Made by a program: the position numbers and the translations under genes | Assembly: GCA_029863605.1 (NCBI GenBank) | Contig: JAOTVB010000011.1 | Location: forward strand, 1-64,000 | From: Myxococcales bacterium | GTDB taxonomy: Bacteria; Myxococcota_A; Polyangia; Polyangiales; Houyiibacteriaceae | Length of the DNA stretch: 64,000 bases | Direction of reading: 5' to 3' | Shown: piece by piece, positions 1 through 64,000 of the stretch | Layout of the letters: every line of letters begins with the position of its first letter | Position numbering within the stretch: the stretch's first letter is position 1 | The notes under the pieces: generated by a model | Told to the model about the DNA's origin: nothing | Databases searched by the model: none | The model's input: the letters and a program-made list of their open reading frames with translations, nothing else

Positions 1-151
1 CGATGTCTTTGTAGCTCTTGACTTCGCCGCCGTGCTTGTCCGCCATCACCTTCATGATCGCGGCCGTCAGCGTCGTCTTGCCGTGATCGATGTGACCGAT
101 CGTGCCTACGTTGATGTGTGGTTTGTCTCGGACAAACTTTTCTTTAGCCAT
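1..151 (-). CDS. tuf: Elongation factor Tu, N-terminal part (cut by window edge)
   Basis: Only the first 50 codons are present; the gene continues beyond position 1. They read as the classic EF-Tu amino end, with the G1 P-loop in the form [12 protein letters not shown] followed by the start of the effector region. EF-Tu carries aminoacyl-tRNA to the ribosome as a GTP complex in the cytoplasm. The ATG at 149-151 is preceded by GAGGAG at a normal distance. It starts 10 nt after the fusA stop, so it is the last visible gene of the rpsL-rpsG-fusA-tuf operon. The identification is secure; completeness cannot be judged. Confidence 0.95.
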
Positions 152-161
152 CGTTAGCTCC

Positions 162-2405
<2,244 letters not shown>

Positions 2406-2500
2406 CCCGGCGACTCTCTCTATGTGCTCGATATCATGAGTTCAGCTGCTGCTCCTTGTCCGAGTGGTTTCCGTAGACCTTCCCAGACGTTGAAAAATCC

Positions 2501-2971
2501 CTACCACCGATAGTGGGCGAAGGCTTTGTTCGCATCCGCCATCTTGTGTGTGTCCTCGCGCTTCTTGACCGCGTTGCCTCGGCCCTGCGAAGCTTCCATC
2601 AGCTCCGCGGCTAGGCGCTCCTGCATCGACTTCTCGCCACGAGCCCGCGCGTACTGAACGAGCCAGCGCATCGCGAGCGCGTTGCGACGGTCCGACCGCA
2701 CCTCGACCGGAACCTGATATGTTGCGCCACCCACACGGCGGCTTTTCACTTCGACGCGTGGCTTCACTGAATCGAGCGCCTTCTTGAAGACGTCGAGCGG
2801 CTCTTCTTTGTAGCGCTCCTCGATGATGCCAAACGCGCCGTAAAGGCACTTTTCGGCGGTCGACCGCTTACCCGCGAGCATCAAAGAATTGACGAACTTA
2901 GCCACTAACCGGTCACCGAACTTCGCGTCAGGGATGATCTCTCTTTTGGGTGCTCCGACTCGGCGACTCAT
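2501..2971 (-). CDS. rpsG: 30S ribosomal protein S7
   Basis: Primary 16S rRNA-binding protein that nucleates assembly of the 30S head. The protein is 156 residues, the standard length. It has the typical opening [10 protein letters not shown], the central block [16 protein letters not shown], and the basic carboxyl end [20 protein letters not shown]. It starts 14 nt after the end of rpsL and is followed by fusA, the order conserved in bacterial str operons. In many bacteria S7 also represses its own operon translationally; no such site was identified here. No anomalies. Confidence 0.98.
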
Positions 2972-2985
2972 GGTGCTAGCTCTAG

Positions 2986-3384
2986 TTAGTTCTTGGGGCG
3001 CTTTACGCCGTACTTGGATCGCTTGTTGATCCGGTTTGCCTTGTTCGTGTTGGACGGACCCATCGCGCCGGTCGCGTCGAGTGTGCCGCGGACCACGTGG
3101 TACCGAACGCCGGGAAGATCTTTCACGCGGCCACCACGAATGAGCACCACCGAGTGCTCCTGAAGATTGTGTCCCTCACCAGGAATGTACGTAGTTGCCT
3201 CGATCCCGTTCGACAAACGGACGCGAGCGACTTTGCGAAGCGCAGAGTTCGGCTTCTTGGGAGTGGTGGTATACACGCGAACGCACACACCTCGCTTTTG
3301 CGGGCATCGCTGAAGAGCGGGTGAATCCGTCTTCGATTTGATCTGTTTTCGCCCTTTGCGGACGAGCTGATTGATCGTTGGCAT
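2986..3384 (-). CDS. rpsL: 30S ribosomal protein S12
   Basis: Decoding-centre protein that controls translational accuracy and is the classical target of streptomycin-resistance mutations. The 132-residue product starts [12 protein letters not shown]. It carries [19 protein letters not shown] and later [17 protein letters not shown], the two loops around the streptomycin-linked lysines; both lysines are the wild-type residue. First gene of the str operon, about 60 nt downstream of the predicted transcription start at about 3443. The ribosome site before the ATG is weak, ending in CGGGTACTT. Confidence 0.98.
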
Positions 3385-3449
3385 AAGTACCCGAAAAAGC
3401 GTGCATTTCTTCGCCGGCCGGACACGTCCCCGCGCGGCAAAGGGAGCGA

Positions 3450-3477
3450 AGGATAGGCGTCAACGCCTCGGTGTCAA
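3450..3477 (-). promoter_or_regulatory. sigma70-type promoter of the str operon
   Basis: Read on the minus strand, a perfect -35 TTGACA (3472-3477) is separated by 16 nt from a -10 TATCCT (3450-3455). Transcription would begin near 3443, about 60 nt before the rpsL ATG. Position and quality fit a strongly expressed ribosomal operon. Confidence 0.65.
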
Positions 3478-3535
3478 GCTAAGTCGCCAGCCAAATGGAC
3501 CTGCGCTAGAAACTTTTGAAATGATTGATGTTTTG

Positions 3536-3554
3536 CCCCACCCGACCGGTGGGG
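3536..3554 (-). terminator. Hairpin just after the TPR protein gene
   Basis: A 7-bp inverted repeat, CCCCACC with GGTGGGG and a 5-nt loop, begins 6 nt beyond the stop codon of the gene ending at 3561. No uridine run follows it on the minus strand, so it may slow rather than end transcription. It separates the first kinase block from the str promoter. Confidence 0.35.
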
Positions 3555-3560
3555 TCACGG

Positions 3561-4472
3561 TCAGAAGTCGACTCTCAGTTTTCCACCGGTGAGGCCCAGC
3601 TCGAACCGAATCTCGGTGCGCTCGTCATCGGTCGCCGGTAGGTCATCGGGCAAGTCACGCTTGCGCGTCGTCCGGATGACCGGCTTGAACCGGACCTCGG
3701 CCTCGATGACGCCTGCGACGTAAAAGCTGACAAGGCCGCCCACGCTGACCCAGTTTCCTATTCGCAAGGCACGCTCGACGCGCTCCGCACGACCGAGCTC
3801 GTCGGGGGTTGGAGTTTCATTGCGCAACGAGTTGTGGCCCACGAAGGTTGCGATCGAAGCCGCCAATAGAGCCGACTCCATGACCGCGAACATGATGCCC
3901 AACCTCTTGTTTTGGTTCTGGAACTGGCCGACCCCGAATGGTAACGCGGCGATCCAGCGAGAGTTCACGCGCTCGACCGTTTCGCTCCCGGCCAGCTCTT
4001 CTAGCGCCGTAATGCGTTGCTGCTGCGTGATCAGCTGCTCGACCTCGTCGGATCGTTCTTGCGCCTGCCGTGCCGCCTCGACGGCTTTCTCTTGAGCACG
4101 TTCGATCTCGACTTGGCTTTTGACTCGCTGAAATGTCTGCACTACGGCCTCCGGAAACGCGACCGGATCGATGTCGTACTCGTCGTCCTCCTCGAGAAGA
4201 CGCCGGAACTGCTCGCGTGCAGCCTCCTCCTCGTCTAGGAACAAATAGGTGGCCCCGAGGTACTTGCGAGCCTCGAGGCGTACGACCGGATTGCGCGCAC
4301 GTGGCACCACACCACCGACGAGCGACTCGAACTCTTTGGCAGCTTTGGTGTAGTTCTGCTTTTCGTACGCACGCCGTGCGGACTCGAAGTCCGAGAGCTC
4401 ATCGGCGCCGGCCGGCATAGCAAATGCGGCAACCAGTAGATACGCTATGCCGAAAAGCGCGATGCGCCACAT
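3561..4472 (-). CDS. TPR-type periplasmic/membrane protein of the first kinase block
   Basis: 303 residues. A signal peptide ending near ADELSDFE is followed by a TPR-like helical region (about residues 28-115, with AYEKQNYTKAAKEFESL as the clearest repeat). Next come a charged coiled coil (about 118-160, rich in E, R and Q) and two hydrophobic helices (about 175-205 and 235-255). The tail ends in alternating residues and a terminal phenylalanine (GGKLRVDF). It starts 11 nt after the kinase stop, so the two are probably co-transcribed. I do not recognise a named family. The layout resembles the membrane protein at 38651-39682 beside the third kinase. A role as partner or target of the kinase is inference from position. 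Confidence 0.75.
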   Translation of the reverse strand: MWRIALFGIAYLLVAAFAMPAGADELSDFESARRAYEKQNYTKAAKEFESLVGGVVPRARNPVVRLEARKYLGATYLFLDEEEAAREQFRRLLEEDDEYDIDPVAFPEAVVQTFQRVKSQVEIERAQEKAVEAARQAQERSDEVEQLITQQQRITALEELAGSETVERVNSRWIAALPFGVGQFQNQNKRLGIMFAVMESALLAASIATFVGHNSLRNETPTPDELGRAERVERALRIGNWVSVGGLVSFYVAGVIEAEVRFKPVIRTTRKRDLPDDLPATDDERTEIRFELGLTGGKLRVDF

Positions 4473-4483
4473 ACTCGGGCGTT

Positions 4484-6244
4484 CTACGGGGTTTTGCCAC
4501 GCCTCTCAAGGGTGAAGCTGTGCTCGGTGAGGTCGCCGCCCGCACGAAGATTCACCACGCTCTTGTAGGTGAGATAGCCGGGCGCCTGAATCTTGACCTG
4601 AGCCGACGCGTTGAGCGCCCTCATCGGAATGCGAAGGATCTCACGAATTCTTCCAGACACGGTTCGATTGCCCGGAAGCGTGATCTGCACGGACGCGTCA
4701 CGTGGTGCAGGTCCTTTCAGATACAAGCGCGCGGGTTTGTACCGGAGCCTCACCGCCAGCTCGAGATCTTGGGAGCCCGCGGAGATCTGACGGCGGATCA
4801 CGCGCTCCTCGCAGCAGTCCTCGGCGCCGACGAAACGAAACACGTGCCGGCCCGCCTTGAGACGAATGCCCTGAAAATCGGGCCCATAAGGGCGCGGCGG
4901 GTCACCGTCGACGCTGATCGACACGTTGGGTGGCGTGGGCTTGAAGACCACCCAACGGCGACCGCCGGTGGCATTGGAGGACCGTGCCTCGGTGGAGTTG
5001 GTGGCTGGAGCAATGCCGTCATCGGAAGCCACTTCGGGCGATCGGGCGGCGAGCGTTTCCTCATCGGTCGCCTGGGTTTCACTTTCGAGAGTTGTTTCTG
5101 CCTCGGTGGCCGGCTCGATGTTTCGGCGCCAGGTTGCGTAGCCGGCAATCGCCAGCACGAGAACGATCGCGCCAACGGCTGCAAGACCGACCGCCAATCG
5201 CCGCCGCCGTCGTCCGAGTGAGCCTAACAACCTCAGTGCACGTTCGTTTCCCTCATCGATCGCGAGAGCACGACTCAAGACGGCCTGGGCCTTCGGGATG
5301 TTGTCGGCTTTGGCAGCCTCCGCACCAATGCTCAGCAACCTTCGAAGCGCCTGCGTCTCGAGCTGCGAAGCGACTTGGGCCGGATCACTGAAGTAACGCG
5401 CCAACAAAGCGTCCGGATCATCGATGCCCATTTCGGCCAGGAACGCCTTCAACTCAAAGGCCATTTCATCGGCGCTCTGATAGCGGTTAGGGGGACTTCG
5501 AGAGAGCGCCTTTTTCATGATCCCCGCGAGGTCCGCGCCGATCTCGGGTCGAAGACGAAGGGGGTCCGGATAGTCCCCCTCGAGAAGCAACTTCAGCAGG
5601 TGGTGCGCGTTTCGACCGATGAAAGGTAGCCGTCCCGTGGCGCAGAAGTAGAGAACGGTGCCGAGGGAGAAGACATCGCTTCGGACATCACAGTCGCCAC
5701 TTTCGATCTGCTCCGGGGCCATGTGGCCGGGCGAGCCGAGGATCTGCCCGGTTGCCGTAAAGGTGTGTGTATCCACCATGTGGGCGATCCCGAAGTCCGT
5801 CAGCTTCACGCATCGATCTTGGTGGATCAGCACGTTCTCAGGCTTCACGTCACGATGTATGATTCCCTTCTCGTGGGCTTCGCTCAACGCGTCAGCAAGC
5901 TGCAACGCGATGCACGCTGCGATCTCGGGAGGGATTTGTTTGCGCTCGGGTATGAAGGCTTTGAGGGTCGGCCCCGTCAGCAGCTCAGCAGCGATGTACG
6001 TTTCGTCGGAGGCCTCGCCACTGTAGTCGTAAATCTCGAGAATGTGTGGATGGTGTAGCTTCGCAACGCTCTTGGCTTCGCGGGTGAAACGGGCGCGGGC
6101 TTCGATCGTTCGCTGGAGGTGCGGATGGAGGACCTTCAGGGCCACCAAGCGATCGAGTGAGCTGTCCCGAGCGCGGTAGACCGTAGCCATACCACCGTGG
6201 CCGATCTCGTCGAGGACCTCGTACTTCTCTAGCTTGCGTAACAT
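4484..6244 (-). CDS. Transmembrane Ser/Thr protein kinase with C-terminal PEGA-like domain
   Basis: Hanks-type kinase. The amino half has the glycine loop GHGGMATVYRA, VALKVL lysine, HRDVKPENVL catalytic loop, DFGIA and a MAPEQ segment. About residues 270-340 continue the cytoplasmic part. One transmembrane helix (near LAVGLAAVGAIVLVLAIAG) leads to an acidic linker and a carboxyl domain of PEGA-like beta repeats (VSISVDGDPPRPYG), which should face the periplasm. The frame is open to 6328, but that would overlap the upstream lipoprotein gene. The ATG at 6242-6244, directly before the kinase fold, is preferred, giving 586 residues. Second of three such kinases in the window, and part of the 7668-to-3561 block. 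The substrate is unknown. Confidence 0.9.
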   Translation of the reverse strand: MLRKLEKYEVLDEIGHGGMATVYRARDSSLDRLVALKVLHPHLQRTIEARARFTREAKSVAKLHHPHILEIYDYSGEASDETYIAAELLTGPTLKAFIPERKQIPPEIAACIALQLADALSEAHEKGIIHRDVKPENVLIHQDRCVKLTDFGIAHMVDTHTFTATGQILGSPGHMAPEQIESGDCDVRSDVFSLGTVLYFCATGRLPFIGRNAHHLLKLLLEGDYPDPLRLRPEIGADLAGIMKKALSRSPPNRYQSADEMAFELKAFLAEMGIDDPDALLARYFSDPAQVASQLETQALRRLLSIGAEAAKADNIPKAQAVLSRALAIDEGNERALRLLGSLGRRRRRLAVGLAAVGAIVLVLAIAGYATWRRNIEPATEAETTLESETQATDEETLAARSPEVASDDGIAPATNSTEARSSNATGGRRWVVFKPTPPNVSISVDGDPPRPYGPDFQGIRLKAGRHVFRFVGAEDCCEERVIRRQISAGSQDLELAVRLRYKPARLYLKGPAPRDASVQITLPGNRTVSGRIREILRIPMRALNASAQVKIQAPGYLTYKSVVNLRAGGDLTEHSFTLERRGKTP

Positions 6245-6297
6245 ATGCGCGGGAACTCTGAGGATATCAGGGTTCAGCAGCCGCTGCCCCAGCCTAT

Positions 6298-7668
6298 TCA
6301 GAGGGGCGCGAGCCGATCGGGCGCGCAAAACTCGAAATCCTGCTGGGCGCTCCCCCCGTCGGCGCCTCCGCCTACGATGAACGCCCCGCTCTCGAGAACG
6401 ATTCCGCCAGCCGCAGCTCGCGCGCCGTTGAGCTCCAAGAGCGAGCCTATCTCCACGGCCGAGGCCGACCAGCGAACCTCTTCGACCAGGCGCGAGTCAG
6501 TGCCACCTACGAGAAGGACACTTTGAGCTGGCTGGAGCACCTCGAGGCGGGCGGTCGTCCACGTCGGTCCCGGCATCGCGACACAGCCTTGCATGCAATC
6601 GTCGAACCGGACCGTATCTTGGCGTATCGTCCCCGTCCCGTCGGTACCACCCATGAGGAGCGCGCGCGCTTGTCCGTCGCCGACCAGGACAGCAGCTTCG
6701 CGGATCCCGTCGGTGAGGGAGGCCACCGGCTCGCCGGTCGAGCTGCCCGCTCGGAGAATCTCGGCCGTCCCCACGATGTCGCCCCCGACGACCAGCACAT
6801 CGGTCCCAAGGGTCGTTGCCACGGGGCCCGAGCGGGGCTCGCTCAATTGAAGCGCCGTCACCACGCCGTCCGGCTCGACCAGCGAGACGGTGGCCTGCGC
6901 CTCACCACCAAGCTCGCCACCGATGACCATCGCGCCACCTTCGGGAATCGACACGCCACCCCCGGGGATCGACACTAGCGCCGAACGGGGCCCTGCTCCT
7001 GCGTGTAAGTCGACCGACACGATTCGGTTGACGGGGTCGCCCATGTCGAAGATGAAGGCCGTTGCATCACTTGGCAGCACGAGGATTTGGCTCTCGTCGA
7101 CCGATGCGGCGCGCGTCGGTCCGAGGTTCGACAAAACGGGATTCGGGTCGAAGAGCCGCGACTCCCACTCGAGCACATCCAAGAACTCGGCTTGCTCCTG
7201 CATCGGCTGCGCGCCCCCGACGAGCAGCGCAAAGGTGCCCGATTGCACCATCCCAAACGAAGCGCGTGGTGCCTCCATGAAGTTGAAGCCGATGCGCGTA
7301 CAGGACCGGGGAGCGGTTGTCACCACCCGCATCAAACCGTTTGTGAGCGCAGGCACGAAGCGCGAGGGCGCGGTGACCAAGTCAGTAGAGGGGCCTTCTA
7401 TCGCGACGCGGATACGAGTTTGGTCGACGAACGACTCGAAGGGGAGAACCGCATCGAACTGGCCGTCGGTAATGGGATACTCGAGCTCCTGGGTTGGACG
7501 GTTACCCTCCTGGATCCCGACTCGAAACGTGGTGGCGTCGGTGCCCGCCGCGGGGTTTGCGTTTTCGCCGTCGACCACGACGGCTTCAAAAATGAAAGGC
7601 GCAGGGTCGTCTTTGCAAGCCCCAGCACAAAGGCAGATCAAGCCAAGCCACACCACTCGAACGAGCAC
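6298..7668 (-). CDS. Kelch-like beta-propeller lipoprotein
   Basis: 456 residues. A short signal peptide ends in the lipobox CAGAC, so the mature protein should be lipid-anchored. An amino-terminal Ig-like segment (about 28-120, with TTFRVGIQEG) is followed by repeated units ending in LLVGGAQ, MVIGGEL, VLVVGGDI, LLMGGTD, VLLVGGT and FIVGGGAD, roughly 45-50 residues apart, as expected for Kelch-type propeller blades. Start is a GTG without a strong ribosome site. It lies 53 nt upstream of the kinase gene on the same strand. The protein at 29687-31261 has the same order of parts, also next to a kinase. The function, perhaps a ligand-binding surface sensor, is inferred only. Confidence 0.75.
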   Translation of the reverse strand: MLVRVVWLGLICLCAGACKDDPAPFIFEAVVVDGENANPAAGTDATTFRVGIQEGNRPTQELEYPITDGQFDAVLPFESFVDQTRIRVAIEGPSTDLVTAPSRFVPALTNGLMRVVTTAPRSCTRIGFNFMEAPRASFGMVQSGTFALLVGGAQPMQEQAEFLDVLEWESRLFDPNPVLSNLGPTRAASVDESQILVLPSDATAFIFDMGDPVNRIVSVDLHAGAGPRSALVSIPGGGVSIPEGGAMVIGGELGGEAQATVSLVEPDGVVTALQLSEPRSGPVATTLGTDVLVVGGDIVGTAEILRAGSSTGEPVASLTDGIREAAVLVGDGQARALLMGGTDGTGTIRQDTVRFDDCMQGCVAMPGPTWTTARLEVLQPAQSVLLVGGTDSRLVEEVRWSASAVEIGSLLELNGARAAAGGIVLESGAFIVGGGADGGSAQQDFEFCAPDRLAPL

Positions 7669-7716
7669 GAGGAGAGGTTGCTTTACCCCTGATAGACAAG
7701 CAAGTAGAGGTGCAGT

Positions 7717-9021
7717 GTGTGGGCAAAACGTATCGCTCCCTTCGATGAGCTGGCCGCCACCCGGTCCTTAAGCGCGGAGCCAGGTTTCGCCTGGCTCGAT
7801 GCGCACCGAAGCGACGCGAACGACGGGCGCTATTCTTTTCTCGCTGCTTGGCCCGAAGGCGAGATCAGGGTGGCGTTTGGTGCTGCATCCCCGTTCTCGC
7901 CGCTCGCGGAAGTCGGCCGGCCGGCCGAGACGGTCAATCTCGATGGACCGAAGCCAAACGCGGTGCCGCAATGGATCGGCTACATCGCCTATGACGCGTT
8001 TTGGTCTGCGCCCGAGCGCGGGACTCCTCGTTTCAAGAGATCGAAAGAACCGATCGTGTTTTTCAGACGCTATCCAGCCTTACTGGCGATCGATCATCTG
8101 GACGAGACGGCGTGGATAGTCGGGGACGACGAACGCGCATGCAAGGGCTTCAGGACGCGGCTTCAACGAAGTCAAGAACGGGCAACGATGCGACCCGCGG
8201 TAGGCCCGTTGCACGTCGACGATGCGGCTAGCCACCGGTCCGCGATCGTACAGGCGCTCGACTACATCGGGCGGGGCGACATCTACGAGGTAAACCTCGC
8301 TCGCCGTTGGATGGCGCACTTCGAGGGAAGCCCATTTAGGCTGTGGCAAGCGATGCGCGAGGCAAGCCACGTCCCGCTAGGCATGTTCCTCGACGCTGGG
8401 GAGCGCGTAGTTCTGGCGTGCACGATGGAACGCTTCGTCCGCTGGCATGCTGAGAGCGGAACCCTCGTCACACGTCCGATCAAGGGCACGATTCTAAGGG
8501 AGCCCGGGGATGACGACGCGCCCAGGCGGCTGCTCGCCGACCCCAAAGAGCGCGCCGAGCATTCGATGATCGTCGACCTGATGCGAAATGATCTAGGACG
8601 CGTGGCGGAGACCGGCTCGGTGAGGGTAGACACCCCGCTTGCTGTCGAGCCTTTTACCGGCCTCTATCATCTCGTGAGCACGGTGAGTTGCGTCACTCGC
8701 CCCGAGGTCACCTTGCCCTCGATTCTTCAAGCGACCTTTCCACCCGGGAGCGTCACCGGTGCGCCGAAGATCCGCGCACTCGAGATCATCGAGGAGCTCG
8801 AGCAGCATCCGCGGGGTGTGTACTGCGGGGCGGTCGGGTTTGTCGATCGTGACGGAGGGCTTTCGTTGGCGGTCGCGATTCGGACGGCCATCGTACAATC
8901 TCAGGAGGTCCATTACTGGGCGGGCGGAGGTATCGTCGAAGCCAGCGACCCCGACCGAGAGGTGGCCGAGACCGAGCTCAAGGCCCGCGTGTTCATCGAC
9001 GCGGTCGCCGCCCTCCGCTGA
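7717..9021 (+). CDS. pabB: Aminodeoxychorismate synthase component I
   Basis: Chorismate-using enzyme that makes 4-amino-4-deoxychorismate for folate synthesis. The 434-residue product has the chorismate-binding core: DIYEVNLARRW, RPIKGT, AEHSMIVDLMRNDLGRV, PPGSVTGAPK and the closing GGGIVEASDPDREVAETELK. The lysine in PIKGT is typical of PabB, where anthranilate synthase (TrpE) usually has alanine (PIAGT). The GTG start has AGAGG at a good distance. No glutamine amidotransferase (pabA) or lyase (pabC) gene lies beside it. It is divergent from the Kelch-like lipoprotein and convergent with ndh, 12 nt apart. Confidence 0.93.
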   Translation: MWAKRIAPFDELAATRSLSAEPGFAWLDAHRSDANDGRYSFLAAWPEGEIRVAFGAASPFSPLAEVGRPAETVNLDGPKPNAVPQWIGYIAYDAFWSAPERGTPRFKRSKEPIVFFRRYPALLAIDHLDETAWIVGDDERACKGFRTRLQRSQERATMRPAVGPLHVDDAASHRSAIVQALDYIGRGDIYEVNLARRWMAHFEGSPFRLWQAMREASHVPLGMFLDAGERVVLACTMERFVRWHAESGTLVTRPIKGTILREPGDDDAPRRLLADPKERAEHSMIVDLMRNDLGRVAETGSVRVDTPLAVEPFTGLYHLVSTVSCVTRPEVTLPSILQATFPPGSVTGAPKIRALEIIEELEQHPRGVYCGAVGFVDRDGGLSLAVAIRTAIVQSQEVHYWAGGGIVEASDPDREVAETELKARVFIDAVAALR

Positions 9022-9033
9022 CGCCGTGGCTGA

Positions 9034-10404
9034 CTACGGTGGCGGAGCCAGCGGTAGCCTCGGGCGGCCCGGTGAGATCCTAGGATCGGGAGGCGGCTTC
9101 ACCGGCCGCGGTAGGCGATTGCGTCCTGTAATCAACCGCACGCCCCGCGTGCCAAAGAAGTACTGCCAGATCCATTCGGTGAAGACGGTGAGTTTTCGCC
9201 GGAAGCCGATCAGGAAGAGGATGTGGATGAAGGCCCACAAGAGGAACGCGAAGTAACCCGCGAAGCGGAGCTTTCGGATCTGAGCAATTGCTCGATTGCG
9301 CCCGATGATCGCCATCTCGCCTCTGTCGTTGTAGACGAACACGCCGCGGGCCGGCGTCGGAACGCCTAGGGATGCTGCCCGAAGCTCCTCCGCGATCTTC
9401 TTGCCCGCGAAGTGCCCCATTTGAAGCGCGCCCTGCGCGACCCCCGGAACTGGCTTGCCGGTCTTGGGATCGACGCGATGAGCCAGATCACCCACGACGA
9501 ACACGTTCGGGTGCCCCGGGACGGTGAGATCATCACCGACCATGACGCGGCCAGCACGATCGAGCTCGACACCCAACGTCCCGCCTATTGGCGTGGCCTT
9601 GACGCCTGCGGCCCAGATGACGTTGTTCGCATCGATTCGGATCTCACCGTCGGGCGTCTCGGCGGTCAGACCTTTGTCGTCCACTTGGGTCACCCTGGCT
9701 CGGAGCATGACCGTCACTCCCAGGCTTTCGAGCTGTTCTTGCGCCTCGGCCGAAAGCTTCGGATCGAACGCCAGCAGGATACGGTCGGCGTAATCGAGCA
9801 GGATGATGCGCGACGTGGTGGTGTCGATGTGCCGGAAGTCTTTTCGTACGGACTCGACGATCTCGGCGAGCGCACCGGCGGTCTCGACCCCGGTTGGGCC
9901 CGCCCCCACGATGGCGAACGTGAGCGCAGCGCGTTGGGCGTCGGGGTCTTGTTCGAGCTCTGCTTGCTCGAAGGCCAGCAAGAACCGCGCGCGCACGTTG
10001 ATCGCCTCGTCGATCGTCTTCATTCCAGGCGCATGCTCCGCCCAGGCCTCGTTGCCGAAGTAGTTTGTCTCCGCACCAGTGGCCAAGACCAAGTAGTCGT
10101 AGCTGTAAGGCTCGTCCTCCAAGAGAATGGTTTGCGATTCGAGATCGACGCTCGTGACGGACGCCATGATCACCTCGCAGTTGGCCTGCCGGCGGACGAT
10201 CTTCCGAATCGGCGCGGCGATGTTGCCCGGGGAGAGAGCGGCAGTCGCAACTTGGTAAAGCAACGGTTGAAACAAATGGTGGTTGTCCCGGTCGATGATG
10301 GCGACCTCGGCATCGGCGTGCTTGAGCGCCTTTGCGGCCGCAAGCCCTCCGAATCCGCCACCAACGATCGCGACACGTGGTTTTTCTCGCGTTTGCTTGC
10401 TCAC
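9034..10404 (-). CDS. ndh: Type II NADH:quinone oxidoreductase
   Basis: Single-subunit, non-proton-pumping FAD enzyme that passes electrons from NADH to quinone at the membrane. Residues 10-20 carry the FAD-binding GGGFGG, followed by HHLFQPLLYQVATAALSPG, a hallmark of NDH-2 proteins. A second Rossmann motif, VGAGPTGVETAGALAE, binds NADH, and VFVVGDLAH lies near the FAD. The carboxyl end holds hydrophobic helices (AGYFAFLLWAFIHILFLIGF) and a conserved TEWIWQYFFGTRG stretch for membrane attachment, then a proline-rich tail. Full length at 456 residues. Stand-alone gene, convergent with pabB. Confidence 0.94.
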   Translation of the reverse strand: MSKQTREKPRVAIVGGGFGGLAAAKALKHADAEVAIIDRDNHHLFQPLLYQVATAALSPGNIAAPIRKIVRRQANCEVIMASVTSVDLESQTILLEDEPYSYDYLVLATGAETNYFGNEAWAEHAPGMKTIDEAINVRARFLLAFEQAELEQDPDAQRAALTFAIVGAGPTGVETAGALAEIVESVRKDFRHIDTTTSRIILLDYADRILLAFDPKLSAEAQEQLESLGVTVMLRARVTQVDDKGLTAETPDGEIRIDANNVIWAAGVKATPIGGTLGVELDRAGRVMVGDDLTVPGHPNVFVVGDLAHRVDPKTGKPVPGVAQGALQMGHFAGKKIAEELRAASLGVPTPARGVFVYNDRGEMAIIGRNRAIAQIRKLRFAGYFAFLLWAFIHILFLIGFRRKLTVFTEWIWQYFFGTRGVRLITGRNRLPRPVKPPPDPRISPGRPRLPLAPPP

Positions 10405-10500
10405 GAGCCAGGACGATATCCCGTCCGGCGCTAACTGTCATACCGAACGTCGTCCGACAGCGGTTGACCCAGAGTGCGCCGAAATGCGATAGGAAGACCG

Positions 10501-11946
10501 ATGCGCGTCAGAGTACTCATCATCGCAAGCTCGCTTCTTTTTGTTCTCCTCGCGTGCACCAAGGATGTCGGTCCGACTCCAGAGACTGCGCAGGCCGGCT
10601 CCCTGGTTTCGCCCGAAGAAGCCAAGGCGATCGCGCAGGAGGCCTATACCTACGCGTACCCGATGCTAGAAAACTATCGGACGATGTACGCGCAAGCGCT
10701 CGCGAAAGGGGCCCCAGGGTACATCGCGTCTTTCAATGAGCTTTCCCACAAGACCGAGCTCCTCGGGCCGGATTTCAAAGACGTAGTTCGGCCGAACAAC
10801 GATACGATGTACTCGTTTGCGTGGCTCGACCTTCGTGCGCAGCCGATCGTCATCACCGTGCCGCAGATCGAGAAGCGGTACTACTCGATACAACTGATCG
10901 ACATGTTCACGAACAACCTCGGTTACATAGGCACCCGCACGACGGGCTCGAAGGCAGGAAGTTATCTCGTCGCGGGACCAGAGTGGCAGGGTGTGAAGCC
11001 AGGCGACGTGAAGCGGGTCTTCAGGAGTGCCAGTAACTTCGTCTACTGCATCATCCGCACTGGAGTAAACGGACCGAATGACGTCCCGGCCGTCGCGAGA
11101 ATTCAGCAAGGCTACCACCTCACGCCGATGAACGTCTTCCTAGGGAGGTCACGGATCCCGGTCGCCTCGGGGCTTACCTTTTTTGCGTACGACCCCCAGA
11201 AAGCGAAGTCGGCAGGCTTCATCGACTACCTCAATTTCTTCTTGACCCAAGTTGAGGTGCCGCCAAGCGAGAAGGCTCTGATGAATCGTTTCGCGCTCAT
11301 CGGGATAGCACCCGGGGAGCTCTCGGCATCCATGCGTTTGGCTCCCCCCATGCGTGACGCCATCGACGAGGGGTTGGGCACCGCGCTCGTCGAGATTTCG
11401 AAGGCTGCCCGAGATTCGTCCGAAGTGGAAGGCGTGATTAGCCGTACAGACGGCGGCTGGCAGGGAGCGATAGGCCTGTTCGGCAGCCCCGAGGCGATGA
11501 AGGGGCGCTACTTGGCGCGGGCCGCGGCCGCGATGTTCGGCCTCTACGGAAACGACGCGGAAGAAGCATACTATCCGATCGGCAACGAAGATGCCTCGGG
11601 AGATTCGCTCGACGGGACGCACCAGTACGTCATGCGCTTCGAGAGTAATGAGCTGCCGCCGGTCGACGCGTTTTGGTCGATGACCATGTACAGCCTGCCA
11701 AACCAACTCATGGTCGCGAACCCGATCCGTCGCTACTCCATCGGTGATCGGAGTAAGCTTCGCTACGAAAAGGACGGATCGCTCACGCTCTACATCCAGC
11801 ACGACTCGCCAGGAAAAGCGAAAGAGAGCAACTGGCTCCCGGCACCCGACCATTCGTTCTCTCTTCAGTTTCGAATGTACGTGCCGAAACCGGAAGCTTT
11901 GGAGAGCCCGCTCTACTTGCCGCCGCCGGTCAAGCGAGTGCGGTGA
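10501..11946 (+). CDS. DUF1254/DUF1214 lipoprotein
   Basis: 481 residues. The signal peptide ends in lipobox LLAC, so it is probably lipid-anchored in the envelope. The amino half matches DUF1254 (RPNNDTMYSFAWLDLR, IQLIDMFTNNLGYIG) and the carboxyl half DUF1214 (DAFWSMTMYS, LYIQHDSPG, NWLPAP). Such paired-domain proteins are widespread, and their reaction has not been established. Start chosen at the ATG at 10501 because AGGAAG precedes it; the open frame extends 27 nt further but would lose this ribosome site. It is divergent from ndh and converges on the DUF3124 gene, with only 6 nt between the stop codons. Confidence 0.88.
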   Translation: MRVRVLIIASSLLFVLLACTKDVGPTPETAQAGSLVSPEEAKAIAQEAYTYAYPMLENYRTMYAQALAKGAPGYIASFNELSHKTELLGPDFKDVVRPNNDTMYSFAWLDLRAQPIVITVPQIEKRYYSIQLIDMFTNNLGYIGTRTTGSKAGSYLVAGPEWQGVKPGDVKRVFRSASNFVYCIIRTGVNGPNDVPAVARIQQGYHLTPMNVFLGRSRIPVASGLTFFAYDPQKAKSAGFIDYLNFFLTQVEVPPSEKALMNRFALIGIAPGELSASMRLAPPMRDAIDEGLGTALVEISKAARDSSEVEGVISRTDGGWQGAIGLFGSPEAMKGRYLARAAAAMFGLYGNDAEEAYYPIGNEDASGDSLDGTHQYVMRFESNELPPVDAFWSMTMYSLPNQLMVANPIRRYSIGDRSKLRYEKDGSLTLYIQHDSPGKAKESNWLPAPDHSFSLQFRMYVPKPEALESPLYLPPPVKRVR

Positions 11947-11952
11947 CTCCAG

Positions 11953-12582
11953 TCAATTAGCCTTCTTTCGCTTTAGTTCCCGGCCAAGGCTCACGAACGA
12001 GATCGCATTTGTGCCGGACCGTCCCACCATGATCGCTTCAATGAACGGCGCCTCGACGAACGTGTCGCTCGCGCGCCACTCGACGATGAAATTCGCCCCC
12101 GAGCCACCGGTGACGTCATGACGTTCAACGAGAAACTCGATTGTCTGCAGAGGCGCCAGCCGTATGAGCCGATCGACGTACTTTCTCGAGAGCCGACCGT
12201 TGGTATCGTAGTAGTGAATGGAACTCAGGTAGACTGGACTCTCGACGTCGGCATTGCGCACGCTGAGCGTCGCCTCGAGCAGATACGGTCGGCCCCCATC
12301 GTGGTAGATATGTGAGTAGATTGGGACATACACGGTGTGTCCGATGGGAAGCGACGCGGCGGACAGGTCCGTGACGGCGTACTCGTCCAGATTGGGCGGG
12401 GCATACGCCCTCGGAGGCTCGTATTCTATGCTCTCTTCGATTGCATCGAGCCGTTCCTCGGTGTGGGTCCGAGCACGTACATAGAAAAGCGCAAACGCTC
12501 CGATTACGAGGAGGATCAAGATTCGGACGCCGTGCTCGGCAAACCAAAGGAACCACTCAGGGTATTTCGAATCGTTGCGCAT
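11953..12582 (-). CDS. DUF3124 membrane-anchored protein
   Basis: 209 residues. An amino-terminal hydrophobic anchor (ILILLVIGAFALFYV, about 18-32) is followed by a short coiled linker. A beta-rich domain then matches DUF3124, with VYVPIYSHIYHDGGR, NADVESPVYLSSIHYYD, LAPLQTIEFLVER and FIVEWRA. The function of the family is unknown; the domain should sit outside the cytoplasmic membrane. The open frame continues upstream to 12825, but that part is antisense to the tRNA-Gln gene and gives the familiar artefact peptide, so the ATG at 12580-12582 is used. Confidence 0.85.
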   Translation of the reverse strand: MRNDSKYPEWFLWFAEHGVRILILLVIGAFALFYVRARTHTEERLDAIEESIEYEPPRAYAPPNLDEYAVTDLSAASLPIGHTVYVPIYSHIYHDGGRPYLLEATLSVRNADVESPVYLSSIHYYDTNGRLSRKYVDRLIRLAPLQTIEFLVERHDVTGGSGANFIVEWRASDTFVEAPFIEAIMVGRSGTNAISFVSLGRELKRKKAN

Positions 12583-12695
12583 GGGAACAATCCTCGGATG
12601 TCTGATCGGCTCGGGTATCGCATTTTTGACGGCTCTCCTGCAAGCGTTGCATCGAAACTTGAGGGGGGGGCCATGCGTGTTATGAGGAGGATCGC

Positions 12696-12769
12696 TCCCG
12701 GGTCGTCTAAGGGCAGGACAACAGGCTTTGGACCTGTGAATGGTGGTTCGAATCCACCCCCGGGAACCA
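12696..12769 (+). tRNA. tRNA-Gln (anticodon TTG)
   Basis: A full cloverleaf can be drawn. The acceptor stem pairs TCCCGGG (12696-12702) with CCCGGGA (12759-12765). The D stem is GTC/GAC. The anticodon stem ACAGG/CCTGT holds loop CTTTGGA with anticodon TTG at 12728-12730. The T arm is GGTGG TTCGAAT CCACC. Discriminator A12766 is followed by a gene-encoded CCA (12767-12769). Reads CAA and, with wobble, CAG glutamine codons. Only 7 nt separate its end from the next reading frame. Confidence 0.95.
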
Positions 12770-12776
12770 TTCTCTG

Positions 12777-13463
12777 ATGTGTATGCGATCAATCGCCGCA
12801 ATCGCTCTGCTCGCTGGCTTTGCAAATGGCTGCACGAAAAACGCCAGCGCTCCGACGGCCGAAAACCCCGCTAAAGTTGAGGAGATCCTCGCCTACGCCG
12901 AGGAGGGCATGAGCGGATGCGACCACGATATCGAGTCGAATGCGACCGCGAAACACGCGTGGCCCTTTCCCGCGGAGGCGCGCAACGTACGCTGGGGAAA
13001 CCAGTACGAGAAAATGAAGCTCAAGCTGAAGCCGCGTCCTGCGGCTTTCATCACCGCGACGGTGACATGGAAAAAGGGCGAGCTGATCGACGTCGAGGAC
13101 AGCGAGATCGTCGTTCAGAAGCCGCGACGAGTGCTAGCAAAGCACGATTTGTTCGTCACGCGCAAAGTCTGGGACCAGGGTGTACAAATCGAACGCACGA
13201 CCAAGGCCGTGTCCGCCGGCGACGTCACGAGCTTTCTCTTCTACAACTCGCGTGGCTATTGCATGATTCTGACCGATGACGGCCCTGCGTGGACAAAGTG
13301 CACCCTCGATGGCTCCTTCGAAGGTGTGACTGCCGAGCAGCCGTTTGCCTGCGAGCAGACATGGTGGATCAAAGTACGCAAGAGCAAGGTCGACAAGGGT
13401 TGGATGCCCTTTGAGGACGCCTTCATGATGCGCGTTCCTCCGCAGGACGACGCAGCCAAATGA
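12777..13463 (+). CDS. Hypothetical lipoprotein downstream of tRNA-Gln
   Basis: 228 residues with a signal peptide ending in lipobox ANGC, then an acidic helical stretch (about 30-55) and a mixed, lysine-rich domain containing six cysteines besides the lipid-attachment cysteine. I recognise no family. Two starts are possible, ATG at 12777 or ATG at 12783; neither has a clear ribosome site, because the tRNA-Gln gene ends at 12769. The 3 prime end overlaps the tail of convergent tlyA by 41 bp. The composition resembles its neighbours. Probably an envelope protein; function unknown. Confidence 0.72.
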   Translation: MCMRSIAAIALLAGFANGCTKNASAPTAENPAKVEEILAYAEEGMSGCDHDIESNATAKHAWPFPAEARNVRWGNQYEKMKLKLKPRPAAFITATVTWKKGELIDVEDSEIVVQKPRRVLAKHDLFVTRKVWDQGVQIERTTKAVSAGDVTSFLFYNSRGYCMILTDDGPAWTKCTLDGSFEGVTAEQPFACEQTWWIKVRKSKVDKGWMPFEDAFMMRVPPQDDAAK

Positions 13464-14175
13464 AGGTCTCCTGATTGCCTTTGGGGCCCGTAATGACGCT
13501 ATCTGCCTCTGCCACCCGTTCGAAACCGATCGCCTCGGCATCGCTTACGAGTGCTCTCACCGCCTCACGCCGCAGTTCCATGTCGCGAACGACGCCACCC
13601 TTGCCCACTTTTTCCTGACCAACCTGAAACTGTGGCTTGATCAAGGCCAACACGTCGCCACCCGGGACCAGAATACCGTACGCAGCTGGAAGCAGCTTTT
13701 CGAGCCCGATGAAGGAGGCGTCGATCACGACGAGGTCGACGGGCTCCGGAAGGTCTGCTCGAGTCAAGTGACGAGCGTTGGTGCGTTCCATGCTGGTGAC
13801 GCGCGGATCTTGCCGGAGCTTGTTGTGAAGCTGACCATACCCGACGTCGATCGCAAACACGGCGCTGGCACCCCGTTGGAGCAGGCAATCGGTGAAACCT
13901 CCCGTCGACGCTCCAAAATCCGCAACGACTTTCCCGGTGGGGTCATACTCGAATGCCTCGAGCGCGCCTGCCAACTTGACTCCGCCGCGCGATACGAATG
14001 GATGGTCTGGCTCTCGGACTTCGATCAGGCTCGCGGCGTCGAGAGCCTCGCCGCTCTTTTTGATGCGTCTCTCTCCCACGAAAACCTTGCCAGCGAGGAT
14101 CAGCGCCTGGGCACGAGCCCGCGACGGCGCATGCCCCTGCTCCGTCAGCAATACGTCGGCACGGACCTTCGGCAC
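13423..14175 (-). CDS. tlyA: TlyA-family rRNA 2'-O-methyltransferase (hemolysin A family)
   Basis: S4 RNA-binding domain (about residues 4-60, RADVLLTEQGHAPSRARAQ) followed by an FtsJ-like methyltransferase fold: SRGGVKLAGAL, VADFGASTGGFTDCLLQRGA for the methyl donor, AIDVGYGQL, DLVVIDASFIGL and LALIKPQFQVG. TlyA proteins add 2'-O-methyl groups to cytidines in 16S and/or 23S rRNA; the lysine-aspartate-lysine pattern of catalysis is present. The open frame reaches 14343, but that would overlap the divergent membrane-protein gene. The GTG at 14173-14175, just before the S4 domain, gives a normal 250-residue protein. Confidence 0.9.
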   Translation of the reverse strand: MPKVRADVLLTEQGHAPSRARAQALILAGKVFVGERRIKKSGEALDAASLIEVREPDHPFVSRGGVKLAGALEAFEYDPTGKVVADFGASTGGFTDCLLQRGASAVFAIDVGYGQLHNKLRQDPRVTSMERTNARHLTRADLPEPVDLVVIDASFIGLEKLLPAAYGILVPGGDVLALIKPQFQVGQEKVGKGGVVRDMELRREAVRALVSDAEAIGFERVAEADSVITGPKGNQETFIWLRRPAEERAS

Positions 14176-14229
14176 CGGATGAGCCTGGACTAACTTCCTT
14201 TGAAAAGCGAACGGCGCTATACCTTGGAC

Positions 14230-14730
14230 ATGGCGCGGGGCGTATTGGTCGTACTGGGGCTCGGGTCCATCGGATGGGGCCTCATCAGCTTTTTCGCGGG
14301 CTCTTACCTGCCCGATTGGATGGGTTTGAGCGGACCGGTTCACGGCGAGCTCTACATCGAGTCACTTGCTCTAAACGCCGGTCTTTGGCCCGCCCTCGGG
14401 GTCTTCGCGCTTTTCGGCGCCGCATTCCAACGGCTCCGTCTCGCGGCCACGCTCGCATTCGTGGTCTGCGCCTCGGGGATCGCCGGGGGGCGGATCTTGG
14501 CGCTGGCCAATGGCGGCGAGCCCGGGGTCTACACCGGCATGGCCATGGCGATCGAGATTGCGATCGTCCTCGCTGCGTCCGCTGGATACATCTCCGAGAG
14601 AACGCGATTAGCGCGCGAGGCCCGCGAGCAGAAGAAGGCCGAGAAAGCTGCGCTCGAAGCCGCGCTCCGAAAAGAGCACGCTGAAGCGATCACGATACCC
14701 CAAGCATCCCCCGTCGCCCCGGTGGATTAA
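14230..14730 (+). CDS. Small four-helix membrane protein (DUF4345-like)
   Basis: 166 residues with four hydrophobic helices (about residues 4-24, 44-62, 66-84 and 96-114). A charged cytoplasmic tail rich in A, E, K and R follows (about 115-155), probably a helix. The spacing of helices and the GGRILALANGGEPG segment resemble DUF4345 proteins; I hold this family call loosely. A TTG at 14200 in the same frame is an alternative start. The stop codon overlaps that of convergent ssb in the shared sequence TTAA (14727-14730). Function unknown. Confidence 0.7.
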   Translation: MARGVLVVLGLGSIGWGLISFFAGSYLPDWMGLSGPVHGELYIESLALNAGLWPALGVFALFGAAFQRLRLAATLAFVVCASGIAGGRILALANGGEPGVYTGMAMAIEIAIVLAASAGYISERTRLAREAREQKKAEKAALEAALRKEHAEAITIPQASPVAPVD

Positions 14731-15149
14731 AAGGGGATGTCGTCGTCGCCGAACTCGTCGGCTGCCGGCGGGGCGCTCCCCTCCGCTGCCATGTCGCTGG
14801 GCGGGCCGGAATCGCGGCGCCCACCGAGGAGGACGATATTGGTCGCCACGATCTCGGTCGAGTTGCGCTTATTGCCGTCTTTGTCGTCCCACTGACGATA
14901 TTGGATTCGGCCCTCGGCGCAGATGGGGCGGCCCTTGGAAAGGATGTTGTTGAGGGCCTCGCCGCGCTTGCCCCAGATGATGACCGTGTGCCAGTCGGTG
15001 CGCTGCTGACGCTCGCCCGCGCGGTTCAAGTACGACTCGGTCGTGGCCAAGCGGAGGCGCAGCACGGCCTGTCCGTTTTGGGTGTATTTGAGCTCCGGGT
15101 CGGTGCCCAGGTTCCCGATGAGAATCACACGATTCAGGCCTTCTGCCAT
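14727..15149 (-). CDS. ssb: Single-stranded DNA-binding protein
   Basis: Coats and protects single-stranded DNA in replication, recombination and repair, and recruits partners through its acidic tip. The 140-residue protein has the OB fold (about 1-108; NRVILIGNLGTDPELKYT, WHTVIIWGKRGE, ICAEGRIQYRQWDDKDG), a short flexible linker, and the conserved carboxyl end DDDIPF. The ATG is preceded by GAGGGG. A sigma70-type promoter lies upstream at 15182-15210. The gene ends on the shared TTAA stop with its convergent neighbour. Confidence 0.97.
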   Translation of the reverse strand: MAEGLNRVILIGNLGTDPELKYTQNGQAVLRLRLATTESYLNRAGERQQRTDWHTVIIWGKRGEALNNILSKGRPICAEGRIQYRQWDDKDGNKRNSTEIVATNIVLLGGRRDSGPPSDMAAEGSAPPAADEFGDDDIPF

Positions 15150-15181
15150 GGCTCCCCTCTTCTTTTTCGGCGATGGCGGCG

Positions 15182-15210
15182 AACATACGCGCCCTCGCGC
15201 TGTCGATCAA
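15182..15210 (-). promoter_or_regulatory. Candidate sigma70-type promoter of ssb
   Basis: On the minus strand, TTGATC (15205-15210) and TATGTT (15182-15187) are 17 nt apart, placing transcription start about 25 nt before the ssb ATG. It overlaps the last codons of the upstream gene. Confidence 0.45.
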
Positions 15211-16397
15211 TGACCCTTTGCCTCGCTTTGCATGCGAAGCAGGATCGCCAACTCATCGGTCAGCTCTCGTCGCCGATGCTCGTAAAACGTCGGCCCCACG
15301 GATTCAGCCTTCCTGTCCGCTTCGAGGTCCGCAATCTCGTCAAGCAATTCCTTTCGGCGTTCCTCCCGGGCTTTGGCTAGAACCTGGCTCTCGTCGGACC
15401 GTCGGAACACGAGTGTCAGCCCAAGGACGATAAAGACGAATGCAAGCGCCGAAGCCAGATACGGCAAGGGGCCCCCTCCGGGAATCCCACGGACGTGAAT
15501 CCGGAGGGAATCGATTCGTGGATCGCCCGGCCGTCTCATCACGCCGGCGACCAGGAAGCGCCGATCGCTGCCTTCGTGAATCCGGGCAACCGCAAAGCCT
15601 TCGACCTCCAAGCTCATCCCGTCGATGTAGTCGCTGATCACCTGATACTCCATCGTGCGAAACGGCACCTGCTGCTCGAGAGTGAGCGTGTTCCCCGCGA
15701 CGGGCACGTCATACGCCCAGGTCAGTGTCGTCCTTCCCGGTGGGAGCGATCCCTTGATCTCGAGCCCCTGGTCGGTGCCTGAAACGCGCTGGTCTGTCAT
15801 CATGGCACGCGAATCGAACGCTTTTGACCCCTCGGGCAGTTGGATCGCGAGCCCGCCATCGGGAAACACATACGTCGCATCGCCGAGATTGGTGAGCCGC
15901 GCCTCCTGGGTGACGCGGGCACGGTCGTCTTTGAACTCGACCATCGTACGGCCGAGCACCTGAAAGATGCGCTGGTCGTTCGTGGTGGTGCGAAGACGAG
16001 TGATGCGGACACGCTGGCCGCGTTTTGGGTCGAGCCGGAAAGGTGTGGAGCTATAGCGCGCGCCGTTATAGGGCACGTTGACGCGATACGAGTGCGCGGA
16101 GTCGGTCGGAAGCTCTAGGAAGTCGCAGCGGCCTTCGTCGTTGGTGATGCATGCTTCGCTCTTTCGTCCACCCGATTGCTCCATGAAACCGAGACGCACA
16201 GCGGCCTCCGGAACCGGCTCTCCAGCGTCATCGATGACTTCGACGGCGATCGTGCCGGCTGGCAACTGCGGGTCGATTTCGGAGACGGCAATGGAAGGGA
16301 CATTCCCGATGACCCGATTCACGATGGTCTGATCCTGCTGGGCGGATGCCGACGCCGGGCCCCATAGGAGGAGACCAAGCAAAGCTGCTCTGCGCAT
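15207..16397 (-). CDS. Envelope protein with Ig-like domain and cytoplasmic coiled coil, in the cytochrome c maturation operon
   Basis: 396 residues. A signal peptide ending near ASASAQ is followed by a carboxypeptidase-regulatory/Ig-like domain (about 45-125; VEVIDDAGEPVPEAAVRLGF), a second beta-rich region (about 130-300), one transmembrane helix (LASALAFVFIVLGLTLVF) and a charged cytoplasmic helix (about 340-396). Its ATG overlaps the preceding stop by one base (TGATG), so translation is coupled to the CcmI-like gene. I know of no characterised homologue. The context suggests a role around haem attachment or apocytochrome handling, which is inference. Confidence 0.75.
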   Translation of the reverse strand: MRRAALLGLLLWGPASASAQQDQTIVNRVIGNVPSIAVSEIDPQLPAGTIAVEVIDDAGEPVPEAAVRLGFMEQSGGRKSEACITNDEGRCDFLELPTDSAHSYRVNVPYNGARYSSTPFRLDPKRGQRVRITRLRTTTNDQRIFQVLGRTMVEFKDDRARVTQEARLTNLGDATYVFPDGGLAIQLPEGSKAFDSRAMMTDQRVSGTDQGLEIKGSLPPGRTTLTWAYDVPVAGNTLTLEQQVPFRTMEYQVISDYIDGMSLEVEGFAVARIHEGSDRRFLVAGVMRRPGDPRIDSLRIHVRGIPGGGPLPYLASALAFVFIVLGLTLVFRRSDESQVLAKAREERRKELLDEIADLEADRKAESVGPTFYEHRRRELTDELAILLRMQSEAKGH

Positions 16398-16771
16398 CAG
16401 GTGTCTTCCTCGGGCTCGCCGAGTCGTTTCGCGATGAGCGCCTCGGCTTCGTCGCGAAATGCCTCAGCAGCTTCGTCAAGCTCATGGAGCAAGTGGCGCG
16501 CCTGCGCCCGTAACTTCTGGTTGAGCTCTTCGAAGTCTTTGTCGGATAGCTTGCCCGCGTCGTGCTCAAACGCCACGTCGCCAAGCTCCTGAAGGAGCGC
16601 GTCCTTTTCGGTCAAGAGCGCTCGGCGCGCATCAGAGGTCAGCTGGGCGCTGACATCGCCGAGCGCCTCGTCCGAAAGCCCCAAGCTCAAGCTGAGCCAC
16701 AAGCTGCCGAGCGCGACCAGCATCGCAGCACCTGCGATAATGATGAATATCCATGGGAGGACATCGCTCAC
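16397..16771 (-). CDS. Small CcmI-like membrane protein with coiled coil
   Basis: 124 residues. A single amino-terminal membrane helix (WIFIIIAGAAMLVALGSLWLS) is followed by about 90 residues of acidic helix with the pattern KDALLQELGDVAFEHDAGKLSDKDFEEL in two short turns. This helix-then-coiled-coil plan, including the phrase with an aspartate-acidic-aromatic repeat after the membrane segment, is like the front part of CcmI, the apocytochrome chaperone of cytochrome c maturation. It overlaps the end of the CcmF-CcmH gene by 4 nt and the next gene by 1 nt, so all three belong to one operon. The CcmI relation is suggested by context and layout, not by a diagnostic motif. Confidence 0.75.
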   Translation of the reverse strand: MSDVLPWIFIIIAGAAMLVALGSLWLSLSLGLSDEALGDVSAQLTSDARRALLTEKDALLQELGDVAFEHDAGKLSDKDFEELNQKLRAQARHLLHELDEAAEAFRDEAEALIAKRLGEPEEDT

Positions 16772-19374
16772 GTGTCCTCCTCGAAACGCTCGAGCTCTTC
16801 ATCGAGCCGTGACTCATACCCAAGCTCGCTGGGGGCATCTGCCGTCGCTGCGGTCTTGAGCTCGTGGAGCTCTTCGCCGCGTCTCTGCCAACGGCGGCCC
16901 ACAATGATGATGAACCCAACGGCGAAGACCATCGCCGTGATCGGAACCGCCCAGAGCGCACGGTCGAGCCCCTTGTCCGAAGGGATAGCAAGCGCCTTCG
17001 CCCCAAACTGCGCGCGGTAGGATTCCTGAATCCCGGTCGGGTCTTCCCCAGCTGCAAGCAATTCGCGAATCTCCGAACGCTTCTCGTCGGCCCACCCGCA
17101 CGCACACGTGTCTAGGGGAAGCCTTGCGCAATCGCCACATTGGCAGAGCAGTCGTCCGAACAACTGCCGCTCGACCGGGTCGTTGATGACGACGCTCCCG
17201 GCGTGAAGCGAGCTGCTGCTGTCGGTTTGTGCCGCCGCGACGCCGACCCACGCCAGCATTGTGGCCAATGCGATCGCTAACGCCACCACCGCAGTCGCCG
17301 GTGAGAATCGAACCCTCCTGGGGACAGCCTCCCGCTCGCGCACCAAGTCTCTCGCGGTCGGCCACATGCTGAGAATTGCGCCCAGCAGCAGAACGATGCC
17401 CCCAAACCAAATCCAAGCCACCAGAGGACGAATGATCACGCGGAATGTCCCGCGCCGAGTGGACGGGTCGACCGTGCTCATGATCACGTAGACGTCCTCG
17501 GCGGGCCGACTCCGGATAGCAACTTCGGTCGTCGGCATTTGCGGATGTGTCCTGTAGATGAACTTCGCCGGGGCGACCTCGCCTTTGGGTTTCCCGTCGT
17601 CGTCCAAGAGCGTCATGTCCGTGTAGATCATCCGCTTGTTCGGATCGGCCTCCATGCGAGGTTGATCGTAGCGAACGGTGTGCGACCCGATCGACATGGT
17701 CTCGCCGGGACGAAGCGCGCTCTCTCGTTCGATGTCGTACGCCGCACCCGTGAATCCGATGAACATGAAGACCACGCCGACGTGGACGATGTAGCCGCCA
17801 TATCGCCGCCGACCCTTCGACACCAGACGGACGAGCGCCGTGAAGGCTCCCTCGCCCTTGCTCATCCGCACACGCACGCCGCGCATGAACTCCTGACCCA
17901 CACTGGCAAGCACGAAGCCACAAGTTGCGAAAGAGACGACCGGCGCCACTGCCGCCGTCCACGCAAGGATCGTCCCGGTCGCGGTGTCGTAGATCTCGGT
18001 CGGCTCCACGATGGGCGGAAAGCCAAGTCGCGCGCCGAAGAGGAACTGCAGAACCGCCACGCCCAAACCGACGCCCAGCGGAAACATCATGGCCCGCATC
18101 AGATTCGACCCGGTTGCTTTGCGCCATGCCACTAGAGGGCCGAGCCCGGCAAGGAACAGAAGCACAATCCCGAGAGGCACCATCCACTTGTTGTAGAACC
18201 CAGGGCCGACGGTCACCTCCTCGCCCCTGAGCCATTCGCTGAACAAGGGAAACGTGGTGGCGATCAGCACGAACACCATCATCCCGAGCAGCACCCAGTT
18301 GTTCAGGAGAAAAGCAAACTCGCGACTGACCAGCGATTCGATCTCGTTGTCGGCTTTGAGCTTTGGCAAGCGCCAGATCATCAGAAGCGCAATGCCGATG
18401 ATCAGGAACCCGAGGTACCAGACGAAGTATTGGCCGATGTCGGAGCGGGCGAACGAGTGGACACTCGCGATGAGACCCGACCGGGTCAGAAACGTGCCAA
18501 AGATCGTGAGCACGAAGGTCAATGCGAGAAGAAAGACGTTCCACACTTTCATCATCTGGCGGCGTTCCTGAATCAACACGGAGTGCAGGTACGCAGTACC
18601 GACGAGCCAGGGCAGGAACGATGCGTTCTCAACCGGGTCCCACGCCCAGTACCCGCCCCAGCCAAGCTCCTCGTACGACCACAGACAGCCGAGCAAGAGG
18701 CCGAGGGATAGGAACGTCCACGCGATCATCGACCAGAGCCGAGCAGCTCTGACCCACTCGTTGCCGAGACGCCCGGTTACCAGCGCCGCGATCAAGAACG
18801 CGAACGGAACCGACCAACCAACGAAGCCCATGTAGAGGCTCGGTGGATGGATCGCCATCCAGTAGTTTTGAAGCAGTGGGTTGAGCCCCTCCCCGTCTCC
18901 CGGTGTCGTGCGAATGTAAGTTGCGAAGGGATTCGCTGAGAAAAGCATCAGAACGATGAAGAAGATCACGATGCTCATCAGCGTCGCGAGGATCCATGGC
19001 TGAAGCTCCGTGTAGCGGCCGCGAAGCCAGCGGGTCACGAAGAAGGTGTAGCCTCCGAGGAGGAACGCCCACCACAGGAGCGAACCATCTTGACCGCCCC
19101 AAAGAGAGGCGATCAGGTACCACCAGGGCATGGAACGGTCGCTGTATCGGGCGACGTATCGAATGCGGAAGTCGTGGACCTGAAAAGCATACGCGAGCAC
19201 GCACACCGCGACGAGAAGGAAGGCGCAAGTGGCGTAAGTGCCCCAACGCGCGGACGGGAGCAGGTGAGGTCGCCCGCTTCCGGCGCCCATTGCCATGGCC
19301 ATCGTATACGAAGCACTTAGCAAGATGAGGCACAGGATGAGTGTGCCAAAGAAGGGGATGTCGAAAGCCGGCAT
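16768..19374 (-). CDS. ccmF: Cytochrome c maturation fusion protein: CcmF haem lyase plus CcmH
   Basis: 868 residues. Residues 1 to about 670 are CcmF: many membrane helices, the haem-handling WWD segment WGGYWAWDPVENASFLPW, conserved histidines (NYWMAIHPPSLYMGF) and the large periplasmic domain before the last helix. From about residue 735 a CcmH-type domain follows (VERQLFGRLLCQCGDC, then a second cysteine pair in DTCACGWADEK), with a membrane helix near 805-825. CcmF ligates haem to apocytochromes; CcmH normally uses LRCxxC to reduce them. Here the site is LLCQCGDC with extra cysteines, and both activities share one chain. The ATG at 19372-19374 is preferred over a TTG one codon earlier. 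Confidence 0.9.
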   Translation of the reverse strand: MPAFDIPFFGTLILCLILLSASYTMAMAMGAGSGRPHLLPSARWGTYATCAFLLVAVCVLAYAFQVHDFRIRYVARYSDRSMPWWYLIASLWGGQDGSLLWWAFLLGGYTFFVTRWLRGRYTELQPWILATLMSIVIFFIVLMLFSANPFATYIRTTPGDGEGLNPLLQNYWMAIHPPSLYMGFVGWSVPFAFLIAALVTGRLGNEWVRAARLWSMIAWTFLSLGLLLGCLWSYEELGWGGYWAWDPVENASFLPWLVGTAYLHSVLIQERRQMMKVWNVFLLALTFVLTIFGTFLTRSGLIASVHSFARSDIGQYFVWYLGFLIIGIALLMIWRLPKLKADNEIESLVSREFAFLLNNWVLLGMMVFVLIATTFPLFSEWLRGEEVTVGPGFYNKWMVPLGIVLLFLAGLGPLVAWRKATGSNLMRAMMFPLGVGLGVAVLQFLFGARLGFPPIVEPTEIYDTATGTILAWTAAVAPVVSFATCGFVLASVGQEFMRGVRVRMSKGEGAFTALVRLVSKGRRRYGGYIVHVGVVFMFIGFTGAAYDIERESALRPGETMSIGSHTVRYDQPRMEADPNKRMIYTDMTLLDDDGKPKGEVAPAKFIYRTHPQMPTTEVAIRSRPAEDVYVIMSTVDPSTRRGTFRVIIRPLVAWIWFGGIVLLLGAILSMWPTARDLVREREAVPRRVRFSPATAVVALAIALATMLAWVGVAAAQTDSSSSLHAGSVVINDPVERQLFGRLLCQCGDCARLPLDTCACGWADEKRSEIRELLAAGEDPTGIQESYRAQFGAKALAIPSDKGLDRALWAVPITAMVFAVGFIIIVGRRWQRRGEELHELKTAATADAPSELGYESRLDEELERFEEDT

Positions 19375-19394
19375 CAAATTTTAACCCCCGGAAT

Positions 19395-19411
19395 AAGGGG
19401 ACAGTCCCCTT
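19395..19411. repeat. 17-nt palindrome between dnaK and the ccm operon
   Basis: AAGGGGAC-A-GTCCCCTT is a perfect 8-bp inverted repeat around one base, 20 nt upstream of the CcmF start. With the larger inverted repeat at 19462-19541 it could be the remains of a small dispersed element, or an operator or hairpin for the ccm transcript. Confidence 0.5.
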
Positions 19412-19461
19412 TTCATGCGGTTCGATAAGGCTAGGGGCGGTAGGGCGACGGAGCAAGCCCA

Positions 19462-19541
19462 CCCCGTAAAGCGACTTCGTCGCCACGGGGCAAGGTGCCG
19501 GCGAAGCCCCGTGGGCGGCGCGTAGCGTCGGCTTTACGGGG
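19462..19541. repeat. 80-nt nested inverted repeat directly after dnaK
   Basis: Outer arms CCCCGTAAAGC (19462-19472) and GCTTTACGGGG (19531-19541) enclose inner arms CCACGGGGC (19483-19491) and GCCCCGTGG (19506-19514). A further short hairpin, GCGACTTCGTCGC, lies in the left arm. The structure begins one base past the dnaK stop codon and would form a long imperfect stem in the transcript. No uridine run follows. It resembles a REP/MITE-type palindrome more than a simple terminator, but could do that job. Confidence 0.55.
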
Positions 19542-19542
19542 G

Positions 19543-21459
<1,917 letters not shown>

Positions 21460-21478
21460 TTTTTCTCGTCTCCTTTTG

Positions 21479-21499
21479 AGTCCGGGCTACCGCCGGACT
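21479..21499 (-). promoter_or_regulatory. Hairpin in the dnaK leader
   Basis: AGTCCGG and CCGGACT (7 bp, 7-nt loop) lie between the predicted transcription start (about 21498) and the ribosome site. It is not the CIRCE operator. It could stabilise the 5 prime end or modulate access to the ribosome site. Confidence 0.4.
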
Positions 21500-21504
21500 T
21501 GCGC

Positions 21505-21532
21505 AAAATAACCATGGCGATGAGCGCGTCAA
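21505..21532 (-). promoter_or_regulatory. Candidate sigma70-type promoter of dnaK
   Basis: On the minus strand, TTGACG (21527-21532) and TATTTT (21505-21510) are 16 nt apart, giving a leader of about 40 nt. A heat-shock sigma consensus (CTTGAA ... CCCCAT) fits less well. Confidence 0.5.
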
Positions 21533-21567
21533 GGTCCCGTAGAGCCTGAATCGCCGACAAATTGGCC

Positions 21568-22629
21568 CTAGGCGCCGACCCCAGCCACGACGTTCGTACG
21601 GAGCTTCTTGACGTCCCGAGACTCCGCCAAAACGATGAGCGAATCGCCCTCCTGGAGCAGGTGTTCGCTCCCGGGAGCGTAGACGTATTCGCCGTCGGAA
21701 CAATGGACGGCGACGACCAAGGCACCCGCTTCCCGCAGGTCTGTCTCGGCGATGCGTTTGCCGACGAGGGGGCTCCCCTCGGGGATGTCGATCGCCTCGA
21801 TGCCCACGCTGATCCCACTTCCAAAGCGGACCATGCGATCCAAAAAGGCGACCGTCTTCGGGCTCACCATTTCACTGAAGAGTCGCACGCCGCCGATGTA
21901 GTTCGGAGCGACCACGGCGTCGGCCCCTGCCCGCCGGAGCTTGGCTTCGGTGGACGACTCGATCGCCTTGGAGACGATTCGGGCGTTTGGGTTGAGGGCG
22001 CGCGCCGTTATCGTGACGAAGAGGTTGGCCTTGTCGTCGTTGAGCGCCGAGATGACGCCTCTCGCGCGCTCGACGCCGGCCAACTCGAGGGTGTGATCGT
22101 CCGTGGCGTCACCGAGGACATAAAGCAACCCTCCTTCGAACTCTTCGTTCAACTCTTCGAGCCGGAGGCGGTCCATGTCGACGACGACGAACGGAATCCC
22201 GACCGCGCTGAGCTCGGTCGCGATGTGGCGGCCAGTCGTCCCGATGCCACAAACGATGACGTGGTCGTTCAAAGTGCCGATTGCGCGCTGCATGCTCCGA
22301 CGCCTCAGAATTCCTTGTAGGTCACCTTCTACGATCAAAGCGGTGAGACTAGAAATGAAATAAAGCAGGGTGCCACTGCCCAGGACGATTAGGGCGATCG
22401 TAACGGCACGAGCCTCCGGAACTTCGTTCATCCCTTGCAGGGTCTCCGCAAAACCGACCGTCGAGAGGGTGATGATGGTCATGTAGAAACAGTCGAACCA
22501 CGACCATCGACCCTGGCCCAGGGCGTAATACGACGTGGCGCCCAGGAGCATCACGGCCCCGAGGACTGCCGCCGCGGAGATCAAACGGCCGTACGCGCTG
22601 CGCCTCGAGCTGAAAAACACCAGTTTCAC
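21568..22629 (-). CDS. Two-helix potassium channel with cytoplasmic TrkA (RCK) domains
   Basis: 353 residues. Two membrane helices (about 17-36 and 75-98) flank a pore loop with selectivity filter TVGFAE (57-62). This is followed by an RCK/TrkA-N nucleotide-binding fold (VIVCGIGTTGRHIATEL, FVVVDMDRLRLEEL, LLYVLGDATDD) and a TrkA-C domain (about 265-350, GSPLVGKRIAETDLREAGA). Filter TVGFAE is close to the canonical TVGYGD but has F and A-E, so ion selectivity may differ. Start is GTG. Lies alone between dnaK and the divergent flippase gene. Confidence 0.9.
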   Translation of the reverse strand: MKLVFFSSRRSAYGRLISAAAVLGAVMLLGATSYYALGQGRWSWFDCFYMTIITLSTVGFAETLQGMNEVPEARAVTIALIVLGSGTLLYFISSLTALIVEGDLQGILRRRSMQRAIGTLNDHVIVCGIGTTGRHIATELSAVGIPFVVVDMDRLRLEELNEEFEGGLLYVLGDATDDHTLELAGVERARGVISALNDDKANLFVTITARALNPNARIVSKAIESSTEAKLRRAGADAVVAPNYIGGVRLFSEMVSPKTVAFLDRMVRFGSGISVGIEAIDIPEGSPLVGKRIAETDLREAGALVVAVHCSDGEYVYAPGSEHLLQEGDSLIVLAESRDVKKLRTNVVAGVGA

Positions 22630-22706
22630 TGAGCCGTAATTGCCGTCACACGACGATCCAAGTCAACCCTTGACCAATTCTGCCAAGAACGTCACAACCG
22701 GCCGCG

Positions 22707-24218
22707 GTGAATTCCTCAGATGATGCCCGGCGAGCGGGGCGCGGGTTGATGTCGATCGCCGGCGCCAAGGTCTTCTTCATCATCACCGGTTATGCGGTGC
22801 AGCTCTTGCTGCCGAGGATTTTCGGCGAGGCGAAAGAGTTCGGGCTTTACTCAGCCGCGATGAGTGGGGTGTCGATCTTCAACAACGTCTTGATCGTTGC
22901 TACGATCCAGTCGGTCTCGAAATTCGTGAGCGAGGACGAGGGCAATGCCCCCGTTACGCTCCGGCAGGCGCTCCGGGTGCAGCTTCTCGTAGGGGGCGTC
23001 TTGGCAGTGACCCTTTTCGCTCTCGCTCCAGCGATTTCCCGGGTGCTTCTGGACGGACAACTGACCCCCTTGCTGCGCATCGCATCGGGGATGGTGTTCG
23101 CATACGGGCTCTACGCCGCCGTTGTAGGCAGCCTCAACGGACGGCACTTGTTTGGAAAGCAAGCTCGCCTCGACATCACGTTTTCGACGCTACGGACGGG
23201 AGGGATTCTCGCGGGCGCAGCACTCGGTATCGGAGCGGTCGGGGCCGTGATCGGCTTTGCGTCTGCGGCCGCGTCGATCTTGTCGATCGCATTGATTTGG
23301 GTGGGCTGGGGTAAACCCGGCAAAGGGATTGCTCTTCGCCGCTGGATCGGTTTCATGGCCCCGATCTGGACCTACCAGGTGTGCCTCAACGGCATCCTGT
23401 TGATCGACATCCAGGTGCTCAAGCGCACAGCAACCGAAATCGCGCTCATCGGCGCAACCTCCGCGCAAGCAGCGGTCGACATCGCCAACCAGTACGTGGG
23501 GTACTATCGCGCAGCGCAAACTTTCGCGTTCGTCCCTTATCAACTGATCATCTCGATGACGTTCATCGTGTTTCCAATGATCAGCAAGGCCACGTCACTT
23601 GGGAACCGGGACGCGGCACGCTCGACGATTCAGCACGCCATGCGGTTATCGTTGCTGTTGCTATTGTCGGTTGCCGCACCGATTTCAGGAGCGGCCGAGG
23701 GCGTGGTGCGACTCGCCTACCCGGTGGACTACGTCGCTGGCGCACCAGCCCTGGCGATTCTGATTTTCGGGATCACCGCCTTCGCACTCTTCGCAGTCGC
23801 CGCCACCGCGATCAGTGGAGCTGGCCAGCCGTCGCTTGCGGCGGGCATTGCGGGGGTCTCGTTGCTTGCGGTGGTCGTCGCGAACCGGCTCCTCATCATG
23901 CGGGCGGGTCTCGGTCCGGAAACGCTCGGAGCCGCAGCGACGGGCACGGCGATCGGAATGACGGTGGCACTCGTGGGGTCGGCGCTGGCGGTCTACTATC
24001 TCTTCGGGGTGTTCATCCCGGTTCTGACGTGGATTCGAGCAGCACTAGCGGCCTGCGTCGGATACGCCGTAGCGGCTGCGGTTCCCCACTCGTCCCCAGC
24101 GCTCGCCCTGGTGGCCCTGGTGCTCGGTTTTGCGGGGACGCTCGGAGTCCTCGTCGTCACCCGTGAGCTGTCCTCGAGCGATTGGCGAGCGCTCCGCAGG
24201 ATCGTCCGGCGCGATTAG
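22707..24218 (+). CDS. Polysaccharide/lipid-linked oligosaccharide flippase (MOP superfamily)
   Basis: 503 residues with about 12-14 hydrophobic segments and the opening pattern of the MATE/polysaccharide transport family: a [20 protein letters not shown]-type first helix, [20 protein letters not shown], and later [23 protein letters not shown]. Such proteins move lipid-linked sugars across the inner membrane for cell-surface polymers. Start is GTG at 22707. No glycosyltransferase genes lie next to it, so the cargo cannot be inferred. Convergent with moaC; the two stop codons share the sequence TTAG. Confidence 0.85.
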
Positions 24219-24703
24219 GGCTCGCGTCGATAATGGCCGCTTCGGCCCCCTTGCTTTTCGACCAAAACGACCTCTTCGATCAGCATGCCGCGATCGATCG
24301 CCTTGAGCATATCGTATAGGGCAAGCGCCGCCACTGATACTGCCGTGAGGGCTTCCATTTCCACCCCAGTTCGATCCGCGCAGCGTACCGATGCTTCGAT
24401 CACGAAACGCTCCTCGTCGTCGCCAGGGCGAAACTCGACGTCACAGCTGGTGATCGCGAGCGGATGACACAACGGGATGAGCTCCGACGTCCGCTTCGCT
24501 GCCTGAATCCCGGCAATGCGCGCAGTAGCGAGCGCATCTCCTTTGGGCACCTCCCCGGATAACAGCACTCGACGCGTCTCCGGCTTCATCCGCACGGTAG
24601 CGCGCGCCCTGGCTTGGCGAGATGTCTTGTCTTTTGCGCCGACGTCCACCATGCGGGCCTGGCCGTCGCGGTCCAAATGAGTCAGCTGGTCGTCTCGATC
24701 CAT
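24215..24703 (-). CDS. moaC: Cyclic pyranopterin monophosphate synthase
   Basis: Molybdenum cofactor pathway, second step after MoaA. The 162-residue protein has the conserved blocks [72 protein letters not shown] and the terminal lysine/glycine stretch [10 protein letters not shown]. The catalytic lysine and the LCHPL histidine are kept. ATG at 24701-24703 overlaps the stop of the upstream LuxR gene by one base (TGATG). No other moa gene is in the window, but a molybdopterin oxidoreductase is encoded at 55535-57721. Confidence 0.96.
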
Positions 24704-25320
24704 CAATCCGGGTGGGGCGGCGCCTCGTAGCTCGCGCGCGGCGGAATCGTAGCTGTGCCAGCCATCCGGGCGATCAGCTCCACCCTCGAATGCACGCCGA
24801 GCTTCGAAAAGATCCGCTTCAAGTATGTATTGACGGTCGATACGGTGAGGCCGGTCTCACTTGCGATATCTCGAGTGCTGGAGCCGGCTACGAGGAGCGA
24901 GACCACATCACGTTCGCGCGGTGTCAACGGCGCACGACGGAGTGTCTGCTCGACAGCCTCACCCGGGCGACGCCCGCCCTCGTCGGCAAGCCGGTCGACG
25001 TAGTCGAGTCCTCTCGCGTAAAGTCGCGAGGCCCACTTGAGAAGCTCGAGCTGGTTACCGGCGGGCGCGTCGCCGACAATCTCAAGATGGAGGATACCGA
25101 CCTGTTGGCGGCCTTGGCGAAGCGGGAGCGAAATCGTGGGCTCGGTGGTGGTGAGGGTCGACTCGCTATTCAACCCTTCGCGGTCGGCGCGGTCGAGGCG
25201 GTATGCGGCTGCGCCGACCAAGCCGGCGATCAACCCTGCGCCACGCTCTGGGTACGTCCTGACAGGGTCGAGCTCCGCTAGTCGCTCGGCGATTTCCATC
25301 AGCCTTTCGCTCGATGTCAT
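24703..25320 (-). CDS. LuxR-type transcriptional regulator, coupled to moaC
   Basis: 205 residues. The amino two-thirds (about 1-130) has a GAF-like or other sensory fold that I cannot name with confidence, with [21 protein letters not shown] and [13 protein letters not shown]. The carboxyl HTH is clear: [40 protein letters not shown]. It lacks a receiver domain's aspartate pattern. The ATG at 25318-25320 has GAGGAG at a good distance; the longer open frame upstream has no such support. Its stop overlaps the moaC start, so it may control molybdenum cofactor genes or its own operon; that is inference. Confidence 0.88.
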
Positions 25321-25376
25321 GGTGGACTCCTCAGCACATGAACGTTCATGATTCAGGGGCGAAAATGGAGTAAAAG

Positions 25377-26276
25377 TCAACCCCTGGGATCCCAAACGAA
25401 GGATGACCGGGAAATCTTGTCGAGGGCGAAACGCGAAACCAACTCTTCTGGCTGAATAGGCGCCGCCGTAGCCGTGATTCCGAGAGAGCAAGCAAGCTCG
25501 CCGATCACCTGCTCCGCAGAGCGCCCGGCGTCACGTAGAGCTTCGATCGCCGTCGCTCCATGTCGCTTCGAAAGCCGGACGCCGTCCGGATCGACCACCA
25601 GCCCGACGTGCGCGAATCCAGGAACCGGGCGACGGAGTGCTCTGAAGAGCGCGATTTGTCGCGAGGTAGACGAAAGAAGATCGGCGCCACGAACGACTTC
25701 GGTGATGCCCATGTCCGCGTCGTCGACCACGACTGCAAGCTGGTAGGCCCAAATCCCGTCGAAGCGACGAAGTACGAAGTCTCCCCCGACTTTCCCTCCG
25801 CTGTAGACTCCGCAGAGTAGGTCTTCGAACCCCGGCGACGGATCGTCGAAACGAAACCGCAGAGCGGCAGGGCGTTCCGCCTTCGTCGGGCCGTTGCGGC
25901 AGGTTCCTGGATAGCGAGGCCCCTGTTCACCATGAGGCGCGCTCGCAACCTTGGCGATCTCCTTGCGCGAGCAGGTGCACGGGTAGACCAACCCCGTGTG
26001 ACTCAACGTGTCGAGCGCGGCCTCGTACGCCTCACTCCGTGTCGACTGGAAGATCGGACCTTCGTCCCAATCGAGCCCGAGCCACTCGTGGTCTCGACAG
26101 ATGGCGTCGGCAGCACCCGGAACGACCCGTGGCCGGTCGATGTCCTCGATGCGCATCACGATCTGTCCTGCGAGCTTGCGCGCCCGGAGCCACGTCACGA
26201 GGGACGTCCGCGCATGCCCGAGATGCAATTTCCCGGTCGGCGAAGGCGCAAACCGTGTTCGGTACGGGGAGCTCAC
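25377..26276 (-). CDS. gluQ: Glutamyl-Q tRNA(Asp) synthetase
   Basis: Catalytic half of a glutamyl-tRNA synthetase that places glutamate on the queuosine base of tRNA-Asp. The 299-residue protein has the signature APSPTGKLHLGHARTS, zinc-type cysteines in YPCTCSRKE with tyrosine and cysteine in RYPGTC, and RLSKRHGATAIE for the KMSKS loop. It lacks the anticodon-binding domain, which distinguishes GluQRS from GltX. Start is GTG at 26274-26276. It lies 56 nt upstream of the LuxR gene on the same strand. Confidence 0.94.
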   Translation of the reverse strand: MSSPYRTRFAPSPTGKLHLGHARTSLVTWLRARKLAGQIVMRIEDIDRPRVVPGAADAICRDHEWLGLDWDEGPIFQSTRSEAYEAALDTLSHTGLVYPCTCSRKEIAKVASAPHGEQGPRYPGTCRNGPTKAERPAALRFRFDDPSPGFEDLLCGVYSGGKVGGDFVLRRFDGIWAYQLAVVVDDADMGITEVVRGADLLSSTSRQIALFRALRRPVPGFAHVGLVVDPDGVRLSKRHGATAIEALRDAGRSAEQVIGELACSLGITATAAPIQPEELVSRFALDKISRSSFVWDPRG

Positions 26277-26348
26277 GCGCTTTGTTTATACGACTTGCAC
26301 CGAGGCGGCCACACGGTGCATCTTCCTGGCGTGCGGGGACGAGCCGAT

Positions 26349-27089
26349 GTGTGCGGGTGCTTTCCTACGGGGCGCCACTATCCGGGGATCGCAGACCTGA
26401 TCGCGGATGCAATTCAGAGCGTTGAAGGCTTGTGCCACGAGTTCGAACCTGGAATGGCGTGGGAGGACATTCCTTTCGCGGTAATCGACTTCGAAACCAC
26501 CGGGCGTGACCCCGAGACGGACCGCGTGATCGAAATCGGGATCGTGTGTTTCGACAAAGGTCAGGTGACCCGGCGAGAAGGGCTGCTCGTCAATCCCGGA
26601 ATTGCGGTACCAGAGGAAGCCCGTGCGGTGCACGGGATTACCGATGAAGAGCTCCAGGGGGCGCCCGACTTCGCTACGGTCATGCCGCAGATTCTAGAGC
26701 TCCTGCAGGGGAAGCTTCCGGTCGCGTACAACGCCGATTTCGATCGAGGGTTCCTGAGGGCAGAGCTGGGGCGTGCAGCGCCAGAAGGGATGACGGCGGG
26801 GGACATGCCGCCCGCGGCGCGGGAAGACATCGTGTGGATCGACCCCCTCGTCTGGGCACGCGAGATCCTCAAAGAACTTTCGAGCCGAAAGCTCGGGGAT
26901 GTGACGACGCACCTCGGGATTGCGCTCGAGCGAGCCCACCGCGCAGCCGGCGATGCTGAAGCTACCGGGAGGGTATTGCTCGCGCTTGCATCGCAAATGC
27001 CGCACATCTACGGGGAGCTCATTCGCCTCCAGAAACGCTACGCGGCCTTTCAGGATGCCGAGCTCGCCGCCTGGAAAAGGTTTCGGTGA
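26349..27089 (+). CDS. DnaQ-type 3'-5' exonuclease (DEDDh family)
   Basis: The exonuclease fold begins near IPFAVIDFETTGRDPETDRVIEIG (motif I with D and E). NPGIAVPEEARAVHGITDEEL, AYNADFDRGFLRAEL (motif II) and HRAAGDAEATGRVLLAL (motif III, H and D) follow. It could be a proofreading subunit or a stand-alone repair/RNA-processing nuclease; there is no polymerase domain. The start is uncertain. GTG at 26349 keeps a short leading segment ending in CHEFEPGMAWED; ATG at 26454 would remove it. The much longer open frame upstream is antisense to gluQ and is ignored. The end overlaps the next gene by 4 nt (GTGA). Confidence 0.88.
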   Translation: MCGCFPTGRHYPGIADLIADAIQSVEGLCHEFEPGMAWEDIPFAVIDFETTGRDPETDRVIEIGIVCFDKGQVTRREGLLVNPGIAVPEEARAVHGITDEELQGAPDFATVMPQILELLQGKLPVAYNADFDRGFLRAELGRAAPEGMTAGDMPPAAREDIVWIDPLVWAREILKELSSRKLGDVTTHLGIALERAHRAAGDAEATGRVLLALASQMPHIYGELIRLQKRYAAFQDAELAAWKRFR

Positions 27090-27985
27090 GCTTTCGGGCC
27101 ACGAGAGCACGGCTGATCGGGATCCCTTTTGTGTTGATGGCCGTCGGAAGCTGGACGCCGGTTTTCGCGATGTGGTGGCAAGGCATCGAGTGGACCGGAG
27201 CCATCGGGCGCGCGGTCGCGGTCTGGTACGCCTTTCCCGCGCTGATCGCAGTGCTGTTCATGCAAGGGCCGGTGCTCAGGCAGTCCATTCTCGAGCCGCT
27301 CGGGATTCGCTTTAGCGTGAGCTGGTGGTGGTTGGTGGCGTGGTTGCTGCCGGTGGCGGTGCTTGCCGTCGGAGTGCTCGTGACATGGTTGGCTGGGTAC
27401 GAGTCTGTACTCACCGTCGAGCAGCTGATCGAAAACAAACGCTCGATGGTGCCGCCCGAACAGATCACCGAGTTCGAGGAGTACCTCGCGGAAAACCGCC
27501 CACCGCATCCGTTGATGTTGATCGTCTTGGGAATGCCAGCTGGCTTGACTTTCAACCTGCTTCTCGCCTTCTGCGACGAGGTCGCGTTTCGAGGCTACTT
27601 CTTTCGCGAGATCCCTGGGAATTTCTGGACTCGCTCGACCGCGATTGGCGTCTTGTGGTGGCTGTGGCTTGCCCCCTCGGTCGCAGTTGGGAATCTCTAC
27701 GGCGTCCCCGGGCTCGCGAGCGTCGCGCTTGCGCTTCCGTGGTGCGTCGTGGCGTCGTGGGTGCTCGTGTACCTACGGGTGCGAAGCGAATCCGTGATCG
27801 CGACCGCCCTCGCTCGCGGAACGATTCTCGCCCTCACCGCAGCAGCCATTGACCTCACGTTTGGGGCGCCCTGGTGGCTCGGACCCTTCTATGGATTGTC
27901 AGGAGTTGTCGGCCTTCTCGCGGTTTGGCTCGTCTTCTGGATCCACGACCGAACTCGTGACAAAGGCCGCCTGACCACGCGTTGA
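27086..27985 (+). CDS. CPBP/CAAX-protease-like membrane protein lacking catalytic histidines
   Basis: 299 residues with about eight membrane helices. The first CPBP motif is kept as DEVAFRG (residues 164-170; the family normally has EExxxR). The second motif (usually FxxxH, here around GVLWWLWLAPS) and the third (usually HxxxN, here around ATALARGTIL) have no histidine. The family members are glutamic-type intramembrane endopeptidases, and loss of both histidines suggests an inactive or altered protein. It begins GTGA, overlapping the exonuclease, and is followed closely by the SDR gene. Confidence 0.85.
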   Translation: MSFRATRARLIGIPFVLMAVGSWTPVFAMWWQGIEWTGAIGRAVAVWYAFPALIAVLFMQGPVLRQSILEPLGIRFSVSWWWLVAWLLPVAVLAVGVLVTWLAGYESVLTVEQLIENKRSMVPPEQITEFEEYLAENRPPHPLMLIVLGMPAGLTFNLLLAFCDEVAFRGYFFREIPGNFWTRSTAIGVLWWLWLAPSVAVGNLYGVPGLASVALALPWCVVASWVLVYLRVRSESVIATALARGTILALTAAAIDLTFGAPWWLGPFYGLSGVVGLLAVWLVFWIHDRTRDKGRLTTR

Positions 27986-27996
27986 AGGAGCACCGC

Positions 27997-28821
27997 TTGG
28001 CGAATCGCACGAAACTCAGCCTGCACGATCGTTATGGCGGTCACGCCCTCGTCACGGGAGCCGCGCGCGGCATCGGGCGAGCGTTCGCCGAATACCTCGC
28101 GGCGGACGGTTTCGACCTTCTGTTGGTCGACCACGAAGCGGAGGAGAACCGGGCTCTCGCACACGAGCTTCACGCGAACCACGGGATCGATGCCCAGGCG
28201 ATCCTATGCGATCTTTCGAAAGACGGTCTCTCGGAAAAAGCGCGTGAGTGGGCAACCAGCAACGAGATCGGCCTGCTGGTCAACAACGCAGGCATCTCCC
28301 CCATGGACCGTTTCTTCGACATATCCCTCGAAGACCATCTCACGACCCTCGACCTCAACTGCCGCGCCACCCTCATCCTGTCGCATACGATCGGACGCGC
28401 GATGGCCAATCGGGGCCGTGGTGCGCTGATCATCGTATCCTCGGCATCCGCGATCAGCGGCGCGGCGTACTTCAGTCACTACGCTGCCACAAAGGGGTAC
28501 GGGCTCAACCTCGCCACGAGCTTGTGGAGTGAGCTCCGTGGAAGTGGGATCGACGTGCTGGCTGTTTGTCCTGGGCTCACCAACACCACCCCCGTGAAAG
28601 AGCGCAAGCTCGACCAAACGGTGCCTTTCTTCGTTCCGATGAACGACCCGGAGGTGGTAGCGCGCGGCGCCCTTCGCGCGCTTGGTCGAGGACCCGTCGT
28701 GATCCCCACGTTCGCCGATCGCCTGTCCTCGAGCTTGATGTCGCGCTTGCTTCCGCGCAGCTGGACTCTCTCATTGGTACGGGAGTCGATGGAGCGCTTG
28801 CGGAATTCGAGGAACAGCTAG
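27997..28821 (+). CDS. Short-chain dehydrogenase/reductase
   Basis: NAD(P)-dependent oxidoreductase of unknown substrate. It has the cofactor loop TGAARGIG, the LVNNAGISPM motif, the catalytic serine in IVSSASAISGAAYF, and YAATK with the active-site tyrosine and lysine. After PGLTNTT it ends in a basic tail. The overlap TTG at 27982 is possible, but TTG at 27997 has AAGGAG at a suitable distance and is preferred (274 residues). Follows the CPBP-like gene and is convergent with gloB, with one base between stop codons. Classic 250-280-residue SDR length. Confidence 0.9.
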   Translation: MANRTKLSLHDRYGGHALVTGAARGIGRAFAEYLAADGFDLLLVDHEAEENRALAHELHANHGIDAQAILCDLSKDGLSEKAREWATSNEIGLLVNNAGISPMDRFFDISLEDHLTTLDLNCRATLILSHTIGRAMANRGRGALIIVSSASAISGAAYFSHYAATKGYGLNLATSLWSELRGSGIDVLAVCPGLTNTTPVKERKLDQTVPFFVPMNDPEVVARGALRALGRGPVVIPTFADRLSSSLMSRLLPRSWTLSLVRESMERLRNSRNS

Positions 28822-28822
28822 T

Positions 28823-29566
28823 TCAAAAATTATCCTTTGCTCCGCGGATGGTCGTGAAGGATACGACCGGGTCGCGCCCGCGCGCGATGCCAGGGTCATC
28901 GAATCTTAGGAACGGGTTCGTGTCGAGCTCGCGATCCATCCGGCCGGGAACCGTATACTTTCCTCCGGCCCGCGCAGCGATCGCCTCCTCGAGGGCACGA
29001 TCGATGTCGGGGTTGTCGGGCTCCACCGTCTTGGCGAAGCGGAGATTGTTCACGGTGTATTCATGCCCGCACCAAACCTGAGTCGTCGGCGGTAGGTCGC
29101 GCAGCTTCGCGAGCGACTGGGACATCATTTCCATCGTGCCCTCGAACACGCGGCCGCAGCCTGCGATGAATAGCGTGTCGCCGCTGAAGAGGTTTCCTTC
29201 GGTGACGTAAGCGATCGCCCCGAGCGTGTGTCCCGGGATCTCGATGATGTCGACGGCGGACCCGCCGAACTCGAAAGTGTCGCTGTCGGAGAGCGCCACC
29301 GTTTGATGGGGAATGCGCCCGTGTTTTTGGTCGTACGTCGAGCCGCGTACAGCTTCGATCCGACACTCGTCGAACAAGCCCTCGATGCCACCGACGTGAT
29401 CCCAGTGATGATGCGTCAGCCAAATCTCGACGAGCTCGACGCCTTCCTTCTCGATGGCGAGGAGCACCGGGTCTGCTTCGGAGGGATCGACCACCGCCGC
29501 TCGACCGTTCCGGACGACGAGATACGCATAGTTGTCACGCAAACACGGGACGGGAATGATCTTCAT
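28823..29566 (-). CDS. gloB: Hydroxyacylglutathione hydrolase (glyoxalase II)
   Basis: Metallo-beta-lactamase-fold thioesterase that cleaves S-lactoylglutathione to lactate and glutathione in methylglyoxal detoxification. The 247-residue protein has THHHWDHVGG, the GHTLGAIAY metal histidine, SGDTLFIAGCGRVFEG with the bridging aspartate, and WCGHEYT. All metal ligands are present. The carboxyl end carries the substrate-side segment AIAARAGGKYTVPGRM. Glyoxalase I is not adjacent. Convergent with the SDR gene and divergent from the Kelch-like lipoprotein. Confidence 0.93.
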   Translation of the reverse strand: MKIIPVPCLRDNYAYLVVRNGRAAVVDPSEADPVLLAIEKEGVELVEIWLTHHHWDHVGGIEGLFDECRIEAVRGSTYDQKHGRIPHQTVALSDSDTFEFGGSAVDIIEIPGHTLGAIAYVTEGNLFSGDTLFIAGCGRVFEGTMEMMSQSLAKLRDLPPTTQVWCGHEYTVNNLRFAKTVEPDNPDIDRALEEAIAARAGGKYTVPGRMDRELDTNPFLRFDDPGIARGRDPVVSFTTIRGAKDNF

Positions 29567-29686
29567 GGCAACAACGAGAACCGAGTCTCGGACGTCACAA
29601 CGGCATACCAGGCGGACCTAGTTGTGTCGATCCTCACTATTGCCCTCTGGCGACCCTTCCGGTAGCCAGTCAAAATAGGTTTTGGC

Positions 29687-31261
29687 ATGAAGACTATCTT
29701 GCTTTCTTCGCTCTCGACCCTTTGGCTCGGCGCAGCGGTTCTGGTCAGCGGGTGCTTGTCGGCCGATCAGATCGAGCTTGTGATCATCAGCACCGAGCCC
29801 ATCGCTGGCGCTCCCTCACCCCAAACGTTGCGCGTACGGATCTTCGACGCGGCAACCGGCGAACAGGTCGTCGCTCAAACCGCGGATTCCGCTGATGGCC
29901 CACTTGCAGGGCTCAATGCACTCCGCGAAGGCGCGGCATACGTGCTAGCGCTCGAGGCGCTGTTTGGCGCGGGGACTTGCGCCGATGATCGTGCGGTTGG
30001 CATCTCGACCCCGTTCATCCACCAGCGGGAAAGTTACGCGATCCCGATTCAGGTCGGTTGCGCCGACGAGTTTGGGCGTACGTTGTCGCAGCCCAATGTG
30101 GCACGATTGGCGGCCGGGCTCGAGACCGCCGCCGACGGGACGGCGGTGCTCGCTGGAGGCGTTCCTCGGGTCGAGCTGCGAGCGGACGCCTTTCTGGTCG
30201 CCGACGTCGTCGAGGTCATCGAACGCTACGATCCGTTGGCGGGCGGATTCACCGAGTCCGGGACCATGGTCACCGGTCGGGCGTTTCCCGCGCTCCAGGC
30301 CGTGCCCGAGGGCGGGGTCGCGGTCTTCGGTGGCGTGCTCGAGGGGGTTCCGCAATGCGAGGCCACGATCGAGTTGATCGTGGGATCCGCATCGACCGCC
30401 AAGGGCTCGCTCAGCCAACGGCGCTGCTTTCCTGACGCAGCCTTGCTGCCAAACGCCGCCCGCATCGTCGTCGGCGGCAGCGCGGTTCCCCCCGCATTGC
30501 GAGCGACTGACTTCGAGGCCTATGACGTCGAAGCAGAGCAGCAGACCGACAGCGGGATCGAGGGGCTCGTCTTTCGCGAGGCTCCTCGGTTCGTCGCGCT
30601 CGGCAACGGCGAGACGATGCTCGCGATAGGGAGCGTGGACCCGGAGGCGGGAGGCCCGGTGGTCGAGGCGGTTCACTTTGGGGGAGGCTGCCCGGGCGGC
30701 AAAGCTCCGTGCACCTTTCCGATCCCCGCTCCGGGGCTCGACCAACGAGGGCTCACGTCCACTGCGGCGGCCTATGCAGAGTGTCCGACTGGAGGCGGAA
30801 CCGTGTACGTCACAGGAGGCATCACTGGCGGCGGTGACGGCAGCCGCACCCTCGATCAGATTCTGTGCGTCCGGGAGGAAGAGAACGTAATGGATCTCCG
30901 GCTCGTCCAAGCGGGCACGCTACCCGAGCCTCGCGCACGCCACGAAATGGTGGTGGTCCGGGGGCCGTCGCCTCGACTGCTGATCGTGGGGGGTGGCCAA
31001 ACCCCGAGCATCACCAACAATCTCCTCGAAGACGCCCTTCTCGTGCCGATCGACCCTTGCGCGTGCGTCGAAAGCTCGCCACAGGTGCTCGAGCGAATCC
31101 CGCTTCCCTTCACGGGGTCTGCGGTCCTTCATCAGCTGGCGCCGTTGCCTGACGGGAGCGTGCTTTTGGTCGGCGGCGCACGAATTTTCACTGATGGCGA
31201 GGGGCCACCCCGATACGAAGCGCTCGGAGAAGCGGCTCTCTTCGTTCCGGAGATTCAATGA
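29687..31261 (+). CDS. Second Kelch-like beta-propeller lipoprotein
   Basis: 524 residues. A signal peptide ending in the lipobox VSGC is followed by an Ig-like segment (about 25-120, TLRVRIFDAATGEQ). Then come blade-like repeats with GGVPR, VAVFGGVLEG, IVVGGSA, VTGGITGGG, LLIVGGGQT and LLVGGARIF, each preceded by an arginine- or alanine-rich strand. It contains several cysteine pairs, suggesting an oxidising compartment. Its end overlaps the next gene by 4 nt (ATGA). It is the opening gene of the kinase-FHA-sigma54 operon. The architecture matches the lipoprotein at 6298-7668. A role in ligand sensing is inferred. Confidence 0.75.
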   Translation: MKTILLSSLSTLWLGAAVLVSGCLSADQIELVIISTEPIAGAPSPQTLRVRIFDAATGEQVVAQTADSADGPLAGLNALREGAAYVLALEALFGAGTCADDRAVGISTPFIHQRESYAIPIQVGCADEFGRTLSQPNVARLAAGLETAADGTAVLAGGVPRVELRADAFLVADVVEVIERYDPLAGGFTESGTMVTGRAFPALQAVPEGGVAVFGGVLEGVPQCEATIELIVGSASTAKGSLSQRRCFPDAALLPNAARIVVGGSAVPPALRATDFEAYDVEAEQQTDSGIEGLVFREAPRFVALGNGETMLAIGSVDPEAGGPVVEAVHFGGGCPGGKAPCTFPIPAPGLDQRGLTSTAAAYAECPTGGGTVYVTGGITGGGDGSRTLDQILCVREEENVMDLRLVQAGTLPEPRARHEMVVVRGPSPRLLIVGGGQTPSITNNLLEDALLVPIDPCACVESSPQVLERIPLPFTGSAVLHQLAPLPDGSVLLVGGARIFTDGEGPPRYEALGEAALFVPEIQ

Positions 31262-32367
31262 CGCGCATTTCCGCGATCGTGATGGGCGCGGCTCTCGTCG
31301 TGGTCTCTGGCTGCGCGAGCTCCCAAGCGCATCGGGGCAACGAACCCTACGCCCTTCTGCTCCCGAATCACGAATCGGGCCTTGACCCCCTCCCCGACAA
31401 CACGCGCTTGATCGACACCGAACCCCCGCGCAAAGAAACGTCATTCGAAGCGATCGAGGGACGGCTCGCGCAGGCGCGTCGTCTCTACCGGGACCTGGCG
31501 TTCCGCGCATCGTTGGAAGAGCTCATGCGTGCGCAAAAAGAGCTCGAGGCGCGCCTGGGCTCGGATGGGGTCTACGAGCTGCTCGACCGTCTGTTCTTGC
31601 TCCGCGCTCTCGACCAACTGGCTCTTGGAAACGCCGATCAGGCACGCGACGCCCTCAGACAAGCCGCGATTCTTCGTTCAGAGAGAACATCGCTCGACGC
31701 CGCCGAGTTTTCGCCGGACGTACGCGCCGAATACGACGCCGTCTGCGAGACGCTCGAAACCGAAGCGGCGCTCGCCCTCGCAACCGAGACGGAGCCGCCG
31801 GGAGCGAAGCTCACGTTGGATGGCCGCGAAGTCGGGGCCACCCCGGTTCAGGTTCGGCTTCATCGTGGGCGTCACTACCTCGTGTTCCAGGCGCCCAGCC
31901 GCATGGCACAACAGAGGGTCGTCGAAGTGGACGGCAAGCCACCGCCACGATTGCACGTCGAGCTCACGCCACTCAGCCCCGCACAAGTGGCAGGGGAGCT
32001 CGCTGAGCTCGATGCGGCAGAATTCGCCGCCCTCGACAGCATTTCGCGCGTTGTGCTCGTGCCCGCCGCCGATGGTGCCACCCCCGTCCATATCGGAAGC
32101 CAAGGCACCGGCTGGGGAGCCGCGTTGCTCGACCCGAGCAATGGAGATATCCGCCTCACCGCGACCGTGGGTGCTTCGAACCTCAACCTGGCCGTCCCCG
32201 AGCTGGTCTACTCGCTGCGAGATGCCCCCCAGTCCAAGCCGTTGGTCCGTAAGTGGTGGTTTTGGACCGTGATCGGCGTCGCAGTGGTGGCAACCTCCGT
32301 CGGTCTTTATTTTGGAATTCGCGATCAGCCTGAGCCGCAACTGATCATCGCTCGGCAGAACCCTTGA
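31258..32367 (+). CDS. Lipoprotein with helical repeat and PEGA domain
   Basis: 369 residues. Lipobox VSGC is followed by a helical, TPR-like region (about 60-165, ARRLYRDLAFRASLEELMRAQ). A PEGA domain follows (about 180-240; TEPPGAKLTLDGREVGATPV), then a mixed region, and at the carboxyl end one membrane helix (KWWFWTVIGVAVVATSVGLYF). Having both a lipid anchor and a membrane helix implies the protein spans a compartment boundary or is anchored at both ends. Overlaps the preceding gene (ATGA) and lies 39 nt before the kinase. The PEGA domain is shared with the kinase tail, so the two may touch; inference. Confidence 0.78.
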   Translation: MTRISAIVMGAALVVVSGCASSQAHRGNEPYALLLPNHESGLDPLPDNTRLIDTEPPRKETSFEAIEGRLAQARRLYRDLAFRASLEELMRAQKELEARLGSDGVYELLDRLFLLRALDQLALGNADQARDALRQAAILRSERTSLDAAEFSPDVRAEYDAVCETLETEAALALATETEPPGAKLTLDGREVGATPVQVRLHRGRHYLVFQAPSRMAQQRVVEVDGKPPPRLHVELTPLSPAQVAGELAELDAAEFAALDSISRVVLVPAADGATPVHIGSQGTGWGAALLDPSNGDIRLTATVGASNLNLAVPELVYSLRDAPQSKPLVRKWWFWTVIGVAVVATSVGLYFGIRDQPEPQLIIARQNP

Positions 32368-32406
32368 TGACGAAGGCTGCGGGCCGTCTGATACCCTGAG
32401 AGAACC

Positions 32407-34065
32407 GTGGACCGCGGCAAGACCATCTCCCGCTACCGAATCCTGGATCGCATCGCCGAGGGCGGCATGGGCGAGGTCTATCGCGCCAAAATGGAGACGC
32501 TCGGGGGCGCCGAAAAACTGGTCGCGCTCAAAGTCGTCCGCAAGGACCTCGCCGAAAACGACGAGTTCGCTTCGCTTTTCATCGACGAAGCGCGCCTCGC
32601 GATGGGGCTTTCACATGCCAACATCGTGCAGTCTTTCGATGCAGGGCGGATCGACAACCAGTTGTTTCTCGCGATGGAATATGTCGCCGGCTTCCATCTC
32701 GGCGATTTGCTTCAGGCGAGCGAACGCCATCTCGGTCAACCGATTCCGCAGCGCCATTTGATCTACATCGCCGTCGAGGTACTCAAGGGGCTCGACTACG
32801 CGCACCGCCGCGTCGATACCGATGATCGCTCACTCGGTATCGTCCACCGCGACGTCTCGCCCGGGAACGTTTTGATCTCGTTCGAGGGGGAAGTGAAGGT
32901 CGCCGACTTCGGAATCGCCAAGAGCGCGCTTCGTTCGAGGCGAACGACCGCAGGCCGAGTGAAAGGAAAGCTTCCCTACATCGCCCCCGAGCAGCTGCGT
33001 GAATCCGGAGTGGATCGTCGAACGGACCTCTACAGCCTGGGCTCGGTGATGTACGAGGCACTCACCGATCGTTGGCTCGTCGACCCGAACGATACCGAAC
33101 GAGCGATTCAGGACGTTTTGCAAGGGCGTTTCGCAACACCGCGCGAGATCAACGCCGAAATCCCGGAAGCGTTGGAAGCAATCGTCCTCCGAGCGTTGAG
33201 CACCGAGCCAGGAGGCCGATACCCCACCGCGCCCGCTATGCGACAAGAGCTCGAGCAGTACGCTCTGTCCGAAGGTTACTTGTTGTCATCCGCCGACCTC
33301 GCCGACTTCCTCGCGGAGGTGTCATCTGGCACCGACCAGTGGAAAGCCGTTGGCATGCCACGATCCACGGAGCCGCCGCGACCAACTTCGTCGGAACCTG
33401 ATAAAGATGCGGGCCCATTCAACGACTTGCTTGGCGCGCAGCTCCGAAAGCTCGACACCGCCGACACCTATAGTGTGTTCACGACGGATGAGGTCTCGGG
33501 TGCGTTTGATCCGGCGGTGCTCGGACCTTCGACCGGCAATCTGCCGATCCGAAGAGGCCGCCGCTTGGGATGGGTGCTCGCCTTAGGCGTCTTGGTGGCC
33601 GCAGTAGCGGTGTTCTGGCGTGGACGCACCGAGGAGACGCCAATCGAAGCAAGCGCGATCACCGCGGCACGACAGCCGGAGCCGCCCACCGAACCGCCCG
33701 AGGCCGAAGCACCGAAAACCGCAACCGCTCCTTTGGATGAGGCGAACGCGCCGGTCGAACCGACGGAGCCCGCCCCCGTAGAGGAACCGAAGCCACCAAG
33801 GAAGACCAAAAGGCGCGCGGCGGTCGAGGCAACACCCACGCAGATAGAGCCTGCGTTCGTCTCGGTGAACTCCGATCCCTGGTCGTACGTGGTGATCGAC
33901 GGCGAGCGGATCAAAGCCACGCCCCTCCGCGGTCATCGAATCACCCCAGGCCGCCACCAAATCGTTCTCCGAAATCCGGAAGCAGGGCTCGAGCGAAGGT
34001 TTGAAATCGAGGTCAAACCCGGCGAGAGCAAAAGGCTCAGCGTCGACCTTCGAGGAAACCCATGA
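32407..34065 (+). CDS. Transmembrane Ser/Thr kinase with C-terminal PEGA domain
   Basis: 552 residues. The kinase domain (about 8-285) has AEGGMGEVYRAK, VALKVVRK, HRDVSPGNVLIS, VADFGIAKS and an activation segment with several threonines. A linker leads to one membrane helix (LGWVLALGVLVAAVAVFW, about 380-400), then a Pro/Glu/Ala-rich stretch and a PEGA domain at the carboxyl end (about 480-550; VNSDPWSYVVIDGERI). Start is GTG at 32407. It ends with ATGA shared with the FHA-sigma54 gene, a strong hint of coupled translation. The FHA domain of that neighbour is a natural phosphothreonine reader for this kinase; inference from domains. Confidence 0.92.
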   Translation: MDRGKTISRYRILDRIAEGGMGEVYRAKMETLGGAEKLVALKVVRKDLAENDEFASLFIDEARLAMGLSHANIVQSFDAGRIDNQLFLAMEYVAGFHLGDLLQASERHLGQPIPQRHLIYIAVEVLKGLDYAHRRVDTDDRSLGIVHRDVSPGNVLISFEGEVKVADFGIAKSALRSRRTTAGRVKGKLPYIAPEQLRESGVDRRTDLYSLGSVMYEALTDRWLVDPNDTERAIQDVLQGRFATPREINAEIPEALEAIVLRALSTEPGGRYPTAPAMRQELEQYALSEGYLLSSADLADFLAEVSSGTDQWKAVGMPRSTEPPRPTSSEPDKDAGPFNDLLGAQLRKLDTADTYSVFTTDEVSGAFDPAVLGPSTGNLPIRRGRRLGWVLALGVLVAAVAVFWRGRTEETPIEASAITAARQPEPPTEPPEAEAPKTATAPLDEANAPVEPTEPAPVEEPKPPRKTKRRAAVEATPTQIEPAFVSVNSDPWSYVVIDGERIKATPLRGHRITPGRHQIVLRNPEAGLERRFEIEVKPGESKRLSVDLRGNP

Positions 34066-35396
34066 CGACGCCTGCCACCCGAACACTGATGGTTGGGGAC
34101 AAGCCACAGCGCAAGATGCGCCGGTACTGTCTTCAGTCCCCGGGCGGTCAACCGCACGAGTTTCAATCGCAGCTGGTTCGCGTGGGCTCGCGTCCGGGTA
34201 GTGACCTGATGTTGGAGGACAACGCGGTAAGCCGAATCCACTTCGAGATCGTGGCAGACGACATCGGATACCGGATTCGAGACCTCGGTAGTCGCAACGG
34301 GACCTGGGTAGATGGGTATCGGGTGGTCGAGCTGTACTTGCGGTCCGGATGCACGGTTCGGGCGGGGGACAGCGAGCTCCGATTTTCGTTGCTCGACGAA
34401 GAGGTCGACATCCCGGCCACGTCTTCCGATGGCTATGGACCTCTCGTCGGTTCAAGTCTCCCCATGCGAGAGCTCTATGCGATCGTCGACCGCGCAGCCC
34501 CCACCGATATCACCGTTTTGGTCGAAGGGGAGACAGGAACCGGGAAGGAGCTCGTCGCCCGCGCATTTCACGAGCAGAGCACCCGCGCCCAGGGCCCCTT
34601 CGTCGTGCTCGACTGCGGCGCAGTGCCGGCCAACCTCCTGGAAAGCGAAGTCTTCGGACACGAGAAGGGCGCGTTCACAGGTGCGAGTGCACGACATGTG
34701 GGCCTCCTCGAGGAGGCCCACCGCGGCACCCTTTTCATCGACGAGGTTGGCGAGCTTCCGATCGAGCTCCAGCCCAAGCTGTTGCGAGCGCTCGAGCAAC
34801 GCGAGATTCGTCGCCTCGGGGGCCGAGATACGATCTCGCTCGACATCCGAATCGTTGCCGCCACAAACCGCGACCTTGCCGTCGAAGTGAACCGGGGCGC
34901 GTTTCGAGAGGATCTCTTCTACCGCCTCGCCGTCGTGCACCTCACCCTACCGCCACTGCGCGAAAGAAGAGACGACATTCGAATGCTTGCCGAGCATTTC
35001 GTGCGAAAGGCACTCAAAGACGATTCTCTTCGAGCCGCGGAAGTCTTGGCGGGGATCGATGACGAGAACTGGAAACGACTCGAATCGCATCCATGGCCAG
35101 GCAACGTTCGGCAGCTTCGAAACGTGATCGAGCGGACCCTCGCGTTGAGCGACCCATCGTTGGTCGCGTTCGACCTTCCAGGCTCGGAGGCCTCCGCTTC
35201 GAAACCCTCGATGAATGTCCCCGAAGTCGACCTGGACCGCCCCTTCAGCGAGCAAAAAGCCTATGCCGTTGCCGGGTTCGAACGGGCCTATCTGGAGGGA
35301 CAACTCGCGCGGCACGGAGGCAACTTCTCCCGGGCGGCAGTGGCGTCGGGCATCGACCGCATGTACTTCAAACGGCTCCTCAAAAAATACCGCTGA
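34062..35396 (+). CDS. FHA-domain sigma54-dependent enhancer-binding protein
   Basis: 444 residues. The FHA domain (about 38-105; VGSRPGSDLMLED, SRIHFEI, SRNGTWVDG) replaces the usual receiver domain. The AAA+ activator domain follows: Walker A GETGTGKE (155-162), the sigma54-contact loop GAFTGA (203-208), Walker B GTLFIDEVGEL, and the ATNRDL sensor. The carboxyl end is a Fis-type HTH (RAAVASGIDRMYFKRLLKKY). Such proteins remodel sigma54-RNA polymerase after binding upstream sites. Overlaps the kinase gene by 4 nt. A sigma54 promoter and paired direct repeats follow just downstream, making gene 35552-36625 a likely target. Confidence 0.93.
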   Translation: MTTPATRTLMVGDKPQRKMRRYCLQSPGGQPHEFQSQLVRVGSRPGSDLMLEDNAVSRIHFEIVADDIGYRIRDLGSRNGTWVDGYRVVELYLRSGCTVRAGDSELRFSLLDEEVDIPATSSDGYGPLVGSSLPMRELYAIVDRAAPTDITVLVEGETGTGKELVARAFHEQSTRAQGPFVVLDCGAVPANLLESEVFGHEKGAFTGASARHVGLLEEAHRGTLFIDEVGELPIELQPKLLRALEQREIRRLGGRDTISLDIRIVAATNRDLAVEVNRGAFREDLFYRLAVVHLTLPPLRERRDDIRMLAEHFVRKALKDDSLRAAEVLAGIDDENWKRLESHPWPGNVRQLRNVIERTLALSDPSLVAFDLPGSEASASKPSMNVPEVDLDRPFSEQKAYAVAGFERAYLEGQLARHGGNFSRAAVASGIDRMYFKRLLKKYR

Positions 35397-35410
35397 CCGT
35401 CAACGGTGAG

Positions 35411-35461
35411 ACTGCTGATACTCAGCCACTAGCTCTACCGACGAGACGGCAGGTACTCAGC
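35411..35461 (+). promoter_or_regulatory. Paired direct repeats, candidate enhancer sites
   Basis: Two 16-nt repeats at 35411-35426 and 35446-35461 match at 13 of 16 positions and share TACTCAGC. The first contains the inverted repeat GCTGA-TAC-TCAGC. They lie about 50-100 bp upstream of the sigma54 promoter, a usual place for enhancer-binding protein sites. The centres are 35 bp apart. Binding by the FHA-sigma54 activator encoded just upstream is inferred. Confidence 0.5.
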
Positions 35462-35508
35462 AGTGGAGCTGCAAGCGCGAAAGGCGAGCGTTCGGAGGCC
35501 GTTTTCGT

Positions 35509-35525
35509 TTGGCACAGCTCGTGCT
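35509..35525 (+). promoter_or_regulatory. sigma54 (-24/-12) promoter of the repeat lipoprotein gene
   Basis: TTGGCACAGCTCGTGCT has the -24 GG (35511-35512) and the -12 GC (35523-35524) exactly 10 nt apart, and a full TTGGCAC left half. Transcription would begin about 35536, just before AGGAGG and the ATG at 35552. It is the only sigma54 match I found in the intergenic regions I checked. Confidence 0.7.
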
Positions 35526-35551
35526 TCGTCTCCGAGGCAGGAGGTTCCCAG

Positions 35552-36625
35552 ATGTACAAGCACACCAAGACTTTCTTAGCGGCGGGCCTGTTGCTCGCTT
35601 TTGGCTGCGGAGATGCCACCACCGGCGAAGGCGCGGAAATAGCGGATGCCCTCGAGCTGGAAAACGGTGGTCTCACGATGGACGACGAGGCGCCCGCCTT
35701 TGGCGAGCCCGAGGCCTTCGACGACATCGGTGAGTACGAAGCAGTCGAAGACGAAATGGACCAAGACCCCGAAGTCGCAGACATGCGCGAACGACCCGAC
35801 GCAGTGCAGGTCAATCTGATCGTCGAGTGGGGTCAGATTCCAGGGAATCCGGAAAACGAAACGCCTAGAAACTGGAGCGGCGTTTTTCACGTGAATCGCG
35901 GCGCCATGGTTGTCCGACGAGTCATCAAGTTCGAAGAACGAACCGATCGCCTACTCCCCCGCCCCGACCGACAACATGTCCCGTTCACCTCGGTCACCCT
36001 GCCGCACTACGACGGGATGATCTTGACCATCATCGACCCCGAGCCCCAAAGCGACGAGCCGCTGATCTTCTCCTATGCGAGCCCGCTCCCGCGTGACGCG
36101 GACCCGTCCACCGATGATGCGACCCGTAACGAGACGGACACGAGGCCCGACCAACCTCAAACGATCGTACGCGTGCCCGTGCGCGACCTCGTCGAAGGTC
36201 GCGTCGAGCTCCTGATCGACGATGCTGGCAACCGAATGGTAGCCGCGGCGGTCGCTCGACCGCTCGACATTTGCGAGCGGGGTTTCTTGGCCGGTCGCTG
36301 GCACAAAGTCGAAGATGGCCGCGGGCGCTTCATTGGTCGCGTCGTGCACGACGATGGCGAGCCCGCCGGTCACATCCGCGGCATCTACGGAAAACGTGAG
36401 AACGGAGAACAGGTCTTCTTCGGTAAGTTCATCAACCTCGAAGGCCAGTTCAAAGGAATCTTTGGCGGCAACTACGGCGAAGGTCACTTCCGGGGCCGCT
36501 GGCTCCATCGCTCAGGCGAGCACGGCGTGCTCGGCGGCGTCTACAGGGAAGGCATTCCAGGCCCGGAGACCGGCGGCCATTTCGTAGGTCGCTGGGCAGA
36601 GACGAGCTGCAACCTCGATCTCTGA
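35552..36625 (+). CDS. Lipoprotein with C-terminal glycine-aromatic repeats
   Basis: 357 residues. The signal peptide ends in lipobox FGC. A highly acidic region follows (about 20-90, rich in D and E), then a beta-type domain. Residues 243-357 consist of short units of the form G-x-hydrophobic-x-G-R/K-W or Y (GFLAGRW, GRFIGRV, GHIRGIYG, GQFKGIFG, GHFRGRW, GGHFVGRW). These resemble MORN-like beta hairpins but I do not assign a family. AGGAGG precedes the ATG. The longer open frame upstream covers the activator gene and is rejected. It is the probable output gene of the sigma54 circuit. Confidence 0.8.
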   Translation: MYKHTKTFLAAGLLLAFGCGDATTGEGAEIADALELENGGLTMDDEAPAFGEPEAFDDIGEYEAVEDEMDQDPEVADMRERPDAVQVNLIVEWGQIPGNPENETPRNWSGVFHVNRGAMVVRRVIKFEERTDRLLPRPDRQHVPFTSVTLPHYDGMILTIIDPEPQSDEPLIFSYASPLPRDADPSTDDATRNETDTRPDQPQTIVRVPVRDLVEGRVELLIDDAGNRMVAAAVARPLDICERGFLAGRWHKVEDGRGRFIGRVVHDDGEPAGHIRGIYGKRENGEQVFFGKFINLEGQFKGIFGGNYGEGHFRGRWLHRSGEHGVLGGVYREGIPGPETGGHFVGRWAETSCNLDL

Positions 36626-36661
36626 CGCGCCAAACCGCGACCGTTCTCACGAACGATGAGT

Positions 36662-36709
36662 AGCCGGAGGGGCCTCGCAACCGCTGGGGCTCCTTCGGCT
36701 TTCCTCTAT
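36662..36709 (+). terminator. Rho-independent-like terminator after the repeat lipoprotein gene
   Basis: A long stem pairs AGCCGGAGGGGCC (36662-36674) with GGGGCTCCTTCGGCT (36686-36700), with two G-U pairs, followed by the T-rich run TTCCTCTATT. It lies 36 nt past the stop codon and separates this gene from the convergent kinase. Confidence 0.5.
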
Positions 36710-36732
36710 TGGCTCGCTCGCGCGACTTGTGA

Positions 36733-38517
36733 CTACCCGTCGCCCGGCACCTCGTCGATCACGACCGGATTGCGCGGGGGCACATCAGGAGTCCCGGTCG
36801 GTGGTGCGGGTTCCGTGGGTGTGGGAGCCTCCGGCGTGAGACTCTCGTCGCCCGAGGCGCCCTCGGTAAAACCCGGCACCGTCCAATCGATCCCATCATC
36901 CTCCACGCGCTTCGAAGACTCCCCTCTTCCCGCCCCCTTCACTGACGCTGGCGCTGGCTCCGACGCTGACCCTGCCGCCGTCGCTGTCCCTGCCTTCCGA
37001 ACCCGTCGACGACTCGGAGCAACGCTTCTACGGGGCGACTCCACCTCTGGCTCCGACTCCTCGGCAGCCGGCTCAAATTCTGGCGCCGCCTCGGGCTCTG
37101 GCACCTCCTCAATCACCGTCCCCGGGACAGCCACAGGCTGATCGGTCCCCACATCGGCGACCGGCTCACTGGGACCGGCTACTTCGGTCGCGGCGTCCTC
37201 AATCGCGGGAGCCGGATGGTCGGCCGCGGTGGCTCGCGCTGCTCGTTCCAGCCACCACGCACCGACGACGACACCAACCAACACGACCGTGAGAGCACCG
37301 AGAGAAGCCCAAAGCCATCCCGGTCGCCGCCTTCGCTGCCCGCGCACCGCCACCATCTCGAGCGAGGACGTCCCAAAGGGTTTCGGTGCGGAGGAAAGGA
37401 GCGCTTCCTCTCCGGGGTCCCGGTCCACGTTCAGTGCAATTGTGTCCTCCGTCCCCGGCAGACTGCTCGCACCGAGAAGATCGGCCAGAAAAGACCCGGG
37501 GGCCGCGAGCTCGTCCCCCCACACAGTGCCGAGCAACAACGTGCGTGCGTCGGTCAACAACCCCGCATCGACTGCCGCCTCCGCCAACGCGTCGACGAAC
37601 TCAGCGACGGTTTGAAAGCGCGCCTCCGGGTCCTTGGCCAGCGCCTGCATGACGACTCGAGCGACACCGCGCGGTACGTTCTCGCCACTCCCCTTGGTAT
37701 ACAACGGCGGAGGCTCCTCGTGGACGTGTTGCATCAACATCGCGCCAGCCGTCTTGCCCTCGAAGGGAAGCGCTCCCGTCAGTAACTGATAGGTCAGGAC
37801 CCCGACCGAATAAACGTCGCTTCGGCAATCGGTCGGGTCACCCGTCGCGGCCTCCGGCGAAATGTAGGCTGCCGTGCCAAACACGCGGCCGCGCTGAGAC
37901 TCCCTACTCATCGTCTCCGTATCGAGCGTCCTAGAGATCCCGAAATCGACGAGCTTGACGAAATCCTCGTCGCTGCCGCGTCGAACGAGGTACACGTTCT
38001 CCGGCTTGATGTCTCGATGCACGATGCCCTTGGCATGAACCGCGCCTAGCCCAGCGCAGAGCTTCATGATCATAACCAAGGCACGCTCTATCGATGGAAC
38101 CCCGTTCTCATCGAGCTCGTTCGCGAGGGTCCGCCCCTCGAGAAGCTCCATCACGATGTAGATCCGACCGTCGCTCAGGCGTCCAGATAGAAAGACCTGG
38201 ACGAGATTGGGGTGGTCGAGCGAGATCGCAAGCTGGGCTTCGCGCTCGAACCGAAGGACGGCATTTTCGTCGCGCACGAGCTCGAGCCTGAGCACCTTGA
38301 CGGCCACGTCCCGCCCTACGGTGGTCTGCCGGGCGCGATAGACCGTTCCCATCCCGCCGGTCCCGATCAGAGCTTCGATCCGAAACTGCTCGAGGAGCAC
38401 GGTGCCGATCAGCGAATCGGGCACCTCGTCGTCGGTGATGAGGCGGGTCCCGTCGTGGGGGCAGTAGTCGGCCCTACTTCCGAACTTGGAACCGCACCGA
38501 AGGCAGATCTTCCGCAT
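36733..38517 (-). CDS. Zinc-ribbon Ser/Thr kinase with long periplasmic Pro/Glu tail
   Basis: 594 residues. It starts with a small cysteine motif (CLRCGSKF...YCPHDGTRL), like the zinc ribbons seen on other myxobacterial kinases. The kinase domain follows: GTGGMGTVYRARQ, VAVKVLRLEL, HRDIKPENVYL, LVDFGISRTL, GTAAYISPEA. A membrane helix (WLWASLGALTVVLVGVVVGAWW) is followed by a Pro/Glu/Ala-rich tail with no PEGA domain that I can see. The ATG at 38515-38517, at the cysteine motif, is preferred. Divergent from a signal-peptide membrane protein at 38651, which may be its partner. Confidence 0.9.
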   Translation of the reverse strand: MRKICLRCGSKFGSRADYCPHDGTRLITDDEVPDSLIGTVLLEQFRIEALIGTGGMGTVYRARQTTVGRDVAVKVLRLELVRDENAVLRFEREAQLAISLDHPNLVQVFLSGRLSDGRIYIVMELLEGRTLANELDENGVPSIERALVMIMKLCAGLGAVHAKGIVHRDIKPENVYLVRRGSDEDFVKLVDFGISRTLDTETMSRESQRGRVFGTAAYISPEAATGDPTDCRSDVYSVGVLTYQLLTGALPFEGKTAGAMLMQHVHEEPPPLYTKGSGENVPRGVARVVMQALAKDPEARFQTVAEFVDALAEAAVDAGLLTDARTLLLGTVWGDELAAPGSFLADLLGASSLPGTEDTIALNVDRDPGEEALLSSAPKPFGTSSLEMVAVRGQRRRRPGWLWASLGALTVVLVGVVVGAWWLERAARATAADHPAPAIEDAATEVAGPSEPVADVGTDQPVAVPGTVIEEVPEPEAAPEFEPAAEESEPEVESPRRSVAPSRRRVRKAGTATAAGSASEPAPASVKGAGRGESSKRVEDDGIDWTVPGFTEGASGDESLTPEAPTPTEPAPPTGTPDVPPRNPVVIDEVPGDG

Positions 38518-38650
38518 GTCGGTCAACATCCTCGAACGCAGAGACGCGTTAGCACTTGGTGGCATAGCGCACAATTCAGTGCTCGGACGTGCGGTTTGGC
38601 TAGGTGATTCACATTTGCCTATCCTTTTAGATGCAGTTGGGAGCCCTAGG

Positions 38651-39682
38651 ATGAAATGGTGCACTGGAGTGGGACTCGGGTTGGTCGCCCTCTTGGGATT
38701 GCGGCCGATTGGGGCATTAGCACAGGAGGAACCCGAGCCCGAGCAACCCGCACAACAGGGGATTACCGAGGAGCAGCTCGTGGTCGCGGTTCCGGGCCTC
38801 CGTGCCCTCGACGGAGACGACGACATCGCGAACGAGCTGTCAGGATGGCTGCGTGCCGGCTCTGCCGCAGTCGAGGGGTGGCGCCTGCACACCGCCGTCA
38901 CCTCGCTCGAGCAGTTCATGCTAGTACACGGCTGCGCAAGCTCGAACGAAGACTGTCTTTCACGAATCGCATCGACCCTCGAAGCAGATCGACTCATCGT
39001 GGGCTCTCTTCGGCGCGCCGAGGCTGAGGGACCCGAGAGCCAGGACGACTTCGAGGCCACGCTGTTGCTCTTCGACGCGAGGACCGGACGCATCAAAAAG
39101 ACGTCAAGAGTGCAGATCAAACGCGAGAACACGACCCCGGAGGAGCTCGCGGTTTTCGCGCAGCAAGAAGTAGAACGCTTCGCCGTCCCACCGTTCGACG
39201 AGCTCGGGCAAGCGCAAGCAATCGAGCTCCAGCTCTCACGCGATGCTGTGCCGCAAGCCCAGTCGACGAGCTCGGAGACCGGTCCGACAGACATCTTTCC
39301 GATCTGGCCGGCTGCAACGAGCTACGCCGGAGCGATCGTGTTCGTGGGACTGACTGCGTGGAGCCAGAGGACGATCGAGAGCGTCGAGCAGGATTCGTCG
39401 TTCGTCAGGGCACGCGCGCTCGCAGGCCCTGAGGTGAACGACATATGCGGTACCGACACGAGGTTCGGCGTGCAGGACCTCGACGACCTGTGTTCGAAGG
39501 CCAATACTCACGAAGCATTACGATGGGTGTTTCTCGGAATGGGTGTCGCCTCGCTGAGCGTCGGGACCTGGTTGTTGGTCAAGTCGATCAAGAGCAGGAA
39601 GTCGGCGGAACGCCCTCGAGTGGAGCTCACCCCCGTCGCCGGCAAAAAGCTCGGCGGCGTGTCGGCGCGGCTCGAGTTCTAA
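38651..39682 (+). CDS. Signal-peptide protein with two C-terminal membrane helices, beside the third kinase
   Basis: 343 residues. A signal peptide (cleavage near ALAQEE) is followed by a region that opens with a Pro/Glu-rich stretch and a globular domain (about 35-195) with two cysteines in HGCASSNEDC. Two membrane helices follow (about 218-236 and 295-318) with a cysteine-containing loop between them. The tail ends GKKLGGVSARLEF, much like GGKLRVDF at the end of the protein at 3561-4472. It is divergent from the kinase across a 133-bp gap. I recognise no named family; a kinase partner is inferred from position and the shared layout. Confidence 0.72.
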   Translation: MKWCTGVGLGLVALLGLRPIGALAQEEPEPEQPAQQGITEEQLVVAVPGLRALDGDDDIANELSGWLRAGSAAVEGWRLHTAVTSLEQFMLVHGCASSNEDCLSRIASTLEADRLIVGSLRRAEAEGPESQDDFEATLLLFDARTGRIKKTSRVQIKRENTTPEELAVFAQQEVERFAVPPFDELGQAQAIELQLSRDAVPQAQSTSSETGPTDIFPIWPAATSYAGAIVFVGLTAWSQRTIESVEQDSSFVRARALAGPEVNDICGTDTRFGVQDLDDLCSKANTHEALRWVFLGMGVASLSVGTWLLVKSIKSRKSAERPRVELTPVAGKKLGGVSARLEF

Positions 39683-39686
39683 GAGC

Positions 39687-40271
39687 ATGCGGATAGTGGG
39701 TGGTCGACTCTCGGGCCGCCGATTCGGTGCCCCCAGCGGAAAAGGAACGCGACCGACTTCGGATCGTGTGCGCGAAGCCCTCGGGTCGGCCCTTCAATCG
39801 CGGAACGCATTCGCCGGGGCGCATGTCCTGGACCTATTCGCCGGCAGTGGTGCCCTGAGCTTCGAGGCTCTTTCTCGCGGCGCTGCCGAGGCTTTGTTGG
39901 TGGACCATGACGCGCAAGCGATTGAAGAAATAAAAAAGAGCGCACGAGAGCTCGGGCTCGAAGACCAGGCGCGGACGCTGCGGATCGGCCTTGGCGGCAA
40001 CCCGGTTGGCGTGGTTCGCAAGCTTCCGGCTCCTCCCGAGGGCTTTGATCTCGTCTTCGCCGATGCACCGTACGCTGCAATCGAGTCCGTCCCACCGCTG
40101 CTCGCAGCACTACTGGCCGCACGCAAGCTCGCTTCGGGCGCCCGGATAGTCGTCGAGCATCCAGTTTCTCACCGGTGGGTCTGGGCGAAGGGGCTCGCTT
40201 CGGACGCCGACTACCGCTATGGTCAGACTCAACTTAGTCTCGGCGTCTACGAGGCGAAAGGCACGCAGTGA
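39687..40271 (+). CDS. rsmD: 16S rRNA (guanine-966-N2) methyltransferase
   Basis: 194 residues. It has the RsmD opening MRIVGGRLSGRRF, then TRPTSDRVREALGSAL, the SAM-binding VLDLFAGSGALSFEALSRGA, and VFADAPYAA in the place of the family's catalytic DPPY. The change of the first proline to alanine is unusual but leaves aspartate and tyrosine. RsmD methylates G966 (E. coli numbering) of 16S rRNA near the P site. It begins 4 nt after the preceding gene and ends GTGA with coaD, its common neighbour in many bacteria. Confidence 0.9.
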   Translation: MRIVGGRLSGRRFGAPSGKGTRPTSDRVREALGSALQSRNAFAGAHVLDLFAGSGALSFEALSRGAAEALLVDHDAQAIEEIKKSARELGLEDQARTLRIGLGGNPVGVVRKLPAPPEGFDLVFADAPYAAIESVPPLLAALLAARKLASGARIVVEHPVSHRWVWAKGLASDADYRYGQTQLSLGVYEAKGTQ

Positions 40272-40762
40272 GAGGCATCGCCGTTTATCCCGGGTCGTTC
40301 GACCCAATCACAAAGGGCCACACCGCAATCCTGGCAAGCGGGCTGGTAGCATTCGAGAAGATCATCGTGGCGGTCTTGAGCAACGAGGCAAAGAAGCCGT
40401 TGTTCAGCGTAGCCGAGCGAATGGAGCTCATCCGCGAATCGGTCGTCGACATGGGCGCCAGCCCAGACCGCATCGAGGTCGACAACTTCGAGGGCTTGTT
40501 GGTCGAATACGCCAAAAAGCGAAACGCTCGGGTGATCCTCCGTGGTTTGCGCGCAGTGGCCGACTTCGAATACGAGCTTCAGATGGCCAATATGAACCGC
40601 CACCTCAACCCCGAGGTCGAGACCGTGTTCATCATGGCGAACGACGCCTATTTCTACGTCGCCTCCAACCTCGTCAAAGAGGTGGTTAGGCTCGGAGGCA
40701 ACGTGTCAGGTTTGGTGCCGGCGCCCGTCTTACCGAAGCTCCTCGCCAAGTTCGACAGGTAA
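40268..40762 (+). CDS. coaD: Phosphopantetheine adenylyltransferase
   Basis: Fourth enzyme of coenzyme A synthesis: joins ATP and 4'-phosphopantetheine to dephospho-CoA. The 164-residue product has YPGSFDPITKGHTAIL (nucleotidyl-transfer HxGH equivalent TKGH), SVAERMELI, and RGLRAVADFEYELQMANMNR. All expected active-site residues are there. Start is GTG, overlapping rsmD by 4 nt. The last 109 bp also lie under the convergent DUF1704 gene, yet the CoaD sequence remains typical to its end, so the overlap probably comes from the other gene extending into it. Confidence 0.95.
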   Translation: MRGIAVYPGSFDPITKGHTAILASGLVAFEKIIVAVLSNEAKKPLFSVAERMELIRESVVDMGASPDRIEVDNFEGLLVEYAKKRNARVILRGLRAVADFEYELQMANMNRHLNPEVETVFIMANDAYFYVASNLVKEVVRLGGNVSGLVPAPVLPKLLAKFDR

Positions 40763-41901
40763 GTTGGTTGGCTGACGAGCCCGACACCGAGGAGCCGACG
40801 CACCTCGGGCAAGGCGGAGAGCGAGATCTTGCCCAGCTGGAGCTCGCCTAGGCTGCTGTCCTGGCGCGCCACGGCGTTGCGAACCCGAAGCCAACTACCC
40901 AAGTATACCGCATCGCGTGCCACCCCCCCGCCGCGGAACGCGCGCTCGCAGAGGGTCACGGCCTCGTACGACGAGAAGCCGTGCTCGAGGACGAGGATCC
41001 TTGCCGCATCTCCGAACGACACACCCGCATGCATCGCGTGGGTGGCCAGCAAGCGCCCGGCCAATGTTCTTCGTCGCGAAGCATCGAGCAGCCCCGCAAG
41101 CTCTTCGAGACAAATCGATACGCCTTCCTGATCGCCGTAGGAGCCCGCTGTACCGATCGCGAGGAGCCCGAGCAACTGGGTGCGTCCGTTGAAGGCGGAT
41201 ACCAGGTGACCGAACACTTCGTGAACGGCAAGGCGCTGTGCCTCACGAACACCGAAGAGCCGATCCGCGATGAACACCGTCCGCTCTCCGACGGCTGCGT
41301 TCGCGATGAGGCTCGGATCGACGCGAACGGCGATATGAAGTCCTACCTGCCTGGAATGCGAAAGCATGAGGTCACGGAGGCTTTCACCGTCGGCGGAGTA
41401 AGCCGGAATCGTCTTGGGTTCTGGATCGGCCTCGGTGTGCGACAAGATGTGGTGTGCGGCATCGAGCACCGTCATTGGGTGGTCTTCGAATACCCGCTCG
41501 CCCCCCGTCCCGAAGAGCCGCGCCGCCATCGGTCGAACGCGTTTGCTCTGCCCGAGAGACTCTAAGAGCAACAGCTCTATCTCGAGCTCTTCGAGCCGAG
41601 CTAGATAAAGTGCGGACGCGGCCGAGCGCTCCGCCAAATGACGAACCTGATCGAGCGCGCGCCACAGCCTCTTTTCGATCGGCACCGGTTGCCACTCCCA
41701 ACGTGGCTTGGCGTGCTCACCGCGGGAGACCGCAGTCGCAAGTCGATCACGCTCCGCCGGATCGCTATGGGTGGTTGCGCCGATCAGCAGCCGGGCTTTC
41801 GCATGGAGGCGCTTCAGCGCGACATCGAGCTCGGCCTGCAACCGAAGCTCCGTCCGCTCATAGAAGTTGTGTCGCGCGCTCTGCCAGCTCACTCCGTTCA
41901 C
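40654..41901 (-). CDS. DUF1704 / QEGLA-motif zinc metallopeptidase family protein
   Basis: 415 residues. The family signature is present: VHEVFGHLVSAFNG (227-240, an HExxxH zinc motif) and DQEGVSICLEE (257-266, the QEG motif with a downstream acidic residue). The region before it is helical. DUF1704 includes bacterial proteins once named for modulating flavohaemoglobin expression and the animal MATCAP tyrosine carboxypeptidases. Here the substrate is unknown. Start is GTG at 41901, with a second GTG three codons later. Both ends overlap neighbours: 44 bp with the phoH gene upstream and 109 bp with convergent coaD. Confidence 0.82.
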   Translation of the reverse strand: MNGVSWQSARHNFYERTELRLQAELDVALKRLHAKARLLIGATTHSDPAERDRLATAVSRGEHAKPRWEWQPVPIEKRLWRALDQVRHLAERSAASALYLARLEELEIELLLLESLGQSKRVRPMAARLFGTGGERVFEDHPMTVLDAAHHILSHTEADPEPKTIPAYSADGESLRDLMLSHSRQVGLHIAVRVDPSLIANAAVGERTVFIADRLFGVREAQRLAVHEVFGHLVSAFNGRTQLLGLLAIGTAGSYGDQEGVSICLEELAGLLDASRRRTLAGRLLATHAMHAGVSFGDAARILVLEHGFSSYEAVTLCERAFRGGGVARDAVYLGSWLRVRNAVARQDSSLGELQLGKISLSALPEVRRLLGVGLVSQPTYLSNLARSFGKTGAGTKPDTLPPSLTTSLTRLEAT

Positions 41902-43183
41902 CCTTCACCAGTGTAACGTGCGCGCCGATATCTTCACCCTGAAAACGCTGCGCAACGACCGTAAGACCATTGCTGGCCGAGTCTACATAGGGATTGTCGA
42001 TCTGATAGGGATCGCCAGTGAGCACGATTTTCGTGTCCGCGCCGCAGCGGGTGATGACGGTCTTCACCTGATGCGGGGTGAGATTCTGAGCTTCATCGAC
42101 CACCAAGAATTGATTCGGCAGCGAACGACCGCGAATGTAGGTGAGCGGCTCGATTTGGATGACCCCAGACGCCACCAGCTCTTCGTAGTTGCGGTGGTCG
42201 GACATGCGCCCACGACCACTGCTGAAGATGTACTCGAGGTTGTCGAAAATCGGCTGCATCCAGGGGTTGAGCTTTTCTTCGACCGTGCCCGGTAAATACC
42301 CGACGTCGCGTCCCATCGGAAAGATCGGTCGGGACACCAACATGCGGCCGTACGTTCCGTCCTGCACGACCGACTGGAGACCCGCCGCGATCGCGAGCAA
42401 GGTCTTCCCGGTGCCCGCCTTGCCGACGAGAGTCAGAAGATGCACATCCGACGCTAGAAGCATGTCGAGAGCGAAGTATTGTTCCAAGTTGCGCGGCCGA
42501 ACCCGCCATACCCCCTCGCGACCGACCCGCAGGGGCACCACCATCCCGCTCTTGGGATCGTAGCGACCAAGCGCGGTGTGCCGTGGGCGCTCGTGCTCAC
42601 GCAGCACCACACCAGCGTTGGGATAGAGCGTTGCATCGAGCGTGCTTGCATCGACCAGCTCGCGCTTGGCCAAACGGTCGACGACATCGGCGTCGACATC
42701 GATCGCGCAGACGCCGGAGTAGAGCTCTTCGATCGAGACCCTGCCACCTTCGTAGGTCTCGGCCCGCAATCCGAGTGCGTCGGCGCGGATGCGAAGGTTG
42801 GTGTCCATCGTAACGAAGATCAGAGGCTTGTCTGGCTCGTCGTCGCGGAGCTTCAGGGCCATTTGCAGGATTGCGCGGTCCATTTCTCCTGGGCCATGGC
42901 CGCGTCGAGGCATCGATTCGGCTGGGACCGCCACCCGAAGGTTGCCGCCATTGCCTTCGAGCGGAACACCCTGGTCGAGCGTGCGGCCGTTTTGATTGCG
43001 AAGGTCGTCGAGTATACGTGCGACGTGCCTGGCATTCTGCCCGAGCTCGCTTAGTTCTTTCTTGAATTGATCGACCTCTTCGATGACGAAGATCGGCAGG
43101 ACGACCGTGTTGTCCTCGAATTTGTAGACAGCTAACGGGTCGTGAAGAACCACGTTGGTGTCCAAGACGTACGTCTTCTTCAC
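41858..43183 (-). CDS. PhoH family protein with N-terminal PIN domain
   Basis: 441 residues. The PIN-type nuclease domain (about 1-150) has KTYVLDTNVVLHDP and FVTMDTNLRIRADALG with conserved aspartates. It is joined to a PhoH ATPase domain (about 225-440): TLVGKAGTGKTLLAIA Walker A (253-261), GYLPGTVEEKLNPWMQPIFD, FLVVDEAQNLTPHQ Walker B and VLTGDPYQIDNPYVD. These PhoH2-like proteins are toxin-antitoxin-related RNA helicase/RNase candidates in some bacteria; the role here is not shown. The ATG start is clear. Divergent from the TauE/SafE gene, with a palindrome between them. Confidence 0.93.
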   Translation of the reverse strand: MKKTYVLDTNVVLHDPLAVYKFEDNTVVLPIFVIEEVDQFKKELSELGQNARHVARILDDLRNQNGRTLDQGVPLEGNGGNLRVAVPAESMPRRGHGPGEMDRAILQMALKLRDDEPDKPLIFVTMDTNLRIRADALGLRAETYEGGRVSIEELYSGVCAIDVDADVVDRLAKRELVDASTLDATLYPNAGVVLREHERPRHTALGRYDPKSGMVVPLRVGREGVWRVRPRNLEQYFALDMLLASDVHLLTLVGKAGTGKTLLAIAAGLQSVVQDGTYGRMLVSRPIFPMGRDVGYLPGTVEEKLNPWMQPIFDNLEYIFSSGRGRMSDHRNYEELVASGVIQIEPLTYIRGRSLPNQFLVVDEAQNLTPHQVKTVITRCGADTKIVLTGDPYQIDNPYVDSASNGLTVVAQRFQGEDIGAHVTLVKGERSELAERATQLL

Positions 43184-43207
43184 TGCGGGGCGACGTTAGC
43201 ATGCTTT

Positions 43208-43245
43208 GGTACGTCACGTACCGACAAACGAAAACCGGCTATAGT
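43208..43245 (+). promoter_or_regulatory. Palindrome overlapping a candidate promoter between phoH and tauE genes
   Basis: GGTACGT-C-ACGTACC (43208-43222) is a perfect 15-nt palindrome. Seventeen nt beyond it, TATAGT (43240-43245) is a good -10 for the TauE/SafE gene, with the palindrome overlapping the -35 position. This is the usual arrangement for an operator. Confidence 0.4.
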
Positions 43246-43259
43246 CCGCGCGACGATCG

Positions 43260-44018
43260 ATGGAGGAGCTGAGTTACCACGGTCTAGCGATCCTCGCGGC
43301 GGCTGGAATGCTCGCAACGGTGATCAACGTGGTCGCCGGAGGCGGTGGCATGATCGTCTTGCCCGCGCTGATTGCGCTCGGACTTCCAGCCGACGTTGCA
43401 AACGGCACGTACCGTTTGGGCGTCGTCACGCAAAGCGCCGCAGGATCAGCCGCGCTACACGGACATGGCAAGCTCGATAAGTCGCGACTGGTCCCAATCA
43501 TGATCCCTACCGTCCTCGGTGCGGTGTTTGGTGCGCTCGTGGCTACCCAGATCCCGCGCGAGCTTTTGAAGCCGATCATGCTTTTAACGATGGTCGCCAT
43601 GGCCGGCCTGATCGCGTTTCGAAAGCAAACCCTGATCGCTCCCGAGGGGCCGCCGCTCACACCACAGGAGGCACCCCGGGCCTATGCGGGTTTATTCTTC
43701 GCGGGGTTCTACGGCGGCTTCATCCAGGCAGGCGTCGGCTTCGTGCTGCTCGGCGTGCTGGCGGGAACCCTGCGGCACGATTTTGTGAGCGCCAACGCAA
43801 TCAAACTCGTCGTTACACTGGCATTTGGCACGGTCGCGCTCGGCATCTTCGTCTGGGCCGGACAGGTATCCTGGACCCCTGCCATCGTGTTGGCCGTCGC
43901 ATCGATCATAGGCGCGCGACTCGGCGTCAAGGTGATGCTGAAGGTGCCTGTAGTGGCGCTTCGCTGGGTTGTCTTCATGTGCGTGGTCGCCACCTGCATC
44001 GTGGCTTGGCTTCGCTGA
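43260..44018 (+). CDS. Sulfite exporter TauE/SafE family membrane protein
   Basis: 252 residues with about eight membrane helices. The family pattern is clear: an initial GGGGMIVLPALIALG loop, ANGTYRLGVVTQSAAGSAAL, a second copy beginning FFAGFYGGFIQAGVGFVLL and a final KVMLKVPVVALRWVVF stretch. Members move sulfite, sulfoacetate or other small organic anions across the inner membrane; substrate here unknown. The start ATG lies only about 8 nt after the likely transcription start, so a near-leaderless message is possible. Divergent from phoH. Confidence 0.88.
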   Translation: MEELSYHGLAILAAAGMLATVINVVAGGGGMIVLPALIALGLPADVANGTYRLGVVTQSAAGSAALHGHGKLDKSRLVPIMIPTVLGAVFGALVATQIPRELLKPIMLLTMVAMAGLIAFRKQTLIAPEGPPLTPQEAPRAYAGLFFAGFYGGFIQAGVGFVLLGVLAGTLRHDFVSANAIKLVVTLAFGTVALGIFVWAGQVSWTPAIVLAVASIIGARLGVKVMLKVPVVALRWVVFMCVVATCIVAWLR

Positions 44019-44076
44019 GAAGGGCTCTACACTTAAAGGGTTCGGGGTGTGAGTTTCACCACACTGAACAGAAAGC

Positions 44077-44104
44077 TTACAAGCATCGACGTTAGTGATA
44101 GTCT
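44077..44104 (+). promoter_or_regulatory. Weak candidate promoter of prkA
   Basis: TTACAA (44077-44082) and TAGTCT (44099-44104) are 16 nt apart, giving a leader of about 15 nt before the AAGGAGG ribosome site. Both hexamers are imperfect, and a stationary-phase or other sigma factor could be used instead. Confidence 0.25.
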
Positions 44105-44125
44105 TATAGAGAAGGAGGGTCGCTT

Positions 44126-46171
44126 ATGGGGGAAATGGTCAAGCAGATTGCTGCCCTGCAAGACTACGAACGATACCAAGATCTCCACTGGGAGGGCTCG
44201 TTCGAGGAATACCTTCAAATCGTAAGAGAGCGCCCGCAGGTTACGCGCAACGCGTTCCAACGGCTCTATGACATGGTCATCTCTTACGGCGAAGAAGAGT
44301 ACATCGACAACAAGAAGAAGCTCATTCGCTACCCGTTCTTCAAAGATCCCATCGAGAACGGCAAAGACGCGATCTACGGGCTCGACATTCCGCTCATGCG
44401 TTTGGTGCACGTGCTTCACGCCGCCGCTCAAGGCTACGGACCGGAAAAGCGAATCATACTTCTGCACGGCCCCGTCGGCTCTTCGAAGAGCACGATCGCG
44501 CGACTGTTGAAGAAGGGGCTGGAGCGCTACTCGAAAACTCAGGAAGGCGCGCTGTACACTTACGAATGGACCAATCTTCACGCAACGGGTCTCGCGGGCG
44601 GCGACGATACGTTCCCATGTCCGATGCACGACGAGCCGCTGCGTTTGATTCCTCCGGAGTGGCGGGACCACGCCATTCAAGAGCTTCGTCTGGGCGATGA
44701 TCGCCGGCGCGTGAACGTGCCAGGCGAGCTCAACCCCGCATGTCGCTTCATCTTCCGCAACTTGCTCGAGCGCTACGACGGCGACTGGTCGAAGGTGATG
44801 AGCAACCACATCAATGTGAAGCGTCTCATCTTGAGCGAGCAAGACCGTATAGGCATCGGCACCTTTCAGCCCAAAGACGAAAAAAACCAAGATTCCACCG
44901 AGCTCACCGGCGACATCAACTACCGGAAGATCGCCGAGTACGGCTCGGACTCCGACCCGCGAGCGTTCAACTTCGATGGAGAGTTCAACATCGCAAACCG
45001 GGGGATCGTGGAGTTCGTCGAGGTGTTGAAGCTGGACGTGGCGTTCCTGTACGACCTTCTCGGGGCCACCCAAGAGCACAAGATCAAGCCGAAAAAGTTT
45101 GCTCAGACCGACGTCGACGAGGTGATCATCGGTCACACGAACGAGGCGGAGTATCGGAAGCTGATCAACAACGAGTTCATGGAGGCACTCCGCGACCGCA
45201 CCATCAAGATCGACATCCCGTACATCACCAAACTGAACGAAGAGATCAAGATCTATCAAAAGGATTTCAGTGCGGAGCGGCTGCGCGGGAAACACGTCGC
45301 ACCACACACCCTCGAGGTCGCTGCGATGTGGGCCGTGTTGACACGTCTCGAAGAGCCGAAGAAGCATCAGCTCGCGCTGCTGCAAAAAATGAAGCTCTAC
45401 GACGGCAAGATCCTTCCTGGATATACACAGGATAACGTGAAGGAGCTCCGCAAGGAGGCGAACCGAGAGGGCCTCGATGGGATGTCACCCCGATACGTGC
45501 AGGACAAGATCAGCAACTCGCTCGTGCGCGAGGGCAACGAAGGCTACATCAACCCATTCATGGTCCTAAACGAGCTGGAAAAGGGTTTGAGCGCATCGCT
45601 CACGGTCGGTGAAGATCAGCGCAAGCGGTACGGCGAGCTGATCAGTGTCGTGAAGTCCGAATACGACGAGATGGTCAAGAACGAGGTGCAACGGGCGATC
45701 AGCGCTGACGAAGACGCGATCGGGCGGCTCTGCGGGAATTACATCGACAACATCCGCGCCTACCTGATGAAACAAAAGGTGAAGAACAAGTACACTGGTA
45801 AGGACGAGGAGCCGGATGAGCGCCTGATGCGGTCGATCGAGGAGAAGATCGACATAACCGACGCACGCAAGGACGACTTCCGCCGTGAGATCATGAACTT
45901 CATTGGCCACTTGGCGCTCGAAGGCAAGAAGTTCACCTACGAGACCAACGACCGATTGCGTCGTGCGCTCGAAATGAAGCTCTTCGAGGACCAAAAAGAC
46001 TCGATCAAGCTCTCGAGCTTCGTGTCCAACGTCATCGACAAAGAGACGCAGGACAAGATCGACATCATCAAGAACCGGCTGATCAAGTACTACGGTTACA
46101 ACGAAGCGTCGGCCACCGACGTGCTAGCCTACGTGGCCAGCATCTTCGCGAGGGGCGACGTAAGGGAGTAA
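44126..46171 (+). CDS. prkA: PrkA-type serine protein kinase (YeaG)
   Basis: 681 residues, the normal size. It has an AAA+-type P-loop [17 protein letters not shown] (115-127). The conserved blocks [34 protein letters not shown] and [23 protein letters not shown] fit the PrkA family. The carboxyl part contains the kinase-like and zinc-ribbon regions. Serine kinase activity is described for Bacillus PrkA, and Escherichia coli YeaG is linked to stress and stationary-phase adaptation. AAGGAGG lies 7 nt before the ATG. First gene of the prkA-yeaH-spoVR operon. Confidence 0.94.
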
Positions 46172-46174
46172 CGA

Positions 46175-47284
46175 TTGTCTCTGCGAATTGACCAGGATCA
46201 TTCCCGGTTCCGCAACATCGTTCGCGGGAGGATTCGGCAGAACCTTCGCAAGTACATTTCGAACGGTGAGCTACTCGGGCGACAGGGTAAAGACTTGGTG
46301 TCGATCCCGATCCCGCACATCGACATCCCAAAGCTTCGCTTCGGCGACAAGCAACAAGGAGGGGTCGCCCAAGGCGACGGCGAGCCTGGCGATCCGCTCT
46401 CGGCCAGCCCGCAGGACGGCGACGGCCAGGGCAAAGCGGGCGACCAAGCGGGCGACCACGCGCTCGAAGTCGAGCTCACCCTCGACGAGCTTGCGGACAT
46501 TCTTGGCGAAGAGCTCGAGCTTCCAAACATCGAGAACAAAGGCAAGAGCGCGATCGTCGACAAGAAGGACCGTTACGTGGGTGTTCGCAACGTGGGGCCA
46601 AACTCGCTTCGACACTTTAAGCGCACGTTCCGAAGCGCGCTTCGACGACAGATCGCGCTCGGGACGTACGACCCGAAGCGGCCAGTGATCATCCCGACCC
46701 GGGACGACATGCGATACAAGTCCTGGAAGACCGAAGAAGAGCCGGTCGCCAACGCCGTGATTCTCTACATGATGGACGTTTCGGGTTCGATGGGCGACGA
46801 GCAAAAAGAAATCGTGCGCATCGAATCGTTTTGGATCGACACGTGGCTCCGTCGCCAATACAAAGGAATCGAGACGCGGTTCATCATCCACGACGCTGCA
46901 GCACGTGAGGTCGACCGCGATACATTCTTCCGAACGCGCGAGTCGGGAGGTACGATGATCTCGTCTGCCTATCGCCTTGCAGCGGATATCATCGAGCGAG
47001 ACTACCCGGCGTCGCAGTGGAACATCTATCCATTCCACTTCTCGGACGGAGACAACTGGAGTGTCGACGACACCCTCCTGTGTGTTGACATCTTGAAGAA
47101 GCTTCTGCTGCCCTCGGCGAACGTGTTTTGCTACGGCCAGGTCGACAGCCCTTACGGGTCAGGCCAATTCATCAAAGACCTGAAAGAGCACTTCTCAGAC
47201 GAGGATCAGCTGATCACGAGCGAGATTAACGACCGCGATGCGATCGTCGAGTCGATCCGCGAGTTCTTGGGGAAAGGCAAATAG
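46175..47284 (+). CDS. YeaH/YhbH family protein (DUF444) with VWA-like domain
   Basis: 369 residues. A basic amino end ([20 protein letters not shown]) and a Gly/Asp/Gln-rich linker (about 60-95) are followed by a conserved region and a von Willebrand A-like fold with the MIDAS motif [13 protein letters not shown], plus [18 protein letters not shown]444 proteins nearly always neighbour PrkA and SpoVR. Start is TTG at 46175, with AGGGAG at a good distance. Four nt from prkA and three from spoVR, so clearly one operon. The protein's biochemical role is unknown; it may scaffold a metal-dependent complex. Confidence 0.92.
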
Positions 47285-47287
47285 CGA

Positions 47288-48826
47288 GTGGCCCAGTTCG
47301 CTCTGAAAACCGCGCTTCCCAACTACCTTCGCGACGAGCAAATGCGGATCGAGGAGTTTGCGCGGAATGTCGGCTTGGACTTCTTCCCGACGATCTTCGA
47401 GATGCTGAGCTACGACCAGATGAACGAGGTGGCTGCGTACGGCGGCTTCCCCACCCGCTATCCACATTGGCGCTGGGGTATGGAGTACGAAAAGCTCAGC
47501 AAGAGCCATGAGTATGGCCTTTCGAAGATCTACGAGCTGGTGATCAACAACAACCCAGCGATCGCCTACTTGCTTGAGGGCAATAGTCTGGTCGACCAAA
47601 AGCTCGTGATGGCGCACGTCTACGCACACGTCGATTTTTTCAAGAACAATTTTTGCTTCCGCATGACGAGTCAGGGGCGCAACCCGAAGGACAGGTCGGA
47701 CGTGCGAAAGTGGATCGACGCTCTGGCGAACCATGGGGCAATTGTCCGGAAATGGGCGAACCGCGTCGGTCTCGAAACCGTCGAACAGTTCATCGATGCG
47801 TGCCTGAGCCTCGAAAACCTCATCGACCCTCAAAAGCCGTTCATCCCGAAGCTGAGCGCACCGAGCACGTCCGAGGAAGCGGAGCCCGAGGAGACACCCG
47901 AGGTACCACTCCTTCGCGTGGATCGGGAGTACATGGAGTCGTTCATCAACCCCGAAGAGTTCGTCGAGTCGCAAAAGAAGAAGCTCGCGGAAGAGCAAGA
48001 ACAGTCACAGCGGTTTCCGAGCGCGCCGGACCGCGATGTCTTGGGGTTCCTTCTCGAGCAGGCACCACTACAACGCTGGGAGCGCGAGTGCCTCGCCGTG
48101 GTTCGTGCCGAGGCCTACTACTTCTTGCCGCAGATGCAGACGAAGATCATGAATGAAGGCTGGGCGAGCTACTGGCACTCCCGCCTGATGACCGAGAGTA
48201 TCTGCGATGCGAGCGAGATCGTCGATTACGCGGATCGCTGCGCAAGTGTCCTTGCCACTGCACCAGGACAGTTGAACCCATACAAGCTCGGGATCGAGCT
48301 CTTCCGTCACATCGAAGACCGATGGAACAAGGGGCAGTTCGGAAAAGAGTGGGACGAGTGCAGTGACTTCGAGCTCCGGCGCCATTGGGACCGGCGCACG
48401 GGGCTCGGGCGCGAGAAGATCTTCGAAGTACGCGCGCTTTACAATGACGTGACATTCATCGACGAGTACCTGACCGAGGATTTCGTGTTCGACCAAAAGC
48501 TCTATTCGTTTGGCTACAACCAGAGGAACGATCGCTGGGAGATCGAGAGCCGACAGTTCCAAGAGGTCAAGGGACAGTTGCTGACCACGCTCACCAACGC
48601 GGGCAACCCGATCATTTCCGTGGTCGATGCCAACCACGGAAACCGGTCGGAGCTGTTACTGGAGCACACGCACCAAGGCGCGGATCTACGCCTCGACTGG
48701 GCCAATGAAGTCTGCAAGGCGCTATGTCGTGTTTGGACGCGACCCGTCGAGATTCACACCGTCGTGGATGCGAAACCGACGGCACTTCGGTTCGACGGCA
48801 ACGACTACTCGCAGAAGTCGCTCTAG
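47288..48826 (+). CDS. spoVR: SpoVR family protein
   Basis: 512 residues. Conserved segments include [77 protein letters not shown] and [13 protein letters not shown]. Bacillus SpoVR takes part in spore cortex formation; E. coli YcgB is a relative outside sporulation. The HxH and E residues at AHVYAHVDF and NEGWASYWH suggest a metal site (inference). GTG start at 47288. Last gene of its operon; the stop shares CTAG with the convergent lipoprotein gene. Confidence 0.94.
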
Positions 48827-49431
48827 AAACCGGTGCAGCGGGCGAAGCGGATCGTGGCTGGTTCCCCGTTTGGGCCGCCAACGTCGAACGCCTTCTCCGT
48901 CACGTTGCTCAAGAGTGCTTCGCATTCGACATCGAAGCTGATGTCGGCGCCGCCCAAGACGACGTTGGAGATCTGGCAGGGCTGGTCCATCGAGGGTGGC
49001 TCGGCGCCGCAAGCACCGACGTTACCACCATAGGAGAGCTGGTCTTCGATGATCGTGAGCTCGCAAGCGCCAGACACCATGGAACCGTCCGAATCGACGG
49101 TGGCTCCTCGAAGCTCGAAGGCAAATCGATCACCGACGGAGGCAACCAAAGTGAGGAGCAACCCGCCGTCTGACCTCCGCGTCCCCTCGCAAATGGCGAT
49201 CACAGGCGTCTCCCCGTCGCACGAAACCTCACCGTTGATGGCGAGGATCTCGCGCAATCCGCCGGTGCCGAGGCATGTGCCCGCCGCAAGCGAGCCGCAG
49301 CCGGCCGGTGGAGCCGGACAGGTGAGGTTGTACAAAACGCCGGTGGCAACCGGCCCGGCATCTGCACAGCCAACGCCGAGAAGCGGTAACAGCACCGCGA
49401 GCAGATTGCCTAACCCTCTTCGAAACCCCAC
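48823..49431 (-). CDS. Hypothetical cysteine-rich lipoprotein
   Basis: 202 residues. A signal peptide ends in lipobox GVGC. The rest is beta-rich with eleven further cysteines (for example [47 protein letters not shown]), enough for several disulfides in the periplasm or on the surface. I recognise no family. Start is GTG at 49429-49431, with a weak ribosome site; a later start within the hydrophobic stretch would shorten the signal. Ends in the CTAG shared with spoVR. Function unknown. Confidence 0.7.
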
Positions 49432-49467
49432 CCGATCAGCGTAGCGAAGCCTCGAAACCGCGGCAAC

Positions 49468-50616
49468 TTAGGAAGCCTGAAGGGCTTGAGCGAGATCCTC
49501 CCGAAGGTCTTCGACGGCTTCGAGACCCACGGAAACCCGCACCAAACCGTCCCGAACGCCTCGAGCCTCCCGGACTTCTGTGGGCATCGCGGCGTGGCTC
49601 ATCAGGGCTGGCTGGCCGATCAGAGACTCGACTCCCCCAAGGCTTTCGGCCACCGAAAACACCCGGACTCGAGCAAGGACCGTCTTGGCACCCGCTAGAC
49701 CTCCTGCCACCTCGAACGAGAGCATGCCTCCAAACCCATGCATCTGCTTGGATGCGAGCGCGTGCTCGGGGTGGCTCGAGAGCCCGGGATAGTGCACCCC
49801 GAGCACCTGCGGCTGTTCGACCAGCCACTCAGCGAGCGCCTGGGCACTCTCCGAGTGTCGAGCCATGCGAAGAGGAAGCGTCTTGATGCCACGCGCTACC
49901 AAGTAAGAGTCGAAAGGGGAGAGCACTGCGCCACCAGCCTGCTGAATGAAGCGAACTCGTTCGGAGAGCTCGTGGGATCGTGTGACCACCGCCCCCGCCA
50001 CCACATCGCTATGACCATTGAGGTACTTGGACATCGAATGCACGACGACGTCAGCGCCGAGCTCGAGGGGCCTCTGCAGAATCGGGGTCGCAAATGTTCC
50101 GTCGACGACACAGGTGGCACCGCGAGCGTGCGCAAGCTCGCGAAGGGCAGCAATGTCGAAGATCCGAAGCATCGGATTGGTCGGGGTCTCGACCCAGAGC
50201 ATCCTGGTGTTTAGTCGCATCGCCTGTTCGACTTCGTCGATGGCCCGCATGTCCACCCAACTGACCTCTACTCCCCGCGGACGAACCAGCCGCTCGATCA
50301 AGCGGTAGGTGCCGCCGTAGATGTCTCCGCAGGCGACGAGGTGGTGTCCTGGCTCCAACAACTGCAAAACCGCGTGCATGGCGGCACACCCGGACGAGAA
50401 AGCCGCAGCGCTTGCGCCTCCCTCGAGCGCCGCAAGCGTTCGCTCGAGCCCGTTTCGGCTCGGATTGCTGACGCGGCCGTAGCCATGCCCTTCGTGCTGT
50501 CCGGGCTCCGTCAGAAAAAACGTTGTCGAGAGCGAGATCGAAGGGGTAACGGGTTGCCCAGGGCACTTCTCTGCCCGACCGGCATGCGCCGCGATGGTTT
50601 CAATTCGATGTGTCAT
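49468..50616 (-). CDS. Trans-sulfuration-type PLP enzyme (cystathionine gamma-synthase/lyase family)
   Basis: 382 residues. It belongs to the Cys/Met metabolism PLP family: TPSISLSTTFFLTEPG, YGRVSNPSRNGLERTLAALEGG, FSSGCAAMHAVL, WVETPTNPMLRIFDIAAL, and VDGTFATP...VHSMSKYLNGHSDVVAG with the PLP lysine. The fold covers cystathionine gamma-synthase, gamma-lyase and methionine gamma-lyase, which need biochemical data to separate. No partner methionine genes adjoin. Start chosen at ATG 50614-50616, where the family normally begins; a longer form to 50652 is possible. Divergent from terC. Confidence 0.9.
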   Translation of the reverse strand: MTHRIETIAAHAGRAEKCPGQPVTPSISLSTTFFLTEPGQHEGHGYGRVSNPSRNGLERTLAALEGGASAAAFSSGCAAMHAVLQLLEPGHHLVACGDIYGGTYRLIERLVRPRGVEVSWVDMRAIDEVEQAMRLNTRMLWVETPTNPMLRIFDIAALRELAHARGATCVVDGTFATPILQRPLELGADVVVHSMSKYLNGHSDVVAGAVVTRSHELSERVRFIQQAGGAVLSPFDSYLVARGIKTLPLRMARHSESAQALAEWLVEQPQVLGVHYPGLSSHPEHALASKQMHGFGGMLSFEVAGGLAGAKTVLARVRVFSVAESLGGVESLIGQPALMSHAAMPTEVREARGVRDGLVRVSVGLEAVEDLREDLAQALQAS

Positions 50617-50697
50617 GCCAGGTGAGGTACCGCGCGCGCCGAGTGCTGCCAAGCGGGGTTTGCAGACCGAAGACGAACCAGGCTAAAAGTCGCGGAG

Positions 50698-51414
<717 letters not shown>

Positions 51415-51443
51415 GCGAGATTTTTGCTGCGGCGGCACCGAGC

Positions 51444-52847
51444 ATGCGCCAGAATCGGCCCGCAATGCGGTTGGCGACTCTCATCGGACCAGACCTCCAG
51501 GACGCGATCGCGCACGGCCCAGCCGCGGTTCGTGAGGCTGTCTCGGAGTTCCATCCCGAGGATATCGCCGAGCTCCTCGAGGACCTGTCCGCCCGAGAGG
51601 CGGTCGCACTGGTTCGTGCGCTTCCCGCAGAGGCTGCCGCAGACGTCGTCGAGCGACTCAGCCCGCATCGCCAGGTGTTGGTCTTCAATGCGATCGACAC
51701 GACCCGTGCGGTCGAGCTTCTCGGAGAAATGGACCCGGACGACCGCGTTGACCTGCTGCAAGAGCTCGACGATGACGACGCACGCGCGCTCCTCGCCGCC
51801 CTAGCACGCGAAGAACCCGAAGCCGCCGAAGAGGTCCTAGAGCTCGACCGATACGAGCCCGAGACCGCCGGCGGCATCATGACGAACGAGTTCGTTTCCC
51901 TGCCACCCGAAACCAAAGTGTGGGAAGCGATAGAAGCTGCGCGCCGCGTCGGGCGCGAGGATGAAGCCGAGATTCTCTACTACATCTACGTGTGCGGCCC
52001 GAACGACGAGCTGCTCGGGGTCGTTTCGCTGCGCGACCTGATCCTGAGCGAACCCGGCGAAGCGCTTTCGGAGATCATGACGGAGAACGTGTTCTTCGTA
52101 TCTCCTTCGGACGACCAGGAGAAAGTCGCGCACGAGATTGCACGTTATGACTTGGCGGCCCTTCCCGTCGTCGATGACATGTCGCGAATGCTCGGCGTCG
52201 TGACGGTCGATGATGTCGTCGACGTGGTCATCGAAGAGGCGACCGAGGACGCTCAAAAGATGGGTGGCGTCGTGCCACTCGAAGACTCGTATTTTCAGAC
52301 CGGCTGGAGCGAGTTCGTATGGAAGCGCGGGTCGTGGCTCGTACTGCTCTTCGCCGCGCAGCTCCTGACGGCGACGGTCATTCGCGAAAACCAGGGTATT
52401 CTGCAGGCAACACTCGAACTCGTGGTGTTCATTCCGCTGATCATCGCCTCAGGAGGAAACGCTGGCTCCCAGTCTTCGACCCTGATCATTCGTGCGATGG
52501 CACTTGGCGAGCTTGGCCCCTCGGATTGGGCGCGCGTGTTGTCTCGCGAGCTCTTGATCGGGATTTCGCTCGGGGTTGCGCTCGGTCTGATGGGCTTTGC
52601 GCGCGGCTGGATGGCGGGCGAGACGGTGGCCCCGGCATCGATCGCGACAGCCGTTGGGCTGAGCATCCTCGCCATCGTCACCTTGAGCACGATCATCGGC
52701 TCCCTGCTTCCGCTTCTCATCAAACGGGTTGGTCTCGATCCTGCGGTATCGTCCACGCCGTTTATCGCGTCGGTCGTGGATGTGCTCGGCCTCATCGTGT
52801 ACTTCGCGGTGGCCAATGCGATTATTAACGTCGTATTTACCGGCTAA
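51444..52847 (+). CDS. mgtE: Magnesium transporter MgtE
   Basis: 467 residues. The amino cytoplasmic N-domain (about 1-130, HPEDIAELLEDL and repeated D/E-rich helices) is followed by two CBS domains (about 140-265). Five membrane helices carry the MgtE signature FIPLIIASGGNAGSQSSTLIIRA (around 340-360). The CBS and N domains act as the magnesium-sensing gate in studied MgtE proteins. A second ATG seven codons later is possible. It lies 29 nt after terC, another putative metal transporter, which suggests shared divalent cation handling. Confidence 0.94.
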   Translation: MRQNRPAMRLATLIGPDLQDAIAHGPAAVREAVSEFHPEDIAELLEDLSAREAVALVRALPAEAAADVVERLSPHRQVLVFNAIDTTRAVELLGEMDPDDRVDLLQELDDDDARALLAALAREEPEAAEEVLELDRYEPETAGGIMTNEFVSLPPETKVWEAIEAARRVGREDEAEILYYIYVCGPNDELLGVVSLRDLILSEPGEALSEIMTENVFFVSPSDDQEKVAHEIARYDLAALPVVDDMSRMLGVVTVDDVVDVVIEEATEDAQKMGGVVPLEDSYFQTGWSEFVWKRGSWLVLLFAAQLLTATVIRENQGILQATLELVVFIPLIIASGGNAGSQSSTLIIRAMALGELGPSDWARVLSRELLIGISLGVALGLMGFARGWMAGETVAPASIATAVGLSILAIVTLSTIIGSLLPLLIKRVGLDPAVSSTPFIASVVDVLGLIVYFAVANAIINVVFTG

Positions 52848-52909
52848 GCTGGTCGATTTTTCGAGGGTATCCGTGTTAGGCTGCCTCTTCTCGAAACCGG
52901 AGCTGGGAA

Positions 52910-53395
52910 ATGCCGAACTTTTCGATCGACTACGCGCAAGACATCGACACGGTTTATCGCTTCATGACGGACCCGGAACAGATCAAGAAGCGCTGTGAAG
53001 CCCTCGGCGAGAAGAACGTTCGCATCAAGGTAGACGATGCGGGCGGGACCAAGACGATCACCCTCACCCGAGAGATCGACAGCGACCTACCGGCTTTCGC
53101 GAAGAAGCTCTTCAACTCGACCAACACCATCGTCGAGCGACTGGAGTGGCGCGACGCCGGTGGCAAGAAGACCTGCAAGAGCCACATCGACGTCTTGGGC
53201 ACGCCTGGCAAGATCGACTCCAACATCACCATCTCTCCGAGCGGGAGTGGCTGCACCTACGACAACCAATTCGAAGTGACCGCGAAAGTGCCGCTCATTC
53301 GCAAAAAACTCGAAGAGTTCGTCGCCAAGACGACCCTCGACGGCATTCGTGATGAGCATCAGTACAACCAGCGCACACTCAACGCAGCCGGCTGA
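52910..53395 (+). CDS. DUF2505 family protein (SRPBCC-like)
   Basis: 161 residues. An alpha/beta START-like fold of the DUF2505 type is suggested by the opening SIDYAQDIDTVYRFMTDPEQIKKR. A repeated beta-strand pattern (KTITLTREIDSDLPAFAKKLF, TIVERLEWRDAGGKK, GTPGKIDSNITISPSG) and a final amphipathic helix (LEEFVAKTTLDGIRDEH) follow. Such proteins may bind small hydrophobic ligands. There is no signal peptide. Sixty-two nt after mgtE. The convergent AAA gene ends 30 nt away, across a hairpin. Confidence 0.82.
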   Translation: MPNFSIDYAQDIDTVYRFMTDPEQIKKRCEALGEKNVRIKVDDAGGTKTITLTREIDSDLPAFAKKLFNSTNTIVERLEWRDAGGKKTCKSHIDVLGTPGKIDSNITISPSGSGCTYDNQFEVTAKVPLIRKKLEEFVAKTTLDGIRDEHQYNQRTLNAAG

Positions 53396-53402
53396 TCCAG
53401 CG

Positions 53403-53428
53403 TAGTGTGCGAAAAGATCCGCACACTA
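53403..53428. terminator. Bidirectional hairpin between convergent genes
   Basis: TAGTGTGCG (53403-53411) and CGCACACTA (53420-53428) form a 9-bp stem with an 8-nt loop, covering the stop codon of the AAA gene. It could end transcription from both sides, though uridine runs are missing. Confidence 0.4.
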
Positions 53429-54931
53429 GCCGGCGAAGACCGCACGGTCCTTAGCCCACGCCCTCAACGCGTCGATGCGCTCGGCCATCGTGACCGAGAG
53501 GGGCTTCGTCAGCTCGATCTCTTCGGCGATCGTGTCGGTGGTCAGATCCTCTTCGCGCGAGAACGCCGTATAGAGCGCAGATACGACGGCCTGCTCGATC
53601 TCGGCCCCGCTGAACCCGTCTGTCAGCCCCACGAGACGCACCAGGTCGAACCTCGACGGGTCGCGTTTTCGGCGTTGGAGATGGATCTCGAGAATGTGTC
53701 TGCGAGCGGCGCTATCCGGTAGGTCGACGAAGAAGATCTCGTCGAAACGACCCTTGCGCAAAAGCTCGGGCGGCAACTTGGAAATGTCGTTCGCGGTGGC
53801 GATGACGAAGACGTTCTCCTGCTTGTCCTGAAGCCATGCGAGGAACGTACCGAAGATCCGCTGAGCTGGGCCGCCATCCGCATCGTCTTGCGAAAGCGAC
53901 TTTTCGATCTCATCGATCCACAGCACGACCGGAGCCATCGCCTCAGCCAGTCGGATCGCTCGCTTGAGGTTCTTTTCGCTCTCACCGACGTAGCGATTGT
54001 AGAGATTCGATGGGTCGAGCCGAATCAACGGGAGCTTCCACTCGGCGGCAACCGCTTTGGCACAAAGACTCTTTCCGCATCCCTGCACCCCGATCAGCAA
54101 CAGCCCTTTGGGAGGGGTGAGCCCGTACTCCTTTGCGCGGCGCGGGTCTTCGAAGGCAGCCTGTCGTTTGCGTAGCCATCCTTTGAGCTCGTTGAGACCC
54201 GCGATGTCACCCATCTGACGTTCGTGTGGAAAGTATTCGAGCACCCCCGAGCGCTCGATGATCTGGCGCTTCGCGTGGAGGATTCGATCGATATCGTGAC
54301 GCCCGAGAACCCCATCTTCGATGACAGCCTGCGTGATGATCTTCTGTATCTCAAAGAACGTAAGCCCGTTTAGCGCGGCCAAGAGCTTGGACACATCGGC
54401 GCTGGAGAGCTCGATCTTCACCTGGACTCGCTGCGCCAAATCCTGGAGCACCGCTTTTACGAACGCGTGATAGGCCTGCGGGGTGGGCAGTTCGAGGTCG
54501 AGCGGCGTGAAGAGGTGCTTCAGCTCGGGTGGCATGTCGATGCCCTGCCCGGACAACACGATTGCCCCACGGTGCTTGAAGTACTTGTTGTGGACGCTCT
54601 TGAGCTGCGCGATGACCGGCGGTTCGTGCAGGTACGGGCCGAGCCCCCGTAGGTGGAAGATCGCTTGGAGGTCCGACCGCTCGATGAAGGCAAGCGCCTT
54701 TTGTGGCGAGCCGCTCTCGGGAGTTTTTCCGGGGTCGGGGAGCTCGCGGCAAAGGCCGGTCACCTGTGTCCACGAAAAAAGCGGCAGGTCGAGATGCTCA
54801 GCGGCATGCTGCAAGAGCAAGTGAACCCGCTCCTCCTCGACCGTGTCTACCAAGAGCAGTGGATGGTGAGAGCGCACGAGAATCTCGAGCTCACGCAGCT
54901 GATCGGCTGACGGTGTCACCCCCTTCAACAC
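53426..54931 (-). CDS. Ycf46-like AAA+ ATPase
   Basis: 501 residues. The amino part (about 1-230) is a degenerate ATPase-like region ([19 protein letters not shown]). It is followed by a complete AAA+ module: [20 protein letters not shown] (Walker A), [14 protein letters not shown] (Walker B), [27 protein letters not shown] (sensor and second region of homology). This double structure is the hallmark of Ycf46-type proteins, known from cyanobacteria and plastids where they relate to carbon use; the role here is unknown. Start is GTG. Convergent with the DUF2505 gene. Confidence 0.88.
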
Positions 54932-54994
54932 GGGTTAAGGGTACACCACTGCGCGGCAGTTGACAGCAGGTGCGGCGAATTTACACTGCGCGGC

Positions 54995-55174
54995 ATGGCA
55001 ACCTTGGGTGATAAACTAGTCGACAAACGGATCATCGAGCGAAACATTGCGAAGGGCTTGATCTCGAAAGAGCAATATGAGCAGCATCTTGCGGGGCTCC
55101 CGGACAAAGAGGGGGATTGCGAGCGCGTCGAGATCGACCCGGGGGAGTCGACGGGCTCCCCGCCTCGGGAGTGA
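54995..55174 (+). CDS. Small conserved-looking protein before the DUF1844 gene
   Basis: 59 codons: it begins MATLGDKLVDKRIIERNIAK and continues through GLISKEQYEQHLAGLPD with an acidic, proline-containing end. The first half is a likely helix with alternating charged residues. It stops two bases before the ATG of the DUF1844 gene (TGACCATG), so the pair is probably co-translated. No ribosome site is obvious before it. Too short for most gene finders, but the coding-like composition and the coupling support it. Function unknown; possibly a partner of the DUF1844 protein. Confidence 0.6.
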   Translation: MATLGDKLVDKRIIERNIAKGLISKEQYEQHLAGLPDKEGDCERVEIDPGESTGSPPRE

Positions 55175-55176
55175 CC

Positions 55177-55455
55177 ATGAGCGAGGACGACACGAAGGCG
55201 CCGGACATCGACTTCAACACGTTGGTCCTGTCCCTGAGCACCTCGGCGCTGATGCATCTCGGAAAGCTACCCGACTCCGAGGACGCGACCGTCAACCTCG
55301 CCCATGCCAAGCAATCGATCGACTGCATCGCGCTCCTCGAAGAAAAGACGCAGGGCAACCTCACGGGTGAGGAAGAACGCCTGATCACCGAGGTGCTCTA
55401 CGACCTACGCCTTCGTTTCGTGGCGGCCACGAAAGATTCGAAGGAAGGGGCTTGA
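55177..55455 (+). CDS. DUF1844 family protein
   Basis: 92 residues, matching DUF1844 closely: FNTLVLSLSTSALMHLGKLPD, HAKQSIDCIALLEEKTQGNLTGEEERLITEVLYDLRLRFV. It is almost entirely helical. The function of the family is not known. There is no signal or membrane segment, so it is cytoplasmic. The ATG at 55177 is two bases after the preceding small gene. The next gene, a molybdopterin oxidoreductase, follows after 79 nt that contain a palindrome. Confidence 0.88.
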   Translation: MSEDDTKAPDIDFNTLVLSLSTSALMHLGKLPDSEDATVNLAHAKQSIDCIALLEEKTQGNLTGEEERLITEVLYDLRLRFVAATKDSKEGA

Positions 55456-55509
55456 GGACTGCGCTTTTTTGCCCTGACTAGGGCGCGACAACAGTCGGAT
55501 ACTCCTGCC

Positions 55510-55523
55510 ACCCGAGCTCGGGT
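55510..55523. promoter_or_regulatory. 14-bp palindrome in front of the molybdopterin oxidoreductase gene
   Basis: ACCCGAGCTCGGGT is a perfect palindrome, 11 nt before the ATG at 55535, and it runs into TATGCT (55522-55527), a possible -10. This fits a repressor or activator operator. Confidence 0.35.
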
Positions 55524-55534
55524 ATGCTTCTCGC

Positions 55535-57721
55535 ATGAGCAGCAATCCCACCACTCACTACCGTACCTGCAACCTCTGCGAAGCGATGTGCGGCCTCGAG
55601 ATCGAAGTCGCCGGGGACCAAGTCACTTCGATCCGGGGCGACGAGCAGGATGTATTCAGTCGCGGACACATCTGTCCCAAGGCGACCGCGCTGAAGGATT
55701 TGTACGATGACCCCGATCGATTGAAGGCGCCCGTACGCCGAGTGGGGAATCGTTGGGAACCGATCTCCTGGGATGAGGCCTTCGACGAAACCGTTGATCG
55801 ACTCCACGAGGTGCAGGAGAAACACGGACGGAGCGCGATCGGTCTCTACTTCGGCAATCCAAACGCTCACAACTTTGGCACTCTCGTTTACGGGCCAGCA
55901 TTCTTCCGCGGGCTCGGGACCAAGAACCGCTTCTCCGCGAGCTCGTGTGACCAGTGGCCGTTGATGCTGGCTTCGTACTTCATGTTCGGCCATCAACTGC
56001 GCTTCCCCGTCCCCGACGTTGACCGCACCGACTACATGATGCTCATCGGTGCAAATCCGATCGCCTCGAACGGAAGCATCATGTCGGCCCCGGGCATCAA
56101 GAAGCGGCTCGAAGGGATTCAGAAGCGGGGCGGAAAGGTCGTCGTCGTCGACCCACGACGAACCGAGACAGCGCGGATCGCCGACGAGCACGTGTTCGTG
56201 AAACCGGGCACCGACGCGCTGTTCTTGCTGGGCCTCCTGCACGAGGTCACTGCGGCAGGGGTCGACCTCGGACGACTCGCGCAGCACGTGAAGAACGTCG
56301 ATCGGATGATCGAGATCGCCAAAGGATATCCGCCACGGCAGACCGCAGACGTCACCGGTGTTCCGGCCACCACGGTGAAGCGCCTGGCGCGCGAGTTCCG
56401 CGAGGCGCCAAAGGCCGTCGCCTACGGCCGCGTCGGGGCCTGCACCCAGGAGTTCGGTGGCCAATGCATGTGGCTCATCAATGCGCTCAACGCGCTCACC
56501 GGCAATCTCGACGAGCCAGGCGGGTCGATGTTTGCGACCCCGGCGATCGACACAATGAAAAAAATCGGCGGTTTCGGCCTCGGGCGGGGGTCGTACGGGC
56601 GATGGAAGAGCCGGGTGCGCGGCCTTCCGGAGTTCGGGGGCGAGCTGCCGTCATCGGTCATGGCCGAAGAGATCCTCACCGAGGGCCCGGGCCAGATTCG
56701 TGCGATGGTCACGCTAGCGGGCAATCCGATCCTGTCGACGCCAAACGGAGGACGGCTCGACAAGGCTTTCGAATCTCTCGACTTCACGCTCGCAATCGAC
56801 TTCTTCATCAACGAGACGACTCGGCACGCCGACATCATCCTGCCACCGGTGTCGCCGATCCAACGAAGCCACTACGACCTCGCGCTCTACCTCGTGGCGG
56901 TGCGCAACAGCGCGAACTACTCGCCGCCGCTGTTCGAGCCTCAGGAGGGCGAGCTCGACGACTGGCAGATTCTCAGCGAGCTCAGCTGCCGACTCGCAGC
57001 CAAGCGCCACGGGAAGCTCAGTAAGGAATACCTGGCCGCGCGGGCCATGCACAAAGCGGGCCCAGAACGGGTGCTCGACCTTGGCCTCCGACTCGGGCCT
57101 TATGGCCAGCGCCTCAAACCATTCGGCCCGGGGATATCGCTCGCCAAGCTCAAGAAGAAGCCCCACGGGGTCGACTTCGGTCCTTTACAGCCGACTCTGC
57201 CGGAAGGGCTGCTTGAGGAGCACGGGCCGATCGACATCGCCCCAGATCTCTTCGTCGAAGATCTCGACAGACTGCACGCCCGATTCGCTTCGGGAACGCG
57301 TGACGATGGTGATCAACTGCTGTTGATCGGCAGGCGCCACCTCCGGAGCAACAACTCGTGGATGCACAACACGTCGCGGCTCATGAAGGGTAAGTCGCGC
57401 TGTACTCTCATGATCAGCCCTACCGATGCCGAGCGTCTCGGCGTGAAGTCGGGTGGGATGGTGGTGGTTCGTTCGAGAGTCGGGGAAGTCACGGCGCCCG
57501 CCGAAGTGACCGACGACATGATGGTCGGTGTGGTGAGCCTGCCGCACGGCTTCGGCCATGGCCGCGCAGGCGTGCAGCTCAGCGTCGCCACGAACCATCC
57601 CGGCGTCAGCTTGAACGACCTCACCGATGACCAGGCGATCGACTTGTTGAGTGGCAACGCCGCATTCAGTGGAGTGCCGGTGACCGTAGCAGCCCTCGAA
57701 GCGGTCGCTGCGGCGGAGTGA
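55535..57721 (+). CDS. Molybdopterin-dependent oxidoreductase (DMSO reductase/formate dehydrogenase superfamily)
   Basis: 728 residues. An iron-sulfur motif C12-x2-C15-x3-C19-x27-C47 is followed by the bis-MGD-binding core. Cysteine 138 in SASSCDQW is the likely molybdenum ligand. Other family patterns are TDYMMLIGANPIASNGSI, VVVVDPRRTETARIAD, WLINALNALTGNLDEPGG and SLPHGFGH near the end. No twin-arginine signal is present, so it acts in the cytoplasm. Its substrate cannot be told; formate dehydrogenase-like and other reductases share these features. No small or membrane subunit genes follow. MoaC in this window makes its cofactor precursor. Confidence 0.88.
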   Translation: MSSNPTTHYRTCNLCEAMCGLEIEVAGDQVTSIRGDEQDVFSRGHICPKATALKDLYDDPDRLKAPVRRVGNRWEPISWDEAFDETVDRLHEVQEKHGRSAIGLYFGNPNAHNFGTLVYGPAFFRGLGTKNRFSASSCDQWPLMLASYFMFGHQLRFPVPDVDRTDYMMLIGANPIASNGSIMSAPGIKKRLEGIQKRGGKVVVVDPRRTETARIADEHVFVKPGTDALFLLGLLHEVTAAGVDLGRLAQHVKNVDRMIEIAKGYPPRQTADVTGVPATTVKRLAREFREAPKAVAYGRVGACTQEFGGQCMWLINALNALTGNLDEPGGSMFATPAIDTMKKIGGFGLGRGSYGRWKSRVRGLPEFGGELPSSVMAEEILTEGPGQIRAMVTLAGNPILSTPNGGRLDKAFESLDFTLAIDFFINETTRHADIILPPVSPIQRSHYDLALYLVAVRNSANYSPPLFEPQEGELDDWQILSELSCRLAAKRHGKLSKEYLAARAMHKAGPERVLDLGLRLGPYGQRLKPFGPGISLAKLKKKPHGVDFGPLQPTLPEGLLEEHGPIDIAPDLFVEDLDRLHARFASGTRDDGDQLLLIGRRHLRSNNSWMHNTSRLMKGKSRCTLMISPTDAERLGVKSGGMVVVRSRVGEVTAPAEVTDDMMVGVVSLPHGFGHGRAGVQLSVATNHPGVSLNDLTDDQAIDLLSGNAAFSGVPVTVAALEAVAAAE

Positions 57722-57724
57722 CGA

Positions 57725-57871
57725 TCAGCGACGCTTGACGGGCAAACGCGGTGGCCTCACGCGTACAGGGACGCGGGCGGGCGGCGGACTGATTAGACCG
57801 TCGAGCGCATCGGCCAACGTCTCGAAAACCTCTCGTATCCGATCGGAGAACTTTTTCGTCTTTAGTGTCAC
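57725..57871 (-). CDS. Possible 48-residue basic protein
   Basis: A GTG at 57869-57871 opens a frame of 48 codons on the minus strand, ending near 57725. The first 28 residues are a mixed helical segment (KKFSDRIREVFETLADALDG), and the last 20 are proline-arginine rich. It sits in the gap between the molybdopterin enzyme and mpl, where no other gene fits. A TAG lies directly before the GTG. The codons favour G or C in the third position. No ribosome site is strong, and I cannot exclude chance. Confidence 0.4.
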   Translation of the reverse strand: MTLKTKKFSDRIREVFETLADALDGLISPPPARVPVRVRPPRLPVKRR

Positions 57872-57953
57872 CTAGCTTCATAATGGGCTCACCTGCAGAA
57901 GTGTCAACACCCACCTCGACTTTGCGAGAGAATTGCCGGCGTAAGGGGCGCCC

Positions 57954-59357
57954 ATGCACATTCATCTGATCGGCGTCGCTGGGACGGGAATGAGCGCTTT
58001 GGCGGGCCTCCTCGTGCAAGCCGGTCACCGAGTCAGTGGGAGCGACACGGCGTTTGACCCGCCGGTTGGGCCGTACCTGGAGGAGCTCGGTATCGAGTGC
58101 ATGGAGGGCTGGAGGGAATCCAACCTGAACGCGCAACCCGGCCTCGTCGTCGTTGGAAATGTGTGCCGCCCGGACAATCCGGAGGCGCGGGCCGCGATCG
58201 AGCGCGGGATCGCCACGACCTCGATGCCTGCGGCGTTGGCCGAGCGCGTGCTGTCGACACGAAAGCCATGGGTGGTCGCTGGAACACACGGCAAAACGAC
58301 TACGTCCGCCTTGGTGGCATATCTGGTGCGCCAAGCCGGTATCGACGCCGGTTTCTTCCTCGGGGGCTTGCCTCTGGATTTCGGGCAGAGCTCGCGTCTC
58401 GGCACCGAGGGCGCCCCATTCGTCATCGAAGGAGACGAATATGACAGCGCTTTTTTCGAGAAAGTTCCGAAGTTCTGGAGCTACCTGCCCGCAGCAGCGA
58501 TCTTGACCTCGATCGAGTACGACCACGTGGACATCTATCCGGATGAAGCGTCGTACATCGATGCTTTCCGACGGTTCGTGGCGCTCATTCCAGAAGACGG
58601 CTGGCTCTTCGCATGGGCTGGGAGCGAACAGGTGCGGGAGGTCGCGCGCGCCGCGAATTGCAAGGTGCGTTTCTATGCGCTCGACGAAGACGATTGCGGC
58701 GAAGTCGACCCGATGTGGCTCGGGATGCGGGCCCCAGGTGGCACGCTCGACCTGTTTGGGGGCGGATCGCTTTGTGGACGCGCTGGACTGCCGTTGTTCG
58801 GGAAGCACAATGCGCGAAATACGGTTGCTGCTCTGGCGATCGCAAGCGAGGCGGGGGGCGCGCCGCTCGATCGGCTGATCGCCGCGCTGCCGGCATTTCG
58901 AGGGACCACACGCCGCCAAGAGTTGGTGGGGATCGCTGGAGGGGTGGAGGTGTTCGACGACTTCGCCCATCACCCGACAGCCGTTCATGAAACCCTCAGT
59001 GGTTTTCGCGAACGCACCCAAGGCCGACTGATCGCGGTCTTCGAACCGAAAAGTGCCACGGCTTCCCGACGACTGCATCAACACACCTACGCCGACGCTT
59101 TCGAGCCGGCGGACATCGTCATCATGGCACCGGTCGGACGGCGCGAAATACCGACGACGGAAAAGCTCGACACCAAACGAATCGCAGAACAACTCATCGG
59201 GCGTGGAAAGAAAGCCCACGCGTGTGAAAGCGTCGAAGACGCGATCGCAATCGCGGTGAGGTTGGCCCAAGCGAACGACACCGTCGTCGTCATGTCCAAC
59301 GGCCGCTTCGAGGATGCCCCAGACCGAATCCTGCTAGGTCTGGTCCGCAGACACTGA
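57954..59357 (+). CDS. mpl: UDP-N-acetylmuramate:L-alanyl-gamma-D-glutamyl-meso-diaminopimelate ligase
   Basis: Peptidoglycan recycling ligase that attaches recovered tripeptide to UDP-MurNAc. The 467-residue protein has the Mur-ligase layout: MHIHLIGVAGTGMSALAGLL, VVAGTHGKTTTSALVAYL (P-loop), IEGDEYDSAFFEKVPKFW, TSIEYDHVDIYPD, PLFGKHNARNTVAALAIA and VFDDFAHHPTAVHETL. The EGDEYDSAFF stretch is the usual Mpl signature and distinguishes it from MurC. It indicates a diaminopimelate-type, Gram-negative wall. It lies 82 nt downstream of the possible small gene. Confidence 0.93.
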   Translation: MHIHLIGVAGTGMSALAGLLVQAGHRVSGSDTAFDPPVGPYLEELGIECMEGWRESNLNAQPGLVVVGNVCRPDNPEARAAIERGIATTSMPAALAERVLSTRKPWVVAGTHGKTTTSALVAYLVRQAGIDAGFFLGGLPLDFGQSSRLGTEGAPFVIEGDEYDSAFFEKVPKFWSYLPAAAILTSIEYDHVDIYPDEASYIDAFRRFVALIPEDGWLFAWAGSEQVREVARAANCKVRFYALDEDDCGEVDPMWLGMRAPGGTLDLFGGGSLCGRAGLPLFGKHNARNTVAALAIASEAGGAPLDRLIAALPAFRGTTRRQELVGIAGGVEVFDDFAHHPTAVHETLSGFRERTQGRLIAVFEPKSATASRRLHQHTYADAFEPADIVIMAPVGRREIPTTEKLDTKRIAEQLIGRGKKAHACESVEDAIAIAVRLAQANDTVVVMSNGRFEDAPDRILLGLVRRH

Positions 59358-59401
59358 CGGGCACCCCGTCCACTGCCGCTGGTTTTGCCGCATTTTGCCC
59401 C

Positions 59402-59430
59402 TTGAAGCTCGGGGCCAATAGGCCTATCGT
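59402..59430 (+). promoter_or_regulatory. Candidate promoter of the penicillin acylase gene
   Basis: TTGAAG (59402-59407) and TATCGT (59425-59430) are 17 nt apart, with transcription start expected near 59437 and the ATG at 59460. Confidence 0.4.
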
Positions 59431-59459
59431 CGCCTTTCTTGCACGAAACGAGGTGTCTG

Positions 59460-62141
59460 ATGCGTTGGGTTGTTCTTTCTCTAGTGGTGGGCTCCTTGGC
59501 AATGCTGGGGTGCGGCAGCGACGAAAGCCCGAGCGGCACCGGCGGATCAGCCGGATCAGGCGGAGCGGGCGGAGCGGGCGGCGTGGCCCTCGAGTGGCCC
59601 CCTGACGCCACGGTCTACTTCGATCAGTACGGTATCTTCCATGCTGATTGCGGGACGGACGAAGACTGCGCGATGGCCCTCGGATACTACCACGCACGCG
59701 ATCGCTTCTTTCAGATGGACCTCCAACGAAGGCTATCGACCGGTCGCCTCACCGAGGTGGTCAACAAGCCGATCGTGGAAGCAGCGGGCTCACTCGAAGG
59801 ACTGATCAATACCGCCGCAAGGAGTCGAGCGCTCTATTCGACGCGGGAAGGTCTGCCCGCTGAAGAGGCCTTGGTTGCGTTCACCGACGAAAAGGCGCTG
59901 GGATTGCTCGACGCGTATTCGATCGGTGTGAACCGATGGCTCGCGGACGCGCGCAACGGCGAGAACGGCGCGATATGGCCGGCCGAGTTCGAGAGCCCGC
60001 TCCTCGATTATGACCCCGAGGACGCTCCCGACTGGACCCCCACGGACTCGTTCGCCGTGTTCTTCACGCTCGTTGGCAACCTGACGATCGACGAGAGCAC
60101 GCAGCTCCAAGCGGGTTCTGCGCGCGAATCGATCAACAACAACGATCGCTACTTGGACCTATGGAGCCTCGAGCCGATCAAAAAGTCTCCGATCCTCGAA
60201 GAGGGCACCTATCCGCCGGCGACCGCATCACTGGCTCCCAAGCGTGGAAACCCAGGCCGGCGGGATCTTGTCCGTCGAGCGAAGAATGCGATGGCAAGCC
60301 TGAGCGAGGAGCTGTCCGCGACTGAAGCCCTGCGTCGCATCTTCCCGGAAACCCAGATCGTCCAGGCAGACATCGGCTCGAACAACTGGGTGCTCGGAGG
60401 CTCGAAGACCGCCAACGGCAACACGTTCCTCTCGAACGACCCACACCTCTCACTCTCGCAGCCACCCGTTTGGTACATCGCGCACCTCGACGCCAAAACC
60501 AATGGCACAGGCGAGATCCACGCGGCGGGCGTCACCCTTGCCGGAATCCCACACGTCGTAATTGGCCAAAACGAAAACATCGCTTGGGGGGCGACGAACA
60601 CAGGCCTCGACTTCACCGACGTCTACCTCGAAGAGCTCGTGAAGGACGATCAGGGTGAGCCGATCGGGGTCATGTTCAACGGCGAGACCGTCGAGTTCAC
60701 CCGCGTCGATTTCACGATGCGCTTCAACGACGGCTCGACAGAGACGCGTGAGCTCCTCTTCGTCCCGCATCACGGCACGGTGCGGACCCTCGACGCCGAT
60801 AACGATGTTGCGATCACCCTTCGTTGGACCGGGAACGATCTGGACACAGACGCCAACATCCTAGGGATGATGACCGCGACCACGGTAGAGGAGGCACGCA
60901 CCGTCCTCACCAATGTCACGACGCTCGGCCAGAACTGGGTCGTGATCGACAACCAGGGGAGCTTCGGGTGGTTCCCATACAATCGTATCCCCAAGCGCAC
61001 CTGGGCCGAAAACCTCGACATGGACGATCCGAATGAGCCGTTCCCATGGTTGCCGCTCCCCGGAACCGGCGAGTACGAGTGGGAGGAATACTTCGACTAC
61101 CCGGAGCTGCCGCAAGCCCTCAATCGCGCAAACGGGTGGTTGGCCACTGCCAACAGCGACCACACCGGCGCGAGCTTCGATGGCAATCCCACCAACGACG
61201 GGTTTGCGCCGCAACAGACCGACAACATCGCCGCGGGCTACCGCACCGCAAGAATCGTGGAGCTCATCGAGGCGACGGACGCGCACACCCGACAGACCAA
61301 CGAAGCGTTGATCAGCGATGTGTTGTCGATGATCGGACGCGACATGGTACCTGAGATCCTCGCCATCGCGAACGACGCCCAGACGAGCTTGACCACCGAA
61401 GCACAGCAGATCGTCGACGCCCTCACCGCCTGGAACTTCAGCTGCCCGACGGGCCTCGATGGGAGTGACCCAGTGATGTCACCGCTGGCAAGCATCCCAG
61501 AAGTCGAGGAGTCTTCGGGCTGCACGGCATGGCACGAGGCGATCCGAGCGATCGACAATGCGTTGGCCCGCGACGAGTCCACCAAGGGTTTCCCGAGCTT
61601 CGTGACCTATTTCTCGATCATGGATCCCTCTCGGCTCAAGGCGGGCGACGTTTACTGGGACGACGCAACGACGACACCTCAGGTCGAAACCAAGTACGAC
61701 ATCATCGGCGCCGCCCTAGACACTGCGGGAAGCGCGTTGGTTGCGGAGTTCAACGAAGGCGACGGGGTCTGGCCCTGGGGCCGAAAGCACGGTTTCCGCC
61801 TCACGAGCTTGTTGGCGTCGCTCAGCTCCGCATTCAACGACTTCAACAATCCGCCCGGCACGGACGACTTCTTTGCGAACGACGGGGGCCTCTACACGGT
61901 CGACGTCGCCAACCCCAACAGCCAAGGGATCCACAGCTCAGGGCCCTCCACGCGCTTCCAGTGCGAGGGAACTCAGCCGGTGCAGTGCACGATTCAACTG
62001 CCCGGCGGCCAGTCTGCGCACCCGAGCTCGGCCAACTACGACGACCTGGTCGATCTATGGCTCGACAACGTGCCCATCGAGCTCGTCTTCGACATCAACC
62101 AAGCCGCCACAGACGCCGTCGACACAATCGACTACCGCTGA
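59460..62141 (+). CDS. Penicillin acylase family lipoprotein
   Basis: 893 residues. The signal peptide ends in lipobox AMLGC, then a Gly/Ser-rich spacer (about 25-45). The Ntn-hydrolase fold follows: a YGIFHADCGTDEDCAMALGYYHARDRFFQMD opening, then the autoproteolytic processing site DIGSNNWVLGGSKTANG, where the serine becomes the nucleophile of the beta chain. SNDPHLSL and later active-site asparagine regions follow. Such enzymes cleave penicillins, acyl-homoserine lactones or other amides; the substrate here is unknown. The ATG with GAGG upstream is preferred over a TTG 21 nt earlier. Lipid anchoring suggests action at the cell surface. Confidence 0.88.
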   Translation: MRWVVLSLVVGSLAMLGCGSDESPSGTGGSAGSGGAGGAGGVALEWPPDATVYFDQYGIFHADCGTDEDCAMALGYYHARDRFFQMDLQRRLSTGRLTEVVNKPIVEAAGSLEGLINTAARSRALYSTREGLPAEEALVAFTDEKALGLLDAYSIGVNRWLADARNGENGAIWPAEFESPLLDYDPEDAPDWTPTDSFAVFFTLVGNLTIDESTQLQAGSARESINNNDRYLDLWSLEPIKKSPILEEGTYPPATASLAPKRGNPGRRDLVRRAKNAMASLSEELSATEALRRIFPETQIVQADIGSNNWVLGGSKTANGNTFLSNDPHLSLSQPPVWYIAHLDAKTNGTGEIHAAGVTLAGIPHVVIGQNENIAWGATNTGLDFTDVYLEELVKDDQGEPIGVMFNGETVEFTRVDFTMRFNDGSTETRELLFVPHHGTVRTLDADNDVAITLRWTGNDLDTDANILGMMTATTVEEARTVLTNVTTLGQNWVVIDNQGSFGWFPYNRIPKRTWAENLDMDDPNEPFPWLPLPGTGEYEWEEYFDYPELPQALNRANGWLATANSDHTGASFDGNPTNDGFAPQQTDNIAAGYRTARIVELIEATDAHTRQTNEALISDVLSMIGRDMVPEILAIANDAQTSLTTEAQQIVDALTAWNFSCPTGLDGSDPVMSPLASIPEVEESSGCTAWHEAIRAIDNALARDESTKGFPSFVTYFSIMDPSRLKAGDVYWDDATTTPQVETKYDIIGAALDTAGSALVAEFNEGDGVWPWGRKHGFRLTSLLASLSSAFNDFNNPPGTDDFFANDGGLYTVDVANPNSQGIHSSGPSTRFQCEGTQPVQCTIQLPGGQSAHPSSANYDDLVDLWLDNVPIELVFDINQAATDAVDTIDYR

Positions 62142-62203
62142 AGCAACAGTCCACGAAACGTCTGAAATGACAACGCCGCTAGGCGAGAGATCACCGCGGT
62201 GGC

Positions 62204-62635
62204 TCAGCTGTCGGTGAACGGCTTGGTCGGCTTGCCGGCGTCTTTCCAGCCCTTGATGCCTTCGCGCATGATGTGGATTTTTTGGTAACCGTTCGCGGAA
62301 GCGCGCTCGGCTGCCGCATCCGATGCCGTGCACGAGGTGTTCGAGCAATAGAAGATCAGGTCTTTGCTCTTGTCGGTGGGGAGCTGGGCGAGGTCGTACT
62401 TGTACGACGACGTGAGAATCACCGCATCGGGAAGCGTGCCGTTCTTCTTCCGCGTTCGGGTCGAGTTGGCATCCACGGCGACGGCGCCCGACTGGAGAGC
62501 CTTGTCGGCGTCTTCGACCGCAATCTCCGGAATCTGCTTTTCAGCTTCTTGGGCTTCCGTAGCGGCCGCGGGGCTGGCGTCTTTGCAGCCCACCAGGAGT
62601 AGACTCAATGTGAGAGAGAGGAGAATCAATCGCAT
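62204..62635 (-). CDS. Rhodanese-like domain lipoprotein
   Basis: 143 residues. A signal peptide ends in lipobox LVGC. The rhodanese fold (about 40-140) contains the nucleophilic-loop sequence FYCSNTSCTASDAA and the usual PDAVILTSS and GYQKIHIMREGIKGWKDAGKP. Rhodaneses transfer or carry sulfur on a cysteine; C in YCSNTSC is the candidate. As an envelope protein it may handle sulfane sulfur outside the cytoplasm (inference). Convergent with the penicillin acylase gene and 42 nt from the patatin gene, which lies upstream on the same strand. Confidence 0.86.
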   Translation of the reverse strand: MRLILLSLTLSLLLVGCKDASPAAATEAQEAEKQIPEIAVEDADKALQSGAVAVDANSTRTRKKNGTLPDAVILTSSYKYDLAQLPTDKSKDLIFYCSNTSCTASDAAAERASANGYQKIHIMREGIKGWKDAGKPTKPFTDS

Positions 62636-62677
62636 GAGGAAAGCCTAAGGCTGCCTCGGAAACGGGCAAGGGCCCGT

Positions 62678-63898
62678 TCAGTGCTGGCGAATTGGGGCCT
62701 GTTTGAGCTCCGGAGGCATTTTGCGCCAGGGGTAGCCGTTCTTGGCTATGTCGAAGGCGAGCTCGAAGAGCTTTCGCATGTACTCCGGATCGACACCCTC
62801 TTTCGACCTTTCCGTGAACTCTTTCGGGATGTACGCGAGGTTGAAATCCAAGCCGTCGCGAAGGGTTGCGAGGTAGATGCGATAAAGGTCCCCGATGCCT
62901 TGCGTTCGAATGACCGACGAGATCGATCGGTCGGCGATCTGCACGGTCTTCGGCCGTACTTGCTCGTACAGCGGGTCGAGCCGCGCATTGCGGATGATAT
63001 ACACCTTGGGCGCGGCTGGAACCTCGAGCATGTCGAGCACCTGATCGAAGTCGAGCCCTAATGGGTAGAGAAACACTTGCGAAGCCGTACCGCCATCGAC
63101 GTGCATCTCGTCGTAGGTCTCTCCCTCGGCTTCGACTTCGATCAGTACCGGTGGGAAGGCTCCAGGTACCGACGCAGACGCCAACAAAATCTGCCGGATC
63201 AGCTTCAACGCCTGGGGGTGGCCACTGTTTGCGATCACCCCGATGCGCCACACGACCGGCCGCATCGAATCGAGGTTAGCGGTCCCGATGTTGAGCTCGC
63301 GCCCGCGACGATGCTGCTCGGCGATCTCGTCGACCAAGTCCTGATCGATGTGTTTGGCGATCAACGCCTGAAGCGGCGCGGTGCTTGCCATGCCGTCACT
63401 TCGAAGACCCCGGATCAACCTGCGCTTCTTGAAGATGTCGTTTGCCGTCAGCTCGACGGACACCTTACTGAGCACGTGGTCGTACTCTGGGCCCAAGAAG
63501 GCAAAAGGGGCAATGAGCGCTCCCGCGCTGACTCCCGTAACCGTCGTGAACTCCGGTCGGTCGCCTGCGGCAGTCCAACCGAGCAACAGCCCGGCCGCGA
63601 ATGCCCCGTTTTGGCCCCCGCCCGAGATGGCGAGAAAGTTCTGTCGGTGTCGAAAAACCGCAGGGTATCTACCTTTGAGCTCCGACTTCGACTCCCCAAG
63701 CCACTCGGGCGCCCACGGCTGTGGTTCGTCGCCCCAGTACCGCGCACGGGGGATCCCAAGCACCCCGGCCAGGTCGACCGCGGCCTCCGGAAGCGGGTTT
63801 CGCTTCGGCACGTGCGCGCAGGCCGGCACGCCGGCGAAGGCCAAGACCAACAAGAACGACGCGTGCGACATGAACTGCGAGCCTGCACCAAAACGCAT
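62678..63898 (-). CDS. Patatin-like phospholipase lipoprotein
   Basis: 406 residues. A signal peptide with lipobox-like PAC and a short linker is followed by the patatin fold. The oxyanion loop SGGGQNGAFAAG, the nucleophile elbow GVSAGALIA and the catalytic aspartate in DGGTASQVF are all present, so activity as a lipase or phospholipase is likely. A basic stretch (LRDGLDF, KEFTERSKEGV) lies near the end. Start is ATG at 63896-63898; a later ATG at 63869-63871 would give a shorter signal. Nothing else is seen between it and the window edge. Confidence 0.87.
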   Translation of the reverse strand: MRFGAGSQFMSHASFLLVLAFAGVPACAHVPKRNPLPEAAVDLAGVLGIPRARYWGDEPQPWAPEWLGESKSELKGRYPAVFRHRQNFLAISGGGQNGAFAAGLLLGWTAAGDRPEFTTVTGVSAGALIAPFAFLGPEYDHVLSKVSVELTANDIFKKRRLIRGLRSDGMASTAPLQALIAKHIDQDLVDEIAEQHRRGRELNIGTANLDSMRPVVWRIGVIANSGHPQALKLIRQILLASASVPGAFPPVLIEVEAEGETYDEMHVDGGTASQVFLYPLGLDFDQVLDMLEVPAAPKVYIIRNARLDPLYEQVRPKTVQIADRSISSVIRTQGIGDLYRIYLATLRDGLDFNLAYIPKEFTERSKEGVDPEYMRKLFELAFDIAKNGYPWRKMPPELKQAPIRQH

Positions 63899-64000
63899 GG
63901 AGAGGCCTGATTAGCACGACGAATAGGCTTCTGAGAACCCACTCTCGCTCGGTCTTCGGGTTTCGGGCAGAATCGTACGATGCGCATCCGGGCGGGCACC

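Follow-up and report, generated by a model that had tools for sequence, protein, structure and literature searches.

A candidate two-site enhancer linking an FHA-type sigma54 activator to the promoter of a predicted lipoprotein gene

Tandem enhancers of sigma54 promoters are typified by the NtrC arrangement, as in the NtrC sites of glnA. Sigma54 activators that carry an FHA domain form a known myxobacterial class, and myxobacteria possess many of them; to our knowledge, a DNA site or target is known for few. For the activator Nla28 of Myxococcus xanthus, the half-site CT(C/G)CG(C/G)AG has been described (PMC7910581), and inverted repeats of the form yGTCA-N6-TGACr have been reported for the DVU2894/FlrA type, a one-component activator of the flagellar cascade (PMC4641369).

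Here we describe a locus, within a 64,000-nucleotide stretch of DNA (the window), in which paired repeats lie between the gene for an FHA-type activator and a predicted lipoprotein gene. We propose that this activator would act from two palindromic dyads, as a two-site enhancer, on the sigma54 promoter of the lipoprotein gene, a reading to which sequence comparison leads us to assign a probability of roughly 0.87.

The activator, its kinase and the putative target gene

The activator gene (positions 34062 to 35396, forward strand) encodes a protein with the domain order FHA, AAA+ (GAFTGA) and Fis-type HTH, as judged from its translation and from Pfam matches to FHA, Sigma54_activat and HTH_8, and carries the recognition helix GIDRMYFKRLLKK. 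The AAA+ domain (PF00158, 2.2e-67) contains GETGTGKE, KGAFTGA and GTLFIDEV, which places the protein among the sigma54 enhancer-binding proteins, and the N-terminal FHA domain (PF00498, 3.6e-14) assigns it to the FHA type. The match to the C-terminal Fis-type HTH (PF02954, 7.1e-05) lies barely above the curated cut-off. Immediately upstream is a gene for a Ser/Thr protein kinase (32407 to 34065, forward strand; Pfam Pkinase, 9.9e-37) with a predicted transmembrane segment and, by eye, a C-terminal PEGA-like stretch. Wherever the contig of an ortholog extends far enough, the kinase gene is next to that of the activator, and the linkage is also found in G025, G068, G094 and G109; on the basis of this gene linkage, the kinase is presumed to be the signal source for the FHA activator. 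Further upstream (29687 to 32367) are two genes, one encoding an exported protein of 524 aa that looks kelch-like by eye and has no Pfam match, the other a PEGA-domain protein. Their order relative to the kinase and activator genes is preserved in L003, L004 and L007, and these two genes may be part of the same module.

Downstream of the activator, the -24/-12 elements of a predicted sigma54 promoter, TGGCACAGCTCGTGC, occupy positions 35510 to 35524 on the forward strand, with a predicted transcription start near 35536. The GG and GC doublets have the TGGCAC-N6-TGC spacing, TGGCAC and TGC are invariant in the seven orthologous loci described below, and the window promoter has an A at the G position of the consensus TGGCACG. 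This is the only TGGCAC-N6-TGC site in the whole window, where approximately 0.5 would be expected by chance, and the genome contains a single rpoN. It is followed by a Shine-Dalgarno sequence, AGGAGG (35539 to 35544, forward strand), whose context AGGAGGTT is kept in all seven orthologs, and by the putative target gene (35552 to 36625, forward strand), which encodes a predicted secreted lipoprotein of 357 aa and has an ortholog behind the promoter in all seven genomes. Pfam and NCBIfam identified no known domain in this lipoprotein, and its structure prediction was poor (mean pLDDT 39). In L156 (G002:C65:7055-7416), from the same genus and with no activator ortholog, the lipoprotein gene is present in broken pieces that are 72-85% identical and lie in different frames, apparently having decayed once the module was lost.

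Two conserved dyads upstream of the promoter

The sequence-only reading of this DNA had singled out two 16-nt direct repeats, ACTGCTGATACTCAGC (35411 to 35426) and ACGGCAGGTACTCAGC (35446 to 35461), as candidate enhancers preceding a well-spaced sigma54 promoter. The repeats are real: they are identical at 13 of 16 positions, have TACTCAGC in common, and lie 48-99 bp from TGGC-N8-TGC within the 155-bp intergenic gap between the activator stop codon (35394 to 35396) and the lipoprotein start. By themselves the 16-mers are only mildly unusual, since 2.6% of dinucleotide-preserving shuffles of this gap contain a 13/16 match of that length, while neither two copies of TACTCAGC nor two of YGAGAC-N8-CTCR were found in any of 3000 such shuffles. 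The same reading had noted an inverted repeat in the left copy as typical of enhancer-binding protein sites. That repeat, GCTGA-TAC-TCAGC (GCTGATACTCAGC), is present in the window and absent from all six orthologs; it was rejected as the binding unit and is best regarded as a chance feature of the window's genome.

Comparison with orthologous loci points to a different unit, namely two conserved 18-bp palindromic dyads of which the repeats form the right halves. These candidate activator sites, both on the forward strand, are a distal dyad, TGAGACTGCTGATACTCA (35407 to 35424), and a proximal dyad, CGAGACGGCAGGTACTCA (35442 to 35459); each starts 4 bp to the left of its 16-mer, which comprises the right half plus flank. 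A scan of 84,980 species, with one genome per species, yielded six activator orthologs of 80-93% identity (G017, G005, G013, G006, G010 and G011), which together with the window make seven loci. Each of the aligned loci contains exactly two dyads with the consensus YGAGAC-N6-NNCTCR (TGAGAC-N6-NNCTCA), whose starts are 34-35 bp apart and the second of which starts 68-69 bp before the -24 TGGC. Thus, both sites and their promoter distances are kept in 7/7 loci when the conservation check proposed with the original repeats is carried out. Invariant alignment positions are concentrated in the half-sites (20/24) and the promoter (11/16), with 0/12 in the dyad middles and 8/77 in the remainder (Fisher p 3e-12 for the half-sites, uncorrected for shared ancestry).

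That the repeats reflect no more than a chance similarity of two short stretches would fit the 2.6% shuffle frequency and the lack of conservation of the inner inverted repeat. The half-sites, however, are selectively conserved in the seven orthologs and recur elsewhere, and this conservation refutes the chance reading, to which we accord a negligible probability. The dyad centres lie at approximately -85 and -120 relative to the predicted transcription start, within the 80-150 bp given as typical for sigma54 activator sites (PMC7910581). An enhancer would be expected to show conserved dyads suitably spaced ahead of its promoter, and the original enhancer proposal appears right in essence, having misjudged the unit as the 16-mers rather than the 18-bp dyads.

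A genome search for further copies of the motif beside sigma54 promoters had also been proposed. The strict dyad pair occurs once in the 4.2 Mb of this genome, at this locus, which suggests a dedicated target. Single dyads number 45, versus 17 for a reversed-pattern control, and a looser genome scan yielded little above its control. The next-best dyad near a TTGGCAC (C28:205932) lies inside a coding region and was rejected.

Operator and recognition helix in other gene arrangements

When 115 genomes of the order were searched for the strict pair, the hits comprised the seven loci, two from another family (G025 and G059) and a few pairs that lack a sigma54 element. The lipoprotein gene of G025 (54% identical) is convergent with the genes for the activator (62% identical) and its kinase. 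Upstream of this lipoprotein gene are two perfect dyads, TGAGACCCAGGCGTCTCG and CGAGACCCCGCCGTCTCA, spaced 35 bp apart and lying 69 bp ahead of TGGC; the distal site of the window is matched in both genomes, and G059 has the same perfect dyad pair. Since the G025 dyads are far from the end of the convergent activator gene, the dyads would belong to the promoter and not to the activator 3' end.

Besides the seven orthologous loci, the sites recur in three further arrangements, with activators that have the same recognition helix. In L009, L010 and L012, whose activators are approximately 50% identical overall and have the helix GIDRMYFKRLLRK in common, two YGAG-N9-CTCR dyads 21 bp apart lie just past the activator stop codon, followed by TGGC-N8-TGC and then by a gene whose product, approximately 1240 aa long, is an unrelated exported protein. 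G038 (helix LDRMYFKRMLQK), found through a helix search, carries TGAGTCATTTCGTCTCA and TGAGACGCGCTTGTCTCA at a spacing of 21 bp; these precede TGGCACGTCGATTGC and a convergent gene that encodes a different small lipoprotein. In G500 (helix LDRMHFKRLLQK), the activator is divergent from an exported-protein gene, and TGAGACCATCACACTCA and TGAGTCTGGGCGACTCA are 22 bp apart and 59 bp before the promoter. Across the helix class, then, the activator is upstream of, convergent to or divergent from its target, and the targets include unrelated exported proteins. Between lineages, the gap within a dyad is N9 or N10, the two dyads are 21-22 or 34-35 bp apart, and the distance to the promoter varies (59-136 bp).

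These arrangements bear on whether the repeats could instead be a transcription terminator or RNA structure ending the activator operon. The first dyad abuts the activator stop codon, and in five orthologs begins on it, and the dyads are able to form hairpins. Against this, the plus strand has no T-run, folding of the window RNA is no better than that of shuffles (G038 folds well, as a tandem perfect dyad must), and the dyads are away from the activator 3' end in G025, G038 and G500. The convergent and divergent arrangements largely refute the terminator reading, which we consider very improbable. A terminator-like hairpin with a T-run does span the activator gene end on the reverse strand (35389 to 35407), where it would be relevant to antisense transcription only.

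The recognition helix reads G[IL]DRMYFKRLLKK in the window protein and its orthologs, and GMDRMYFKRMLKK in G025. We defined a scan rule of two YGAG-N9/10-CTCR dyads starting 18-40 bp apart, with TGGC-N8-TGC 40-170 bp from the second. All 13 DRM[YH]FKR loci pass this rule, and 14/14 with the later G500, a figure that overstates the evidence because most of these loci had served to define the motif. Among activator loci with other helices, 1/120 pass (980 kb), the sole exception being a GC-rich repeat. A search of 96 genomes for the helix class after the rule had been fixed found one new member, G500, which passes and is the only strictly prospective test. Of 183 genomes spanning the whole order, ten encode activators of the helix class, and all ten have the pair; in G397, a relative with the helix DRMNFKR, the dyad pair is absent. 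The activator tree is compatible with one origin of the helix class or more than one. L011, a record titled Bifidobacterium breve with an activator 49% identical, groups in this tree with proteobacterial-labelled MAG rows and is probably mislabelled.

A set of lipoprotein homologs provides a contrast. Those in G068, G094 and G109 have kinase and activator genes nearby, the activator helix being RVYLYKLL or RVYVYKLL, and no TGAG dyads precede the homolog gene in G030, G068, G094, G109, G027 or G074. By eye, other palindromic or split upstream elements are visible in three genomes where the activator is of another helix type or none was found on the contig, namely TGTAGGGTCGACCCTACG in G030 (L200) and a split GTAGGG...CCCTAC in G068 (L197) and G109 (L199). 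At least G030 and G109 also have a recognisable promoter of the sigma54 type. The different elements suggest operator turnover at an otherwise similar promoter. These elements, judged by eye alone, fit an operator that changes with the helix.

Comparison of these loci, on a motif partly defined on them, indicates that the sites go with the activator's recognition helix and not with any fixed gene order. We lean towards a helix-to-operator rule for this FHA-sigma54 branch, in which DRM[YH]FKR corresponds to tandem YGAG-N9/10-CTCR and the cassette is constant, with the exported target, its position and its orientation exchanged between lineages. The feature of greatest interest here is this pairing of helix with operator while the targets change. 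Alternatively, the dyads could be operators of the lipoprotein promoter that serve a different regulator, either a repressor or a further activator, and the FHA activator would then work elsewhere; such a dyad is usable by any dimeric HTH protein. We regard this as unlikely. In four gene arrangements, and with unrelated targets, the dyads go with the recognition helix of the neighbouring activator; a sigma54 promoter also needs an activator, and the adjacent one is the only regulator identified that is common to all these loci.

Proposed mechanism and relation to known systems

For control by the adjacent activator, we infer that its dimers would bind the two dyads (YGAG-N10-CTCR, best half-site TGAGAC) and be activated through the FHA domain and the neighbouring Ser/Thr kinase. 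The active dimers would form an AAA+ ring whose GAFTGA loop contacts sigma54-RNA polymerase at TGGCACAGCTCGTGC, opening the promoter of the lipoprotein gene, which would probably be the single dedicated target. The locus would then constitute a local cassette in which a Ser/Thr kinase and an FHA activator act through two dimer sites on one sigma54 promoter, for one exported protein.

For one activator branch, with the helix as predictor, comparison alone thereby provides an operator, a promoter and a target that are open to testing. What began as a loosely defined enhancer candidate is narrowed to a short fragment and a single protein, both amenable to direct experiment. The comparison also suggests a route to target assignment for other kinase-linked activators. 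In the literature searched, comprising open-licence papers only, we found no published DNA site for the DRM[YH]FKR helix class.

As with NtrC, the locus has two dimer-sized dyads approximately 80-130 bp upstream of a -24/-12 promoter and an activator with a Fis-type HTH; it differs in its half-site, TGAGAC, and in having an FHA input domain instead of a receiver. The Nla28 system, which also involves a sigma54 activator from a myxobacterium, likewise has repeated sites in tandem ahead of -24/-12 elements, whereas the half-site here is TGAG[A/T]C, occurring as an inverted pair, twice. The DVU2894/FlrA-type repeats are likewise short inverted half-sites with a fixed gap that were predicted for sigma54 activators through comparative genomics, but their sequence differs and their dyad is shorter. 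The protein has the FHA, AAA+ and Fis HTH order and the linked Ser/Thr kinase gene of the myxobacterial FHA-sigma54 class, and is unlike that class in that its operator and target promoter can be assigned from sequence. Collectively, the architecture appears to be a standard sigma54 enhancer of the ordinary bacterial kind, unusually well supported by cross-genome comparison.
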